This document shows positions 1 through 64,000 of a stretch of 64,000 bases of DNA, one piece after another; within the stretch, counting starts at the first letter, position 1, and the number at the start of each line of letters is the position of its first letter. The notes beneath the pieces were generated by a model. The model did not search any database and had not been told where the DNA came from. It saw only the letters and a program-made list of their open reading frames with translations. Both the position numbers and the translations under genes were made by a program. The stretch covers positions 1 to 64,000 of the forward strand of contig JAGXGC010000013.1 in NCBI GenBank assembly GCA_024636935.1, written 5' to 3'. The DNA comes from Sideroxydans sp. (GTDB lineage Bacteria; Pseudomonadota; Gammaproteobacteria; Burkholderiales; Gallionellaceae).

Positions 1-55
1 AACCGGAGAATCGATGCGAAAAACCAAAAAAACTTGACCCAACGTGAACACTTGA

Positions 56-680
56 AGTAAAAACCAAACACCAGCACAACACGCCGTTCCGGCGTTCACG
101 TTCGAGCAGAATCACTGTTCACGTTCATCAGAATACGCACCCAATCAACAGTATGAACATCCGGCAGGTGAATTGAATCAAGTGTGGGTTGGTGATATCA
201 CGTATCTGAAAGTGGGTTCGATCTACCGCTATCTGGCGGTGGTGATGGATCGGTGTTCGCGGCGGATCATTGGCTGGGCCTTTGGTCGGCAGAAGAATGT
301 GGCGCTAACCTTGCGTGCACTCAATCATGCTGTGGGTAAGCGTCGCCCACCTACTGGTCTGATCTTTCATACGGATCGAGGCATTGAGTACTATGCCAAT
401 GCCTTCCGTGAGCGACTACGGCAATTACGCATTACCCAAAGCATGAACCGCCCCGGCAAGGTGACGGACAACGCCTTCATGGAGTCGTTCTTCCATTCGA
501 TGAAGGCGGATGTGATTCACGGAAATAGCTTTACCGAAGACAGCCAAATGCTGGCCGTGTTGCGCAGCTATATTCCTTTTTATAACCACAGTAGAATGCA
601 CTCGTCATTAAATTATGTGTCACCCGCGAAGTATGAAATGCAGCTCGCTTAATCAGGTGTCAATTTTATTGGGGGAAGAT
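56..680 (+). mobile_element. IS3-family element, right-hand remnant
   Basis: The right part of an IS3-type insertion sequence. The reading frame for the DDE transposase is open from about position 56, right after a stop codon, and ends at 652. A stretch with the look of a terminal inverted repeat (TTTTATTGGGGGAAGA) follows at about 664-679. No OrfA is visible to the left, but the window starts there, so the element may be cut by the window edge rather than by deletion. The exact ends cannot be fixed without the left repeat. Confidence 0.6.
173..652 (+). CDS. IS3-family transposase OrfB, C-terminal part with the DDE core
   Basis: Integrase-core (rve) transposase that would catalyse strand transfer of an IS3-family element. 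Counting from the TTG at 173, the catalytic triad is visible: D8 in VGDITY, D68 in HTDRG and E104 in FMESFF, with exactly 35 residues between the last two, the DD(35)E spacing of IS3. The C-terminus SRMHSSLNYVSPAKYE is also typical. OrfB proteins usually have about 270-300 residues; only about 160 (up to 199 if the open frame from 56 is counted) remain, so the N-terminal helix-turn-helix part is missing or in another frame. The TTG is simply the first possible start. In native elements this part is made by frameshifting from orfA. It is probably inactive unless a complete partner lies left of the window. Confidence 0.8.
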   Translation: MNQVWVGDITYLKVGSIYRYLAVVMDRCSRRIIGWAFGRQKNVALTLRALNHAVGKRRPPTGLIFHTDRGIEYYANAFRERLRQLRITQSMNRPGKVTDNAFMESFFHSMKADVIHGNSFTEDSQMLAVLRSYIPFYNHSRMHSSLNYVSPAKYEMQLA

Positions 681-699
681 TCGGGAACTGAAAACAACC

Positions 700-1677
700 C
701 TACCCCCCTCCATAAGTATCCGGCACCGTACTCCTAGAAAAACTGCTCCTAGAAAACACACTGCGCGAGAACTCTCTGGATTGGGACATGTAGTTCGACA
801 GCTCCGCCTGCGTGTTCATACTGAAACCGCGATACAAGTCCATGTCGTAGTCGCTGACTTCGATCAGTTGGATCGCCTTGGCCAGATCGGCGATGAATTC
901 ATCCCAGTTCGCATAGCGGTTCGCCGGGTCTTTTTGCATGGCGCGTTCGACCACGTCGGTAAGCACTTTGGGCAGCGCCTTGCGGTAGGTGTCGATGGGA
1001 GTGATGGGGAAGTTCAGGATCGCGATGCGCGCGTCGAACTGGTTGTCCGCTTCGAAGGTATAACGGCCGGTCAATAGCCGGTACAGCACCGCACCCAGCG
1101 AGTAGATGTCTGAGCGCGCATCGAGCGCGTGACCTTCGATCTGTTCCGGCGACATGTAGGCCAGGCTGCCGGCCACCACGGCACCCATCTCGCTGACCGG
1201 GATGGCGCAGCCGAAGTCGGCCAGTTTGGCCACGCCGTTGGGCATGAGGATGATGTTGCCGGGCTTCACGTCGCGGTGCACCACGCCCATCTCGGCCGCA
1301 TATTTCAGTGCCTCGGCCACTTGCGCGGTGACGGACAGCACCTTGTCCAACGGCAATAGATTTTCCACGTCGTCGTGCCGGTCCAGCGGTTTGCCGTTGA
1401 TGTATTCCATCACCAGGTAGGCCCCGCTCTTTTCGTTCAGGTCGGCATCGATGACGCGCACGATGTTGCGGTGCTGCATCTTGTGGCCGAGTTCGACTTC
1501 GGCGGTGAACATGGATTTGTGCAGCGCGGACTGGCTGGCCTTGCGCAACTGTTTGAGGGCGACCGATGCGTAAGAGCCGTCACGCAGGGCGAGATAGACG
1601 TTTGAAGTTGCGCCTTCGCCCAGTTCGCGCACGATGGAATAGGGTCCGATGCGGAGGATGGGCGGGGTCACTGACAT
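700..1677 (-). CDS. Soluble Hanks-type serine/threonine protein kinase
   Basis: Cytoplasmic protein kinase phosphorylating Ser/Thr of unknown targets. The kinase domain fills almost the whole protein: glycine loop GEGATSNVY near residue 20, ATP-anchoring Lys in VALKQL near 42, catalytic HRDVKPGN near 137, metal-binding DFG near 158 and SPEQ (APE equivalent) near 180. All catalytic residues are present. There is no transmembrane helix and no PASTA or other sensor domain; the last 50 residues are Ser/Arg-rich. The ATG at 1677 was preferred; an in-frame TTG at 1701 would add eight residues, and neither has a clear ribosome binding site. It lies 74 bp behind the diguanylate cyclase gene on the same strand, so the two may be co-transcribed. 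No cognate PP2C phosphatase gene is in the window. Confidence 0.85.
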   Translation of the reverse strand: MSVTPPILRIGPYSIVRELGEGATSNVYLALRDGSYASVALKQLRKASQSALHKSMFTAEVELGHKMQHRNIVRVIDADLNEKSGAYLVMEYINGKPLDRHDDVENLLPLDKVLSVTAQVAEALKYAAEMGVVHRDVKPGNIILMPNGVAKLADFGCAIPVSEMGAVVAGSLAYMSPEQIEGHALDARSDIYSLGAVLYRLLTGRYTFEADNQFDARIAILNFPITPIDTYRKALPKVLTDVVERAMQKDPANRYANWDEFIADLAKAIQLIEVSDYDMDLYRGFSMNTQAELSNYMSQSREFSRSVFSRSSFSRSTVPDTYGGG

Positions 1678-1775
1678 GCGGGCGCGATTTGCATCAAGCA
1701 ATAAATGGATTTGAACGCTGCCATAGAGTGGGCATCGTCCGAATTAGTTTCCACTGAACTGCAATTGAGAAAGAA

Positions 1776-2729
1776 TCAGACAGCGATCTCGACCCGGTTG
1801 CGTCCGCCTTCCTTGGCGCGGTACAGCGCCTGGTCGGCCTGGGCGAAGCTTGCTTCCAGCTGGCTCACCTCGTCGATGGGCGCGATGCCGCTGGAGACGG
1901 TGATCTTGAATGCCACGCCGTGGCTCACCACTTCGTTGGCCGCGACCATCAGGCGCAGACGTTCGGCGATGGACTTTGCTTCGTCCAGTGAGGTATCCGG
2001 CAGCAGGATGGCGAACTCTTCGCCGCCGTAGCGCACCAGCAGGTCGTGCGGGCGCAGGTTGTGCTGCATGATGGCCGCCAGCGATTTGAGCGCGGCATCA
2101 CCGACCAGATGGCCGTAGCTGTCGTTGACGCGTTTGAAATGGTCGATGTCCAGCACCATCAAGGCACTGCGCTGTTTGTTCAGTGCACAGCGGTGCAGCA
2201 CGCGCGGGAAGGCGTCGTTCATCCAGCGCCGGTTGTGCACGCCGGTGAGCGCGTCGACAGTGGCCTGATGTTCATATTGCGCGCGCTGGTTGTGGGAGGT
2301 GATGAGGGCTGAATTGTCGTTGCGCATGCGCCCGGCGATGATAGCGAGCAGGTTGCGCGCCACGTCGTGCGACTGGTCGACCAGTGACCACACCGTATCG
2401 TGCGGCACCGCCAGCACGCGCGTGGGTTTGGCGGCGACCACCAGTGCGGAAGGGTTCTTGCCGTCCACCAGCGAGATCTCGCCGGTGCATTCGCCGGCCA
2501 CCAGCAGCGCGTGTTCCACCGTCTGCTGTGCGGCCAGATGCACGCGCAGTTCGCCCTCGAGGATGAGATACAGATTGGTGTTGGGGACTTCCGGTTGCAG
2601 CAGTTTCTCACCGTCGGCCAGCGTCTGTATCTTGCTGCGTTCCAGCATGTATTCGACGCTGGTGAAGTCCACGTTGCGGAACAGCAGGTTCTGCGCGGTC
2701 AGTGCACGATCACGATCCAGCTCTTGCAT
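1776..2729 (-). CDS. Diguanylate cyclase with N-terminal cyclic-nucleotide-binding-like domain
   Basis: Predicted to make cyclic di-GMP from two GTP. Residues 1-140 form a cNMP-binding (CRP-like) beta-barrel; residues 155-317 form a GGDEF domain with the active signature GGEEF at 235-239. An inhibitory I-site RPHD sits exactly five residues upstream (226-229), so product inhibition is expected. In the N-terminal domain the phosphate cassette reads GEISLVDGKNPSALVVA: the Glu is kept, but the Arg that contacts the cyclic phosphate in CRP (position before S/T-A) is Pro here, so it may not bind cAMP. No membrane segment. The ATG is preceded by a G-rich ribosome binding site. First gene of a minus-strand pair with the Ser/Thr kinase. 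Confidence 0.88.
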   Translation of the reverse strand: MQELDRDRALTAQNLLFRNVDFTSVEYMLERSKIQTLADGEKLLQPEVPNTNLYLILEGELRVHLAAQQTVEHALLVAGECTGEISLVDGKNPSALVVAAKPTRVLAVPHDTVWSLVDQSHDVARNLLAIIAGRMRNDNSALITSHNQRAQYEHQATVDALTGVHNRRWMNDAFPRVLHRCALNKQRSALMVLDIDHFKRVNDSYGHLVGDAALKSLAAIMQHNLRPHDLLVRYGGEEFAILLPDTSLDEAKSIAERLRLMVAANEVVSHGVAFKITVSSGIAPIDEVSQLEASFAQADQALYRAKEGGRNRVEIAV

Positions 2730-2749
2730 AGGCCCCCCGGCTTATCGAA

Positions 2750-3619
2750 TCAACGGAACACGATGGTCTTGTTGCCGCACACCAGCACACGGTCCTCCAC
2801 ATGGTAACGCAGTCCGCGCGCCAGCACGGTCTTCTCGATGTCGCGCCCGTAACGCACCAGATCGTCCGGCGTGTCGCCGTGGTCGATGCGCACCGTGTCC
2901 TGCTCGATGATGGGGCCGGCATCCAGTTCGTCGGTGACGTAGTGGCAGGTGGCACCGATCAGTTTCACGCCACGTTGGTATGCCTGATGGTATGGCTTGG
3001 CCCCGACAAAGGAGGGCAGGAAGCTGTGATGAATGTTGATGACACGACCCGGATAACGCTGGCATAGCCAAGGCGGCAAAATCTGCATGAAGCGCGCTAG
3101 CACCATTGCATCGCCTTGATGCTGATCGAACAAGGCAGCGATATGCTGGAACGCGTTTTCCTTGGATGCTGGATCGTTACTTGCCATGTCGACATGGATG
3201 AAAGGGATGCCGTGCCATTCGACGAAGCTGCGCAGATTTTCATGGTTGGAGATCACGCAGGGGATGTCCACCTGCAACTCACCGCTGCGCCAACGATGCA
3301 ACAAGTCATCCAGACAATGATCCTGCTTACTCACCAGCACCACCAATCGCTTCTTGTTGGCAGAGTCTGTCAGTTGCCATGCCATGTCGAAATCGTCAGC
3401 CAGCGGTTTGAACTTCTCGCGGAACGTCTCTGCATCAAACGGCAGTGAATCAGCACGTATCTCCTGACGCATGAAGAAACGCTGCGCTTCCAGTTCAGTG
3501 TGATAACTCGCCTCGGTGATGAATCCGCCATGTTCGGCGATGAATCCCGTAACAGCGGCGATAATGCCTGAGCGGTCAGGGCAAGTGATGGTGAGGGTGT
3601 AGCGGCGTGCGATGGTCAT
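2750..3619 (-). CDS. purU: Formyltetrahydrofolate deformylase PurU
   Basis: Hydrolyses 10-formyltetrahydrofolate to formate and tetrahydrofolate, balancing the one-carbon pool and supplying formate for purine synthesis. The N-terminal 85 residues are an ACT regulatory domain (TITCPDRSGIIAAVTGFI), followed by the formyltransferase fold with INIHHSFLPSFVGAKPYHQA and the His-Asp hydrolytic region ATCHYVTDELDAGPIIEQD. The ACT domain and the length (289 residues) separate PurU from the shorter glycinamide ribonucleotide formyltransferase PurN. The ATG has an AGGGA ribosome binding site upstream. It ends 20 bp before the diguanylate cyclase gene on the same strand and diverges from the MipA-like gene. 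Confidence 0.93.
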   Translation of the reverse strand: MTIARRYTLTITCPDRSGIIAAVTGFIAEHGGFITEASYHTELEAQRFFMRQEIRADSLPFDAETFREKFKPLADDFDMAWQLTDSANKKRLVVLVSKQDHCLDDLLHRWRSGELQVDIPCVISNHENLRSFVEWHGIPFIHVDMASNDPASKENAFQHIAALFDQHQGDAMVLARFMQILPPWLCQRYPGRVINIHHSFLPSFVGAKPYHQAYQRGVKLIGATCHYVTDELDAGPIIEQDTVRIDHGDTPDDLVRYGRDIEKTVLARGLRYHVEDRVLVCGNKTIVFR

Positions 3620-3764
3620 ACGATGTTCCCTAGCTGCGGTCGGGCGATTCTAACGGATAACGACACTTGCGGTGTATGCCCTCTCGTAATGCATAGATAC
3701 CTTGTGGAACAGTACCATTTGATATCATCCCGTCCCGTCGACAACCACTCGCGGTAGCTGTGCA

Positions 3765-4583
3765 TTGAAGCCCCACCTATATCTATTGCTCGTGCTGCTC
3801 CCGCTTTCCGCCCATGCCGCGAATGTCGATATCCAGCCCACCCCGGATCTGCCACTCGGCAACATGCCGCAGCCGGCCATCGCAAAGTCACCCACTGTGG
3901 ACGGCTGGAAGTTTTCTGTAGGAGGAGGCGTCAGCCATGCTCCGCGTTATGAAGGAGCCGCGCGTGACCGGCTGCGTTTCATGCCGATGCTGGAAGCGAG
4001 CTACAACAATGGCAAAATATTCCTCAGCCCAATGCGCGGCATCGGCTACAACTTTTCCGAAGCGAAGGGGCTGCAATACGGCGTGCGCCTCACCATCGGA
4101 CGTAACCGAAAACAGACCGTCGATCCGCATTTGAATGGCATGGGTGACATCGACTTCACGCCGGAGATCGGAATATTCTTCAACCAGCGTTTTGCCCCCT
4201 GGTTCATATCGAGCGGCATCACCACCAGCGACCACGGCACACATGTTGAACTCGGCGGAGGTATCGGCCTGCCGCTGTCCGCGACCGATCGGCTGCGCTT
4301 GGCTATCAACGTCAACTGGGGCGACAGGAAATACAACCAGACCTATTTCGGCATCACGGCGGCACAGGCGGCAGCCTCGGGCAACGTGCTGACCGCATAT
4401 GATGCCGCTGCCGGCAACAAGGATCACGCCTTCACCGCCAACTGGGTACATAACTTCGATCAGGCGTGGTCGAGTAGCGCCGGACTATCCTACAAGTGGC
4501 TGGCCGGTTCCGCGGCTCACAGCCCGCTGACCCAGCGCAGCTCGGCAGGCAGTGCTAACCTAGCGCTGGGCTATCGCTTTTAG
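3765..4583 (+). CDS. MipA/OmpV-family outer membrane protein
   Basis: Probable outer-membrane beta-barrel of the MipA/OmpV family, whose E. coli member scaffolds murein synthesis enzymes; the exact role here is unknown. A signal peptide is plain at residues 1-18 (LYLLLVLLPLSAHA then A). The mature part shows alternating amphipathic strands, the family pattern SVGGGVSHAPRYEGA near the start, and a C-terminal strand ending in NLALGYRF with a terminal Phe, the usual outer-membrane insertion signal. The start is a TTG; it is chosen because the signal peptide begins right there and no ATG lies in frame nearby. It diverges from purU across 145 bp. Confidence 0.82.
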   Translation: MKPHLYLLLVLLPLSAHAANVDIQPTPDLPLGNMPQPAIAKSPTVDGWKFSVGGGVSHAPRYEGAARDRLRFMPMLEASYNNGKIFLSPMRGIGYNFSEAKGLQYGVRLTIGRNRKQTVDPHLNGMGDIDFTPEIGIFFNQRFAPWFISSGITTSDHGTHVELGGGIGLPLSATDRLRLAINVNWGDRKYNQTYFGITAAQAAASGNVLTAYDAAAGNKDHAFTANWVHNFDQAWSSSAGLSYKWLAGSAAHSPLTQRSSAGSANLALGYRF

Positions 4584-4606
4584 CGATGAATCCTTGCCAA
4601 GTCGTG

Positions 4607-4699
4607 TTACAAAAAATCGTGCGGTAACTGCCCCACGTCAACTGTCTCACCCCACAACACCGACATGATGCGCGACGCCTGTGCGTGCTGCTCATGCAA
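4607..4699 (-). CDS. Possible 30-residue peptide (weak call)
   Basis: A short minus-strand frame starting at TTG (4699), preceded by AGGAG three bases upstream, giving a hydrophilic, amino-acid-like sequence ending in GETVDVGQLPHDFL. An ATG in another frame at 4696 has the better ribosome-binding spacing, but its product is Arg/Cys-rich and less protein-like. The rest of the gap 4584-4758 shows no other feature. It could be noncoding or the tail of a decayed gene. I do not recognise a family. Confidence 0.2.
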   Translation of the reverse strand: MHEQHAQASRIMSVLWGETVDVGQLPHDFL

Positions 4700-4758
4700 A
4701 GACTCCTAGTGTCAGTTCGCCGATTCTACGGATATCCCTTACGGGAAAGCAAAGACCG

Positions 4759-4962
4759 CTAGGGGCGGCGTGGCTTACCTTGAAAAAACTGGCAAGGCTG
4801 GCCGGAGGCTTCCAGCACATCCAGCATAGGCAAGCGCTGACTTTTGAAATCCAACGCACGGCAGCCGTAACGAAAGTGGACTTCGTAGGTGATGAAGAAA
4901 TGCACGCAATCGTTGCATCTTTGAACGCGTGCTTCTGGCTTGTTATCTGCCGGTTTGCTCAT
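4759..4962 (-). CDS. Small conserved-looking cysteine protein
   Basis: A 67-residue protein of unknown function. It has a CxxC pair (CNDC, residues 17-20) and two further Cys (near 34 in YGCRA and near 57 in PCQFF), a four-Cys layout that could bind zinc or an iron-sulfur centre. Aromatic residues follow the CxxC (VHFFITYEVHF). I recall similar short proteins in betaproteobacteria but cannot name the family. It starts 11 bp downstream of the murI stop on the same strand, so it is probably co-transcribed with murI. The ribosome binding site is weak. Confidence 0.6.
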   Translation of the reverse strand: MSKPADNKPEARVQRCNDCVHFFITYEVHFRYGCRALDFKSQRLPMLDVLEASGQPCQFFQGKPRRP

Positions 4963-4973
4963 CTTGAAACGTG

Positions 4974-5777
4974 TCAGCTATAGGCCTGCGGCAACACTTC
5001 TACCACCACATCCTTGCCCCACAGTTGGCCCATGGTCAGCGTGGCACGTTCAGCAGCACCGCTAGTGTGAAAGGTCTCGCTGCCAACCACGCCCAGCTTC
5101 ACTCGCGGCGGCAGCTCGGTATCGACACGTCGCTTAAGTTCGCGCGCAACCGCTGCGCCGGTGTCAATCAGCGATATCTCTTCGCCCACCACTTCACGGA
5201 TCAGCGGTGCGAGGAAGGGGTAGTGGGTACAGCCAAGGATGAAAGTGTCCGCGCCCTTCTCCAGCAGTGGTGCGGTGTAGCGCTCCACCAGTCTGCGCGC
5301 TTCAGCACTGTGCAGGTCGCCGCGTTCGACCAGTTCCACCAGCCCTGGGCAACCTTGGGTGACGATCTTCACCTTGCCACCATATTTATCCAGCAATGCG
5401 GCGAAGCGTGCGCTTTCCAGCGTGCCCACGGTCGCCAACACGCCCACCACATTACTTTTGGTGGCTGCAACCGCCGGTTTGATGGCAGGCTCCATTCCGA
5501 TGAATGGGATCTTGCTAAATTGTTTACGCAAAGGGAGCGCTGCTGCTGCAGTCGCAGTATTGCAGGCAATAACGATGGCTTCCGCACCCTGGCTAAGCAG
5601 GAAGCGCGTGAGCGCCATAGCGCGGGCTTCGATGAAAACAGCGGATCTACCGCCGTAGGGCACATGGCCCGAGTCGGCGACGTAGATCAGGTTGGCTTCG
5701 GGCAATGCTTCACGGATATGCTGCAAAACGGAGAGTCCGCCCACGCCTGAATCGAATACACCGATCGTCCTGACCAC
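4974..5777 (-). CDS. murI: Glutamate racemase MurI
   Basis: Interconverts L- and D-glutamate, supplying D-Glu for peptidoglycan. Both catalytic cysteines are in their usual settings: CNTATA near residue 73 and GCTHYPFL near 185. The N-terminus GVFDSGVGGLSVL carries the conserved Asp-Ser. Length (267 residues) is normal. The start codon is GTG at 5777, chosen because it gives the standard N-terminus. It follows the ABC-F gene by 12 bp on the same strand and precedes the small Cys protein, so the three likely share a transcript. Confidence 0.95.
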   Translation of the reverse strand: MVRTIGVFDSGVGGLSVLQHIREALPEANLIYVADSGHVPYGGRSAVFIEARAMALTRFLLSQGAEAIVIACNTATAAAALPLRKQFSKIPFIGMEPAIKPAVAATKSNVVGVLATVGTLESARFAALLDKYGGKVKIVTQGCPGLVELVERGDLHSAEARRLVERYTAPLLEKGADTFILGCTHYPFLAPLIREVVGEEISLIDTGAAVARELKRRVDTELPPRVKLGVVGSETFHTSGAAERATLTMGQLWGKDVVVEVLPQAYS

Positions 5778-5789
5778 AATAAACCTGCG

Positions 5790-7388
5790 TTACTCTTCTG
5801 CGCCTTGGCTGCGCAGGTATTCTTCGTAGGTGCCGTGGTAATCAGTCACGCCCTTGTCGGAGATCTCGATGATGCGCGTAGCCAGCGATGACACAAACTC
5901 ACGGTCATGCGACACGAAGATCAGTGTGCCCTTGAACAGATCGAGCGCGGTGTTCAATGATTCGATGGCTTCCATGTCCATGTGGTTGGTCGGCTCGTCC
6001 ATCAGCAGCACGTTGGGTTTGGCCAGCATTAGCTTGCCGAACAGCATACGGCCCTTCTCGCCACCGGACAGCACTTTCACGCGCTTCTTCACATCGTCAC
6101 CGGAGAACAGCAGACGACCCAGCGTGCCGCGCACGACTTGGTCGTCGTCGGACGGACCACGCCAGTCGGTCATCCATTCCATCATCACTTTGTCTTCGGC
6201 GAAGTCGTGCCCATGATCCTGCGCGTAATAGCCGAGCTTGGCTTTTTCCGCCCACTTGATAGTGCCAGTATCTGCTTCCAAATCACCTGCCAAACAGCGC
6301 AGCAAAGTCGTCTTACCGATACCGTTGGGGCCGATGATGGCGACCTTCTCGCCCGCATCAATGCGGAAGTTGACGCTGGAGAACAACATCTTGTCGTAGC
6401 CCTTAGCCATCTTCTGAACTTCGACGGCGGTACGGTGCAGCTTCTCACGCTCGTCGTATTCAAAGCGGATGAACGGGTACTGACGGCTGGAAGGTTTGAT
6501 GTCTTCGATCTTGATCTTGTCGATCTGGCGCGCACGTGAGGTCGCTTGCTTGGCCTTGGATGCATTGGCCGAGAAACGTGCCACGAAGGCTTTCAACTCA
6601 GCGACCTTTTCTTTGGCTTTAGCGTTGTCCGAGGATTGCTGTTCGCGTGCTTGCGTCGAGGCCAGCATGTAGTCGTTATAGTTACCCGGATAGACCGTGA
6701 TCTTGCCGAAGTCCAAGTCCGCCATGTGCGTACATACGCTGTTCAAAAAGTGGCGGTCGTGAGAGATGATGACCATGGTCGAATTGCGCGCGTTGAGGAT
6801 GTTTTCCAACCAGCGGATGGTGTTGATGTCCAAGTTGTTGGTCGGTTCGTCCAGCAACAGGATGTCCGGGTTAGAGAACAGCGCCTGCGCCAACAGCACG
6901 CGCAGTTTGAAGCCCGGCGCAACCGCGCTCATCGGCCCTTGGTGCAATCCAATGTCGATACCCAAGCCCAGCAGCAATTCGCCCGCACGCGCTTCGGCGG
7001 TATAACCGTCGTATTCAGCGAAGGTCGCTTCCAGATCCGCGGCGCGCATGTAGTCTTCTTCGCTGGCATCAGGATTCGCGTAGATCGCGTCGCGCTCGCT
7101 CATCGCTTCCCACATCTCGTCGTGGCCCATCATCACCACATCCAGCACGCGATTCTCTTCATACGCGAACTGATCCTGACGCAGTTTGCCGAGACGCTCA
7201 CCGCGGTCCAACATGACTTCGCCCGAGGACTGCTCCAGATCGCGGCCGAGAATCTTCATGAAAGTGGACTTGCCGCAGCCGTTGGCGCCGATCAAACCGT
7301 AGCGGTTTCCGTCACCGAATTTGACGGAGACGTTCTCGAACAACGGCTTGGCGCCGAACTGAATGGTGATGTTTGCTGTAGATAACAT
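5790..7388 (-). CDS. ybiT: ABC-F ribosome-associated ATPase, YbiT type
   Basis: Cytoplasmic twin-ATPase of the ABC-F family, which act on the ribosome (relieving stalled or non-productive states) rather than in transport. Two nucleotide-binding domains are visible: Walker [10 protein letters not shown] near residue 36 and GPNGIGKTT near 350; Walker [12 protein letters not shown] near 180 and [11 protein letters not shown] near 460; an ABC signature LSGGEKGR in the second domain. The linker between them (about 240-310) is charged and helical, as expected for the P-site tRNA interaction motif. Length (532) and the start [18 protein letters not shown] match YbiT more than Uup or EttA. First gene of the ybiT-murI-small protein run. 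Confidence 0.9.
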
Positions 7389-7479
7389 GGGACTGCCTTA
7401 TTTTCGAAGGCCGGCATTCTACCACTGACAGCAAGGTTCGATTCGCTAGCAGCTGGTTTACACTGCCGACCTCATCTGA

Positions 7480-8202
7480 ATGACCATCGAGCCGATCATG
7501 CAAGAGAAGACCATCAACATCACACAACTCGTTCAGGACAGCAACGATGGACTGAGCGCCGAAGAACGTACCGAGCTGAAGCAGCAGCTTGCCGACAAGC
7601 TGCAAGCACTTGATGCCGCTCAGAAAGCCGAACCGTTAGCGCGTGCACGGTTACAGCTGGATGCGTCCGAATTGCTGAATGCTCTTGGGCGCAGGAAGGA
7701 AGCCTGGGACATCGCCCGCGAAGCATTCTTCATCTGCATGCAACAGGAATCGTGGACGGATGCGGTAGAAGCCTGCGATGTTTTGTTCCAAGCACAGCAG
7801 CCTGATTCGCTCGCCGCGCTGGGCATGGGCATCTGGCTTTCCGTCACCTTCCCGGTCGATCCCGAGCTGACGGTCGCCATGCTGATCCACATCGTGGACG
7901 AGACACCGAACGATTCCGACGGCGCGGCGGTAGCAGCCATCACCGCGCGCTATGTGGTCGATCTGCGTGCCGACGACGAAAAACACGAGAGCCAGAGCTT
8001 CCTGGTGAACAACCTGATCGCCATGGTCGCCCAGCGCCACAGCAACGTGCAGGACCAAGAAGGGCTGGATCGCTGGCTGAACCACCTGCAACTGCGCGAC
8101 CCACAGATCTTCCTGCCGCGTCTGGCGCAAGTGGTGGATGCCATCGTGGGTGACAAGTGGTGGTTCGAGCGGGATGTGTTGCGCGCAAGACTGCCGGATT
8201 GA
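7480..8202 (+). CDS. Uncharacterised helical protein
   Basis: A 240-residue soluble protein that I do not recognise. The sequence is rich in Ala, Leu, Glu and Asp and reads as successive amphipathic helices, with a TPR-like look around residues 50-110 (ARLQLDASELLNALGRRKEA and following). No signal peptide, membrane segment or catalytic motif is seen. The ATG at 7480 opens the frame; the ATG at 7498 is an alternative start and neither has a strong ribosome binding site. It stands alone between the divergent ybiT and the riboswitch leader of the next gene, with no co-directional close neighbour. Confidence 0.75.
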   Translation: MTIEPIMQEKTINITQLVQDSNDGLSAEERTELKQQLADKLQALDAAQKAEPLARARLQLDASELLNALGRRKEAWDIAREAFFICMQQESWTDAVEACDVLFQAQQPDSLAALGMGIWLSVTFPVDPELTVAMLIHIVDETPNDSDGAAVAAITARYVVDLRADDEKHESQSFLVNNLIAMVAQRHSNVQDQEGLDRWLNHLQLRDPQIFLPRLAQVVDAIVGDKWWFERDVLRARLPD

Positions 8203-8266
8203 CCTATCTCCCCCACAACAACACTGCGCATCCCTGATCGAATCACGCCGTTCGGCCTCGTTTACG

Positions 8267-8295
8267 TTGACGTTGCACAAGCGCTTCCGTTAAAG
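8267..8295 (+). promoter_or_regulatory. Possible promoter for the riboswitch-controlled operon
   Basis: TTGACG (8267-8272) is a good -35 element; 17 bp on lies TTAAAG (8290-8295), a poor -10. A short inverted repeat GTTGAT/ATCAAC (8309-8326) follows before the aptamer. It is placed correctly for a leader RNA that begins just before the riboswitch. Confidence 0.3.
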
Positions 8296-8327
8296 TTCGC
8301 CTGCAATTGTTGATTTCACTATCAACG

Positions 8328-8427
8328 CCTGCACGGGCAAACCCGCCGAAAGGCGGGGACGCAAAGCTACCGGGCTAAGGGATATCCATCCTAATCGACT
8401 CAGTCGAGTGCCAGCGGGGCCGCCAGG
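8328..8427 (+). promoter_or_regulatory. Cyclic di-GMP-I (GEMM-I) riboswitch
   Basis: The conserved blocks of the GEMM-I aptamer appear in order: GCACGGGCAAACC, a GAAA-capped stem (CCCGCCGAAAGGCGGG), GACGCAAAGC, CCGGGCTAA, then a second variable helix (CGACTCAGTCG) and the closing CCAGCGGGGCCGCC. CCTG (8328-8331) can pair with CAGG (8424-8427) as the outer stem. Downstream, TTCTCC (8428-8433) and CTCCT (8451-8455) are both complementary to the ribosome binding site AGGAG at 8481-8485, which suggests control of translation of the histidine kinase gene; no strong terminator is seen. A palindrome CCACAT/ATGTGG lies at 8432-8445. The direction of the response (on or off) cannot be read with certainty. 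Confidence 0.88.
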
Positions 8428-8493
8428 TTCTCCACATCCATGTGGTCTTACTCCTTGCGTTGTCCGCGCGGCTTATCGCCAGGAGAGATGCAC

Positions 8494-9186
8494 ATGCAAC
8501 AAACTGAAGACCTCAGCTTTTCCGATTTCATCGCGTCGTCCATCCACGACATGAAGAACTCGCTCAACATTCAGGTCGGTTTTCTCGAACACCTGATGCA
8601 CTCGTATCACGACAAGGTTGATTCAAGCACGCTGGATCAACTCGGCCACACCATCTACGAAGCCGGTCGCATGAACGTGAATCTGGTGCAGATACTCAGC
8701 CTCTACAAACTGGGCAACTCCATCTATCCCATCGACATCAGCGAACGCTCGGTCACGGAGGTGCTGGAGGAAGTAGTGTTGCAGAACCAGTCGATCATGA
8801 AGCACAAAGGCATTGAGATCATCGTGGATTGCGCGCCCAGTCATTACTGGTATTTCGATCGTGACTTGGTTGGCGGCGTATTGGTCAACGCACTCAATAA
8901 TGCCTACAACTACACACAGGACAAGATCCGCATCGCCGCCGACATCCGCGACGGCCAGCTGGAAATTCGCGTGGAAGACAACGGTAAGGGCTATCCCGCC
9001 CGCATGCTGAACGAGAACGTCGACTGCAACAAAGGCATCAATTTCTCCACCGGCAGCACCGGGCTGGGTTTCTATTTCTCTTCACGCGTTGCTGCGATGC
9101 ACAAGAACGGCGAGCGGCAAGGCGTGCTCACGATCGAGAATGGCGGCGCATACGGCGGCGGCTGTTTCGTGCTCACCCTGCCCTGA
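8494..9186 (+). CDS. Soluble sensor histidine kinase without a sensor domain
   Basis: A minimal two-component kinase. The phosphoacceptor His is H18 in SSIHDMKNSLN. The ATPase domain has an N-box GVLVNALNNAYNYT (about 127-140), a G1 box VEDNGKGYP and a G2 box STGLGFYFSS near 190. There is no sensory or membrane segment, so the input must come from a partner or from the level of the protein itself. The ATG at 8494 was chosen because AGGAGAG lies six bases upstream; an earlier in-frame ATG at 8440 falls inside the leader hairpin. The gene follows a c-di-GMP riboswitch, and the receiver-TPR gene starts 22 bp after it, which makes that protein its likely phosphorylation target. Confidence 0.88.
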   Translation: MQQTEDLSFSDFIASSIHDMKNSLNIQVGFLEHLMHSYHDKVDSSTLDQLGHTIYEAGRMNVNLVQILSLYKLGNSIYPIDISERSVTEVLEEVVLQNQSIMKHKGIEIIVDCAPSHYWYFDRDLVGGVLVNALNNAYNYTQDKIRIAADIRDGQLEIRVEDNGKGYPARMLNENVDCNKGINFSTGSTGLGFYFSSRVAAMHKNGERQGVLTIENGGAYGGGCFVLTLP

Positions 9187-9208
9187 TCATTTTCCAAGGA
9201 ACCGAACC

Positions 9209-10822
9209 ATGACGATCTCTCTCTCCCAATCCAGCACGCTGGTCATCGACGATTTCCAGAGCATGCGCTCGATGATCATGGGCTTCCTCAAGTCCATGGG
9301 CGTCACTAACATCAGCAACGTCGGCACCGCACGCGAAGCGCTGGAACTGCTGTCCTCCAAGAAATTCGATCTGGTCATCTGCGACTACAACCTGGGTCAG
9401 GGCCAGAACGGCCAACAGATTCTGGAAGAGGCACGACACAAGCGCTACATCGGCCATTCCACGGTATGGATGATGGTCACGGCGGAGAAGACCATGGATA
9501 TGTTCATGGGCGCCGCCGAAGCCAAGCCCGACGATTACCTGCTCAAGCCGGTAACGGAAGCCATGCTGAGTTCGCGCCTGAACAAACTGTTCGAGAAGAA
9601 GCGTACGTTGGAGCCGGTCGAGAAGGCAGTGAAGTCGCGTAACTATGCACACGCCATCAAACTGTGCGAAGCACAACTGGCCACACCTTCGGCCAACACG
9701 CAGGAGCTACAACGCATCAAGAGCGACCTGCTTATCAACAGCGGCGACTTTGCCACCGCCAAGACATTCCTCGGCGGCCTTCTGGCCGTGCGCAACATCC
9801 CTTGGGTAAAGACCAGTCTGGGAAAGGTGCTTTACCTGAGCAAGGATTACCTCAAGGCACGCGAGTTGTTCGAGGAGGTGTTGCAGGAGAACAAGATGTA
9901 TCTGGAAGCCGCAGACTGGCTGGCGAAAACGCTGGATGCGCTGGGCGAAAACGCGTTAGCACAGTCGGTGCTGGAAAAAGCAATGGCGTTGTCGCCCAAT
10001 GCCACACAGCGCCAGCAGAGTCTGGCCGACGCCGCTCTCAAGAACGGTGCATTGGAGCTCGCCCAGTCCGCCTACGAGAAGGCGATCAAGCTCGGCGAAT
10101 TCTCGGTGCATAAGAACGCAGCCACCTTTGCTGGTCTGGCCAAGGTGCTGACCGTGCAGGACGACCCTGAGCAGGCACTTAAGATCCTGTCACGCAGCCG
10201 CAGCGAATTCAAGGACGATGCGGCGGCCGCTTTGCAAACCGCTGTGGCCGAAAGCCTTGCGCACTACAAGCTGGGCGATACGGAGCAGGCTCTGGTTAGC
10301 TTGCAGGAAGCGGAAGCGCTGATCGGCGCGAGTGAGCAAGACACCAGCGTGGGCACCACGCTCGATATGGCCCACATGATGTTCCAACTCGGACAAAAGG
10401 AGAAAGCCTGCGGTTTGCTGGAAAGCGTAGTGCGGAACAACCACGAGAACCGCTCCGTACTGCAACGTGTCGAAACGGCATTCGAGGATGCCGGTATGGC
10501 TGAAGAGGGTCTCGCCTTGATCCAGAAAGCGACCAAGGAAGTGATCGATACTAACAATCAGGGTGTGGCACTGGCCAACGAGGGCAAATTCGAAGAAGGC
10601 ATCCGCCTAATCCGCAAGGCGCTGCAGGCCATGCCCAACAACGACCTGATGATGACCAACCTGTGCGGCATGATGATCGGCACGATGCACCGTACCGGCA
10701 AAGATGACCGCATGCTGTTCGAAGCGGGCGAACTGCTGGAGCGTGTAAGCCGCATCAACCCCGTCAACAAGAAATACCACCAATATGTAACCTTGCTCGG
10801 CAAGATGTCAGCGACTGATTGA
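9209..10822 (+). CDS. Response regulator with receiver domain and TPR repeats
   Basis: CheY-like receiver (residues 6-130) followed by about 400 residues of tetratricopeptide-like helical pairs, with no DNA-binding or enzymatic output domain. Receiver residues are complete: D14/D15, phosphorylatable D59 in VICDYN, a Thr in MVTAEK and Lys in LLKPV. The TPR part contains repeated A-x-x-x-[FYL]-[EQ] helices (for example AKTFLGGLLA, ARELFEEVLQ, AQSVLEKAMA), so output is probably protein binding. The architecture resembles Vibrio VieB (known family example). The ATG at 9209 after AAGGA gives the standard start of a receiver domain; the frame is open further upstream but overlaps the kinase gene. 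It belongs to the c-di-GMP riboswitch operon. Confidence 0.88.
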   Translation: MTISLSQSSTLVIDDFQSMRSMIMGFLKSMGVTNISNVGTAREALELLSSKKFDLVICDYNLGQGQNGQQILEEARHKRYIGHSTVWMMVTAEKTMDMFMGAAEAKPDDYLLKPVTEAMLSSRLNKLFEKKRTLEPVEKAVKSRNYAHAIKLCEAQLATPSANTQELQRIKSDLLINSGDFATAKTFLGGLLAVRNIPWVKTSLGKVLYLSKDYLKARELFEEVLQENKMYLEAADWLAKTLDALGENALAQSVLEKAMALSPNATQRQQSLADAALKNGALELAQSAYEKAIKLGEFSVHKNAATFAGLAKVLTVQDDPEQALKILSRSRSEFKDDAAAALQTAVAESLAHYKLGDTEQALVSLQEAEALIGASEQDTSVGTTLDMAHMMFQLGQKEKACGLLESVVRNNHENRSVLQRVETAFEDAGMAEEGLALIQKATKEVIDTNNQGVALANEGKFEEGIRLIRKALQAMPNNDLMMTNLCGMMIGTMHRTGKDDRMLFEAGELLERVSRINPVNKKYHQYVTLLGKMSATD

Positions 10823-10844
10823 CCGGGGTCAAATCGGCTAGAAT
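10815..10844 (+). promoter_or_regulatory. Possible promoter with operator-like palindrome ahead of gshA
   Basis: TAGAAT (10839-10844) is a good -10 box; CTGATT 18 bp upstream is a weak -35. Between them lies TTGACC-GG-GGTCAA (10819-10832), a 6-bp inverted repeat that includes the stop codon of the preceding gene. The position suggests a repressor or MerR-type site. Confidence 0.35.
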
Positions 10845-10871
10845 ACCTGCATCGTTTCAAGCAGGTTAATC

Positions 10872-12143
10872 ATGGTTCCCCATCTCACCACCGCACTCAA
10901 AGGCCCGCTGCTCGATCTGGAGCGGCGCTTCCTTGCCAAGCAACCCGATATCGAGCGCTGGTTCCGCACCCAGTGGCTGGAACATACTGTGCCGTTCTAC
11001 GCTTCGGTCGATCTGCGCAACTGCGGCTTCAAGCTGGCGCCGGTGGATACCAATCTGTTCCCCGGCGGCTTTAACAATCTGAATCCTGATTTCCTGCCGC
11101 TGTGCATCCATGCCGCGCAAAGCGCAATTGAGAAGATCTGCCCCGAAGCGCGCGGCGTGCTGCTGATCCCCGAGAACCACACACGCAACCAGTTCTATCT
11201 GCAGAACGTGGCGATGCTGGTGCGTGTGTTGCGCCAGTCCGGACTGAACGTGCGCATCGGCAGCCTACTGCCGGAGATCACCCAGCCTACGGATATTCAA
11301 CTCGTGGACGGCAATACCCTGACGCTCGAACCCATCCAGCGTAAAGGTAATCGCCTGTCCATCGGCGACTTCGACCCCTGCGTGGTATTACTCAACAATG
11401 ACTTGTCGGCAGGTGTGCCAGATCTATTGCGCAATCTGGAACAAAACGTGTTGCCGCCACTGCAAGGCGGTTGGACCACACGCCGCAAGTCACGTCACTT
11501 CGCGGCCTACTCTCGCGTCGCACAGGATTTCGCGCAGTTGCTGGGGGTCGATCCTTGGCTGATCGACCCCTATTTCGACGTGTGCGACAAAGTGGACTTC
11601 CACGCGCGTGCCGGCGAGGAATGTCTAGCTGCAAAAGTGGATATGGTGTTGCAGAAGATGCGCGCCAAATACGCGGAATACGGCGTGAAGGACGACCCGT
11701 TCGTGATCGTTAAGGCGGATGCCGGCACCTATGGCATGGGCATCATGACCGTGAAGGATGCCAGCGAAGTACGTGACCTCAACCGCAAGCAACGCAACAA
11801 GATGGCGGTGGTGAAGGAGGGGCTGTCGGTTTCGGATGTATTGGTGCAGGAGGGCGTCTATACCTTCGAGCAGATCAACGAAGCCGTGGCCGAGCCGGTG
11901 GTATACATGGTCGATCACTTCGTGGTCGGCGGCTTCTACCGCGTACATACCGGACGCGGGGTGGACGAGAATCTGAACGCGCCAGGCATGCATTTCGTAC
12001 CTTTGGCGTTCGAGAGCAGTTGTACTCTGCCCAATCCTGACCGCGCACCCGACGATACACCGAACCGCTTCTATGCCTACGGCGTAGTGGCGCGTCTGGC
12101 CCTGCTGGCGGCGTCTATCGAATTAGAGGAATTGACCGCATGA
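10872..12143 (+). CDS. gshA: Glutamate-cysteine ligase, proteobacterial GshA type
   Basis: First step of glutathione synthesis: ATP-dependent joining of L-glutamate and L-cysteine. The whole sequence is of the 420-440 residue class found in beta- and some gammaproteobacteria, distinct from E. coli GshA: conserved VDLRNCGFKLAPVDTNLFPGG near residue 50, IPENHTRN near 100, VKADAGTYGMGIMTV near 280, and FVVGGFYRVHT near 355. The last region looks like an ATP-grasp ending. The gene overlaps apbE by four bases (ATGA), so translation is coupled. gshB, often the next gene in relatives, is not in the window. Confidence 0.9.
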   Translation: MVPHLTTALKGPLLDLERRFLAKQPDIERWFRTQWLEHTVPFYASVDLRNCGFKLAPVDTNLFPGGFNNLNPDFLPLCIHAAQSAIEKICPEARGVLLIPENHTRNQFYLQNVAMLVRVLRQSGLNVRIGSLLPEITQPTDIQLVDGNTLTLEPIQRKGNRLSIGDFDPCVVLLNNDLSAGVPDLLRNLEQNVLPPLQGGWTTRRKSRHFAAYSRVAQDFAQLLGVDPWLIDPYFDVCDKVDFHARAGEECLAAKVDMVLQKMRAKYAEYGVKDDPFVIVKADAGTYGMGIMTVKDASEVRDLNRKQRNKMAVVKEGLSVSDVLVQEGVYTFEQINEAVAEPVVYMVDHFVVGGFYRVHTGRGVDENLNAPGMHFVPLAFESSCTLPNPDRAPDDTPNRFYAYGVVARLALLAASIELEELTA

Positions 12144-13189
12144 GAAGGATCTTTGCGTTACTGATCGCATCACTGCTGCTCACAGCTTGCGGCAAAGAAC
12201 CCTTCTATCAAGAGCAGGCCTATGTGTTTGGCACCATCGTCGAGGTGAGCATCTACGGTGAGGAAGAAGCCAAAGCGCATCAGGGTGCCGCTGCAGTGAT
12301 GACTGAGTTCCAGCGTCTGCACGACATGCTGCATGCTTGGCAACCCTCTGCCTTGTCGTCTGTGAACGCGGCGATCGCCAATGGTAGAACGCATGCGGCA
12401 TCTCCAGAACTGGTTTCCTTGCTACAGGATGCTGAGGCCTTTTCCGTGCAATCTGAAGGAAGATTCAACCCGGCTATCGGGAGCCTGATACAGGCTTGGG
12501 GGTTCCAGTCAGATACCTTCCAGCCGGTGCTGCCCGATGAGAAGAAGATAGCGGCTCTGCTGAAAGCCAACCCGCAAATGACGAACTTGTTCTATCAGCC
12601 ACCTGCTGCTGGTGCTACGGAAGAACAGGTCGGTAGCAAGAATCCTGCTGTCATGATCGACTTGGGTGGATATGCCAAAGGCTATGCGCTGGATCGGGCC
12701 GTGGAATTACTACAAGCACAAGGTATCTCCAACGCATTGATCAACATCGGCGGCAATGTGATCGCCATGGGTACTCATGGTAAGCGGCCGTGGCATATCG
12801 GCATAATGCATCCGCGCAAACCCGGTGCGATTGCAACGCTAGAACTGCAAGACGGTGAGGCGGTCGGTACTTCTGGCGATTATCAGCGTTTCTTTGAGTT
12901 GGATGGCAAGCGCTATTGCCATCTGCTCGATCCGCGTAGCGGCCAACCCGTGCAGGACGTGCAGGCGGTGACCGTTCTGGCGCGAGGCGAGCGCGCGGGT
13001 CTTTTGTCTGATGTGACTTCCAAACCCATCTTCATCGCAGGTGCTTCTGGGTGGCGCGCTGCAGTGCGCAATATGCATCAGTCCGACGCCTTGTTGATTG
13101 ATGCGGAAGGCAAAGTGCATCTCACTGAATCCATGCATAAGCGTCTAAAATTCACTGATGAAAAGACCGTCACTTCCATCGAACCATGA
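12140..13189 (+). CDS. apbE: FAD:protein FMN transferase ApbE
   Basis: Transfers FMN from FAD onto Thr residues of target flavoproteins such as NqrB/C, RnfD/G or related respiratory subunits, outside the cytoplasmic membrane. A lipoprotein signal peptide ends in the lipobox LLTAC (Cys near residue 17). Family hallmarks follow: YVFGTIVEVS, FNPAIGSL, DLGGYAKGYALD (FAD-binding), NIGGNV and HLLDPRSGQP. Length (349) is normal. It sits between gshA and the 66-residue protein with 4-bp overlaps on both sides; no obvious flavinylated substrate protein is encoded nearby. A target elsewhere in the genome is likely. Confidence 0.93.
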   Translation: MRRIFALLIASLLLTACGKEPFYQEQAYVFGTIVEVSIYGEEEAKAHQGAAAVMTEFQRLHDMLHAWQPSALSSVNAAIANGRTHAASPELVSLLQDAEAFSVQSEGRFNPAIGSLIQAWGFQSDTFQPVLPDEKKIAALLKANPQMTNLFYQPPAAGATEEQVGSKNPAVMIDLGGYAKGYALDRAVELLQAQGISNALINIGGNVIAMGTHGKRPWHIGIMHPRKPGAIATLELQDGEAVGTSGDYQRFFELDGKRYCHLLDPRSGQPVQDVQAVTVLARGERAGLLSDVTSKPIFIAGASGWRAAVRNMHQSDALLIDAEGKVHLTESMHKRLKFTDEKTVTSIEP

Positions 13190-13386
13190 CCGAAGACGAA
13201 CATTTGCAACAGAACATACAGCGCAGCGTAGCTCAACATGCGCTAAAGCAAATACACGGTATCGTAGATGAAGAGAATGCCAACGACGCGTTCAAGGCGC
13301 GTGCGCTGGGGTGGTTGTTGCGCTACGGCTGGTTGGTTTTATTGGCCATAACTTTGATATTTGCACGAATCTTGGGGGTCATCTGA
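13186..13386 (+). CDS. Small single-pass membrane protein
   Basis: 66 residues; the first 40 are charged and helical (including HALKQIHGIVDEENAND), followed by one hydrophobic helix at about 43-64 (WLLRYGWLVLLAITLIFARI). No family is recognised. Its start overlaps the end of apbE (ATGA) and its stop overlaps the EIIA start (TGATG), so it is locked into the operon and is very probably translated. A role in anchoring a neighbour to the membrane is possible but only a guess. Confidence 0.7.
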   Translation: MTEDEHLQQNIQRSVAQHALKQIHGIVDEENANDAFKARALGWLLRYGWLVLLAITLIFARILGVI

Positions 13387-13775
13387 TGGCGGGCATATTG
13401 GTAGTAGCGCATAACGCGCTTGGAGAAAGTCTGGTGAATTGTGTCGAACATGTCTTGGGTAAAGTACCGGATGGCTTGAAAGTGCTGTCTGTTTACGCCG
13501 ACGATGATCCGCAACAAAAACTGGCCGAAGGACTCGCACTGATCAAACAACTTGATCGCGGCAATGGCGTGCTTATCTTGGCCGATATCTACGGGGCAAC
13601 GCCCAGCAATTTGGCCCGCCAGTTATGTCGCGAGGAACACATCATGGGCGTGGCCGGCGTGAACCTACCAATGCTGTTGCGCGTCGTATGCCACCCCAAC
13701 AAGAACATGCCCGAGCTGGCACAGATCGCGCTGGATGGCGGTCGCGAATGCATCGTGACCATGGGTGAAGAATAA
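13386..13775 (+). CDS. PTS EIIA component, mannose (ManX) type
   Basis: Receives phosphate from HPr. A 129-residue EIIA-Man domain on its own: the phosphorylated His is H9 in LVVAHNALGE, and LILADIYGATPSNLA is the family's second core segment. No EIIB, EIIC or EIID gene is next to it, so this PTS probably regulates rather than transports, as known for many betaproteobacteria. The ATG at 13386 shares bases with the preceding stop; the longer upstream frame overlaps the small membrane protein and was discarded. HPr starts nine bases after the stop. Confidence 0.88.
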   Translation: MAGILVVAHNALGESLVNCVEHVLGKVPDGLKVLSVYADDDPQQKLAEGLALIKQLDRGNGVLILADIYGATPSNLARQLCREEHIMGVAGVNLPMLLRVVCHPNKNMPELAQIALDGGRECIVTMGEE

Positions 13776-13784
13776 GGTATTCAA

Positions 13785-14054
13785 ATGCAGAATCAAGACG
13801 CACAGATCATCAATAAGCTTGGCTTGCATGCACGGGCATCTGCCAAATTGACTCAACTCGCTTCGCAGTATCCGTGCGAGGTTTGGCTTTCCCGCAATGG
13901 CAAGCGCATCAACGCCAAGAGCATCATGGGTGTGATGATGCTGGCCGCCGCCAAAGGTTCGACCATCGCCATCGAGACCAATGGCGAGCGTGAGGAAGAG
14001 GCCATGGCTTCGCTACAAGCCTTGATCAATGACTATTTCGGAGAAGGCGAATGA
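13785..14054 (+). CDS. ptsH: Phosphocarrier protein HPr
   Basis: Small phosphocarrier between enzyme I and EIIA. The active His is H15 in NKLGLHARASAKL, and the regulatory Ser is S46 in INAKSIMGVMML, which keeps the context recognised by HPr kinase; an hprK gene is not in the window. 89 residues, standard length. It overlaps ptsI by four bases. Confidence 0.95.
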   Translation: MQNQDAQIINKLGLHARASAKLTQLASQYPCEVWLSRNGKRINAKSIMGVMMLAAAKGSTIAIETNGEREEEAMASLQALINDYFGEGE

Positions 14055-15778
14055 GTTTCACCATTCATGGCTTACCTGTCTCCAGTGGCATCGCTATCGG
14101 CCGTGCCCATCTGGTCTCGCACACCTCGCTCGAGGTCTCGCACTATGTATTGCCGAAGCACCTGGTGGATGAAGAAGTCGCCCGTCTGGATGCCGCACTG
14201 AAGACCACACGTGAGGAGCTGACCGATCTTCGTACACATCGTCCGCAGCTGGCTGCCGCCGAGTTCGATGCTTTCCTCGATCTGCACCTAATGATCCTCA
14301 GTGACGAGCACATCAGCCATGCTGCGCGCGAAATGGTGAAAGCCGAACAATGCAATGCTGAGTGGGCGCTGAAGACACAGATGGACGAGCTGGTCGCCCA
14401 GTTCGAAGCTTTCGACGATGCTTATCTGCGCGAGCGCAAGACCGATGTGATCCAAGTGGTAGAGCGCATCCTCAAAGTGTTGGGCGGGCATCCCGGTCAT
14501 GTGCCGCCTGCGCCACAAAATGACTCTGAGATGATTCTGGTCGCTCACGATGTCAGCCCGGCCGATCTGATCCAGCTCAAACCGCACCAGTTCTTCGCCA
14601 TCCTCACCGACCTTGGCGGCGCGACCTCGCATACCGCCATCGTGGCGCGCGGTTTGAATATGCCTTGCGTGGTTGGTCTGCACCATGCGCGCGAGCTGAT
14701 CAAGGATCGCGACACGTTGATCGTGGATGGTGCTCAGGGCGTTGTCATCGTCAATCCGGACAAGAACCTACTGGCAGAATACAAGCTGCGCCAGAGCGAA
14801 TGGCAGTTGGAACGCCAAAAGCTGAAGCGACTAAAGACTGCCCGTGCCAACACACTGGACGGTACGAACATCGATCTGTTGGCGAATATCGAGATGCCGA
14901 CCGATGTGCAACAGGTTAAGGATAACGGCGCCAACGGTGTCGGTTTGTTCCGTAGTGAATTCCTGTTCCTCAATCGCGATGAACTGCCGGACGAGGAAGA
15001 GCAATACCAAGCCTACCGCACCGTACTGCTAGGTTTGAAAGACAAGCCGGTCACAATTCGAACCTACGATCTGGGCGCGGACAAGCAACTCAAAGGCGTG
15101 ACTCGGGTCGCCAGTAATCCTGCACTGGGCTTACGTGCGATTCGCCTGTGTCTGGCCGAACCACAATTGTTCCGTACTCAGTTGCGCGCTTTGCTGCGCG
15201 CTTCAGTGCATGGCAACCTTAAAATTCTGGTGCCCATGTTGTCCGGTGCGTCTGAGATCAATCAGACTTTGCAGTTGATTGACTCGGTCAAACTGGAGCT
15301 TGCCGCACAAGGTGCCCCCTTCAAAGAAGATGTACCTGTCGGTGGCATGATCGAGATACCAGCAGCCGCATTGGCGTTGGGCGCCTTCATCAAGAAGCTG
15401 GATTTCCTTTCCATCGGCACCAACGACTTGATTCAATACACGCTGGCCATCGACCGTACCGACGAAGAGGTCGCGCATCTTTACGATCCACTACATCCGG
15501 CGATCCTGGAACTGCTGTCGCATGTGATCACGACTGCCAACAAAGCCGAGATCCCTGTCTCTGTGTGCGGAGAGATGGCGGGCGAATTGATCTATACGCG
15601 TTTGTTGCTCGGAATCGGCCTACGCCAATTCTCCATGCATCCTGCGCAACTTTTGGGTACAAAACAGCGCATCCTCACGACCAGCCTGCCGGAGATCACT
15701 CCTTTAGTGCAAAGGATTCTGCGCGCTGATGATCCGCTCAAGATTCGCGAATTGCTGGATAAGTTGAACGCACTCTGA
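14051..15778 (+). CDS. ptsI: PTS enzyme I (phosphoenolpyruvate-protein phosphotransferase)
   Basis: Starts the PTS chain by autophosphorylation from phosphoenolpyruvate and passing the phosphate to HPr. N-terminal HPr-binding helices (about 30-140), the active His in GGATSHTAIVARGLNMP (near residue 190), and the C-terminal PEP-binding barrel with NGANGVGLFRSEFLF, the conserved IRTYDLGADK and FLSIGTNDLIQYTLA, CGEMAG near 505. Length (575) is standard. Last gene of the gshA-apbE-orf-EIIA-ptsH-ptsI run, ended by a strong terminator 30 bp on. Confidence 0.96.
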   Translation: MSFTIHGLPVSSGIAIGRAHLVSHTSLEVSHYVLPKHLVDEEVARLDAALKTTREELTDLRTHRPQLAAAEFDAFLDLHLMILSDEHISHAAREMVKAEQCNAEWALKTQMDELVAQFEAFDDAYLRERKTDVIQVVERILKVLGGHPGHVPPAPQNDSEMILVAHDVSPADLIQLKPHQFFAILTDLGGATSHTAIVARGLNMPCVVGLHHARELIKDRDTLIVDGAQGVVIVNPDKNLLAEYKLRQSEWQLERQKLKRLKTARANTLDGTNIDLLANIEMPTDVQQVKDNGANGVGLFRSEFLFLNRDELPDEEEQYQAYRTVLLGLKDKPVTIRTYDLGADKQLKGVTRVASNPALGLRAIRLCLAEPQLFRTQLRALLRASVHGNLKILVPMLSGASEINQTLQLIDSVKLELAAQGAPFKEDVPVGGMIEIPAAALALGAFIKKLDFLSIGTNDLIQYTLAIDRTDEEVAHLYDPLHPAILELLSHVITTANKAEIPVSVCGEMAGELIYTRLLLGIGLRQFSMHPAQLLGTKQRILTTSLPEITPLVQRILRADDPLKIRELLDKLNAL

Positions 15779-15806
15779 GCATTTGTAATTTCTGTCAGCC
15801 AAATGT

Positions 15807-15837
15807 AAAAACGGGCGTCCGAAGACGCCCGTTTTTA
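15807..15837. terminator. Bidirectional intrinsic terminator between ptsI and porin
   Basis: A GC-rich hairpin (ACGGGCGTC / GACGCCCGT) with A residues before and T residues after, so it can stop transcription from both the ptsI operon and the convergent porin gene. Confidence 0.9.
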
Positions 15838-15864
15838 TTGCTCTGTTACTAGACCGAAGTCAGC

Positions 15865-16845
15865 TTAGAACTTGTGCAAGAAGCCACCACCGAAGGTAGT
15901 TGCTGTCTTGTTTATTGCGTTGTCCTTGCGAGAACCGTAAGCAACAAAGCCTTCAGTACGCTTGGAGAAGTTGTATGCATACTTCACTGCCAGAGCAGTC
16001 ACGTTGTCAGCTGCGCCAGAAGCAGAGTCACCCTTCTTGGCATAAGTAGCTGCCAGGCTGCCAGCACCCAGCTTAACACCGCCAACCAATTCAAAGTTCT
16101 TGCTGGTCAGGCTAGTTGTAGCTGTGTTGTTGCTCTTCATGCTTTCGATCATGCCGCCGACCCATGCATCAGCCAGATCGAACTTACCGACCACGCGGAA
16201 TGCGCTGTCAGTTTGACCGACAGTCTTCTGGTCGCCACGGCTTTCATAGCCAACTGCTGCGTAGATGTTGTCTTGTGCGAATGTTGCAGACATTGACAGG
16301 ATGCTCTTGTTCGAAGTCGATGTCTTTGCTTCGTCCGGGCTGTACATGAAACCAACTTGCACTGGGCCCTTTGGAGACCAGTACTGAATCATGTTCTTTT
16401 GGCGGGTGTTGTAGTCCTTGTCTGAACCATCTTTACCGATGGTCTTCACTGCAGACCAGGAAGTAGTGTTGTCGAACAGTTCGATCTTGTTGTGAGTAAC
16501 CTTGTAAGGCGAATCCCAGATACCCAGCACGACTTTACCGAAATCACCTTCCAGACCAAAACCGCTGTTACGGCTCTTGCCCAAACCGCCGGTAGCTGAT
16601 GCGCCATCCGCATCCATCTCGACTTCGTACTGGAAGATACCTTTCAGGCCATCACCCAGATCATCGCTGCCCTTGACGCCGAAACGGGAAGCATTGGTGT
16701 TTACGCGCATCACGGTATTTGTACCGTCGTTGTGCGAATCCAAAGTCAAAAATGCCTTACCGTAGACTTCTACGTTTGCGTTGTCAGCGAAAGCAGGTGC
16801 AGAGAGGGCAGAGGCGATTGCCAGTGCGATCAGTTTTTGTTTCAT
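15865..16845 (-). CDS. Gram-negative trimeric porin
   Basis: General diffusion porin of the betaproteobacterial (Neisseria PorB-like) family in the outer membrane. Signal peptide at residues 1-20 (LIALAIASALSAPAFA then D), then NVEVYGKAFLTLD, the typical first strand. A PEFG-type motif is absent, but alternating strands run throughout, with loop regions rich in Thr/Ser/Asn, and the C-terminus ends in GGGFLHKF with a final Phe. 326 residues fits a 16-strand barrel. The ribosome binding site AAGGAG is five to eight bases before the ATG. The upstream leader (16846-16990) contains an inverted repeat CTTGGC/GCCAAG; codon choice looks optimised, as expected for an abundant protein. Confidence 0.92.
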   Translation of the reverse strand: MKQKLIALAIASALSAPAFADNANVEVYGKAFLTLDSHNDGTNTVMRVNTNASRFGVKGSDDLGDGLKGIFQYEVEMDADGASATGGLGKSRNSGFGLEGDFGKVVLGIWDSPYKVTHNKIELFDNTTSWSAVKTIGKDGSDKDYNTRQKNMIQYWSPKGPVQVGFMYSPDEAKTSTSNKSILSMSATFAQDNIYAAVGYESRGDQKTVGQTDSAFRVVGKFDLADAWVGGMIESMKSNNTATTSLTSKNFELVGGVKLGAGSLAATYAKKGDSASGAADNVTALAVKYAYNFSKRTEGFVAYGSRKDNAINKTATTFGGGFLHKF

Positions 16846-17002
16846 TGTTACTCCTTAACGTTTAATAGAAAACTGAGCTTGGCTCTTAGCGGCCAAGCGC
16901 CGAAAGAACTGGGAACGCATGATGCCGTCGCTTTGTTACCGCTTCGTTAAGTCTGTGTGACAGTTTTGTTTCGGCCTGCAATCACCCTGTTATGTGTGTG
17001 AA

Positions 17003-17031
17003 TTGACAGCCCTCGCCAAAACACGGACACT
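17003..17031 (+). promoter_or_regulatory. Probable promoter of metX-metW
   Basis: A perfect -35 TTGACA (17003-17008) and, 17 bp on, GACACT (17026-17031) as a weak -10. Transcription would begin about 17038, directly at the SAM-II aptamer. Confidence 0.5.
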
Positions 17032-17033
17032 TC

Positions 17034-17090
17034 GTCCCGTGCCGATTTGAGATCAGCTTGCGGGGCACGTTAAACATTCCAGCTAAAGCG
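17034..17090 (+). promoter_or_regulatory. SAM-II riboswitch upstream of metX
   Basis: The invariant blocks of the SAM-II (metA/SAM-alpha) aptamer are present with right order and spacing: GCCGATTTGAG, CTTGC, GGCACGTTAAAC and CAGCTAAAG. CGTGCC (17038-17043) pairs with GGCACG (17064-17069) as the first stem, and the GCTAAAG tail supplies the pseudoknot strand. It binds S-adenosylmethionine in known examples and turns down methionine genes. Here it leads straight into a terminator hairpin. AAGCGAG at its 3' end can pair with CTC-TA-GCTT of that hairpin, which would form an antiterminator when SAM is absent (inference). Confidence 0.82.
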
Positions 17091-17095
17091 AGACG

Positions 17096-17132
17096 ACCCG
17101 CTCTAGCTTCAAGCTGAGCGGGTTTTGTTTTT
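17096..17132 (+). terminator. Regulated intrinsic terminator in the metX leader
   Basis: Stem ACCCGCTC/GAGCGGGT extended by AGC/GCT around a TTCAA loop, followed by TTTTGTTTTT. It ends 11 bp before the metX start codon, so it must be the expression platform of the riboswitch rather than the end of an upstream gene. Confidence 0.8.
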
Positions 17133-17143
17133 GGGAGTTTGCA

Positions 17144-18274
17144 TTGTCTGGATTTGTTGGAATCGTCAGCGCACAGCGCGCAACCTTTGAAGAACCGCTG
17201 AATTTCAGCTGCGGCAAAGTGTTGCCGCGCTATGAGCTGATGTACGAGACCTACGGCACTTTGAATGCCGACAAGTCGAACGCCATTTTGGTCTGTCACG
17301 CGCTGTCCGGTCATCACCATGTTGCGGGCAGCTATGCCGATGATGAGAAGAACATCGGCTGGTGGGACAACATGATCGGCCCTGGCAAACCAATAGACAC
17401 CAACAAATTCTTCGTCATCGGCCTGAACAACCTCGGTGGTTGTCACGGTTCTACCGGTCCTTCCAGCATCGATCCTGTCACCGGCAAGCAATACGGTTCG
17501 AATTTCCCGATGGTGACAGTGGAAGACTGGGTGCATTCGCAAGCACGTCTGGCTGATCAACTCGGCATCCACCAATTCGCTGCCATCATCGGCGGTAGCT
17601 TGGGTGGTATGCAGGCGATGCAATGGGCGATCACTTATCCAGATCGCGTGCGCAACGTATTGGCCATCGCTACCGCGCCACACCTGACCACCGAGAACAT
17701 CGCGTTCAACGATGTCGCGCGCAATGCCATCCTCACCGATCCTGATTTCCACGGCGGCGATTTTTATCAGCACGAGGTGGTGCCGACGCGCGGACTGCGC
17801 TTGGCACGCATGCTGGGCCACATCACTTATCTTTCCGACGATGCGATGGCCGGCAAGTTCGGCCGTGGCCTGCGTTCCGGTGAATACAAATACGGTTACG
17901 ACATCGAGTTCGAAGTTGAATCGTATCTGCGCTATCAGGGCGACAAGTTCGCCGCATATTTTGACGCCAACACTTATCTGCTGATGACCAAGGCGCTGGA
18001 CTACTTCGACCCGGCGCAACACACCGAACACAATCTGGCGCGTGCCTTCGCCAATGTGCAAGCGAACTATCTGGTGGTGTCGTTCTCCAGCGACTGGCGT
18101 TTCTCGCCAGATCGTTCGCGCGAGATCGTCAAAGCGCTGCTGCATAACAAGCGCAATGTGAGCTATGCCGAGGTCACCTCGCAACATGGCCACGATTCTT
18201 TCCTGATGCAGGACGAACAATATTTCGCTGTGATGCGTAACTATCTAGAGCGCGTAGCGGAGGAAATACGATGA
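17144..18274 (+). CDS. metX: Homoserine O-acyltransferase MetX
   Basis: Acylates homoserine (acetyl or succinyl donor not decided by sequence alone) in the methionine pathway. Alpha/beta-hydrolase fold: oxyanion region [14 protein letters not shown] near residue 50, nucleophile elbow [12 protein letters not shown] with the Ser near 150, Asp in SSDWRFSP near 315, and His in SQHGHDSFL near 348. Length (376) is standard. The start is a TTG with GGGAG seven bases upstream; no ATG exists nearby because the terminator occupies the leader, and the weak start may be part of the control. It overlaps metW by four bases. Confidence 0.94.
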
Positions 18275-18873
18275 ATACATCCATCATCGAATCACGCCCC
18301 GACTTCGCCGCCATCGCGGCATGGATCCCGCAAGGTTCTTCTGTGCTCGACTTGGGCTGCGGCGACGGTAGCCTGTTGCGCTACCTGCGCGAAACACGAG
18401 ATGTGCGCGGCTATGGCGTGGAGATTTGCGATGCGAACATCGCCACCTGCATCGGCAATGGCGTGAACGTGATCCAGAACGATCTGGATAGCGGACTGGC
18501 GGATTTTGAAGACCAATCGTTCGACTTCGTCATCTTGTCCCAGACGCTGCAAGCCACACGCCATACCGAAGCACTGATGAAAGAGATCGTGCGCGTGGGC
18601 CGCGAAGGCATCATCAGCTTCCCCAACTTCGGTTATTGGAAGAACCGCCTGCAGATTTTCAACGGGAATATGCCGATATCCAAGATTTTGCCCTATCAGT
18701 GGTACGACACGCCCAATGTGCACCTGTGCACATTGAACGACTTCGAGCTGCTGTGCGATCACCTAGGTGTCCGTATCCTCGGTCGTCACGTGATGAACGA
18801 CAGCGGCGATGTGAACCTGCTGCCCAACCTGCGCGGCAGCGTGGCGGCGTATCGCTTCAAGCGCGACGTCTGA
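18271..18873 (+). CDS. metW: MetW, methionine biosynthesis partner of MetX
   Basis: A methyltransferase-fold protein that in proteobacteria forms a functional pair with MetX and is needed for full MetX activity. SAM-binding motif [15 protein letters not shown] (about 25-39), then [10 protein letters not shown] and [17 protein letters not shown]; the C-terminal part has [14 protein letters not shown] and [14 protein letters not shown], hallmarks of MetW. 200 residues, normal. The ATGA overlap with metX and the common riboswitch leader put both under SAM control. Confidence 0.94.
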
Positions 18874-18877
18874 ACGG

Positions 18878-20137
18878 ATGAACGTCTGGCAACAACTGTT
18901 CACAAAGCGCATGTTGATATGCGTCTTCACCGGTTTCGCTTCCGGCCTGCCGCTGTTCCTGTTGTTCAATCTGGTGCCCGCTTGGCTACGCAGCGAGCAG
19001 ATCGACCTCAAGACCATCGGCCTGTTCGCGCTGATCCAATTCCCCTACACCTGGAAGTTCCTGTGGTCGCCCTTCCTTGATCGCTACGTGTTGCCCATAT
19101 TGGGCCGCCGCCGCGGATGGATGATGTTGACCCAAGTCGGCCTTTTGGCGGTGATCGCTTCGTTGGGCGGCTTCTCACCACAGACCGAGATGACCGCAAT
19201 CGTGCTGTTCTGCACGCTGCTCGCCTTCCTCTCTGCCACGCAAGACATCGCGCTCGACGCCTATCGTCGCGAATTGCTGGGCGATGCTGAGCTGGGCCTA
19301 GGCAACGCCATCCACGTCAACGCCTACCGCGTTGCCGGTCTGGTACCCGGTTCACTCTCGCTCATCCTCGCCGACCACATGGCGTGGAGCTCGGTGTTCA
19401 TCATCACCGCCCTGTTCATGTTGCCCGGCATCGCGATGACGCTGATGGTGACCGAGCCGCACCGTGCCTCACCGCCCAAGACGCTACGCGAAGCGGTCGT
19501 GGAGCCGTTCCACGAATTCATCACACGCAAGGGCTGGAACAGCGCATTACTGGTGCTGGCCTTCCTGCTGTTCTACAAACTGGGCGACAGCATGTGCACC
19601 GCGCTGGCGACGCCGTTTTATCTGGATATGGGATTTTCCAAGACTGATATCGGCCTCATCGCCAAGAACGCCGGCCTGTGGCCTTCCATCATCGGCGGCA
19701 TGCTGGGAGGATTGTGGATGGTGAAGATTGGCATCAACCGCGCGCTGTGGCTGTTCGGCGTAGTGCAGATCCTGTCTATCTTCGGTTTCGCTTGGCTCGC
19801 CTCGCAAGGGCACTTCGATGCCATCGGCGTCGCCGAGCGTACTCAACTCGCGATAGTGATTGGGCTAGAAGCTTTGGGTGTCGGCCTAGGCACCGTCGCC
19901 TTTGTCGCCTTCATCGCCCGCACCACCCACCCTGCTTATACCGCGACCCAGTTCGCGCTGTTCACCAGCTTAATGGCGATACCGCGCACCTTCGCCAATG
20001 CGGCGACGGGGTGGTTGGTGGAGAGCGTGGGGTGGACGATGTTCTTCTTGCTGTGTGCGGTTTTGGCGGTGCCGGGGATGTTGCTGTTGTTTAAGGTTGC
20101 GCCGTGGAATGAGCGACCCTCGGCTCAGTCCTTGTAG
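18878..20137 (+). CDS. ampG: Major facilitator permease of the AmpG (muropeptide) family
   Basis: Inner-membrane transporter, probably importing anhydromuropeptides for cell-wall recycling. About 12 hydrophobic helices are visible; the N-terminus IDLKTIGLFALIQFPYTWKF-like segment and FLSATQDIALDAYRRELL (near residue 110) are AmpG signatures, as is the GRRRGWM loop near 75. Length (419) fits. It starts four bases after metW and may read through from the SAM-controlled operon, though function gives no reason for that. It converges on xthA with a 13-bp overlap of the stop regions. Confidence 0.85.
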   Translation: MNVWQQLFTKRMLICVFTGFASGLPLFLLFNLVPAWLRSEQIDLKTIGLFALIQFPYTWKFLWSPFLDRYVLPILGRRRGWMMLTQVGLLAVIASLGGFSPQTEMTAIVLFCTLLAFLSATQDIALDAYRRELLGDAELGLGNAIHVNAYRVAGLVPGSLSLILADHMAWSSVFIITALFMLPGIAMTLMVTEPHRASPPKTLREAVVEPFHEFITRKGWNSALLVLAFLLFYKLGDSMCTALATPFYLDMGFSKTDIGLIAKNAGLWPSIIGGMLGGLWMVKIGINRALWLFGVVQILSIFGFAWLASQGHFDAIGVAERTQLAIVIGLEALGVGLGTVAFVAFIARTTHPAYTATQFALFTSLMAIPRTFANAATGWLVESVGWTMFFLLCAVLAVPGMLLLFKVAPWNERPSAQSL

Positions 20138-20892
20138 TCCACCATCATCGGCGCATGGTCGCTGAAGCGTTGTTCTTTGTAGATACCTGTGCTGATCGCC
20201 TTCTCTGCGATACTGGGTGTTGTGATCTGGTAGTCGAGACGCCAGCCTACGTCCTTGGCCCAAGCTTGACCGCGATTCGACCACCAGGTGTAGGCTTCAA
20301 GTTCGGGGTGCATTTTGCGGAACACGTCGACGAAGCCGGCTTCGTTGAGTAACGCAGTGATCCAAGCGCGCTCTTCGGGAAGAAAGCCGGAGTTCTTTTT
20401 GTTGCCCTTCCAGTTCTTCAGGTCCTTCTCGGTGTGGGCGATGTTCCAGTCACCACAGACGACGACGTCGCGCCCGCTCTGCTTTAAAGCCACCATGTGC
20501 GGCATGAAAGCATCGAGGAATTTGAACTTCACGGCTTGGCGCTCTTCACCGCTGGAGCCGGAGGGCAGGTAGAGCGAGACCACACTGAGGTTGCCGTACT
20601 GCGCTTCGATGTAACGGCCTTCCATGTCGAATTCGGGAATACCCAGACCGACGATGACGTTGTCCGGCTTTTTCTTGCTGTAGATACCGACACCGCTGTA
20701 ACCCCTCTTCTCGGCATAGTGGAAATAGCCGTGATAGCCGAAGGGGGCAAGCATATCCGGGGTCATGTCGGCTTGCTGTGCCTTGAGTTCTTGCACACAC
20801 ATGATATCGGCCTCTTGTTTGCCAAACCATTCGAGCAGACCTTTGTTATAGGCGGAGCGGATGCCGTTGAGGTTCAAACTGATAATTCGCAT
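20125..20892 (-). CDS. xthA: Exodeoxyribonuclease III
   Basis: AP endonuclease and 3'-5' exonuclease/phosphatase of base excision repair. The endonuclease/exonuclease/phosphatase fold shows [10 protein letters not shown] at the start, CVQELKAQ with the metal-binding Glu (near residue 34), [12 protein letters not shown] near 70, CGDWNIAH near 150 and the C-terminal GWRLDYQ and [11 protein letters not shown] with the catalytic Asp-His. The ATG at 20892 was chosen because [13 protein letters not shown] is the standard N-terminus; the frame extends 50 codons upstream into the divergent pyrE region. 255 residues. Its last codons overlap those of ampG. Confidence 0.94.
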
Positions 20893-20970
20893 AACTGTTG
20901 GTTCGTTTCTGTCATCTTGGGTGGCGAGCATTATAATGGCCGCATTGTTCAACTCGTCCCCATTCTTCCC

Positions 20971-21612
20971 ATGCACGCATATCGTCAGGATTTCATCCGT
21001 TTCGCTGTAGCGCAGAAGGTATTGCGCTTCGGTGAGTTCCAAACCAAAGCCGGTCGTCTGTCTCCCTACTTTTTCAACTCCGGTCTGTTCCAGGACGGCG
21101 CTGCCTTGCGTGAACTTTGCCAGTTCTATGCTCAGGCCATCCTCGCTTCAGGTCTGGAGTTCGATATGTTGTTCGGGCCTGCCTATAAGGGCATCCCATT
21201 AGTAGCGGGTACTTCCATTTCTCTGGCGGAGCAGGGGCGCAACGTACCTTATTGCTTCAATCGCAAGGAAGCCAAGGACCACGGTGAGGGCGGCAATACG
21301 GTAGGTGCACCATTGCTGGGTAAAGTGCTTATCATCGACGATGTGATCTCTGCTGGCACGTCGGTGCGCGAATCCATCGAACTTATCCGCGCTGCGGGTG
21401 CCACACCGTGCGGTGTGGTGATCGCGCTGGATCGCATGGAAAGAGGGCAGGGCGAATTGTCCGCGGTGCAGGAAGTACAACGAGACTATGGTCTGCCAGT
21501 CGTCTCCATCGCTGCGCTGAACGATCTGCTCGGTTATTTGCAGGGGCAGGCAGACTTGGTGCAGAATCTGCAAGCGGTTCAAACTTATCGAGATAGATAC
21601 GGGGTGAAATGA
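20971..21612 (+). CDS. pyrE: Orotate phosphoribosyltransferase
   Basis: Makes orotidine monophosphate from orotate and PRPP in pyrimidine synthesis. The PRPP-binding motif is [17 protein letters not shown] (near residue 120); the substrate loop [13 protein letters not shown] and the N-terminal [13 protein letters not shown] are typical of PyrE. 213 residues. The ATG at 20971 gives the family N-terminus ([11 protein letters not shown]); an open frame runs upstream antisense to xthA and is not used. It diverges from xthA across 78 bp, which must hold both promoters. The next gene starts within its stop codon. Confidence 0.95.
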
Positions 21613-22217
21613 TGATGAATTCCAAAGTATTGCTGAGCGTAACGGCCTTGCTGGCTGCTGTATCAATGAATGCCGAAGCCAAGCTGTACAAGTGGGTGGA
21701 CGAGAACGGTACTACGCACTATGGAACGACTATTCCACCCAGATATGCCGATCGCAACGCGCAAGCATTTGAAAAAGGCCGCGTTCAGGATCGAGAATCC
21801 TCTCGTGAAAAGAATGATTCGAAGAGCACCAAAATTCTGTCTCCTGAAGAGGAGCAGGCTGCACGACGTGACAATGCTCTGATCAACACCTACAGCTCTG
21901 AAGATGAAATCGATCTATCGCGTGACCGTAACCTGCAGCAGGTCGAAGCACGCATCAGTAGCTACACCACGCTTCTCAAATCCGCCAACGAAAACCTGGT
22001 TAGCCTGCAACAAGAGAGAGAGCGAATGGTTAAGCAGAATCGCAAGATACCCAAGTCACTGGAAGAAGATTTGGAGAATGCCCAGCAGCGCATCGATCAA
22101 TTCCAGCTTGATCTAGACACCAATAATCAAGAACTGGAATCGGTTAAAGCCAAGTATGCTGCCGACAAGGCTCGCTATCGAGCACTAAAGGGCCTTCCGC
22201 CCAAAGATGGGCAGTGA
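21609..22217 (+). CDS. Periplasmic DUF4124 coiled-coil protein
   Basis: Signal peptide ([17 protein letters not shown], residues 7-23), then a DUF4124 domain, [20 protein letters not shown], a short fold common in proteobacterial exported proteins of unknown function. From about residue 75 to 195 the sequence is Glu/Gln/Lys-rich and reads as a long coiled coil ([18 protein letters not shown] and following). The start overlaps the pyrE stop (ATGATGATG offers several starts). It abuts the convergent carbonic anhydrase gene with no spare base and no terminator visible. Confidence 0.82.
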
Positions 22218-22856
22218 TTACATAGCATTGAACCGACAGTTGTCTGCTTCGTATTGCAGCAACTGTCCGTGTTCAATATCGAAATACCATCCGTGAAGCT
22301 TCAGCCGTCCATCTTCAACGCGTTCGCGTATCCAATCGAAGCTCATCAGATTATCTAGTGAACTGAGGATGGCCTGCTGTTCACAGGCGCGCTCCAGTTC
22401 ATGCTTGGATGCATCTGGCATCTCTTGCAGCACCTTGGTACGAGCCTGTTCAGCCAGCCGCATCCAGCTACTGATAAAGGATTCCTGACCATCTATAGCA
22501 GCCGAGCCGTTCATCAAAGCCTGAATGCCGCCACACTGTGCGTGACCGAGTACAACGACATGCTCCACGCACAGCGTCTTTACACCGTATTCCAGCGCAG
22601 CGCTGGTGCCGTGGCGACCTCCGATACGATTCTCATCTGGCGGTACCAGATTGGCGACGTTACGAATGACGAACAGGTCGCCCGGCGCACAATCCAACAC
22701 TAGCGCCGGATCCACGCGTGAATCACAGCAAGCGACCACCAGTATCCTTGGCGTTTGGCCTTCTTCTACCAGTTGACGATACAAAGCATCGTCGTCCGTG
22801 AAGTGCCGCTCACGGAAACGATGGAAGCCTTTGATCAGTTCGGTCGGATTTGTCAT
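22218..22856 (-). CDS. can: Beta-class carbonic anhydrase
   Basis: Zinc enzyme interconverting CO2 and bicarbonate in the cytoplasm. The zinc ligands and catalytic Asp-Arg pair are seen in ACCDSRVDP (Cys near residue 43, Asp, Arg) and GHAQCGG (His and Cys near 104-107). 212 residues, standard. Its ATG overlaps the purC stop by four bases, so it is the last gene of a minus-strand run that goes back through fbp to cbbM. In an autotroph it probably balances CO2 for RuBisCO and bicarbonate for carboxylases. Confidence 0.94.
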
Positions 22857-23737
22857 TCGCCTGTCAGGAGTCGCTGTGCTTCGCGGTATTTGTCAGATGT
22901 CTTTTGCAGAATATCCGCGGGAACCGACGGGGCAGGCGGTTGTTTGTTCCAACCCGATGTTTCCAGCCAATCACGGATGAACTGCTTGTCGAAACTGGGC
23001 GGGTTGCTGCCGACCTGATATTGGTCAGCAGGCCAGAAACGCGAAGAGTCTGGCGTTAACGCTTCGTCGATGAGATACAGCTTGCCGTCGTCATCGGTGC
23101 CGAATTCGAACTTGGTATCGGCGATGATGATGCCGCGCGTCAGCGCATATTCGGCCGCTTGGGTATACAGCGCCAGCGTTGCTTTCTTCACTTGTTCGGC
23201 CATGTCGTCACCCAACAACTTCTTGGCTTCTTCGAACGAGATGTTCTCGTCGTGGTCGCCCACGGCGGCTTTAGTAGAAGGGGTGAACAATGCCTGCGGC
23301 AACTTCTGTGCTTCCTGCAAACCAGCAGGTAATTCGATACCGCATACGGCACCGGTCTTCTTGTAATCCTTCCAACCGGAACCGACCAGATAGCCACGCA
23401 CGATAGCCTCGATCGGCAGCGGCTTCAGCTTCTTGGTGACGAATGAGCGGCCACGCACTTGGGCCTTTTCGGCGTCGGTCTTCACCACTGATTCGGGATC
23501 GATACCGGACAGGTGATTGGGAATAACGTTGCCCAACTTCTTGAACCAAAAATTCGATACCGCAGTCAGCACCTCGCCTTTGCCTGGAATTGGCGTGGGC
23601 AAGATGAAGTCGAACGCGGACAGGCGGTCGGTCTGCACGATGAGCAGATGGTTCGCATCCACTTCGTATAGATCGCGCACTTTGCCGCGATGTAAGAATT
23701 TCAGGCTGGGTAGATCGGATTCGTGCAGTGCAGTCAT
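22853..23737 (-). CDS. purC: Phosphoribosylaminoimidazole-succinocarboxamide synthase
   Basis: Joins CAIR and aspartate with ATP in purine synthesis (SAICAR synthase). Motifs: [14 protein letters not shown] with the ATP-binding strand near residue 14, [12 protein letters not shown] near 36, and [13 protein letters not shown] near 113, [21 protein letters not shown] near 210. 294 residues, the longer form seen in many bacteria and yeast-like enzymes. It lies between fbp and can on the same strand. purE, two steps earlier or next to it in the pathway, is 2 kb upstream in the same run. Confidence 0.95.
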
Positions 23738-23773
23738 GATGACCTCATTGTTTTACATATTGCAGACGTGACA

Positions 23774-23797
23774 ACGCCCCCGTTGCCGGGGGCGCTT
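23774..23797. terminator. GC-rich hairpin between fbp and purC
   Basis: ACGCCCCCG / CGGGGGCG with a three-base loop. The T-run (CTTTTC) follows on the plus strand only; both flanking genes are on the minus strand, where the tail is GTTGT. It may still slow or end fbp transcripts. Confidence 0.5.
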
Positions 23798-23805
23798 TTC
23801 GCGTG

Positions 23806-24807
23806 TTACGAGCCTTTGTGGTAACCGACCACACGCTCGACTTCGTTCTTCGAGCCGAGGATGACCGGCACGCGCTGGTGCAGGCCTGTGGGTTGCAGTT
23901 CCATGATGCGCTCACGACCGGTGGAGCTCACGCCGCCAGCCTGTTCCACGATGAAAGACATCGGGTTGGCTTCATACATCAAGCGCAGCTTGCCCGGCTT
24001 GGTTGCATCTTTTGTGTCAAACGGATACATAAAGATGCCGCCGCGAGTCAGGATACGGTGCACTTCAGCCACCATGGAAGCGACCCAACGCATGTTGAAG
24101 TTCTTCTCACGGCCGCCGTCTTTGCCCTTCATGCACTCGTCGACATACTTCTGCACCGGAGCTTCCCAGTAGCGCTGGTTGGACATGTTGATGGCGAACT
24201 CGGCTGTGTCTTCCGGGATGACCATGTTTGGGTGTGTCAGGAAGAAGTCGCCAACGTCGCGATCCAGCGTGAAGCCGTTCACGCCGTGGCCGGTGGTGAT
24301 CACCATCATGGTGTTTGGGCCGTACAGTGCATAGCCACCGCAAACTTGCTTGGTGCCGGGCTGCATGAAATCAGCAGCTGTCGGGTTGGTCACGCCTTCT
24401 GGGCAACGCAGGATGGAGAAGATGGTACCAACAGAGATGTTCACGTCGATGTTGGAAGAGCCATCCAGCGGATCGAAAGTGATCAGGTACTTACCGCGCG
24501 GGTATTGCTTGGGAATCTCGTAGATGTCATCCATTTCTTCAGATGCCATGGCTGCCAAGTGGCCGCTCCACTCATTGGCTTTGATGAATACTTCGTTAGT
24601 GATGATGTCGAGTTTCTTCTGTGTCTCGCCTTGTACGTTCTCGCTACCTGCGGAACCCAACACGCCGATCAGCGCGCCTTTGTTCACGTCATGCGCGATT
24701 TGTTTACATGCGGATATGATGTCGCTGATCAGGCCGGTGAAGTCGCCGGTTGCACCCGGGATCTGGCGTTGTTCTTCGATGATGAACTGAATCAAACTCT
24801 TGCTCAT
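23806..24807 (-). CDS. fbp: Fructose-1,6-bisphosphatase class I
   Basis: Hydrolyses fructose-1,6-bisphosphate (Calvin cycle regeneration and gluconeogenesis). Motifs: the metal site [17 protein letters not shown] near residue 112-128, [10 protein letters not shown] near 45, and [20 protein letters not shown] near 270, which is the class I signature. 333 residues. The ATG at 24807 was preferred because GAGGAG lies seven bases upstream; the open frame extends 19 codons further. It is separated from terC by 89 bp that carry a likely own promoter. Confidence 0.95.
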
Positions 24808-24844
24808 GTTGCTCTCCTCTTTTAGAAATTTTTTCAACTGCCGG

Positions 24845-24873
24845 ATTTTACAGGTTTTCCGCACGGCTCTCCA
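24845..24873 (-). promoter_or_regulatory. Possible fbp promoter
   Basis: On the minus strand TGGAGA (24868-24873) as -35, 17-bp spacer, TAAAAT (24845-24850) as -10. It would give an mRNA leader of about 30 bases with the GAGGAG ribosome binding site. Confidence 0.4.
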
Positions 24874-24896
24874 CGGCTATTTACCGATGATCTCCG

Positions 24897-25847
24897 TCAT
24901 TGCCGCCCCCGCGAGGCAATCAGACTAGCAGCGACGCTGCTGCCAATCAACACTGCAATGACAGCAAGAGATGCCTGTACCGGTACGTGGTACCACGGTG
25001 TGATCAACATTTTGGTGCCGATGAAGACAAGCACCATCGCCAAGCCATATTTCAACAGGTGGAACCGGTCTGCCACGTCGGCCAACAAAAAATACAGCGC
25101 ACGCAAGCCCATGATTGTGAAGATATTGGAGGTGAACACAATGAATGGGTCGGTAGTGATTGCGAAGATGGCCGGAATAGAATCCACCGCAAACACCACG
25201 TCTGATACCTCGATCAGGATCAACACTAGGAACAGTGGCGTGAAGTAGCGCACTCCGCCCTTCATTACGCTGAACTTCTCACCATGTGAACCTTCTGCAA
25301 TACGCAGATGCCGACGGGCAAACCTCAGCACCGGATTCTGCTCCAAGTCGAGTACCTTCTCCGCCATCACCAGCATGCGCACTCCGGTGATCACTAGGAA
25401 CACGCCAAAAAAGTACAACACCCAAGAAAATTCGCGCACGACCCATGCCCCTGCCAGAATCATCACAGCTCGCATGACGATTGCGCCTAATACACCATAG
25501 ATCAGCACGCGGCGCTGGTATTCCGGTGGAACATGGAAGGCGCTGAAGATCAGCAGGAAGACGAACACGTTATCCACCGACAGCGATTTCTCGATCAGGT
25601 AGCCGGTGAGGAATTCCAGCGCTTTGCTGTCCGCAATTTCCGGGCCGACCGTACCGTTCAGATGCCACCACAACCCAGCGTTGAACAACAGAGCCAGACT
25701 GAACCAGACTAGCGACCAGATGGCCGCCTCCTTCACGCTAACCTTGTGCACCTTATTGCCGCCGAACACAAACAGATCCAGCACCAGCATCACCAGCACG
25801 AAGGCAATGAATACCCCCCACATCCAAGGTTCGCCGATATTGTTCAT
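24897..25847 (-). CDS. TerC/Alx-family integral membrane protein
   Basis: Inner-membrane protein of the TerC family (tellurite-resistance-associated TerC, Alx), members of which have been linked to manganese export. About nine hydrophobic helices; the conserved acidic membrane motifs are SVDNVFVFLLIF (near residue 80) and EVSDVVFAVDSIPAI (near 195), and the short FALRxLYF-type segment MGLRALYFLLAD. 316 residues from the ATG at 25847; a GTG at 25871 with AGGGA just ahead is an alternative start. It lies 32 bp after purE on the same strand. Why it belongs in a cbb-pur-fbp run is not clear. Confidence 0.86.
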   Translation of the reverse strand: MNNIGEPWMWGVFIAFVLVMLVLDLFVFGGNKVHKVSVKEAAIWSLVWFSLALLFNAGLWWHLNGTVGPEIADSKALEFLTGYLIEKSLSVDNVFVFLLIFSAFHVPPEYQRRVLIYGVLGAIVMRAVMILAGAWVVREFSWVLYFFGVFLVITGVRMLVMAEKVLDLEQNPVLRFARRHLRIAEGSHGEKFSVMKGGVRYFTPLFLVLILIEVSDVVFAVDSIPAIFAITTDPFIVFTSNIFTIMGLRALYFLLADVADRFHLLKYGLAMVLVFIGTKMLITPWYHVPVQASLAVIAVLIGSSVAASLIASRGRQ

Positions 25848-25879
25848 GATGCTGCTTTGTTCAAGGATCACTTCCCTGA

Positions 25880-26398
25880 TTATTTCGCGGTCAGTTTGGC
25901 AAGCGCTTCGTCGGCTGTCTGGTCATAACGGGCGCGTTCTTTCTTCGCCGCCTCTTCCAATGCTTGGTTGATCTCTGGAAATTTCAGCGCCAAGATGCGC
26001 GCGGCTAACATGGCTGCGTTCTTTGCACCATCCACAGCCACGGTCGCGACAGGAACCCCGGGCGGCATCTGCACTGTTGCCAGCAAAGCATCTAGGCCGG
26101 ACACGACGCCGCCGGACAACGGTAGGCCGATCACCGGCAGGCGTGTATGTCCGGCGATCACGCCAGCTAGGTGTGCCGCCATTCCGGCGCAACCGATCAA
26201 CACTTGAACACCTTCCTTGTGCGCGCGATCGATGTAAGCGACCACTTTATCTGGTGTGCGATGTGCCGATGCCACCACGATCTCACTTGCGATACCGAGG
26301 TCGGTCAATGTGTCACGCACTTTCACGACTGTGGGCAGATCGTTGGGGCTGCCTGTGAGGATGCCTACCAAAGTCTTGCCGTTAGACGCTAGTTCCAT
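25880..26398 (-). CDS. purE: N5-carboxyaminoimidazole ribonucleotide mutase
   Basis: Rearranges N5-CAIR to CAIR in purine synthesis. Substrate-binding segments: LTGSPNDLP (family: GSxSD; here Pro-Asn in place of the usual x-Ser), [11 protein letters not shown] with the catalytic His near residue 50, [11 protein letters not shown] near 78 and [16 protein letters not shown] near 125. 172 residues. The ATG follows AAGGAG at good spacing. It comes 25 bp after cbbO. purK, which makes its substrate in the class I route, is not in the window. The Ser-to-Asn change should be checked against relatives. Confidence 0.92.
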
Positions 26399-26423
26399 GC
26401 TTGCTCTCCTTGATTTCAGTTTG

Positions 26424-28697
26424 CTATTTGGTCAGGGCGATGAATAGCTCCGGCAGCTTGATCGGGAGCTGAGTCACGTTATCAACGATAGTGTATTGCT
26501 TGCCGAAAATATCTGAAACATATTCATCGGCCTTGGGATCGAGGTTGATGCAATAGGTATAGATGCCTTCCTGATCCAGTTCTCTCACTGCCTGTTTGGC
26601 ATCTTGGATCAACAATTGCGGATCTTGCACATCTATATCCGCAGGTTCGCCATCAGTCAGGATCAACATCAACTTCTTGTCCGCTTGCTGTGTCTTCAGA
26701 TAGTGTCCAGCGTGGCGCATCGCTGCCCCCATGCGAGTGGAATAGCCAGCCTGCATCTCAGCCAGTCGCGATTTGACTTCGTCACCCCATTGTTCGCCGA
26801 AACCTTTGATGTGGTAATAGCGCACATCGTGGCGGGTATTGGAATGGAAGCCGCCAATGGCGAAAGAGTCACCAACCTGCTGAACAGACCATGCCAGCAG
26901 CGACACTGCTTCCTGACTCAGTTCGAGAATGGTCTGTTGGCTACCCGCTGCCTTTTCGCTTAGCGACTGTGACAAGTCCAATAGCAAAGTGACGGCGAAA
27001 CTACGTCCATCGGTACGGTGCGACATGTTGATACGCGGGTCTGGCGAAGCCCCACTCTTGAAGTCGATCAGGGAACGGATAGCTACATCCAGATCGAGCT
27101 CCGAACCTTCTTCCTGATAGCGGATACGCACCTTATCCTGTGGCTTGAGCATTTCCAGCATTGCTTTTAATCGCTTGGCCAGTTTGCTGTGCTTGATCAA
27201 CAGGTCATCGATCTTAGCCGGGTTGCCGCGCGGGTGTAGCGCCTCATACACGCTTACCCAGTCTGGCCGATAGTTCTGCGCGTTATAGTCCCACTCATCG
27301 TAGTGGCGCGGTGGTAGACCGTTCAGTTCATCTTCCGTTGTCTGACGCTTATCGAGATGTTCGAACATCTCGTCCTCGTCGCTCTCTTCGATGTATATCC
27401 AAAGATGGCGGTTGTCATCGCGATAGCTGACTTCGGTATTGTCAAAATACATCTTGGCCGACAGGTCACGCTGCCCACGGATGCGGGCGATGAATGACAG
27501 AGCGACAGATGACATCTCCGCACTGGTCGATTCGCCCGTTGCCATCAGATCAAAAAACCGTTTTACAAATTCTTTGACGTGGATATTTTCATACTTGTAG
27601 TCCGGGTCAAGGATTGCTCGTGACAGCATCGCCAGTCTGAGCCTGAACACAGAGATACCCTGTTCCTCGAGCTGCAGATCCTCTTCCTTTGGCATCGGAT
27701 GCAGCGCTAGGAATAATTTGCGTAATCCTGGATATTTTTGGCATGCCAGATATTCCACGCGTGAATCCTCGAATATCTCGACACTGGCACGCTGAAAGGG
27801 GCTCCAGTTGTCCACGATCATCTTCTGCGACCAGCGACGATGTGCCGCCATGTGTGCCAGCGCAGCGCGATACCGATCTATCCCTGATATCCCATCCATT
27901 TCGTCATACACATCAGGCAAGCGGATGCCATCATCGGTGAAGTAGGGCATCGGATTGCGGAATTCATCGAAGGCGACTGAATACGGTATGAGGTAATCGC
28001 TGTCGTTCCACAGTGCCCTGATGTAGGTATCCAGTTTGCGCTCGTTATCCACAAGCAACGTGCCATGCCGTTCGCGTTGCATGACAGCGATAGCGTCAGC
28101 CGACGTCAAATTGAAATACTCAATTTGTCGTTCTGGGTGATTGTTGTAGTACTTGATACCGTATTCGATCCAGTTACGAAGTCCCTGCAGGGACAGCACA
28201 CCCAGCAATCTTGGTGCTTGTTTAAGCAGCTCAGGTAGTCCTGGGCTGGGGAAGGTCGTATGGTGTCCGTGCACTGATCCCGAGGTTCTATCCATCATGT
28301 CGCGGATCACCTCGATGTATCGCTTGAACATCTTATTGCTGCTCAGCCGCCGTGCTGCCGCACCGCTGGTCTGCAGGAATGGCACAATCGCCTTGAAGTT
28401 GGTGTGCGTGGACATGTACTCCGAGAACTCGCGCATCTCGGTCAGCGCTTGTTCCCCTACGATCGCCGCAACGCCCGGTGCTTCTTCCAGATAGACCAGC
28501 AGCGGCTCTGCGCCACGCCCCATCTTGCCAATGATGCGCGCGTTTTCGATGTAGATTTCAAGGCCCTCTGCCGACAGCACGGCCTTCGCTTCTTTCATGC
28601 ATTCATCAAAGACGGCATTTACTTGTGAGAATTTACAGCTCAGTTTCTCCCAGTACACCCCTGTCTCTTCGGTTCTGTCCGTCACGGCTTCAGTCAT
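26424..28697 (-). CDS. cbbO: RuBisCO activase adaptor CbbO
   Basis: Partner of CbbQ: CbbO links the AAA+ motor to RuBisCO so that inhibitory sugar phosphates can be removed. 757 residues; the C-terminal 200 form a von Willebrand factor A domain with the MIDAS motif DLSQSLSEK (near residue 575), further LTDGEPADIDV near 680. The large N-terminal part is helical and NorD-like. It starts 34 bp after the cbbQ stop and is followed by purE after 25 bp. Context (cbbM-cbbQ-cbbO) supports the Q2O2-type form II activase; the related NorD/NorQ pair would sit with nitric oxide reductase instead. Confidence 0.92.
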   Translation of the reverse strand: MTEAVTDRTEETGVYWEKLSCKFSQVNAVFDECMKEAKAVLSAEGLEIYIENARIIGKMGRGAEPLLVYLEEAPGVAAIVGEQALTEMREFSEYMSTHTNFKAIVPFLQTSGAAARRLSSNKMFKRYIEVIRDMMDRTSGSVHGHHTTFPSPGLPELLKQAPRLLGVLSLQGLRNWIEYGIKYYNNHPERQIEYFNLTSADAIAVMQRERHGTLLVDNERKLDTYIRALWNDSDYLIPYSVAFDEFRNPMPYFTDDGIRLPDVYDEMDGISGIDRYRAALAHMAAHRRWSQKMIVDNWSPFQRASVEIFEDSRVEYLACQKYPGLRKLFLALHPMPKEEDLQLEEQGISVFRLRLAMLSRAILDPDYKYENIHVKEFVKRFFDLMATGESTSAEMSSVALSFIARIRGQRDLSAKMYFDNTEVSYRDDNRHLWIYIEESDEDEMFEHLDKRQTTEDELNGLPPRHYDEWDYNAQNYRPDWVSVYEALHPRGNPAKIDDLLIKHSKLAKRLKAMLEMLKPQDKVRIRYQEEGSELDLDVAIRSLIDFKSGASPDPRINMSHRTDGRSFAVTLLLDLSQSLSEKAAGSQQTILELSQEAVSLLAWSVQQVGDSFAIGGFHSNTRHDVRYYHIKGFGEQWGDEVKSRLAEMQAGYSTRMGAAMRHAGHYLKTQQADKKLMLILTDGEPADIDVQDPQLLIQDAKQAVRELDQEGIYTYCINLDPKADEYVSDIFGKQYTIVDNVTQLPIKLPELFIALTK

Positions 28698-28731
28698 AGA
28701 TCAGCCCTCTGTAATCCGCATCGCCCTTTGT

Positions 28732-29535
28732 TTAGGCAAACGAAGCATCGATCGCATGATCGAGCGTGTCGCGGATATCTGCATCGTCAGTGATCGGACG
28801 CACCATCGCCATACGGCATGCTGCTTTGGGATCGACCCCATTCTTGATCAAAGTTGCTGCATATACCAACAGACGTGTAGAGATACCTTCATCCAGCCCG
28901 TGACCTTTCAAGTTACGTGCTGCTTGGCCAATCTGCACTAACTTGCCGCAAATCGCCACGTCTAGATTTGTCTCCTTGGACAGGATATCCGCTTCCAACT
29001 CCGCACTAGGGTAGTCGAACTCGAAACCTGTGAAACGCTGCTTGGTAGACTGCTTCAGGTCTTTCATCAGACTCTGGTATCCAGGGTTGTACGAGATCAC
29101 CAATTGGAAGTCAGGGTGTGCTTCGAGCAACTCGCCCTTCTTGTCCAGCGGCAACGTACGGCGGTGGTCAGTCAGCGGGTGGATCACCACGGTGGTGTCC
29201 TGACGTGCTTCAACGACCTCATCCAAATAGCAGATCGCACCGATACGGGCTGCAGTGGTGAGCGGTCCATCGAGCCAACGTGTACCGTTCGCATCGAGCA
29301 GATAGCGTCCGACCAGATCGGATGCCGTCATGTCTTCGTTACAGGCCACGGTGATCAGCGGCTTGTTAAGTTTCCATGCCATGTATTCAATGAAACGCGA
29401 CTTGCCGCAACCGGTAGGCCCTTTGACCATAACTGGCAAGCGGGCGTTGTAAGCCGCTTCGTATAGAGCCACTTCGTCGCCTTGCACTTGGTAGAACGGC
29501 TCTGTGTGGACCTTGTATTGTTCCTTGTTATCCAT
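28732..29535 (-). CDS. cbbQ: RuBisCO activase AAA+ motor CbbQ
   Basis: MoxR-type AAA+ ATPase that remodels RuBisCO with CbbO. Walker [12 protein letters not shown] near residue 40, Walker [12 protein letters not shown] near 100, sensor 1 [11 protein letters not shown] near 147, arginine finger region STKQRFTGF near 162. 267 residues. The ATG at 29535 has AAGGAG eight bases upstream, better than the open frame's earlier start. A strong terminator lies between it and cbbM, so its level should be well below that of RuBisCO. Confidence 0.94.
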
Positions 29536-29593
29536 AACGAACTCCTTGGTTCGACGCATATCCGCAATTGAGTTGCGGCTTTTCTGCGTCTGG

Positions 29594-29621
29594 AAAAAAA
29601 CGCCCCCAACGTGTGGGGGCG
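29594..29621 (-). terminator. Intrinsic terminator between cbbM and cbbQ
   Basis: On the minus strand, CGCCCCCA / TGGGGGCG hairpin followed by seven T. It sits 28 bp after the cbbM stop and ahead of cbbQ with no clear new promoter, so partial read-through probably sets the ratio of RuBisCO to activase. Confidence 0.85.
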
Positions 29622-29649
29622 CGTTTAATTGCTTCGATACTGCCTGAGC

Positions 29650-31062
29650 TTACTTGTGTACGCCCAGCTTCTCGCGCCAGCCTGCGAAGTACTTGTCCGA
29701 ATCCTTGGGGAAGGACTCGAATGCACGTGCGAACTCCTTGTGAGTCTTGGCGTATTCGATCGGATCTGCACCGGTCTTCCAGCACTCGTAAGCCTGACCC
29801 AGCGAGATACCACCGGCAGCCGGGCTGTCGATGTGGCCGAAAGCACCGCCACCGCAGGTGTTGATCACGTTGCCGTGGCCCAGATTCTCGAAGAAGCCTG
29901 GCAGACGCAGTGCGTTCATACCGCCGGAGATGATCGGTGCTGTTGGCTTCATGCCGTACCACTTCTGGTAGAAGTAAGGTCCTTGGCACTCGTCACGCTC
30001 AAGCATATACGCCAGAACGGTTTCCTTGGCGTGGCCTTCCATCTTGCCGTAGCCCATGGTGCCAGTGTGAATACCAGAAGCACCGGACAAACGGGAGATC
30101 TTCATGTAGCACAGCGGATCCATACCCATTGGCGACTTGTAGGAAGTCACAGCGCCGTGGCCTGCACGGTGGAAGTGCAAGAAAGTATCCGGGAATGCGC
30201 GGCGTGCTGTCGTTACACCAGCTGGGCCGGTCACGAAACCGTCAACCAGGAATGCTACGTGCTTCTCATTGCCATACTTGGCGAACTCACCCAAGATGTA
30301 CTCGCCACGTTTGATCATTTCAACGTGGTAGTCAGCAGTCACGTTGGCAGAGAACAATTTTGGATTGCCAGTTTCTTGCTGAGCCTTGTCCATCATTGCT
30401 GCAACCTTAGGAATAACCACTTCCATCGGGCAGAAAGGCTGGTTAGCTTGTGGTTCGTCGTTCTTGATGAAGTCGCCGCCGAGCCAGAAGTCATAGCAAG
30501 CTTTAGCGAACGGATCAGGACGCAGACCCAGCTTAGGCTTGATGATGGTTCCGGCGATGTAGCCGCCGTCCACTTCAGGACGTCCGAGAACTTTCCACAG
30601 ATCAGCGATACCTGCGCTTGGGCCGTCGAATTTCTTGATCATGCACTCTGGAACCATGAAGTCCAACATACGCAGACCGTTATGGTCGCCCATGCCTTGG
30701 TTGTTACCCAAGATCAAGGACCACATGTGAGACACGTTGTAGAAGCCATCGATCAGGTTCGGGTCGAACAGATCAACTGGATATGCGATCTTCATCAAAC
30801 CGCCACCCTTGACTTGGTCATCACCAAACGCGGTCTCGTCAATCTCATATACCAGCGCGTCTACACCGCGGGTGAAGTCGTCAGTCGTGGAGACTTCAAC
30901 GTTGGTACCGGTGGAGGATTCAGCTGCAACGTGCGCAGCAACTTCTAGGAAGCCGTAGCCTTTAGCAGGAATAAGTTTGTATGCCACCAGCATGTGCTTA
31001 CCGCCAGCGATCAAATCTGCTTCTTTAAGATTCAGATTTGCATAACGATTCGATTGATCCAT
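29650..31062 (-). CDS. cbbM: Form II ribulose-1,5-bisphosphate carboxylase/oxygenase
   Basis: Fixes CO2 onto ribulose-1,5-bisphosphate. Form II: a single large subunit of 470 residues with no small-subunit gene. Catalytic K175 lies in [10 protein letters not shown]; the carbamylated K200 with metal ligands D202 and E203 is in [16 protein letters not shown]; loop 6 and the C-terminal phosphate site appear as [12 protein letters not shown] and [10 protein letters not shown]. The ATG at 31062 follows GAGGAG; the open frame runs 26 codons further upstream into the operator region. Divergent from cbbR across 130 bp. Confidence 0.98.
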
Positions 31063-31118
31063 TGTTTTTCTCCTCTTGTCGTTTAAATGTTCTTGCAACG
31101 GCGTGCACTGTACGCAAC

Positions 31119-31173
31119 CGCTATCATAAATAATAGTCAAATATTTTTATCGCTATCATAAGTAATGCTTATG
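31119..31173. promoter_or_regulatory. Repeated CbbR-type operator in the cbbR-cbbM divergent region
   Basis: CGCTATCATAA occurs twice in the same direction, at 31119 and 31151, 32 bp apart (about three DNA turns). The second copy continues into a perfect 17-bp inverted repeat CATAAG-TAATG-CTTATG (31157-31173), with the T-N11-A form expected for LysR-type binding. The first copy keeps one half-site only. CbbR is known to bind such recognition and activation sites together. Confidence 0.65.
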
Positions 31174-31192
31174 CAATAGAATTCTGACCATC

Positions 31193-32101
31193 ATGCTGCC
31201 ACTCACACTTCGTCAACTTCAGGTCTTTGAAAGTGTCTCCCGCCACCTGAATCACTCACGTGCGGCAGAAGAGCTTTTCCTATCGCAACCCGCAGTTTCA
31301 ATGCAAATCAAGCAGGCTGAACAGACTATCGGAATCCCTTTGTTCGAGCAAGCTGGCAAACGACTGTTCCTAACCGAGGCCGGGCGAGAACTGATGCATT
31401 ATTCGCGAACAATATTGCAATTGATGCAAGAGATGGAATCAAGCTTCGATGCGATGAAGGGCATGGAGCGCGGCAAGCTGAACATCGCGGTGGTCAGTAC
31501 GGCCAATTACTTCATGCCTCAGCTGCTTGCGAGCTTCATTCAACTTCATCCCGGTATTCAAGTCGCGCTTTCCGTTGCCAACCGTGACGCTGTTGTCAAA
31601 CAGCTTTCTGAAAACATCGCCGACCTCGCCATCATGGGACAGCCACCTGCTGGTACTGAGATGGTCGCCAAGCCGTTCCTGCAAAATCCGATGGTGGTCA
31701 TTGCCGCACCCTCGCATGTGCTAGCAGGTAGTAATCATATCCAGGCACATCACTTAGCTAAAGAGACTTTCCTGCTTCGTGAATTGGGTTCGGGCACACG
31801 CGGTGTGGTCGAACGGTATTTTGATAGCAACAAACTTCCTTTGCCTGCGCACATGGAGATGGATACCAATGAGGCGATTAAACAATCAGTTCAGGCGGGC
31901 ATGGGGGTCGGTATTATCTCTCGCCATGGTATCGAGCTCGAGCTCGAAACTGGTCGTCTCGTTGTTCTAGATGTGGACAGCTTCCCCATCGTACGACATT
32001 GGTACATCGTGCAACGCAAAGACAAGCGCCCATCGACTGCCGTCATAGAGTTTGAAAAGTACCTTATTGCACAGTCCAAGATCATTTCGACGGACAAATA
32101 A
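31193..32101 (+). CDS. cbbR: LysR-type regulator CbbR
   Basis: Activator of Calvin-cycle genes, responding to metabolites of the cycle (family knowledge). N-terminal winged helix: LRQLQVFESVSRHLNHSRAAEE and FLSQPAVSMQIKQAE (about 6-45), then two effector-binding subdomains, LNIAVVSTANYFMPQLL near 93 and the GSGTRGVVERYF effector-pocket segment near 198. 302 residues. The ATG has little ribosome binding site, which suggests low synthesis. Divergent from cbbM and tail-to-tail with fba, so it sits between the two carbon-fixation operons. Confidence 0.93.
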   Translation: MLPLTLRQLQVFESVSRHLNHSRAAEELFLSQPAVSMQIKQAEQTIGIPLFEQAGKRLFLTEAGRELMHYSRTILQLMQEMESSFDAMKGMERGKLNIAVVSTANYFMPQLLASFIQLHPGIQVALSVANRDAVVKQLSENIADLAIMGQPPAGTEMVAKPFLQNPMVVIAAPSHVLAGSNHIQAHHLAKETFLLRELGSGTRGVVERYFDSNKLPLPAHMEMDTNEAIKQSVQAGMGVGIISRHGIELELETGRLVVLDVDSFPIVRHWYIVQRKDKRPSTAVIEFEKYLIAQSKIISTDK

Positions 32102-32128
32102 AAAGCGACCCGAAGGTCGCTTTTTATT
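32098..32128. terminator. Bidirectional terminator between cbbR and fba
   Basis: AAAAAGCGACC-CGAA-GGTCGCTTTTT, a near-perfect hairpin with A before and T after, serving both converging genes. Confidence 0.9.
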
Positions 32129-32146
32129 TGCTTGCTGTCGCTTCGA

Positions 32147-33211
32147 TTACTTCACGATCGCGTTCAGCTCGCCCTTGATGTAACGCATTGCCATCGCATC
32201 CAGCGCGATCGGCTTGATCTTGCCAGCCTGACCGGCCGCGCCAAAGGCTTCATAGCGAGCTTTGCAGATCGCTTTCATAGCCTTGGTGGTTTCAGCCAAG
32301 AACTTGCGTGGATCGAAGTCCTTTGGATTTTCCACCAGATAGCGACGTGTCGCGCCGGTCGACGCCATACGCAAGTCGGTGTCGATGTTCACTTTACGCA
32401 CGCCGTGCTTGATACCTTCAACGATCTCTTCAACCGGCACGCCATAAGTCTGAGGCATTGCACCACCGAATTCGTTGATGATCTTCAGCCATTCTTGCGG
32501 CACGGAAGAAGAACCGTGCATCACCAAGTGTGTGTTGGGGATACGTGCGTGGATCTCTTTGATGCGGCTGATCGCCAAGGTATCGCCTGTGGGCGGCTTG
32601 GTGAACTTGTACGCGCCGTGAGATGTGCCGATGGCAATCGCCAGTGCGTCCACTTGTGTCAGTTTCACGAATTCAGCTGCTTCGTTAGGATCGGTCAGCA
32701 ATTGGTCGTGGGACAGAACGCCTTCAGCGCCGTGGCCGTCTTCCTTTTCGCCTGCGCCGGATTCCAGAGAACCCAGGCAGCCCAATTCGCCTTCAACGGA
32801 CACGCCAACTGCATGAGACATCTCAACCACGCTCTTGGTCACATTGACGTTGTATTCGAAAGAAGAAGGTGTCTTACCATCGGTCATCAAAGAGCCGTCC
32901 ATCATCACGCTGGAAAAGCCGGATTTGATGGCGTTGATACATACAGCAGGGGAAGCGCCGTGGTCTTGGTGCATCACGACAGGAATGTGCGGATACATCT
33001 CAACCGCAGCTTCGATGAGGTGGCGCAGGAACGGCTCGCCTGCGTACTTACGCGCACCGGCGGAACCCTGCATGATCACTGGGCTGTTTGTTTCGTCAGC
33101 CGCTTCCATGATGGCCTTGACCTGTTCCAGGTTGTTGACGTTGAACGCGGGCAGACCATAGCTGTGCTCAGCTGCGTGGTCGAGAAGTTGACGTAAGGAT
33201 ACGAGTGCCAT
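32147..33211 (-). CDS. fba: Fructose-bisphosphate aldolase, class II
   Basis: Zinc-dependent aldolase forming fructose-1,6-bisphosphate (and sedoheptulose bisphosphate in the Calvin cycle). Zinc and catalytic residues are seen in [11 protein letters not shown] (near residue 80), [13 protein letters not shown] near 140, [10 protein letters not shown] and [11 protein letters not shown] near 235, and [13 protein letters not shown] near 280. 354 residues, the longer class IIB type of proteobacterial cbbA. Last gene of the tkt-gap-pgk-pyk-fba operon, 29 bp after pyk. Confidence 0.95.
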
Positions 33212-33240
33212 TATTTCCTCCTGATATTAATTACAAAACA

Positions 33241-34680
33241 TTAACTTTTACGATGATCGCCTACACGCACGATCTTCATTGTGTTGGTGTGACCTGCCTT
33301 GCCGATCGCTTCGCCGACTGTCATCACGATGAGATCACCATCCTGCACCATCTTTAGCTTTAGCAGTTCATCTTCCGCCTGACGCAAGGTTACAGAGTGG
33401 TCGTCCGAAGTCGATTCGAATGCGATCGGATGTACCCCGCTGAAAAGGGTGACTTTGCTCAATGTGGCTTCCATTGGTGTCATCGCAAAAATAGGCGTTT
33501 CCGCGCTGGTACGCGACATCCACAAAGCAGTGGAACCGGACTGTGTCAAAGCAACAATAGCTTTTACCTTAAAGTGGGAGGCGGCATACAAAGCCGACAT
33601 CGCTATAGCTTGGTCAATGCGAGCGAACTTGTTGTGCTCCAGTCGGCGGTCTGCTGCGCTGTCTTCGCTTTCCTCTTCGGCATTGAGACAGATACGTGCC
33701 ATAGATTCGATAGTCTCGACTGGATAGTCACCCACCGCAGTTTCTGCCGACAGCATCACCGCATCCGTGCCGTCCAGTACTGCATTCGCCACGTCAGAAA
33801 CTTCCGCTCTGGTTGGGATTGGTGCAGTGATCATCGATTCCATCATCTGCGTTGCCGTGATGACCAAACGATTTTTGGCGCGAGCCATCTTAATCATCTT
33901 TTTCTGCAGACCAGGTACAGCAGCATCACCCACTTCTACTGCCAAGTCTCCGCGCGCGACCATGATACCGTCTGATGCTTCGATTATTTCACTCAGGACG
34001 GGAATTGCTTCCGCACGTTCGATCTTAGCGATCAGCAGGCTCTTCCCGCCAGCTGCATGCATCAACTCCCGGGCCAATTTCATGTCGTCAGCAGAGCGCG
34101 GGAATGAGACTGCCAAGAAATCGGCCTTGATCAGTGCAGCTGTCTTGATGTCTTCCTTGTCTTTGTCGGTCAGTGCAGGTGCGGTGAGTCCACCGCCTTT
34201 GCGGTTGATGCCTTTGTTGTTTGATAAAACGCCACCGCGCACTACGGTGCAATGAACTTCTGTACCTTTTACGCCGCTAACATGGAATTCCAACAAGCCG
34301 TCGTTCAACAACAAGACAGTGCCGATCTCGACATCCTGCGGCAGTTCTTTGTAATCAAGACCGACTCGCTCCTGATTACCTAAGCCGTCCAGCGCAGCAT
34401 CGAGAATGAACGAATCACCAGGCTTTAGAATGATCTTGTCATTCTCAAATTTGCGTACACGAATCTTCGGTCCCTGCAGATCTGCGAGGATACCCACCGT
34501 GCGACCTGCAGTTGCAGCAGCCGTGCGCACGATTTCAGCACGTTTTTGATGGTCTTCAGCTGTGCCGTGCGAAAAGTTCATACGCACGACATCGACGCCA
34601 GCTTTAATGATCGCGGTCAATGACTTGAGGTCATTGGTTGCGGGCCCCAGAGTTGCTACTATTTTTGTTCTGCGCAGCAT
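33241..34680 (-). CDS. pyk: Pyruvate kinase
   Basis: Converts phosphoenolpyruvate and ADP to pyruvate and ATP, draining newly fixed carbon from the lower glycolytic pool. Motifs: RTKIVATLGPAT at the start, RMNFSHGTAEDH near residue 33, the active-site IAKIERAEAI near 218 and IMVARGDLAVE near 242, TQMMESM near 280, and TDAVMLSAETAVG near 310. 479 residues, as for the type I enzyme. It lies 75 bp after pgk in the same operon. The N-terminal start follows AAGGAAA; a short overlapping frame with a stronger ribosome binding site precedes it. Confidence 0.95.
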   Translation of the reverse strand: MLRRTKIVATLGPATNDLKSLTAIIKAGVDVVRMNFSHGTAEDHQKRAEIVRTAAATAGRTVGILADLQGPKIRVRKFENDKIILKPGDSFILDAALDGLGNQERVGLDYKELPQDVEIGTVLLLNDGLLEFHVSGVKGTEVHCTVVRGGVLSNNKGINRKGGGLTAPALTDKDKEDIKTAALIKADFLAVSFPRSADDMKLARELMHAAGGKSLLIAKIERAEAIPVLSEIIEASDGIMVARGDLAVEVGDAAVPGLQKKMIKMARAKNRLVITATQMMESMITAPIPTRAEVSDVANAVLDGTDAVMLSAETAVGDYPVETIESMARICLNAEEESEDSAADRRLEHNKFARIDQAIAMSALYAASHFKVKAIVALTQSGSTALWMSRTSAETPIFAMTPMEATLSKVTLFSGVHPIAFESTSDDHSVTLRQAEDELLKLKMVQDGDLIVMTVGEAIGKAGHTNTMKIVRVGDHRKS

Positions 34681-34715
34681 GATTTCCTTGTTGTTTCTTG
34701 CGTTCTACCCTGCAT
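34659..34715 (-). CDS. Possible 18-codon upstream frame overlapping the pyk start
   Basis: On the minus strand, AAGGAG-N7-ATG opens an 18-codon frame (start 34715) that ends 22 bases inside pyk in another frame. The ribosome binding site lies in the loop of a hairpin GCATCCC/GGGATGC (34709-34740). It might tune pyk translation by coupling; it may equally be chance. No similarity is recognised. Confidence 0.2.
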   Translation of the reverse strand: MQGRTQETTRKSCCAEQK

Positions 34716-34755
34716 CCCTCTCTCTCCTTCTGGGATGCGCAGGTGTCGTTTTGTT

Positions 34756-35937
34756 TTACTGCTTTGCGCGTTCTTCCAGAATCGCCACTGCCGGCAATGT
34801 TTTGCCTTCGAGGAATTCAAGGAACGCACCACCTGCGGTGGAGATATAAGACACTTTATCGAAGATGTCGTACTTCTGGATCGCAGCGATGGTGTCGCCA
34901 CCGCCAGCCAGTGTGAATGCGCTGGTATTGGCGATCGCTTCTGCGATCTTCTTGGTACCTTCACCGAACTGATCGAACTCGAACACGCCGACCGGACCGT
35001 TCCAAACCACGGTACCTGCCTTCATGATGATGTCCGCCAATTCCTGTGCAGATTTAGGACCGATGTCGAAAATCATGTCATCGTCAGCCACTTCACCCAC
35101 ATCCTTAAGCACTGCTGGCTCATTGGCATCGAACTTCTTGCCACACACCACATCCACCGCGATGGGAATGTTAGCGCCGCGTTGTTTCATTTTTTCGAGC
35201 AGCGCTTGAGCAGTTGGGATCAGATCATCTTCACACAGCGATTTGCCGACGTTGCCGCCGGTCGCTTTGATGAAGGTGTTGGCGATACCGCCACCGACCA
35301 CCAGTTGTTCGCACTTCTCGGACAACGACTCCAACACGGTCAGCTTGGTAGAGACCTTGGAACCGCCGACGATGGCGACCATCGGACGTGCCGGGCTGAG
35401 CAATGCTTTGGTCAGTGCTTCCAGTTCTTGCGTCAGCAAAATACCGGCCGCAGCGACTGGCGCGTATTTGGCTACGCCGTGGGTAGAAGCTTCAGCACGG
35501 TGCGCTGTACCAAATGCGTCCATCACGAACACGTCGCACAGAGCAGCGTATTTCTTGGCCACTTCTTCAGTGCTCTTCTTTTCGCCTTTGTTGAAACGGC
35601 AGTTTTCCAGCAACACCAGTTCACCTTCAGCGATATCGAAGCCACCATCGATCCAATCACGAATCAGGCGTACGGGCTTGCCCAGCTTGTTTGCGATATC
35701 GTCTGCCACTGGCTTGAGGGAGTTCTCATCGGAGAACACGCCTTCTTCAGGACGGCCGAGGTGGGAAGTCACCATTACTTTGGCGCCAGCGCTCAGCGCG
35801 GCATTGATGGTAGCCATGGAAGCGCTGATACGCGCATCAGAAGTTACCTTGCCATCTTTGACAGGCACGTTGAGATCAGAACGGATCAGGACGCGCTTGC
35901 CCTTTAGATCCAGGTCGGTCATTTTAATTACGGACAT
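34756..35937 (-). CDS. pgk: Phosphoglycerate kinase
   Basis: Phosphorylates 3-phosphoglycerate, the RuBisCO product, to 1,3-bisphosphoglycerate. Motifs: [17 protein letters not shown] near residue 12, [12 protein letters not shown] near 58, ATP-site [10 protein letters not shown] near 190, [10 protein letters not shown] near 320 and the glycine-rich [10 protein letters not shown] near 350. 393 residues, normal. Between gap and pyk in the cbb operon; a hairpin separates it from gap. Confidence 0.96.
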
Positions 35938-35965
35938 GATTTTTCCTTCTACAGACTGAAACTTA

Positions 35966-35989
35966 AAGGGCTGGCAACTGCCAGCCCTT
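35966..35989. terminator. Hairpin between gap and pgk
   Basis: AAGGGCTGGCA / TGCCAGCCCTT with a tiny loop. There is only a short T tract on the minus strand, so it may be an RNA-processing or stabilising element within the operon, or a leaky terminator. Confidence 0.5.
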
Positions 35990-36001
35990 ATTCAACATGG
36001 A

Positions 36002-37018
<1,017 letters not shown>

Positions 37019-37040
37019 TTAGTAATTAATCACTTGTTTC

Positions 37041-39053
37041 TTACAGCACCGACTTAACAGCTTTGACCACGTTCTCCGTAGTAAAGCCGAAGTGCTTGAA
37101 CAGCTCAGGTGCCGGAGCAGATTCACCAAAGGTGTCGATACCGACCACCGCACCGTCCAGAACGTACTTGTACCAGCCACCGGTCACCCCTGCCTCGACC
37201 GCCACACGCTTGCTGCCCTTCGGCAATACGCTGTCTTTATAGGCTTGGTCTTGCTTGTCGAACACGTTAGTGGACGGCATCGATACCACACGCACGTTGA
37301 TACCTTCTGCAGCCAATGCTTCTTGTGCGCTCAGTGCCAACGAAACTTCAGAACCTGTGGCGATGATCACTGCTTGCGGCTTACCGCCCGCTGCTTCAGA
37401 CAGAACATAAGCACCCTTACGGATAGCGGCGATTTGCGCTGCATCACGCTTCTGGAATGTCAGATTCTGACGGCTGAAGATTAAGCTGGAAGGGCCGTCG
37501 GTACGCTCGACTGCGGCGACCCATGCTACGGCGGACTCGACGGTGTCGCACGGACGCCATACTTCCATGTTCGGAATGTAACGCAGGGTAGCTGTCTGCT
37601 CGACTGGCTGGTGCGTTGGGCCATCTTCGCCCAGACCGATGGAGTCGTGGGTGAACACATAGATCACGCGCTGCTTCATCAGTGCCGACATACGCAGCGC
37701 ATTGCGTGCATATTCAGAGAACATCAGGAAGGTGCCGCCGAACGGCAGGAAACCACCGTGCAGTGCCATACCGTTCATGATGTGTGACATGCCGAATTCG
37801 CGCACGCCGTAGCTGATGTAGTTACCCGGCTTCTTGCCGCTGACGTGGTGTGCACCTGTCCAGTTGGTCAGGTTGGAACCGGTCAGGTCGGCGGAACCGC
37901 CTAGGAATTCAGGCAGGGCAGGTTGCAGACCGTTGATGGCGTTTTGCGAAGCCTTACGAGTAGCGATGGTCTCTGCTTTCTCGTTGGTCTTGGCGATGAA
38001 CTCGGCAGCGTGAGCAGCCCAGTTAGCCGGCAATTGATTGTTGATACGACGCTCGAACTCTGCGGCCTCTTTAGGGAAAGCTGCCTTGTATTCTGCGAAC
38101 TTGTTGTTCCACAGCTTTTCTAGGCCTTCGCCTTTGGTGCGTGCATCCCATGCTTCATAAACGTGTGCAGGGATCTCGAACGGAGGATATTTCCAGCCGA
38201 TGTGCTCGCGAGTCGCAGCGACTTCAGCATCGCCCAGCGCAGCGCCGTGCACGTCGTGCGTACCTTCCTTGTTTGGAGAACCGGCGCCGATCACAGTCTT
38301 GCAGCAGATCAGAGTCGGCTTGTCAGTGACCTTCTTGGCTTCTTCGATAGCGGCGTTGATCGCCTCGGAATCGTGGCCTTGTACATCAGCGATGACGTGC
38401 CAGCCATATGCTTCGAAACGCTTAGGCGTGTCATCTGTGTACCAGCCGTCGATGTGACCGTCGATGGAGATGTTGTTGTCATCCCAGAATGCAGTCAGTT
38501 TGCCCAGACCCCATGTACCGGCCAATGCGCTAGCTTCGTGCGAGATACCTTCCATCATGCAGCCGTCGCCGAGGAACACATACGTACGGTGATCGACAAT
38601 CTCGTGACCCGGCTTGTTGAATTCAGCAGCCAACAGTTTTTCGGCCATTGCCATACCCACGGCGTTGGTGATGCCCTGACCAAGCGGACCACCGGTGGTC
38701 TCGACGCCTGGTGTGTAGCCGTACTCGGGGTGACCCGGAGTCTTGGAATGCATCTGGCGGAAACGCTTCAACTCTTCGATCGGCAGGTCGTAGCCGGACA
38801 GGTGCAGCAATGCATAGACCAGCATCGAGCCGTGGCCGTTTGACAAGATGAAGCGATCTCGATCAGGCCATTTTGGATTGGCCGGGTTGTGGCGCAGATG
38901 GCGGTTCCACAATACGTCGGCAATCTCTGCCATGCCCATCGGCGCGCCCGGGTGACCGGAGTTTGCCTTCTGCACTGCATCCACCGCCAGCATGCGAATT
39001 GCACCTGTGATGTCGTTATATTTTGGTGGGGTTACATTGCGTGTTGCTGACAT
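37041..39053 (-). CDS. tkt: Transketolase
   Basis: Thiamine-diphosphate enzyme regenerating ribulose phosphate precursors in the Calvin cycle and serving the pentose phosphate path. Motifs: [20 protein letters not shown] near residue 30, the ThDP/metal site [14 protein letters not shown] near 158, [11 protein letters not shown] near 475 and the pyrimidine-domain [14 protein letters not shown] near 410. 670 residues. First gene of tkt-gap-pgk-pyk-fba; the ATG follows GGAGGAG. Confidence 0.96.
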
Positions 39054-39117
39054 TTCCGTTCTCCTCCGAAAAAACTTTGTTGCGATTAAGCACGAGACTC
39101 TACTTTAAAGAGGAGCG

Positions 39118-39147
39118 ATTATGCCTCAGCGCCCATTGTCTGGGCAA
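39118..39147 (-). promoter_or_regulatory. Probable promoter of the tkt-gap-pgk-pyk-fba operon
   Basis: On the minus strand TTGCCC (39142-39147), an 18-bp spacer and CATAAT (39118-39123), giving a leader of about 55 bases. A GCCCA/TGGGC inverted repeat lies within the promoter. No copy of the CbbR-type ATAAG palindrome seen near cbbM is present here. Confidence 0.5.
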
Positions 39148-39190
39148 CTCGACAATACCCGCCGCATTTGAGCAGGTTTGTTGCTTGGGT

Positions 39191-39817
39191 TCAATTATTG
39201 TTCTTTTTGGGTGGTTTTATGCCCAATTGCTTGAGCTTTCGATACAAATGCGTACGTTCTATACCGATTTTATCCGCCAGACTGGCTATATTCCCCTCTG
39301 CCATTTCTAAATGGTATTTCAGATAGACGGTATCAAAATGTTCTCTCGCTTCTCTGAATGACATATCCAATGGCAAATCCATTTTTACATATCCTTCATT
39401 GCTGACTGTTTGCGTTTCAATATTTGCTTCGGATACTACGGCTACGGGCTGTTGCTGCTTTAAAGTCTGAGCTATGGTTGCCAGCAATTTTTTCAAAGCA
39501 ATGGGCTTCTCCAAAAAGTCGACTGCACCGATCCTAGTCGCTTCCAGCGCCGTTTCGATAGTGCCATGTCCAGACATCATAATTACCGGCATGGTTAATT
39601 GCCCTTGCGCCACCCACTCCTTAAGCAAGGTCAGACCGTCGGTGTCTGGCATCCAAATATCAAGCAGCACCACATCCGGCTTTTGCCCAATCATCTTGCG
39701 TGCATGCTCTGCATTTTCTGCCAACAGCACGCCATATCCTTCGTCGTACAGGATTTCAGACAGCAGTTCGCGAATACCTGCCTCGTCGTCCACAATCATG
39801 ATGGTCTTGCTGGTCAT
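39191..39817 (-). CDS. ntrX: NtrX-like response regulator lacking the AAA+ domain
   Basis: Partner of NtrY. Receiver domain at residues 1-120 with D10/D11, phosphorylatable D53 in VVLLDIWMPDTDG, Ser/Thr in MMSGHG and Lys in FLEKPI; a Fis-type helix-turn-helix at about 165-205 (LADKIGIERTHLYRKLKQLG). The central sigma-54-activating AAA+ domain of full NtrX (about 240 residues) is absent and there is no frameshift scar, so this looks like a stable RegA-like layout. 208 residues. The ATG at 39817 overlaps the ntrY stop. It cannot activate sigma-54 promoters by itself. Confidence 0.85.
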   Translation of the reverse strand: MTSKTIMIVDDEAGIRELLSEILYDEGYGVLLAENAEHARKMIGQKPDVVLLDIWMPDTDGLTLLKEWVAQGQLTMPVIMMSGHGTIETALEATRIGAVDFLEKPIALKKLLATIAQTLKQQQPVAVVSEANIETQTVSNEGYVKMDLPLDMSFREAREHFDTVYLKYHLEMAEGNIASLADKIGIERTHLYRKLKQLGIKPPKKNNN

Positions 39818-41946
39818 GCTGTTCTCCCCGTCTTTTTTTCCAGTACCGGCAACAAAATGCTGACACATGTTCCGCCCTGTGGCTGGTTTTGTATGCTGAT
39901 GCTTCCCCCATGCTCTTCCACTATTTTTTTCACGATTGGCAAGCCCAAGCCCGTCCCTTTGGCTTTGGTTGTCGTGTAAGGCTCAAAAGCCTTGGCTAGG
40001 AATTGCTCCGGAAATCCGCTTCCATTATCGGCTACCGATAATTTGAGTTTTCCATTCTGGTCATCTCTGGTCGACAGCGTGATCAATCTATCCGTTACCT
40101 GCTGCAGGGCAGCATGTGCATTCTGTAACAGGTTGTGTACTACTTGGCGCAAGCGTGTTGCGTCACCATTGAGCATCGTGTTGCGAGCTTCAAGACTGAT
40201 TTTGATCGGGCTGCTGTTCGCTTCATATAGGCCAAGTATTTCATTTAGTAACTGATGCAGGTCCAGCGGCACCAAGCGGGCTGCTGGGGCACGCGCGTAA
40301 TCGGCAAATTCTGAGACCATGTTCTTCATTGCTGCAACTTGACTGACGATAGTCTGTGTTGCGCGTTTGAGGAGTTGCGCATCCTTTTCATCCAGATGAT
40401 CAGACAGCTTATGCTGCAAGCGCTCTGCGGAAAGTTGGATAGGGGTCAGCGGATTCTTGATCTCATGCGCCAAGCGCCTAGCAACTTCTCCCCACGCTGC
40501 CTGTCGTTCAGCCTGGCGCAAATGGGTAATATCATCGAACACTACTACGTAACCACGATTGGCATCACCGGCCAACTTCGTTCCTCTCAGCAACAAGACC
40601 TGATCGCCTTCTCTGCTCATGCGTTCAATCTGGCGCTGCCAAACTTGCTTGGGGCTGGAATTAATTCCTTGTTCGATTGCGCCTAGGAAAGACCTAAGTA
40701 ATCCATGCTCCTCAGAAAGGGTTTGCGTGTTTTTGCCATTCAATTCCTCGGTCAGCAGCCCCAGAATCTGGCCCGCACTTGCATTGGCAGAGCGTAGCAG
40801 CAAATTTTCATCCAACACCAGCACACCTGATGACAGATGTGCCAAGACGCTTTCAAGGTGCGCCTTTGCATCGGCTACCTGCTGTTGTTGCTGCTCACTT
40901 AGTGTTTTTGCAGCTGACAGTTGCGAAGTCATTTGATTGAACAATGCCGTCAGCCCCCCCAGCTCATCATTACTTTGCACAGGATAGCTGCTACTGAAAT
41001 CCCCTTTGGCCACTGCTCGCGTTCCATCCGCCAATGCTGCTAACGGCGAACTCAATTTTGCACTTAAATAGAACGCCGCCGAGATTGCACTTAACAACAC
41101 AATCAACAATGAAAGTGTGAGTGTGATGCCATAAAGTCGTTTGAGCCCTAACCTAGAAAGGCTCAGCTGTTGGTAGTCACCATATACACCCTGAACAGTT
41201 TCGGCATCTGCCGCCAGCCGGGCCGGAACGGGTTGTGCAAACTGCAATACGTTCCGCTCATTTTTCAATGACCGTATCGGCACGATGACTCGCAGGATCA
41301 ATCGTCCATCAGATAGTGCATCTGCTTGACTATATCGCCCCTTTTCCCAAACTTCACGCAACATCTCCGCTGATGGCGATTCAATACGCTCGACGCGCTG
41401 ATTACTGGCAAATGCAGATAGTTTCCCGTTTTTATTGAAAACTGCAGCTTCTTGGGCCCCACCTTCAGAAATGAATCGCGCCAGTGTTTCACCATGTCTG
41501 ACTGGCGATTGGTCCGCAAGAATCAAGGCCACAAATTGGCCTTTTCGCCCCAACTCGTCTAATCCGTTCTGCAAAGTACTGCGTGCAAGATTCAGGCCGC
41601 CTTCCAGTGCTTTTTCCACACGCACATCGAACCACGACTCGATGCTTTTGCCCAGAAATTGAACGGATACCGCATACACCAACATACCTGGCAATACTGC
41701 GATCAGCGAGAAAAACATAGCCAAGCGTAGCGTCAGCTTGGCACCATACACTTGGTCTCGTAGTTTATTTCGCAACTGCCAGAACTGATAGATCACCTGC
41801 ACCAGCAGTCCCAATGCAAGCGCCCCAGTCAACATCAACAAGGTGAAGTAGTTGCGGGCGTATAAATCCGTGTTCCCGCTCGCGCTTGATAGCAAGTAGA
41901 GCAGGATGACTCCGAGGACACTGGAAAATAGCACCAGATATTTCAT
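39814..41946 (-). CDS. ntrY: Membrane sensor histidine kinase NtrY
   Basis: Inner-membrane sensor of the NtrY family. Hydrophobic helices at about 4-20, 35-56 and 72-95, a periplasmic stretch to about 280, a fourth helix at about 285-308, then HAMP (AALADGTRAVAKGDF), a PAS domain near 370-470, the His box RLAHEIKNPLTPIQLSAERL near 495 and the ATPase domain (QVVHNLLQNAHAALQ, VADNGSGFP, KGTGLGLPIVKKI). 710 residues. The signal is unknown; NtrY/NtrX systems have been tied to nitrogen and redox control. Order DUF4390-ntrY-ntrX is common in betaproteobacteria. Confidence 0.92.
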   Translation of the reverse strand: MKYLVLFSSVLGVILLYLLSSASGNTDLYARNYFTLLMLTGALALGLLVQVIYQFWQLRNKLRDQVYGAKLTLRLAMFFSLIAVLPGMLVYAVSVQFLGKSIESWFDVRVEKALEGGLNLARSTLQNGLDELGRKGQFVALILADQSPVRHGETLARFISEGGAQEAAVFNKNGKLSAFASNQRVERIESPSAEMLREVWEKGRYSQADALSDGRLILRVIVPIRSLKNERNVLQFAQPVPARLAADAETVQGVYGDYQQLSLSRLGLKRLYGITLTLSLLIVLLSAISAAFYLSAKLSSPLAALADGTRAVAKGDFSSSYPVQSNDELGGLTALFNQMTSQLSAAKTLSEQQQQQVADAKAHLESVLAHLSSGVLVLDENLLLRSANASAGQILGLLTEELNGKNTQTLSEEHGLLRSFLGAIEQGINSSPKQVWQRQIERMSREGDQVLLLRGTKLAGDANRGYVVVFDDITHLRQAERQAAWGEVARRLAHEIKNPLTPIQLSAERLQHKLSDHLDEKDAQLLKRATQTIVSQVAAMKNMVSEFADYARAPAARLVPLDLHQLLNEILGLYEANSSPIKISLEARNTMLNGDATRLRQVVHNLLQNAHAALQQVTDRLITLSTRDDQNGKLKLSVADNGSGFPEQFLAKAFEPYTTTKAKGTGLGLPIVKKIVEEHGGSISIQNQPQGGTCVSILLPVLEKKTGRTA

Positions 41947-42572
41947 TGAGCCTCTTCCTCACTTGGGGCTTCCGGACTGATATCCCAATGGAAGCGTTCC
42001 GATTCCACTTTCCACTGATCGCTAGTCAGTGCGTTCATCTGCATCGGTTTTGGCAATTGCGTGATATCGAGATTCATCCATGCGGTCGCCCCGATCTGGC
42101 TTCCTTTTTGAATCAATCTTGAGAAGTAGCCGTTCCCAGACATACCCAGTAGTGCAATCTCTATAGGTGGCGCCACTTGGCGTCCTAAAATGCGCAATGC
42201 ATCTGACAAAGAAAGAAAACTTTGATACAGGCCACCTCGAGTGAGACGGTATTGCTGGGTCAGCGTATTGAATGAAAGCTTGCTGGTTTGCTTATAGCTG
42301 ACGATTTCGCTGTCCATCCAGTACCAGCGTGAACGATGGACGGATAGTTCGCTTTCAAAATAAAGTGTTATGCCACGTTTAAGTGCATCTTCTACCTGTG
42401 GCGGCAATTGGATATCAAAATCTGCGGAGAGCAAGTAACCCTCACTTGTCAGCCTGGCCTCCACTTTTTTTACTTCAATGCCATCAGCCAATGCCACTGA
42501 TGTGCCCAGGATCAAGCCCCAGACACACATACATTGCAGCAGTGTTTTAATTGTTCTTTCGCAGCAAGGCAT
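41943..42572 (-). CDS. DUF4390 exported protein
   Basis: Unknown function, always near rsmB and ntrY in betaproteobacteria as I recall. A signal peptide is seen (LLQCMCVWGLILGTSVALA then D). The body shows IEVKKVEARLTSEGYLLSADFDIQLP and the family pattern ITLYFESELSVHRSRWYWMD, suggesting beta-sheet. The start is uncertain: the ATG at 42572 overlaps the rsmB end by 26 bases and puts the basic residues right before the hydrophobic core; a later ATG at 42530 would shorten the signal. It overlaps ntrY by four bases. Confidence 0.8.
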   Translation of the reverse strand: MPCCERTIKTLLQCMCVWGLILGTSVALADGIEVKKVEARLTSEGYLLSADFDIQLPPQVEDALKRGITLYFESELSVHRSRWYWMDSEIVSYKQTSKLSFNTLTQQYRLTRGGLYQSFLSLSDALRILGRQVAPPIEIALLGMSGNGYFSRLIQKGSQIGATAWMNLDITQLPKPMQMNALTSDQWKVESERFHWDISPEAPSEEEAQ

Positions 42573-43824
42573 AAAAGAATCCATCATGCCGATCGCAGGG
42601 CAGCAACTGACCGATCGGGTCATTTACAAAAGAAAGTTCGACAGCTTCCTGGCACGCTTCGTCATGTGTCTTCAGGAAGCGATCTATGACATCCTGATTT
42701 TCCTGCCTGAATATGGAACAAGTTGCATAGAGCAACTTGCCATTGGGCTCCAGCAACTGCCACATGGCTTCCAGTATGCGTGACTGTTGCTCGGCAAACT
42801 CTGCAATATCCCCGGTTCTTCTAAGCCATTTTATATCTGGGTGGCGGCGCACCACTCCCGAGGCTGAGCAAGGCACATCAGCCAGAATGCGCTGAAACGG
42901 CTTGCCGTCCCACCATTTATTTGGTTCAGATGCATCACCGCAGAGCACTTCCGCGCTTAGATTACCACGGCGTAGATTCTGCCTGACCCGATCAAGCCTT
43001 CGTTCGTCTTTATCCATCGCCACTAGTTCAATGTTGGCTCGTTCCAATAGATGCATCGCTTTACCGCCTGGCGCTGAACAGACATCAAGTACGCGCATAC
43101 CGTCGGCGACATCCAGTAATGACGCGGCACTCTGCGCACCAGCATCCTGTACGGAAACCCAACCTTCTGCGAATTTTGGCAAACGCTCGACTGATATCGG
43201 ATGTGCCAGTAGCAAAGCTTCTGCTGCGACACGTTGAACTTCTATACCAGCCTCTGCCAACAACAACATGTAGTTCTCGGTTGTTGTACATCGCCGATTT
43301 ACTCGCAGTGTCATTGGCGGGTGCCTATTGCCGGCCTCCAGTATGGCGCTGGACCTTTCACCATATTGCTGTTCGATCTCTTTTATCCACCAGCCTTGAT
43401 AGGAAAAACGACTTTTCGCCTCAACGTCCGCAGCAAATCTAAGCTCCTCTTGCTGACGCAGAAAATTACGCAGTACTGCATTGACCAATCCACTGACGGG
43501 TGATTTGAACTTCTTGGCTGCCCTGACTGCCTGATCGACAACCACATGGGAGCCAGCTTTGCTGTATTCCAGTTGATATAAAGCTACCAACAGAAGGTAT
43601 ACCAGCAACTTGTCGCGAGGCGGGCGATCCAGCAGTTTGCCTAACATGAACTCAAGGCGCGAGTAATGGCGGATCGTGCCGTAACTCAAATCTTGCAGGG
43701 CGCCTCTTTGCTGGGGAGTGTATTGTTGATTTGCTGCCAGCCTATCTGCCAAAGCGCGATCAAGATTACATCCGCTCAGTACACGTTGAACGATTCCTGC
43801 GGCCTCTGTCTGGATGACATTCAC
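42547..43824 (-). CDS. rsmB: 16S rRNA m5C967 methyltransferase RsmB
   Basis: SAM-dependent methylation of C967 in 16S rRNA. N-terminal NusB-like domain (about 1-140: RQVLSG-type helices, PVSGLVNAVLRNFLR), then the Rossmann domain with VLDVCSAPGGKAMHLLE (near residue 247), the DKDERRLDR acidic loop, DVPCSASGVVRRHPDIKW with the first catalytic Cys near 320, and LLYATCSIFRQENQDV with the second Cys near 372. 425 residues. It overlaps fmt by four bases, as usual for fmt-rsmB. Confidence 0.95.
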   Translation of the reverse strand: MNVIQTEAAGIVQRVLSGCNLDRALADRLAANQQYTPQQRGALQDLSYGTIRHYSRLEFMLGKLLDRPPRDKLLVYLLLVALYQLEYSKAGSHVVVDQAVRAAKKFKSPVSGLVNAVLRNFLRQQEELRFAADVEAKSRFSYQGWWIKEIEQQYGERSSAILEAGNRHPPMTLRVNRRCTTTENYMLLLAEAGIEVQRVAAEALLLAHPISVERLPKFAEGWVSVQDAGAQSAASLLDVADGMRVLDVCSAPGGKAMHLLERANIELVAMDKDERRLDRVRQNLRRGNLSAEVLCGDASEPNKWWDGKPFQRILADVPCSASGVVRRHPDIKWLRRTGDIAEFAEQQSRILEAMWQLLEPNGKLLYATCSIFRQENQDVIDRFLKTHDEACQEAVELSFVNDPIGQLLPCDRHDGFFYALLRKNN

Positions 43825-44759
43825 GATCCAGTTTCACCAAATCTATCACCAGTCTTGAGCGCAAATCCCTGCACGAATTGTGCAGCGGGCAACGGTTTCC
43901 CTCCCGGCTTCTGCAACACTTCCAGCGCCAGCGTGCCGTTACCGCATGCCACGATGATTTCATTCTTATTCACAGCCAAGATTGTTCCAGGAGTTGCCTC
44001 TTCTTCCAGTCCTATGCGCGCGCGCATCAGTTTTATGGGCGTTCCCTGAAATTCAGTCTGTGCGATAGGAAAGGGGTAATAACCTCGAATTGCTCTTTCC
44101 AACTCGACGGCATCGAGAGACCAATCAATTCGCGCTTCCTGTTTGCTCAGCTTGGCTGCATAGCATGCTTCTTTGTCATCTTGCTTCTGCGGATGCACAT
44201 TCCCGCTTTCTAGGTGTTGCAAGGCTTCGACTATGCCTGACGCCCCCAAATCAGCCAGCTTGTCATGCAAGGTCTGTGCGTCATCCTGCGCGGTGATGGG
44301 GCAGGGATACTTGAGTAACATATCGCCCGTGTCTAGTCCCACATCCATTTGCATGATGGTGATTCCGGTTTCTGTATCGCCTGCCAAGATAGCTCGTTGT
44401 ATAGGCGCAGCTCCCCGCCATCTGGGCAACAATGATGCATGGATGTTCAAGCAGCCCAGACGCGGGATATTCAGTACTGCCGCTGGAAGAATGAGGCCAT
44501 ATGCAGCAACCACCATCACATCTGCATTTAGCTTCAACAATATCTGTTGTTCAGATTCTGACTTCAGGCTAGCGGGTTGCAATACCGGAATGCCGTGTTC
44601 GCTAGCAAGTTTTTTCACGGGACTGGCTGTCAATTGCATGCCTCTGCCTGCTGGGCGATCTGGTTGAGTCAAAACCGCAAGAACCTTATGCTCCGTCCTA
44701 AGGATAGCGGCCAGCGCACTGGCAGAAAAGTGGGGCGTACCCGCAAAGATGATATTCAC
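43821..44759 (-). CDS. fmt: Methionyl-tRNA formyltransferase
   Basis: Formylates initiator methionyl-tRNA with 10-formyltetrahydrofolate. Motifs: IIFAGTPHFSASALAAIL at the start, RPAGRGMQLTASPVKKLA near residue 40, the catalytic LNIHASLLPRWRGAAPIQRA near 108-127 and DVGLDTGDML near 145. The C-terminal tRNA-binding domain (about 210-312) is present. 312 residues. It follows def by nine bases. Confidence 0.96.
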   Translation of the reverse strand: MNIIFAGTPHFSASALAAILRTEHKVLAVLTQPDRPAGRGMQLTASPVKKLASEHGIPVLQPASLKSESEQQILLKLNADVMVVAAYGLILPAAVLNIPRLGCLNIHASLLPRWRGAAPIQRAILAGDTETGITIMQMDVGLDTGDMLLKYPCPITAQDDAQTLHDKLADLGASGIVEALQHLESGNVHPQKQDDKEACYAAKLSKQEARIDWSLDAVELERAIRGYYPFPIAQTEFQGTPIKLMRARIGLEEEATPGTILAVNKNEIIVACGNGTLALEVLQKPGGKPLPAAQFVQGFALKTGDRFGETGS

Positions 44760-44768
44760 GTTTGTAGT

Positions 44769-45272
44769 CTACAAGGTCTCGCGCCGCTGTTTTTTCAGCT
44801 TTGCGCGGATGCGAGTTTGTTTGAGATGTGACAGGTGTTCTACGAATACCTTGCCGTGCAAATGGTCGATCTCGTGTTGAATACATACTGCCAGCAGTCC
44901 CTCAGCCTCTATTTGAAACGTTTCTCCATTCTCATTTTGGGCTTGCACTGTGACTCGATCCGCTCGTCTCACGGTTTCATATATTCCTGGGACTGACAAG
45001 CATCCTTCTTCGTTCTCCTCTTCTCCTGCTTTCTGAAGAAGAACTGGATTTATGAAGACTTTCAGGTCGTCATGGGTTTCCGACACATCTATGACGATAA
45101 TCTGTTCATGTACGTCAACTTGCGTTGCCGCGAGGCCAATTCCTGGTGCCGCATACATCGTTTCGCTCATATCCTGTATCAGTTTGCGGGTCGCAGGAGT
45201 CACTTCCGCAACCGGCCTTGCTATCTTATGTAAACGAGGATCTGGATATTTAATAATGGGTAGTAGCGCCAT
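44769..45272 (-). CDS. def: Peptide deformylase
   Basis: Removes the N-formyl group from new proteins; metal enzyme. The three family motifs are present: GIGLAATQV (near residue 46), EEGCLSVPG with the metal-binding Cys near 91, and [12 protein letters not shown] with both His ligands and the catalytic Glu near 133. 167 residues from the ATG at 45272; an open frame runs 20 codons further upstream into the LysM leader. Divergent from the LysM gene across 89 bp that contain an inverted repeat GGTGCA/TGCACC. Confidence 0.96.
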
Positions 45273-45361
45273 AAATGCTTGCCAACTTAAGAGACTAGAT
45301 GCAGAATTTAAACAGGTGCACAAACTTTGCACCGCATTTCATTACTTTGCTGGGGTTTTCC

Positions 45362-46408
45362 ATGCGCAAGATTATATCGCTGATTTGCTTTCTGTTGCCC
45401 ATCCTTGCCTCCGCAGATGTGTTACAGATTCGCGAAGATGCTCCGGACCGTTATGTCGTCGTCAAGGGTGATACTTTGTGGGATATCTCTGCGATGTTTT
45501 TCAAGGACCCTTGGAAGTGGCCTGAAATTTGGGCGTTGAACAAACAGGCAATCAAAGATCCCCACTGGATTTATCCGGGTGATGTTGTCTTTTTAGATCG
45601 CCGCACAGGCACCTTAACTACGACCCCGCCTATTCCCGATGCACCTGCACCAGTCACGCCATCCAACGTAGTCAAGCTTGAACCAAAAATTCGAGTAGTT
45701 GGCCAAAACACCGAAGCCATTCCCGCCATCCCTCTGGATGTTATCGCCTCATTCTTGAAACGTCCGCTAGTAGTTGATGAAGAAGAGCTGGACGCGGCTC
45801 CAAAGTTAGTGGGCACTTATGAACAGCGCACATTGTTGTCGGTAAATGACTTAGCTTATGTGCAGAATCTACCGACAGACAAAGGTGCGCATTGGCAGGT
45901 ATACCGCCCGAATGTGAAATTTGTCGACCCAGATTCTGACGAGGAGCTTGGTCAGGAAGTTTTGTACTTGGGTGATGCCATTGTCGAAAAATTTGGAGAC
46001 CCCAGTACTTTGCGCATTAGCAATGCGATTCTGGAAATCAACAAAGGCGATTATTTTGCGCAGGCAGGCACGGGTTATAGCGCCAGCTATTTACCGCATG
46101 CACCAGAAAATCAGATTTCTGCCAAGGTCATCTCGATCTACGGCGGCGTTCAGCAGGCCGGTCAACACGCAGTGATCACCCTGAATAAAGGTCGGCGTGA
46201 TGGTCTTGAGGCGGGCAATATTCTTGGCCTGTATCAGAAGGGGGAGGTTATTAAAACCAAAGGTTGGTTTACCCCCAATATCACACTTCCTGACATGCGC
46301 TATGGACTAGTCATGGTGTTCCGAGTTTTCAACAAGGTATCTTATGCCTTGGTCATGGAAACGAATCTCCCAGTCCAAATACTCGACAGCGCTCGCAACC
46401 CTGAGTAA
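45362..46408 (+). CDS. Exported LysM-domain protein
   Basis: Signal peptide at residues 1-19 (IISLICFLLPILASA), followed by a LysM peptidoglycan-binding domain (YVVVKGDTLWDISAMFF and IYPGDVVFL, about 30-80). The remaining 250 residues have no catalytic motif that I can see. Proteins of this layout stand before dprA in many betaproteobacteria. The ATG at 45362 is chosen from the signal peptide; a longer frame from 45299 would bury it. The stop touches the dprA start. Confidence 0.86.
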   Translation: MRKIISLICFLLPILASADVLQIREDAPDRYVVVKGDTLWDISAMFFKDPWKWPEIWALNKQAIKDPHWIYPGDVVFLDRRTGTLTTTPPIPDAPAPVTPSNVVKLEPKIRVVGQNTEAIPAIPLDVIASFLKRPLVVDEEELDAAPKLVGTYEQRTLLSVNDLAYVQNLPTDKGAHWQVYRPNVKFVDPDSDEELGQEVLYLGDAIVEKFGDPSTLRISNAILEINKGDYFAQAGTGYSASYLPHAPENQISAKVISIYGGVQQAGQHAVITLNKGRRDGLEAGNILGLYQKGEVIKTKGWFTPNITLPDMRYGLVMVFRVFNKVSYALVMETNLPVQILDSARNPE

Positions 46409-47479
46409 ATGGAAGTTGATTCTGGACTCGCTTCCTGGCTCCGATTCTGTATGGTTCCGGGGCTTGGAAGTGAAGGCCAGCGTCGCCTGTTACAAGCCTT
46501 TGGCTCACCCTCTGCTGTATTTGAGCAATCAATCAACGAACTCAGCAGGCTTGTTAAGCCTGCTGTAGCTCGTTCAATTTCAGCTGGTGTTGATACGGCC
46601 ATTTTTGATACTGTTTCGGATTGGCTTGTCGATCCTTTGAATCATATTGTCACTGTTGCTGACGACTGCTACCCCAAATCGCTTCTTAATATTCCCAATC
46701 CGCCCTTGTTGCTTTTTGTAAAAGGCCGTCTTGACCTGCTGAATGTCCCTGCTTTAGCCGTGGTGGGTAGTCGCAATGCTTCTGCACAGGGGGTTCGCAA
46801 CTCGGAGGCATTCGCGCTTGCGGCCTCTGACGCTGGTTTGTGTATTGTCAGCGGCTTGGCTCAAGGCATTGATACTGCGGCACACACGGGAGGGTTACAA
46901 GGTGGTGCTTCAAGTATCGCGGTTGTCGGAACTGGACTCGATAAAGTCTACCCTGCGTCTAATCGTGATCTAGCTCACCTTCTTGCTCAATCAGGCACAA
47001 TTATTTCAGAGTTTCCCCTCGGCACTCCACCTTTGGCTGCAAACTTCCCTCGTCGTAATCGCATCATTAGCGGGCTCGGCTTGGGCTGTCTAGTCGTTGA
47101 GGCTTCAATCCAGAGTGGCTCTCTTATCACTGCTCGGCTAGCGGTAGAGCAGGGTAAAGATGTTTTTGCTATTCCTGGTTCCATTCACTCTCCCCAATCC
47201 AAGGGATGTCATGCCTTAATCAAGCAGGGCGCCAAACTGGTCGAATGTGCCAATGACATTCTTGAAGAACTTGGACATTCTCTAGTGGGTGCTGTTGCTG
47301 CTAGCACTACATTAGAGCATCCGTTATTTGCGCATCTTGGCTTCGACCCCGTCGACGCAGAAACACTGGTCCAGCGCAGCAGCTTGACGATAGGCGAGCT
47401 ATCAGCCATCCTGTTGCAACTTGAACTTGCTGGGCTCATTGCAACTTTACCCGGCGGTTTCTATCAACGCATCGCCTAA
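46409..47479 (+). CDS. dprA: DNA processing protein DprA
   Basis: Loads RecA on incoming single-stranded DNA during natural transformation. The Rossmann-like DprA core is seen: AVVGSRNASAQGVRNSEAFA near residue 113, VSGLAQGIDTAAHTGGL near 146, VVGTGLDKVYPASN near 172, and RRNRIISGLGLGCLVVEA near 215, VFAIPGSIHSPQSKGCHALI near 250. A winged-helix C-terminus follows (about 295-356). 356 residues. It directly follows the LysM gene and precedes smg, a common order ahead of topA. Confidence 0.94.
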   Translation: MEVDSGLASWLRFCMVPGLGSEGQRRLLQAFGSPSAVFEQSINELSRLVKPAVARSISAGVDTAIFDTVSDWLVDPLNHIVTVADDCYPKSLLNIPNPPLLLFVKGRLDLLNVPALAVVGSRNASAQGVRNSEAFALAASDAGLCIVSGLAQGIDTAAHTGGLQGGASSIAVVGTGLDKVYPASNRDLAHLLAQSGTIISEFPLGTPPLAANFPRRNRIISGLGLGCLVVEASIQSGSLITARLAVEQGKDVFAIPGSIHSPQSKGCHALIKQGAKLVECANDILEELGHSLVGAVAASTTLEHPLFAHLGFDPVDAETLVQRSSLTIGELSAILLQLELAGLIATLPGGFYQRIA

Positions 47480-47494
47480 CTTTCTAAAATATTC

Positions 47495-47950
47495 ATGTTT
47501 GATATCCTCCTTTTCCTGTTCGAGAGTTATTTCGATCTAGGCAGCTATCCTGATCACGACAAACTTTCACTTAAGCTATCAGCTGCCGGGTTTGAAGAAG
47601 ATGATATTAATCAGGCATTGGTCTGGCTGTCAGGGCTGCAGCAACTTACGCAAGCAAAATACCCGGAGAGTATCAATAACAGTGGCTTTCGCCTTTATTC
47701 TGACTACGAACAAAGGCGCATCAGCTCCGAAGCGCTACATTTTCTGAAATTCTGGGAACATAACAAGCTTATTTCCCCAATTGAGCGCGAGATGATTATC
47801 GATCGCGCAGTCGCCCTAGACCGCGAAAATCTGCAGTTAGACAAAATCAAACTGATTATGCTTATGGTCTTATGGAGTCAGCACGAGGAACTCGATCCCA
47901 TGCTAATTGAAGATTTGCTTACACCTTCCGGTGTTGCACCAATACATTAA
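47495..47950 (+). CDS. smg: Smg/DUF494 protein
   Basis: 151-residue cytoplasmic protein of the Smg (DUF494) family; function not established. Family look: MFDILLFLFESYFD at the start, LKLSAAGFEEDDINQALVWL near residue 30 and RISSEALHFLKFWE near 72. It lies between dprA and topA, its usual place, 15 bp after dprA and nine before topA. Confidence 0.9.
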   Translation: MFDILLFLFESYFDLGSYPDHDKLSLKLSAAGFEEDDINQALVWLSGLQQLTQAKYPESINNSGFRLYSDYEQRRISSEALHFLKFWEHNKLISPIEREMIIDRAVALDRENLQLDKIKLIMLMVLWSQHEELDPMLIEDLLTPSGVAPIH

Positions 47951-47959
47951 AAATCAATC

Positions 47960-50524
47960 ATGGCTACCAATTTACTTATCGTAGAGTCTCCCGCTAAGGC
48001 CAAGACACTCAAAAAATATCTCGGCAAGGACTTTGAGGTACTCGCTTCTTATGGTCATGTGCGCGATCTCGTGCCAAAGAACGGCGCCGTCGATGTTGAT
48101 AACGGCTATGCAATGAACTACGAGACTATTGCTAGAAACTCCAAACACGTTGATGCAATCGCCAAAGCGGCCGCCAGCGCTGACAACATCTTTCTAGCAC
48201 CCGACCCCGATCGCGAGGGTGAGGCAATTGCTTGGCATATTGCAGAAATTCTCAAAGGCAAACGCGCGCTTAAAAACAAAAACATGCAGCGTGTGGTTTT
48301 TTACGAGATCACCCAGAGCGCGGTACAAGAAGCGGTCTCTCATCCGCGAGAGATTTCTATGCCCTTGGTTAATGCACAACAAGCACGGCGCGCCCTTGAT
48401 TATCTGGTCGGCTTTAACCTTTCGCCATTGTTGTGGCGCAAGATCCGTCCCGGCCTTTCTGCGGGGCGCGTGCAAAGTCCCGCCTTGCGTCTTATAGTAG
48501 AGCGCGAACTGGAGATTGAAAAATTCAAAAGCCAGGAATACTGGTCCGTACATCTTGATAGCCAAAAGAACAGCACGCCATTTAAGGCCAAGTTGTTTCA
48601 ATTTCAAGGTAAAAAGCTCGAACAGCTAAGTATCGGCAGTCAAAGTGAATACGATGCCATCCATAGCAAGCTCAACGATGCCAAACTACCACCCAAAGTT
48701 GTTCGCGTTGAAAAGAAGGGGAAGCAACGCAGTCCCGCTGCACCTTTTACAACCTCTACACTGCAGCAGGAAGCCGTCCGCAAGCTTGGCATGACCTCTG
48801 ATCGCACCATGCGTACCGCCCAGTCACTCTATGAAGGCGTGGATATTGGCGGGCAAACCATTGGTTTGATCACTTACATGCGTACCGACTCTTTGAATTT
48901 GGCAAATGAAGCCGTCGCGGAGATTCGCGACTATATCAAGGGCAACTATGCTGCGGATTACCTGCCAGCTAAGCAACCCACTTACAAAAGTAAATCCAAG
49001 AATGCCCAAGAGGCACACGAGGCAATCCGGCCTACGTCAATCGACCGCTCTCCAGACAGTCTTCGTGATTATCTGAATATTGACCAGATGCGCTTATATG
49101 AAATGATCTGGAAGCGCACGCTTGCAAGTCAAATGTCGCCTGCGCGTTTTGACACTGTAAGTGTTGATATCCGTTTGAGTAGCGACGACACGCTGTTCCG
49201 TGCAAGCGGACAAACCTTGGTATTTCCAGGTTTCATCGGCGTCTACATGGAGGATGTGGATGATGCAGAGGAAGAAGATAGCGCCAAGCTGCCGCCTTTG
49301 ACCGAAGGTGATATTTTGCCTATCGACAAACTATACGGCGAACAACATTTCACTCAACCGCCACCTCGCTATTCTGAGGCCAGTTTGGTTAAAACGCTCG
49401 AAGAGTATGGTATTGGTCGGCCATCAACATACGCCGCTATCATCTCTACGCTGCAAGCAAGGGAGTATGCCACCCTTGATAAGAAGCGCTTCATGCCCAC
49501 CGATGTGGGGCGGGTAGTTATCAAGTTCCTCAATGAGCATTTCACAAGATATGTTGACTACAGTTTCACCGCAAACCTCGAGGATGAGCTGGATGAGATT
49601 TCAGAAGGAAAGCGAGACTGGGTACCCGTTTTAGATTCATTCTGGACTGGCTTTAACAAGCTACTTGTAGACAAAAAAGATGTTGATCGCCCTGGTACTG
49701 AAATACTAGAAGAGGCCTGTCCAAAGTGCGGCAAACCTCTTTCTAAGCGCCTTGGAAAGCGAGGTAGTTTCATTGGTTGTACAGCTTATCCAGAGTGTGA
49801 CTTCACACGTAGCCTTGGCGGCGAAGAAGATGCTGGTGAAGCGCGCAAAGAACTCGGTGTTCATCCAGAAACTAACCAACTTATTTTATTGCTCCGTGGA
49901 CCATACGGCCCTTATGTTCAACTAGGGGAGCAGGAAGAGGGCGTCAAAGCTAAACCAAAGCGCGTATCTTGGCCTAAAGAGCTTCCTTTGGAGCAGGCTG
50001 ATCTTCTATCCGCTCTTAAATTGCTTTCTCTCCCCAGAGAGATTGGTATGCATCCCGAGACCAGCAAAAAAGTTATCGTTAACATAGGCCGCTTCGGGCC
50101 TTATATTGGTCATGATGGTAAATTTAAGTCCATTCCTCGCACGGATAGCATTTTCGACATTGGATTGGACCGCGCAGTAGAGTTATTAGCACAAGCTAGG
50201 ACCGGTGGCGCAACGGTGCTTCGCAGTCTGGGAGAGCACCCTGATGATAAGAGCCCTATTGAAGTGTGCAGCGGTCGCTATGGCCCCTATGTAAGACACG
50301 GGAAAATCAATGCGACTCTGCCAAAAGATGTGACGCCTGAGGCGGTGACTTTAGACGAAGCATTGGAAATGATTGCTGCTAAGGCGGCAAAAGGTGGGAC
50401 CACCAAGACTAAAGTCGCAAAAAAACCAGCCGCTAAAAAAGTTGCAGCCAAAAAACCTTCTAAAAAGGCTACGGCTAAACCTGTTACAAAGAAACCCGCT
50501 ACCAAGAAAATAGTAAAAAAGTAA
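47960..50524 (+). CDS. topA: DNA topoisomerase I
   Basis: Relaxes negative supercoils. Toprim domain at the start (LLIVESPAKAKTLKKYLGKD; acidic triad in APDPDREGEAIAWH), active Tyr in ITYMRTDSLNL near residue 305, and EEYGIGRPSTYA near 480. One clear zinc finger (CPKCGKPLSKRLGKRGSF followed by CTAYPEC, near 590); the later C-terminal repeats (PYGPYVQLG, FGPYIGHDG, YGPYVRHG) lack Cys. The last 45 residues are a Lys/Ala/Thr-rich basic tail likely to hold DNA. 854 residues. It converges on gyrB. Confidence 0.95.
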   Translation: MATNLLIVESPAKAKTLKKYLGKDFEVLASYGHVRDLVPKNGAVDVDNGYAMNYETIARNSKHVDAIAKAAASADNIFLAPDPDREGEAIAWHIAEILKGKRALKNKNMQRVVFYEITQSAVQEAVSHPREISMPLVNAQQARRALDYLVGFNLSPLLWRKIRPGLSAGRVQSPALRLIVERELEIEKFKSQEYWSVHLDSQKNSTPFKAKLFQFQGKKLEQLSIGSQSEYDAIHSKLNDAKLPPKVVRVEKKGKQRSPAAPFTTSTLQQEAVRKLGMTSDRTMRTAQSLYEGVDIGGQTIGLITYMRTDSLNLANEAVAEIRDYIKGNYAADYLPAKQPTYKSKSKNAQEAHEAIRPTSIDRSPDSLRDYLNIDQMRLYEMIWKRTLASQMSPARFDTVSVDIRLSSDDTLFRASGQTLVFPGFIGVYMEDVDDAEEEDSAKLPPLTEGDILPIDKLYGEQHFTQPPPRYSEASLVKTLEEYGIGRPSTYAAIISTLQAREYATLDKKRFMPTDVGRVVIKFLNEHFTRYVDYSFTANLEDELDEISEGKRDWVPVLDSFWTGFNKLLVDKKDVDRPGTEILEEACPKCGKPLSKRLGKRGSFIGCTAYPECDFTRSLGGEEDAGEARKELGVHPETNQLILLLRGPYGPYVQLGEQEEGVKAKPKRVSWPKELPLEQADLLSALKLLSLPREIGMHPETSKKVIVNIGRFGPYIGHDGKFKSIPRTDSIFDIGLDRAVELLAQARTGGATVLRSLGEHPDDKSPIEVCSGRYGPYVRHGKINATLPKDVTPEAVTLDEALEMIAAKAAKGGTTKTKVAKKPAAKKVAAKKPSKKATAKPVTKKPATKKIVKK

Positions 50525-50561
50525 GGTAGCAAGTTTACCTACCAACAATGTCCCGTTAAAT

Positions 50562-50597
50562 GAAAGCGGCCACTAAAATGTGGCTGCTTTCTTTGCG
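50562..50597 (+). terminator. topA terminator
   Basis: GAAAGCGGCCAC-TAAAAT-GTGGCTGCTTTC followed by a T-rich tail, 37 bp after the topA stop. Confidence 0.75.
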
Positions 50598-50602
50598 TTT
50601 CA

Positions 50603-50779
50603 ATGTCCGACTTCTCCAACGAGCTAATGAACGCCATCATGGATGCGCTATCCGCACATTCCACGATGAGCAAACAGGCACTAGATTCTGATAAGGAGAG
50701 GGGAGAGTTGAAAGATATTCTTCTTGGGCCTGGTAAATTGTATGAAGCTTTGCACGAACAGGGTTCGGCTTGTTTATAA
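50603..50779 (+). pseudogene. Probable remnant of the C-terminus of a type I restriction subunit HsdR
   Basis: A 58-codon frame ending in TAA. The product (DFSNELMNAIMDALSAHSTM, then SKQALDSDKERGELKDILLG and PGKLYEALHEQG) matches in pattern the C-terminal helices of type I restriction enzyme R subunits as I remember them (x-AIMDAL-x-AH-x-MS-x-QAL-x-S ... LKDILLGPG-x-LYEAL). HsdR proteins have about 1000 residues; the rest of the gene, hsdM and hsdS are absent here. The frame starts right after the topA terminator, so it is probably not expressed. The family link needs a search. The remaining gap 50780-50920 holds nothing I can identify. Confidence 0.5.
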
Positions 50780-50921
50780 GCTCATTCGCCGCTTTTATGG
50801 TTTTATGGGGCCCATTGCCTCAGGGTGGCACTATTAACGAGCCACAGCGCTTTCTGAGCGGTTTACTTTCAACGCCCCGTAGTTATTGGCTTCTGTAAGT
50901 ACCGAGCTTCTCTTTAAATAG

Positions 50922-50949
50922 AAATGGCCACAGTTTCTGTGGCCATTTC
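50922..50949. terminator. gyrB terminator
   Basis: AAATGGCCACAG / CTGTGGCCATTT hairpin with flanking A/T-rich sequence, about 50 bp beyond the gyrB stop. It can act in both directions. Confidence 0.8.
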
Positions 50950-50998
50950 ATTTGGTGAGAATAATTTCACCTTTTCTGAGAACCTACAAACCTACATT

Positions 50999-53431
<2,433 letters not shown>

Positions 53432-53445
53432 TCAATTTTTCTTTC

Positions 53446-53461
53446 TGTTTCACGTGGAACA
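53446..53461. promoter_or_regulatory. parS-like site between dnaN and gyrB
   Basis: TGTTTCACGTGGAACA differs from the bacterial parS consensus (TGTTTCACGTGAAACA) in one position. It lies in the 34-bp gap after dnaN, 8 kb from the perfect site after mnmE and 10 kb from parB. Confidence 0.7.
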
Positions 53462-53462
53462 A

Positions 53463-54572
53463 TTAGATGCGCATGGGCATGACTACATACTTGTAGTCAT
53501 TTTTTTCAGGTGTCGTAACCAATAAACTACTGTTTTGATCACCAAATGAGAATGTTACTTCTTCGCTATTTAAATAGTTAATCCCGTCTAATAAATAATT
53601 GACGTTAAACCCAATATCTAGCGGATTCCCTGAATACTGGGTCTCAACATCCTCCTGGGCTTCTTCTTGTTCGCTGTTGTTACTTACTATTTGAAGATTA
53701 TTTTCTGTAAGAAGCAATCTTACCCCCCTGAATTTTTCATTCGACAGGATGGCAGCTCTTTGAAGGGCTTGCATAATAACTACTCTATTTAATACTAGAT
53801 GATTGGTATGGTTTGGAATTACGCGGTTATAGTCTGGGAATTTTCCATCGATCACCTTTGAGGTCATCGTTGTATCAGCAAAATTAAAACGTACTTGTTT
53901 TTCCGCAAGCTCGATAACTAACTCTTCGTCGCTATCAATTAGTTGTTTTAATAATTCATTTACAGTTTTTCTGGAAAGAATAACTTCTAGCTTAGGGTGT
54001 TCTTCGTCCATGTCTTCAGCAATATATGCGAGACGATGACCGTCTGTAGCAACTAACTTAATTGAGTTGTTTTCAACTACCATCAATACGCCATTGAGGT
54101 AATAACGGATATCTTGTTGTGCCATGGCATGTTGAACAGAACTCAATAGCCGCTTCATTTTTCCCTGCTTAATGCGAATCTTCGCTGCGCCTTCCAATTG
54201 ATCCGTTAGGCTGGGAAAATCCTGAGCTGGTAACGTTTGTAAACTAAATTTGCTTTTGTTTGCTTTAACTAGCAACTTGCTTTCTTGAATATCTAGACTA
54301 ACCAAGCTTTCTTCAGGTATGGCTTTTAAAATATCCTGAAATTTTTTGGCTGAAATAGTGATGGAATCCGGTCCGCTGGATTTTTCAATAACAACTTTTT
54401 GTCTGGCTTCAATTTGAATTTCCAGATCTGTTGTTATCAATTGCAAAGAATCTGAAGTCTTTCTCAAGAGTACGTTAGAAAGAATTGGGAGTGGCTGTTT
54501 TCTTTCCACAATACCAACAACAGCTTGTAAGGGTTTTACCAAGTCATTTCGATTGATTTGTTTGATAAACAT
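53463..54572 (-). CDS. dnaN: DNA polymerase III beta subunit (sliding clamp)
   Basis: Ring-shaped clamp that holds polymerase III and other enzymes on DNA. 369 residues in three similar domains; conserved segments are RKTSDSLQLITTDLEIQIEA near residue 37, QHAMAQQDIRYYLNGVLMV near 145, LVATDGHRLAY near 173, and the clamp C-terminus KNDYKYVVMPMRI. Between dnaA and gyrB on the same strand. Codon use is more A/T-rich than in the left half of the window, as often near an origin. Confidence 0.97.
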   Translation of the reverse strand: MFIKQINRNDLVKPLQAVVGIVERKQPLPILSNVLLRKTSDSLQLITTDLEIQIEARQKVVIEKSSGPDSITISAKKFQDILKAIPEESLVSLDIQESKLLVKANKSKFSLQTLPAQDFPSLTDQLEGAAKIRIKQGKMKRLLSSVQHAMAQQDIRYYLNGVLMVVENNSIKLVATDGHRLAYIAEDMDEEHPKLEVILSRKTVNELLKQLIDSDEELVIELAEKQVRFNFADTTMTSKVIDGKFPDYNRVIPNHTNHLVLNRVVIMQALQRAAILSNEKFRGVRLLLTENNLQIVSNNSEQEEAQEDVETQYSGNPLDIGFNVNYLLDGINYLNSEEVTFSFGDQNSSLLVTTPEKNDYKYVVMPMRI

Positions 54573-54772
54573 GTTTTTCCTTAAATACTTAATATAATTA
54601 ATAATAGAGCTAGTTATTGTGGAAACATCTAAAAGTTACATTAAATCAATTAGGAAGATAAATTTAACGTTGTTAATTTGTATCATCATTAGTTGTTTGT
54701 AGTTTGTGGATAATTTATAAAAATGAAAAAAATTCATACTTATTCACAAATCAAAGTGTTAATTAATCAGAG
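54573..54772. other. Candidate origin of replication segment (dnaA-dnaN gap)
   Basis: A 200-bp, strongly A/T-rich gap with no gene. It contains a perfect DnaA box TGTGGATAA (54706-54714), a one-mismatch box TTATTCACA (54740-54748) and a weaker TGTGGAAAC (54619-54627). The run of A/T between 54660 and 54750 could be the unwinding element. Three boxes are few for an origin, so the rpmH-dnaA gap may contribute or be the true one. Confidence 0.5.
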
Positions 54773-56119
54773 TTATCCTCTTAACGTCTGATGCAACAAA
54801 TTAAATTCTGTTTCTATTAATTGATCAGAATTTCGCAGCGAATCAATTGTTTTACAAGCATGTAGAACTGTTGTGTGATCCCTACCGCCAAAAGTATTGC
54901 CTATTTCTGGCAGGCTGAGTTGTGTTAACTCTCTAGCTAACGACATGGCTATTTGTCGAGGACGAGCAATCGCTCGATTTCTCTTTTTTGATAGCAAATC
55001 CACCAATTTTATTCTGTAAAAATCTGCAACCGTCTTTTGTATATTTTCAATTGTTACTTGTTTGTTTTGTGCAGCAAGCAAGTCTTTTAACGCCTCTTTG
55101 GCTAAATCAATGGAAATAGCTTTTTTATGAAAGCGCGCATATGCTTCGATTCGATTAAGGGCACCTTCTAACTCACGAATATTGGAGCGTACATGCTTAG
55201 CAATAAAGAAGGCGACATCTTCATTGATTGGAGTCGCGCTGTTTGCTGCTTTCTGCAACAGAATAGCTACACGCATTTCAAGCCCCGGAGGCTCAATAGC
55301 CACAGTCAGACCACAGGTAAATCTTGAAGTAAGACGTGGCTCAATACCAGAAATTTCTTTTGGAAAGGTGTCGCAGGAGATAACAACTTGTTTATTAGTA
55401 TCAATTAGTGAATTGAGAGTGTAAAAGAACTCTTGCTGAGTTCCTGGTTTGTCAGCAATAAACTGAATATCATCGATCAGTAAGAGATCCAAAGAGTTAT
55501 AGAACTGTTTAAATTCATCAAAGCTTTTTGTTTGAAAAGCTTTAACTACTCCTGATACGTAATTGGTTGCATGGATATAGCAAATTTTTGCTTCGCTGTT
55601 TTCTTTTGCAACAAGGTTTCCAATCGATTGCAATAGATGGGTTTTTCCTAGGCCTACCCCACCATACACAAATAATGGGTTATATGAAGCACCAGGGGTT
55701 TCTGCAACCTGTAAGCCGGCTGCGTGAGCAAGTTGGTTGGCCTTTCCAGTAACAAAAGTGTCAAAAGTCAGCATGGGATTAAGTTTGCTGGTTGATTTAG
55801 ACACCTTTGGGGCTGGAGCCGAGTTGTTTTCCGGAGCACTAGGTGCCTCAACAGGGAAATCAAATTTAACAACTCGCTTCTTTTGTAGTCGCAATTCTAT
55901 TTCAGCAGGAAATCCAAAAAAATCATGAGCTTGTTTAGAAAGGGCGGTTAGAAAACGCTCTTGAATGATTCTCAATGTAAAGCTATTTGGCGCGGACAGA
56001 ATTACTTTATTGCCATCAACTTCAAAAGATAGCGGCTTGATCCAGGAATTGTATTGTTGCGGGGGCAGCAATTCCTGAAAATACTTCTGATAACACACAG
56101 ACAAGCCTTGTGACGACAT
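54773..56119 (-). CDS. dnaA: Chromosomal replication initiator DnaA
   Basis: Binds DnaA boxes and opens the origin. Domain I at about 1-80 (YQKYFQELLPPQQYNSWIKP), a short linker rich in Ser/Pro/Ala (about 85-115), AAA+ domain III with Walker A GGVGLGKTHLLQSIG near residue 154 and Walker B LLLIDDIQF near 215, then domain IV with the box-reading motif GGRDHTTVLHACKTID near 410. 448 residues. Transcribed away from rpmH. Its promoter overlaps a perfect DnaA box. Confidence 0.97.
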   Translation of the reverse strand: MSSQGLSVCYQKYFQELLPPQQYNSWIKPLSFEVDGNKVILSAPNSFTLRIIQERFLTALSKQAHDFFGFPAEIELRLQKKRVVKFDFPVEAPSAPENNSAPAPKVSKSTSKLNPMLTFDTFVTGKANQLAHAAGLQVAETPGASYNPLFVYGGVGLGKTHLLQSIGNLVAKENSEAKICYIHATNYVSGVVKAFQTKSFDEFKQFYNSLDLLLIDDIQFIADKPGTQQEFFYTLNSLIDTNKQVVISCDTFPKEISGIEPRLTSRFTCGLTVAIEPPGLEMRVAILLQKAANSATPINEDVAFFIAKHVRSNIRELEGALNRIEAYARFHKKAISIDLAKEALKDLLAAQNKQVTIENIQKTVADFYRIKLVDLLSKKRNRAIARPRQIAMSLARELTQLSLPEIGNTFGGRDHTTVLHACKTIDSLRNSDQLIETEFNLLHQTLRG

Positions 56120-56155
56120 AGAAAATCTGAAGTTGATTACTTTATAGATCGGCCA

Positions 56156-56186
56156 ATTCTACAAGCTCCACTCAAAGTTATCCACA
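56156..56186 (-). promoter_or_regulatory. dnaA promoter overlapping a DnaA box
   Basis: On the minus strand TGGATA (-35, 56179-56184), 17-bp spacer, TAGAAT (-10, 56156-56161). The -35 lies inside the perfect DnaA box TTATCCACA (56178-56186), so DnaA binding should block its own transcription. Confidence 0.55.
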
Positions 56187-56199
56187 ATATAAATTAAAC

Positions 56200-56228
56200 T
56201 TGACAGCAGAAGCGCAAACGATTGTAAT
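56200..56228 (+). promoter_or_regulatory. rpmH-rnpA promoter
   Basis: TTGACA (56200-56205), exactly 17 bp, TGTAAT (56223-56228): a near-consensus sigma-70 promoter, suitable for a ribosomal protein operon. It diverges from dnaA. Confidence 0.75.
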
Positions 56229-56265
56229 TGCGCGCTTTTCAATACTAGAAATATAGGATTTAGCC

Positions 56266-56400
56266 ATGAAGCGCACATTTCAGCCGTCAGTAACCAAAAG
56301 AAAACGTACCCACGGTTTTCTCGTTCGCATGAAGACCAAAGGTGGTCGAGCAGTTATTGCCGCTCGTCGAGCTAAGGGTAGAACCCGCCTTGGCGTTTAA
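56266..56400 (+). CDS. rpmH: 50S ribosomal protein L34
   Basis: A 44-residue basic protein of the large ribosomal subunit: [20 protein letters not shown], then [20 protein letters not shown], ending in LGV. These are the standard L34 residues. The ATG follows AGGATTT; rnpA starts inside its last codons. Confidence 0.98.
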
Positions 56401-56752
56401 AGCAGAACAAAACTTTCATTTTTCCCGGCGTTTTAGAATTTCTCGCCAAGAAGGTTTTTCTGGGCTTTTGCAAGAAAGGCCCCTACTGAATCGTTGGTTT
56501 GCCGTTCATTTCAGATCCAACAGTTCAGGATGTGCAAGATTAGGGTTGTCTGTTGGTAAGCGCCATATCCCTGGCGCTGCACAACGCAATAGATTGAAGA
56601 GGAAGATTCGAGAGAGTTTTCGCCTTCAAGTCAGAAGCGGTTTACAACAAGATGTGATTATTCGATTGAGAAGACCAATCGAAAAGGCGGAGCAATCCCA
56701 GGTTTTTTCTGTACTTACAGAGATGCTTAAGGGTGTATTGGCGAACAAATGA
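56390..56752 (+). CDS. rnpA: Ribonuclease P protein component
   Basis: Protein subunit of RNase P, which processes tRNA 5' ends. The start [16 protein letters not shown] and the RNA-binding RNR motif in [17 protein letters not shown] (near residue 65-80) are present, together with [12 protein letters not shown]. With the TTG at 56390 the protein has 120 residues, like other RnpA; the next upstream possibilities would run through most of rpmH. The 11-base overlap with rpmH points to coupled translation. The gene overlaps yidD by four bases. Confidence 0.9.
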
Positions 56753-56958
56753 AGTCTTTATTTCTATTCTTGGTGCGTGGATACAAATACTTAATCAGTC
56801 CACTCTTGCCACCGTCATGCAGGTTTCATCCTAGCTGCTCACAATATGCAGAAGAAGCAATAGTTAAATACGGAGCTCTGAAGGGTATCTGGCTTTCTGC
56901 AAAACGGATATTGCGATGCAATCCTTGGAGCGCGGGCGGATTTGACCCCGTACCATAA
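56749..56958 (+). CDS. yidD: Membrane protein insertion efficiency factor YidD
   Basis: 69-residue membrane-associated protein aiding YidC-dependent insertion. Hydrophobic N-terminus [20 protein letters not shown], conserved [19 protein letters not shown] with the two Cys, and [17 protein letters not shown] at the end. Between rnpA (4-bp overlap) and yidC (24 bp). Confidence 0.95.
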
Positions 56959-56982
56959 ATAATATTAACAGGTGACAGATCG

Positions 56983-58614
56983 ATGGAAACGCGGCGCTTA
57001 TTACTATTTATAGTCTTTTCATTTTCTCTTATTATTTTGTGGGGAGAGTGGAGTCGCCAAGGTCAATCTGCTAGCCCGCAGGTTAAAGAATCCCAAAGCA
57101 TTTCTCAAACACCAGAAGTAACTTCGCTGAAATCAGTACCCTCTCAGCCCAAAGAAAACAAAGTTAAAATACCAGATGGAAAAAATATTGTTGTAGAAAC
57201 AGATAATTATGTTGTACAGATCAATACAGCTGGTGGCAACATAAACGGTCTTTCACTATTAAAGCACCGCGAAGCAGACGACAAAACCAAGCCCATCGTA
57301 TTATTCCAACAAAATGAAGAGCATACATATATAGCTCAATCCGGCTTGTTGGGCCAAGGACTCCCGACACACAATACGATATTCCAGACAACTTCTACGG
57401 GAACACTTCGTTTGGAGAATGGTAATAACGATATTTCGGTAGTTCTATCTTCGGTTGATAATGGCCACGTTTCCGTTTCAAAAACTTATACTTTTCATCG
57501 TGACTCCTATCTAGTTGATGTTGTCTATCAAATTCAAAACAATGGCAAAGAAACAATACAGCCTACAGCGTACTTCCAGCTTGTAAGGGATGAAGTACCT
57601 CCAGCAGGCGGATCAAAGTTCATTCCAACCTATACTGGACCGGCTATCTATACGGATGAAGAAAAATTCCAAAAAATAGAGTTCAGTGATATTGCCAAAG
57701 GCAAGCAAAAACTACCAACTGCAGCAAACAATGGTTGGGTTGGTATGTTGCAGCATTACTTTGTGTCCGCATGGTTACCTGAAGGAAATAGTCCGCGAGA
57801 GTTCTACACAAAACCTTTGGGAGATGGCATCTTTTCAGCCGGTATTGTTATGCCCGAAGCTGAAATCGCCCCTGGCAATACTGGTCAAATAAAATCGAAG
57901 CTGTACGTGGGACCGGCTCAGAACAAGCTTAATGAAATTGCGCCAGGACTGGGCTTGACGGTCGACTACGGAATTTTCACTATTTTTGCATCTCCGTTGT
58001 TTTGGTTGATGGATTTTCTCAATGGCTGGATTGGCAATTGGGGTATTTCCATTGTCGTGCTGACGGTTTTAATTAAGCTGGCATTCTTCCCTTTGTCGGC
58101 AGCAAGTTACCGATCAATGGCTAAAATGCGTGTGGTTGCACCAAAGCTGGAAAAGATCAAACAGCAGTGCGGGGATGATCGCGAGCGCCTGAATCGCGCC
58201 ATGATGGATTTATATAAGAGCGAGAAAATAAATCCTCTGGGCGGTTGTTTGCCGGTGTTGATTCAGATTCCGGTATTCATCGGGCTGTATTGGGCAATTC
58301 TGGAGAGCGTAGAATTACGTCATGCACCATTCGTGGGTTGGATTGTCGATTTATCTACAACTGATCCCTACTTTGTTCTACCCATCATTATGGGTATCAG
58401 CATGTTGATACAGAGCAAGCTAAATCCGACTCCCACAGATCCGTTGCAAGCCAAGATTATGCAAATCATGCCAGTGGCTTTCAGTGTCATATTCTTCTTT
58501 TTCCCAGCCGGACTGGTTTTGTATTCAATTGTGAATAACATCTTGTCTATTTCTCAACAGTGGTACATCACTCACAACACTGAAGCGGCTCAAAAGGGTG
58601 TTTCCAAAGCCTGA
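56983..58614 (+). CDS. yidC: Membrane protein insertase YidC
   Basis: Inner-membrane insertase. N-terminal helix (LLLFIVFSFSLIILWGEW, residues 6-23), a large periplasmic beta domain to about 330, then five hydrophobic helices in the conserved C-terminal domain: LNGWIGNWGISIVVLTVLIK, AKMRVVAPKLEKIK, NPLGGCLPVLIQIPVFIGLY with the hydrophilic groove, and AFSVIFFFFPAGLVLYSIVN. 543 residues, normal for Gram-negatives. The final codons overlap mnmE. Confidence 0.96.
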   Translation: METRRLLLFIVFSFSLIILWGEWSRQGQSASPQVKESQSISQTPEVTSLKSVPSQPKENKVKIPDGKNIVVETDNYVVQINTAGGNINGLSLLKHREADDKTKPIVLFQQNEEHTYIAQSGLLGQGLPTHNTIFQTTSTGTLRLENGNNDISVVLSSVDNGHVSVSKTYTFHRDSYLVDVVYQIQNNGKETIQPTAYFQLVRDEVPPAGGSKFIPTYTGPAIYTDEEKFQKIEFSDIAKGKQKLPTAANNGWVGMLQHYFVSAWLPEGNSPREFYTKPLGDGIFSAGIVMPEAEIAPGNTGQIKSKLYVGPAQNKLNEIAPGLGLTVDYGIFTIFASPLFWLMDFLNGWIGNWGISIVVLTVLIKLAFFPLSAASYRSMAKMRVVAPKLEKIKQQCGDDRERLNRAMMDLYKSEKINPLGGCLPVLIQIPVFIGLYWAILESVELRHAPFVGWIVDLSTTDPYFVLPIIMGISMLIQSKLNPTPTDPLQAKIMQIMPVAFSVIFFFFPAGLVLYSIVNNILSISQQWYITHNTEAAQKGVSKA

Positions 58615-59941
58615 CACTATTGCGGCGATAGCAACCGCACCCGGCCAAGGCGGAATAGGGGTGGTTCGCATATCGGGAGTAGAGTTAAAACATCTATCTA
58701 GAGCGCTTACTGGGAAGGAGTTAACCCCCAGGTTCGCCACCTATACGCCATTTCTAGATGCTGCAGATGACACTATAGATCAGGGAATAGCCTTGTATTT
58801 CCCTGCACCGAACTCATTTACCGGAGAAGAGGTGCTGGAATTACAGGGTCATGGAGGCTCAGTCGTTTTGCAAGCTGTCTTGGAGCGCTGTATCGCTCTT
58901 GGAGCACGCCTTGCTCAACCTGGAGAGTTCAGTCAACGAGCCTTTTTGAACGGCAAACTAGATTTGGCTCAAGCCGAAAGCATTGCCGATCTTATTGCCG
59001 CAACTACGCAGCATGCAGCCAAAAGCGCTATTCGCTCGTTAAATGGCGAGTTCTCAAGCGCCATTAAATCCGTTTTAGACAAAATCATACTACTTAGGGC
59101 TTTTGTTGAAGCAACACTAGACTTTCCTGAGGAGGAGGGTGTTGTTAGTGTTGATACTGATCGCCTTCTCAAAGACTTGGATGTATTGAAGCGTGAGCTT
59201 GAACACATAGCGTCATTGGCAACCCAAGGCAATATACTGCGTGAAGGTGCACAAATCGTATTAATCGGCGCACCCAATGCTGGTAAATCCAGCTTGTTAA
59301 ATCGGCTTTCTGGCGAAGAAGTAGCAATGGTGAGCGATATCCCCGGAACAACTCGCGACACAATAAGGCAAGCGCTTCAAATCAATGGGATTCCCCTGCA
59401 CTTAACAGATACGGCAGGAATCAGAGAAACAGAGGATGTGTTGGAGCTGATGGGTATCGTTCGTGCACGCCAAAGCATGGATAAAGCAGATCTAATTATT
59501 TTATTGCTCGATGAATCAGATACATCCTCAGTACAAAGCACAGTCAAAGCCGAAGTGGCAAGTGGCGCTACACCAGTAATAGTTGTTCATAACAAGATCG
59601 ATTTGGTAGGTGCAAAATCTTTGCGTCAATCTCAAGAAGGGGTGTCTCATATCTACCTTTCTGCGAAGACCGGAGAAGGTATTGAGTATTTAAAGGCGTC
59701 AATTTTAGATGCCGTGGGATGGCAAAGAGAGGAAGGCGTGTTCATGGCTAGAGCCAGACATATGGATGCGATAACCCACGCCCTCTTATCCCTGCGGGGA
59801 GCTGAAGCACTATGCAAGCAGCTGGAATTATTTGCAGAATCGTTGCGCCAGGCGCAGCAATCACTTAATCAGATCACCGGCGAATTTGTTGCAGATGATC
59901 TGCTGGGCGAGATTTTCGGAAAATTTTGTATAGGGAAATAA
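58598..59941 (+). CDS. mnmE: tRNA modification GTPase MnmE
   Basis: With MnmG it modifies uridine 34 of certain tRNAs (cmnm5U). N-terminal formyl-THF-binding domain (DTIAAIATAPGQGGIGVVRI), helical domain, and inserted G domain: GAPNAGKSSLLNRL near residue 223, GTTRDT near 249, DTAGIRET near 268, HNKIDL near 330. The C-terminus ends FCIGK with the essential Cys. 447 residues. The start is a GTG at 58598 that overlaps yidC by 17 bases. mnmG follows after 87 bp with a parS between. Confidence 0.95.
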   Translation: MFPKPDTIAAIATAPGQGGIGVVRISGVELKHLSRALTGKELTPRFATYTPFLDAADDTIDQGIALYFPAPNSFTGEEVLELQGHGGSVVLQAVLERCIALGARLAQPGEFSQRAFLNGKLDLAQAESIADLIAATTQHAAKSAIRSLNGEFSSAIKSVLDKIILLRAFVEATLDFPEEEGVVSVDTDRLLKDLDVLKRELEHIASLATQGNILREGAQIVLIGAPNAGKSSLLNRLSGEEVAMVSDIPGTTRDTIRQALQINGIPLHLTDTAGIRETEDVLELMGIVRARQSMDKADLIILLLDESDTSSVQSTVKAEVASGATPVIVVHNKIDLVGAKSLRQSQEGVSHIYLSAKTGEGIEYLKASILDAVGWQREEGVFMARARHMDAITHALLSLRGAEALCKQLELFAESLRQAQQSLNQITGEFVADDLLGEIFGKFCIGK

Positions 59942-59991
59942 AGCCCAGCCAATTGTTTCACGTGAAACATGGTTTTTTAACTGGCTGGGCT
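59942..59991. repeat. Perfect 10-bp inverted repeat enclosing parS
   Basis: AGCCCAGCCA (59942-59951) and TGGCTGGGCT (59982-59991), starting at the mnmE stop codon. The 30-base loop holds the parS palindrome and then TGGTTTTTTAA. It may act as a terminator for mnmE, although no T-run follows the second arm. Confidence 0.7.
59954..59969. promoter_or_regulatory. parS: Perfect parS site
   Basis: TGTTTCACGTGAAACA, the exact 16-bp consensus bound by chromosomal ParB. Between mnmE and mnmG, 3.4 kb from parB. Confidence 0.95.
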
Positions 59992-60028
59992 GAGGTAATA
60001 TGCGCGCCCCTTCAGATTCAAGAGCACG

Positions 60029-61933
60029 ATGGATTATCCCGATAAATTTGATGTGATTATTGTTGGTGGCGGCCATGCAGGAACAGAGGCTGCGCTTGCT
60101 AGTGCGCGTGCGGGCTGCAAGACGCTGCTGCTCAGTCATAATATCGAGACCTTGGGACAGATGTCATGCAATCCTTCTATTGGTGGAATAGGGAAAGGGC
60201 ATCTTGTTAAAGAAGTAGATGCGCTTGATGGGGCAATGGCGGCGGCAACGGATGAGGGCGGAATACAATTTCGCATCCTGAACGCCAGTAAAGGGCCTGC
60301 GGTCAGAGCAACTAGGGCGCAAGCTGATAGGTTGTTATACAAACAAGCCATCCGCTCTCGTTTAGAGAACCAACCCAATCTTTGGTTGTTTCAACAGGCG
60401 GTCGACGCGCTGATTATTAATGCAAATAGGATTGAGGGTGTAAAAACTCAGGCAGGAATATGCTTTTCTGCAAAAAGTGTAGTGCTGACGGCAGGCACCT
60501 TCTTGTCAGGCTTGATTCATGTTGGGCAGTCGAATTATTCGGCAGGGCGCGCGGGGGATCCCCCATCTATCACTCTTTCTGAACAACTGCGTGAATTGGG
60601 AATGCCGGTAGGCAGGCTGAAGACCGGTACGCCACCGAGAATAGATGGTCGCAGCATAGATTTTTCGGTCATGCAGGAGCAGTGGGGGGATGATCCGGCG
60701 CCGGTATTTTCTTTCATGGGGTCGGCGGGGCAGCACCCAAGACAATTGCCATGTTGGATCACTGAAACTAATGAAAAAACCCATGAAATCATACGTGGAG
60801 GATTAGATCGTTCACCGATGTTCACGGGTGTAATTGAGGGTATTGGGCCCCGTTATTGTCCTTCCGTTGAAGATAAGATAACTCGATTCGCAGGAAAAAA
60901 CTCCCATCAAATATTTCTTGAGCCGGAGGGTTTGGAAACGCATGAAATATATCCAAATGGAATATCGACCAGCCTGCCATTCGATATACAAATAGCATTG
61001 GTACGATCTATCAAGGGTCTTGAAAATGCGCATATATTGCGTCCAGGATATGCCATCGAATACGACTATTTTGATCCAAGAGGCCTAAAACGTTCTTTGG
61101 AAACCAAGGCTATAGAAGGTTTGTTCTTTGCAGGGCAAATCAATGGCACGACGGGCTATGAAGAGGCGGCAGCACAAGGGCTGCTGGCAGGGATCAATGC
61201 TGCGCGACATGCATGTGAGAAAGAGGCGTGGAGCCCAAAGCGCAATGAAGCCTATCTGGGAGTGATGGTGGATGATTTGACCGCCAGAGGAGTGACCGAG
61301 CCGTATCGAATGTTCACCAGTCGGGCTGAATATCGACTTCAGTTGCGCGAAGATAATGCGGATCTGCGGTTGACGGAGATAGGCTGGAATTTGGGGGTGG
61401 TCAGTGAAGCGCGTTGGCGCGCATTCGATGAAAAGCGAGAGGCTATTGCTCGTGAAGAGCAGCGCTTGAAAACCACTTGGGTTAACCCCGCGGTCCTGAG
61501 CGAAGAGCACGCGATTCGTGTTTTGGGGAAAGTCGTTGAGCGGGAATATTCTTTGTATGACCTTTTGAGAAGACCGGAAGTTAGCTATGAGTCCTTGATG
61601 TCATTGCCTAATTGCGGAGATAAAGTAGCGCAAGAAGTGGTTGCTCAGCAGGTGGAGGTCGGCGCCAAATATCAAGGCTACATCACCAAGCAGAATCAAG
61701 AAGTGCGGCAACTGGCTGCCCAGGAAGACTTGAAACTTCCAGCAACACTCGATTATCGCGAGGTGAGGGCTTTGTCCATCGAAGCTCAACAGAGGCTAAA
61801 TCTGCAAAAGCCTGAGACGATTGGCCATGCAAGTCGCATCTCGGGAATCACGCCGGCTGATATTTCATTGCTCTTGGTTCATTTAAAACGGGGATTTCGG
61901 ACGAGCCCAGCGAGTGCTGAAGATGCAAAATGA
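60029..61933 (+). CDS. mnmG: tRNA uridine-5-carboxymethylaminomethyl modification enzyme MnmG
   Basis: FAD-dependent partner of MnmE. FAD-binding [20 protein letters not shown] at residues 9-28, [19 protein letters not shown] near 50, the two conserved Cys-bearing regions, [11 protein letters not shown] near 155, and [20 protein letters not shown] near 370. The helical C-terminus that docks MnmE and tRNA is complete. 634 residues. rsmG starts within its last codons. Confidence 0.96.
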
Positions 61934-62537
61934 ACACCAGATACTGATTGCTGGGGCGAGTCAATTAGGCATTGAATTGACCGCTGACGAACAGTCGAAG
62001 TTGCTTGAATATATGGCCCTGATGCATAAATGGAATAAAGTGTACAACCTGACTGCTATCAACAGCGGCCACGAAATGGTGACTCATCATTTACTGGACA
62101 GCTTGTCAGTACTGCCTCATCTTTGGGCCGGCAAGTGGTTGGATGTTGGATGCGGGGGGGGGCTACCTGGAATCGTGCTTGCCATCATGCGACCAGAGTG
62201 GGTATTCACATTGCTAGACAGTAATTCAAAGAAAACGGGGTTTGTGCAGCAGGCGGCCATCCAATTGGGCCTAAAGAATGTGCAAGTTCATACGGGTAGA
62301 GTAGAAAATTGGCGGCAGGATGCTTGCTTTGACGGAATAATTTCCCGGGCATTTACGGAGATTGGGAATTTCTTCAGGCTAACAGAGGGTTTATTGGCTC
62401 CAGAGGGGCGATGGGCAGCGATGAAGGGGAAAATGGAAGAGGAGATTCCCCCGCAATACAGAATCGATCACATCATTACATTGCAAGTGCCGGGACTTGA
62501 TGCTTCAAGAAGTCTGGTGATCGCAGGCAAGAAATAG
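61923..62537 (+). CDS. rsmG: 16S rRNA m7G527 methyltransferase RsmG
   Basis: Methylates G527 of 16S rRNA. SAM site [16 protein letters not shown] near residue 75, NLTAINS near 42, and [16 protein letters not shown] near 135. 204 residues from the ATG at 61923; a GTG three codons earlier is possible. It overlaps the mnmG end by 11 bases. A run of eight G at 62155 within the SAM site codons is noticeable but in frame. Confidence 0.94.
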
Positions 62538-62549
62538 GGAGCGACAGGA

Positions 62550-63332
62550 ATGACAAGAATAATGGCAATCACCAACCAGAAGGGCGGGGTTGGCAAGACA
62601 ACAACAACAGTGAATCTAGCCGCAAGCTTAGCTGCAGCAAAAAAACGAGTCCTGCTGGTAGACCTTGATCCACAAGCCAATGCAACCATGGGCAGTGGCA
62701 TCGACAAGCATGCACAGGAAGTGACTGTTTATGATGTATTGCTGGGTGAAGCTAGCATTGCACAAGCCAGAATAAGTTACCAGCAAGGGAAATACGATGT
62801 TTTGGCAGCGAGCAGAGATCTTGCGGGCGCGGAAATCGAGCTGGTGAACGTGGAAGGACGAGAAACTCGGCTGAAGAAGGAAATAGAGGCGATTGCAGAT
62901 GAATATGACTATGTCTTGGTGGATTGCCCACCAGCACTGAATTTGCTGACTCTGAACGGCTTGTGTGCAGCCCATTCTGTGATGATTCCGATGCAGTGTG
63001 AATACTATGCGCTGGAAGGTCTGAGTGATTTGGTAAACACCATACGTATGGTGCGTGAAAGTCTGAATCCTCAGCTGGAGATCGAGGGTTTGTTACGTAC
63101 TATGTTCGATCCGCGCAATTCACTGGCGCAGCAGGTGTCTGCTCAACTACAGCAGCATTTCGGGGAAAAGGTCTACCGCACTGTAATTCCACGCAATATT
63201 CGACTGGCTGAAGCACCAAGCTACGGCGTGCCAGTGCTGTACCACGATGCGCAATCAAAAGGCACGCAAGCATATCTGGCGTTGGCAGGAGAAATTCTGA
63301 ACAGAGCGCAGAATAAGCAAGGTATTCAATAA
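62550..63332 (+). CDS. parA: Chromosome partitioning ATPase ParA (Soj)
   Basis: Walker-type ATPase that, with ParB-parS, moves newly copied origins. Deviant Walker A ITNQKGGVGKTTTTVNLAAS at residues 7-26, Walker A' VLLVDLDPQANATMGSG near 35, Walker B DYVLVDCPPALNLLT near 115, and no N-terminal DNA-binding domain, so the short chromosomal type. 260 residues. rsmG-parA-parB is the usual order. Confidence 0.96.
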   Translation: MTRIMAITNQKGGVGKTTTTVNLAASLAAAKKRVLLVDLDPQANATMGSGIDKHAQEVTVYDVLLGEASIAQARISYQQGKYDVLAASRDLAGAEIELVNVEGRETRLKKEIEAIADEYDYVLVDCPPALNLLTLNGLCAAHSVMIPMQCEYYALEGLSDLVNTIRMVRESLNPQLEIEGLLRTMFDPRNSLAQQVSAQLQQHFGEKVYRTVIPRNIRLAEAPSYGVPVLYHDAQSKGTQAYLALAGEILNRAQNKQGIQ

Positions 63333-63354
63333 CTTAAATTGAACGGAAAATAAA

Positions 63355-64000
63355 ATGGCAAAAATAAACAAAGGGCTGGGTCGCGGATTGGATGCGCTGC
63401 TGGGTGGTGGTGCAACGAAAACCAATGAATCATTGCGCGAGTTGAATGTAAATCAACTCAAGCCAGGCAAATACCAGCCGCGTAGCCATATGGACGAGGA
63501 GTCACTCAAGGAGTTGGCTGCTTCCATCAAGTCGCAAGGCGTGATGCAGCCGATCTTAGTGCGCGAGCTGCCGAACAGCAGTTACGAGATCATTGCCGGC
63601 GAGCGTCGTTGGCGTGCTTCTCAATTAGCAGGATTGACGCAAGTTCCTGTATTGGTGCGAGTCGTTCCTGATAATGCAGCATTGGCCATGGCCCTGATCG
63701 AGAACATCCAGCGCGAGGATTTGAATCCCTTGGAAGAAGCGGTAGGTATTCAGCGTCTGATCGACGAGTTCCAGATGACCCATCAGGAAGCCGCTGATGC
63801 GGTCGGTCGCTCACGAAGTGCTGCTAGCAATCTGTTGCGCTTGCTTAAATTGCCTGCTGAAGTGCAGGGTATGCTGATGGAAAACAAGCTGGACATGGGG
63901 CACGCACGCGCATTGCTGTCTCTGGAGCCGGCACAACAAATCATGCTGGCGAATAAGGTGGTACTGGAAGGATTGTCAGTTCGTGAAGCAGAAGTCTTAG
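63355..64000 (+). CDS. parB: Chromosome partitioning protein ParB (cut by the window end)
   Basis: CTP-dependent DNA clamp that loads at parS. The visible 215 residues hold the typical N-terminus (INKGLGRGLDALLGGG), the ParB/Srx CTP-binding motifs QPRSHMDEESLKELAASI (near 40) and IIAGERRWRASQLAG (near 80), ALIENIQREDLNPLEEA near 113, and the parS-reading helix-turn-helix MTHQEAADAVGRSRSAASNL near 140. The dimerisation domain lies beyond 64000. The ATG is 22 bases after the parA stop. Confidence 0.96.
   Translation, partial: MAKINKGLGRGLDALLGGGATKTNESLRELNVNQLKPGKYQPRSHMDEESLKELAASIKSQGVMQPILVRELPNSSYEIIAGERRWRASQLAGLTQVPVLVRVVPDNAALAMALIENIQREDLNPLEEAVGIQRLIDEFQMTHQEAADAVGRSRSAASNLLRLLKLPAEVQGMLMENKLDMGHARALLSLEPAQQIMLANKVVLEGLSVREAEVL

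Follow-up and report, generated by a model that had tools for sequence, protein, structure and literature searches.

A c-di-GMP-I riboswitch aptamer ahead of a sensorless histidine kinase and a receiver-TPR protein in Sideroxydans and its relatives

Layout of the locus and its two proteins

The region studied here (8267..10822) was marked by a sequence-only reading of the window, that is, of the whole 64,000-nt stretch of DNA. All on the forward strand, it holds a leader with a c-di-GMP-I (GEMM-I) riboswitch aptamer, followed by the genes of a sensorless histidine kinase of 230 residues (8494..9186) and of a receiver-TPR response regulator of 537 residues (9209..10822). The leader opens with a promoter-like pair of boxes, the -35 box TTGACG (8267..8272) and, 18 nt past it, the -10-like box TAAAGT (8291..8296), which together score 9/12 in a consensus scan and form the sole such site in 8203-8560 (mean of 0.2 in shuffles). 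The -35 box of this putative promoter is present in nine of the ten aligned leaders, and the -10-like box varies among relatives (TAAAGT, TACAGT, TAGAGT, TACATT). A 6-bp hairpin, P0 (GTTGAT/ATCAAC, 8309..8326), abuts the aptamer (8326..8427); across eight distinct leaders 97.9% of its cells are paired, and compensatory changes affect three pairs, every one contributed by a single leader (L069). Between the aptamer and the kinase gene lie CTCCTTGCGT (8451..8460), proposed for the window as a candidate strand against the Shine-Dalgarno (SD) sequence and the aptamer core, and the SD sequence AGGAG itself (8481..8485).

The kinase reading frame spans 8440-9186, with a probable start at 8494; this start is preferred because a 95%-identical orthologue has ATT in place of the ATG at 8488, and the alternatives at 8440 and 8488 were set aside. 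HATPase_c (42.6 bits) is the only Pfam domain over the cut-off, and a profile built from 68 homologous segments (matched parts rather than full frames) can be aligned over positions 6-225 of 225 with solved kinase constructs that comprise DHp+CA, SrrB (6paj) among them. H18 in the H-box, N136, D162, G166, G190 and G192 are invariant in all 68 aligned segments, so that the phosphoacceptor histidine and the N and G boxes of a two-component histidine kinase are all in place. The earlier claim that the kinase lacks a sensor domain is borne out: kinases may have an input domain (sensor or transmembrane), and this one has none, its profile aligning to DHp+CA only, and there is no space for a sensor domain because just 17 residues precede H18.

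The second protein likewise agrees with its first description as a receiver-TPR protein beside the kinase. Its Pfam matches over the cut-off are confined to Response_reg, TPR and the TPR-like repeat ANAPC3, with none to a DNA-binding domain; in profile comparison it resembles CheY (positions 5-128) as well as TPR superhelices. The acid pocket, the phosphoacceptor aspartate and the lysine of a response regulator (D14, D15, D59, K113) are invariant in 35 of 35 homologues. Of 81 kinase loci, 79 include a homologue of this protein (match of more than 250 residues), and the two others (L123 and L151) are on short contigs.

This architecture resembles that of VieB from the VieSAB system of Vibrio cholerae, which the consulted part of its published account describes as an N-terminal receiver followed by TPRs, without a DNA-binding domain, that binds a histidine kinase and serves as an accessory to a complex sensor kinase and to a regulator that is a c-di-GMP phosphodiesterase (PMC4352251). 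VieB inhibits the autophosphorylation of the kinase it partners. The likeness is one of described architecture, and the present system differs in that its kinase consists of DHp and CA only and is the sole neighbouring partner. EmbRS of Rubrivivax, another candidate homologue, was discarded, as EmbR is not shown to be a receiver-TPR protein in the consulted part of its report (PMC3684757). No description of the function of the kinase/receiver-TPR pair was found in the portions of the literature searched.

The aptamer and its distribution

A cmscan of the whole window matched RF01051 at 8326-8427 on the forward strand with 62.2 bits (gathering threshold 35, E 8.9e-10). The Infernal search proposed by the sequence-only reading thus returned a significant match, and the GEMM-I aptamer that it had placed ahead of the kinase and the receiver-TPR protein is confirmed. 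The second Rfam match over the cut-off in the window is SAM_alpha at 17029-17103. We aligned 26 GEMM-I aptamers, comprising nine kinase leaders, the two other aptamers of the window genome and 15 of the 30 family loci fetched. P2, with its GNRA tetraloop (GAAA), and P3 are both present and supported by covariation, with standard pairs in 99.8% of cells, seven pairs changed on both sides and a covariation score matched by none of 500 shuffles. Alignment columns 11, 38 and 100, which we take to be the GEMM-I contact positions G20, A47 and C92, are occupied in the window by G, A and C; the contacts would then be the canonical ones of the c-di-GMP type. The element at 8326-8427 is a genuine c-di-GMP-I riboswitch aptamer, with c-di-GMP as its presumed ligand.

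The window aptamer is like others of the RF01051 class in its consensus, P2/P3 structure, tetraloop, contacts and 5' UTR position; its leader adds the conserved 5' hairpin and an insertion in P3 that looks by eye like an extra hairpin and is common to the nine kinase leaders and a motB leader, L003 (10 of the 26 aptamers). While the riboswitch class is known, its target here, a sensorless kinase with a receiver-TPR protein, appears to be new and unusual. No description of a GEMM-I riboswitch ahead of such a pair was found in the portions of the literature searched, a weak negative since these were mostly open-access.

Kinase homologues occur in 35 of 200 sampled genomes of the order and in 29 of 158 genomes of the family, and RF01051 in 106 of the 158 family genomes. 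The sequence-only reading had suggested looking for the same arrangement in related genomes, and it is indeed found there: the aptamer precedes the kinase in eight of the nine relatives with a kinase identity of at least 70% (L064-L071), or in nine of ten counting the window, and the ninth relative (L072) keeps a decayed remnant (8.8 bits, E 0.005 over 371 bases). Seven of the 80 named loci, which are the best of 581, have the aptamer ahead of the kinase (L083-L088 and L093); L083-L088 are contigs of six of the relatives with at least 70% identity, so that the two sets of loci overlap. Sorted by kinase identity, these best 80 of 581 show the aptamer in six of seven loci at 70% or above, in one of 29 at 54-69% and in none of 44 below. 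A further 29 order loci (L005-L033) and ten family loci (L073-L082) gave no significant aptamer match (best 14.2 bits, E 0.064), nor did an Rfam scan of L005-L024; the receiver-TPR gene comes first in 15 of these 29 order loci (L018-L022, L024-L033), as in eight named loci, and in those 15 as well as in L128 and L147 the operon leader lies mostly beyond the searched stretch. Taken together, the arrangement is real, conserved in the clade and probably functional.

The locus with lower identity, L093, belongs to a Rhodoferax metagenome-assembled genome and is the sole more distant pair with an aptamer among those searched. Its aptamer has a plain P3 without the insertion, which makes it another subtype than that of the window, and scoring 150 of 394 candidates from that genome brought up no other GEMM-I. 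These two features suggest an independent recruitment of the riboswitch, though it may instead have come by transfer.

The same comparison speaks against the proposal that synthesis replaces ligand sensing in this kinase; we rejected it, as the majority of homologues lacking the riboswitch are just as devoid of a sensor. More specifically, in 75 of the 80 named homologues (best 80 of 581) the open frame is too short to encode over 60 additional N-terminal residues; such an extension is possible in the other five (L091, L104, L122, L129, L138) and in order-sample loci L017, L018 and L023. Because only seven of these 80 have the aptamer yet 75 have no room for an extension, the lack of a sensor looks ancestral, and the riboswitch looks like a later, clade-limited addition.

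Spacer pairings and the predicted switch

That c-di-GMP, the presumed ligand, would control the amount of the kinase/receiver-TPR pair was proposed at the outset and is probably correct, because the position of the aptamer is conserved, its ligand contacts are intact and the leader is conserved. Our preferred reading, to which we give a probability of roughly 0.55, is that the riboswitch in the 5' UTR of this two-gene operon tunes the translation of the pair, most likely as an OFF switch. It builds on computed results, namely the identity of the aptamer, its canonical contacts, its conserved position, the protein domains and the link between GEMM-I and motB. Without ligand, a strand of the spacer, which is CTCCTTGCGT in the window and CTTTGCGT in some of the relatives, would pair with the aptamer core GGACGCAAAG and leave the SD free. 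Binding of c-di-GMP would lock the core, and the released strand would then pair with the SD, so that high c-di-GMP would mean less of the pair and, through a sister riboswitch, less MotB.

The sequence-only reading had likewise proposed a translational switch, based on two short anti-ribosome-binding-site segments. Both segments exist (TTCTCC at 8428-8433 and CTCCT at 8451-8455), and the window strand CTCCTTGCGT resembles CTTTGCGT of relatives and contains TTGCGT, the complement of ACGCAA in the aptamer core. In the window alone, complementarity between spacer and SD does not exceed that of dinucleotide shuffles (p 0.37) and that between spacer and core is not above chance (p 0.37), and the argument from the window by itself was dropped; a switch of this kind does have comparative support. 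CTTTGC, the complement of core GCAAAG and a motif chosen after inspection, occurs in six of 13 spacers against 0.52 expected, a count equalled in none of 3000 shuffle sets. The complement is lengthened to 9-10 bases in L065, L067 and L087m, and the SD of L065 reads ACGCAAAGGGA and mimics the aptamer core.

Duplex energies between the spacer and five segments were compared with 1000 shuffles per leader in 14 leaders, 13 of which were combined: L064 was omitted as a near copy of the window leader, and neither the orphan leader L085m nor L001h, the hemerythrin leader, was in the set. The core, one of the five segments, gave a combined p of 0.0015 (0.017 for kinase leaders only), in a set whose kinase and motB spacers appear to have a common origin and hence are not independent. 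The signal for the SD was weak (p 0.029, and 0.22 for kinase leaders only), and none was seen for the 5' side of P1-P2, the P3 loop or the 3' side of P3 (combined p 0.48, 0.34 and 0.29). Single leaders that stood out were L071 for the P3 loop (0.002) and L070 for the P3 3' side (0.005).

In a folding model without tertiary contacts and ligand energy, enforcing the aptamer helices lowered SD accessibility by at least 0.23 in six of the 14 leaders (window, L065, L067, L070, L071 and L088m), each at or under 6% of 120 shuffles. For the window, predicted accessibility falls from 0.33 to 0.07 (3%). The other eight leaders (L064, L066, L068, L069, L093, L087m, L163m and L003m) show no clear predicted change, among them the nearest sister, L064, whose leader is nearly the same as that of the window. 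A translational switch is thus plausible, and we favour the OFF direction with moderate confidence, analogy with relatives counting as much for the window as its own sequence.

The opposite direction, a c-di-GMP-binding ON switch by which high c-di-GMP would raise the pair as negative feedback or as a sensor of the biofilm state, is possible if rather doubtful. Direction differs within the class: in the consulted parts of the sources, Vc2 of Vibrio cholerae is described as turning its gene on (PMC12564702) and the C. difficile switches of class I as turning theirs off (PMC9495176). Eight of the 14 leaders give no direction, and the start codon gains predicted accessibility on enforcement in L071 (0.47 to 0.66) and L088m (0.37 to 0.72). 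Against an ON switch, the enforced aptamer hides the SD in all six clearly changing leaders, and the largest opposite change among the rest is +0.03.

We consider it unlikely that control acts through Rho-dependent termination or mRNA stability instead of SD sequestration, with the spacer pairings being incidental. Post-aptamer spacers diverge in sequence and length, pairing in the window is at chance level and the conserved 5' hairpin could protect the RNA, all of which would fit such control; the recurrence of CTTTGC as a complement of the core argues against it, as does the consensus scan of 8203-8560, which found no intrinsic terminator, a result that counts against intrinsic and not against Rho-dependent termination.

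Another ligand, whether cGAMP or that of an altered variant of the RF03167 (c-di-GMP-I-GGC) type, is highly improbable: A20-type GEMM-I aptamers do occur in family genomes and RF03167, a sibling family alike in architecture and most of the core, is the listed match in relative L067 (63.6) and reaches 58 bits in the window (permissive scan of 8200-8560), yet this is under its cut-off of 59, the window has A47 where the RF03167 consensus has G, and cGAMP-type aptamers carry A at position 20 where the window has G.

The motB link and other GEMM-I targets

Three loci of the clade (L087, L088 and L163) have a further GEMM-I immediately 3' of the receiver-TPR gene and ahead of motB, and the MotB of L088 has plug and OmpA domains (Pfam). 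L084 and L086 have motB after the pair with no second aptamer. In the window genome and its sister, motB is located elsewhere, accompanied by a separate GEMM-I that falls in the same length class (L003, L169). From this link we infer a role of the kinase/receiver-TPR pair in motility. Against it, near more distant pairs no enrichment of motility genes was seen among 107 flanking proteins (hand-picked from 189 listed, from 36 of the 42 loci within L090-L162 that exceed 8 kb), and two of these 107 matched MCPsignal (among the first 25 of 121 families).

If the OFF reading is correct, c-di-GMP fixes the dosage of an entire two-component pathway at the RNA level, and the same clade also seems to put a stator protein under a sister riboswitch. 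We tentatively extend it to a broader hypothesis, itself doubtful as a whole, in which paired c-di-GMP riboswitches of Gallionellaceae would lower MotB and the kinase/receiver-TPR module in step, the module acting on the motor or its assembly, so that a two-component pathway would be gated through its dosage by the second messenger. In some leaders the SD would mimic the core that binds the ligand, which would let a single strand of the spacer report the occupancy of that core, and Rhodoferax would have recruited a different GEMM-I subtype independently. The riboswitch-bearing clade offers a testable clue tying the pair to the motile-sessile decision; the more striking aspect, the genetic tie between a sensorless pair under c-di-GMP control and a MotB controlled in the same way, is itself a testable hypothesis.

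Other GEMM-I aptamers of the family, for which 10 of 31 first genes were scanned, precede, among others, further receiver proteins (L034, L039, L042), a nucleotide cyclase (L036), FliL (L050) and HlyD (L038); because of these targets, GEMM-I control of signalling proteins is not limited to the kinase operon. The third GEMM-I of the window genome precedes a hemerythrin-domain protein, and the second aptamer of L085 stands as an orphan ahead of a convergent gene, which resembles trkH by eye.

Apparent loss of the switch, an orphan aptamer and gene order among relatives

Among the relatives whose kinases share at least 70% identity with that of the window, one (L072) carries a decayed GEMM-I remnant (1299-1355, 8.8 bits) ahead of a kinase/receiver-TPR pair that is itself intact. 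This locus is apparently a natural case of switch loss. On the contig of another relative (L085), an orphan GEMM-I aptamer (6397-6498) lies 3' of the receiver-TPR gene, and is followed by a convergent gene, trkH-like by eye, in place of motB. The receiver-TPR gene comes first and the kinase second in the more distant loci L124, L128, L136, L145, L147, L149, L153 and L162.

GEMM-I aptamers before other proteins

At the ligand-contact position 20, the aptamers of family loci L036, L055 and L062 carry A, and those of L035, L040, L049, L051 and L052 carry G. The proteins downstream have similar N-termini across both sets; the single one scanned for domains, that of L036, is an ankyrin/class III nucleotide cyclase. 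Such alike proteins behind A20 and G20 aptamers may point to mixed c-di-GMP/cGAMP specificity. In family loci L034, L039 and L042, GEMM-I aptamers precede other receiver-domain proteins of about 290 aa.

Neighboring genes and other riboswitch classes

Upstream of the window's riboswitch lies a 240-aa ORF (7480-8202, + strand), in which no Pfam domain scored above cut-off. Its homologues were found in the close relative L064/L083 and also in L047, close to another GEMM-I. A GGDEF diguanylate cyclase with an N-terminal cyclic-nucleotide-binding domain (1776-2729, - strand) is located about 6 kb from the riboswitch.

The window also contains a SAM_alpha riboswitch match (RF00521; 17029-17103, + strand; 39.5 bits, cut-off 36); the class name refers to alphaproteobacteria, and this match sits in a genome with Gallionellaceae relatives. 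In another family genome (L075), a SAH riboswitch match (RF01057; 3381-3460, + strand; 56.8 bits) occurs near a kinase/receiver-TPR pair that lacks GEMM-I.
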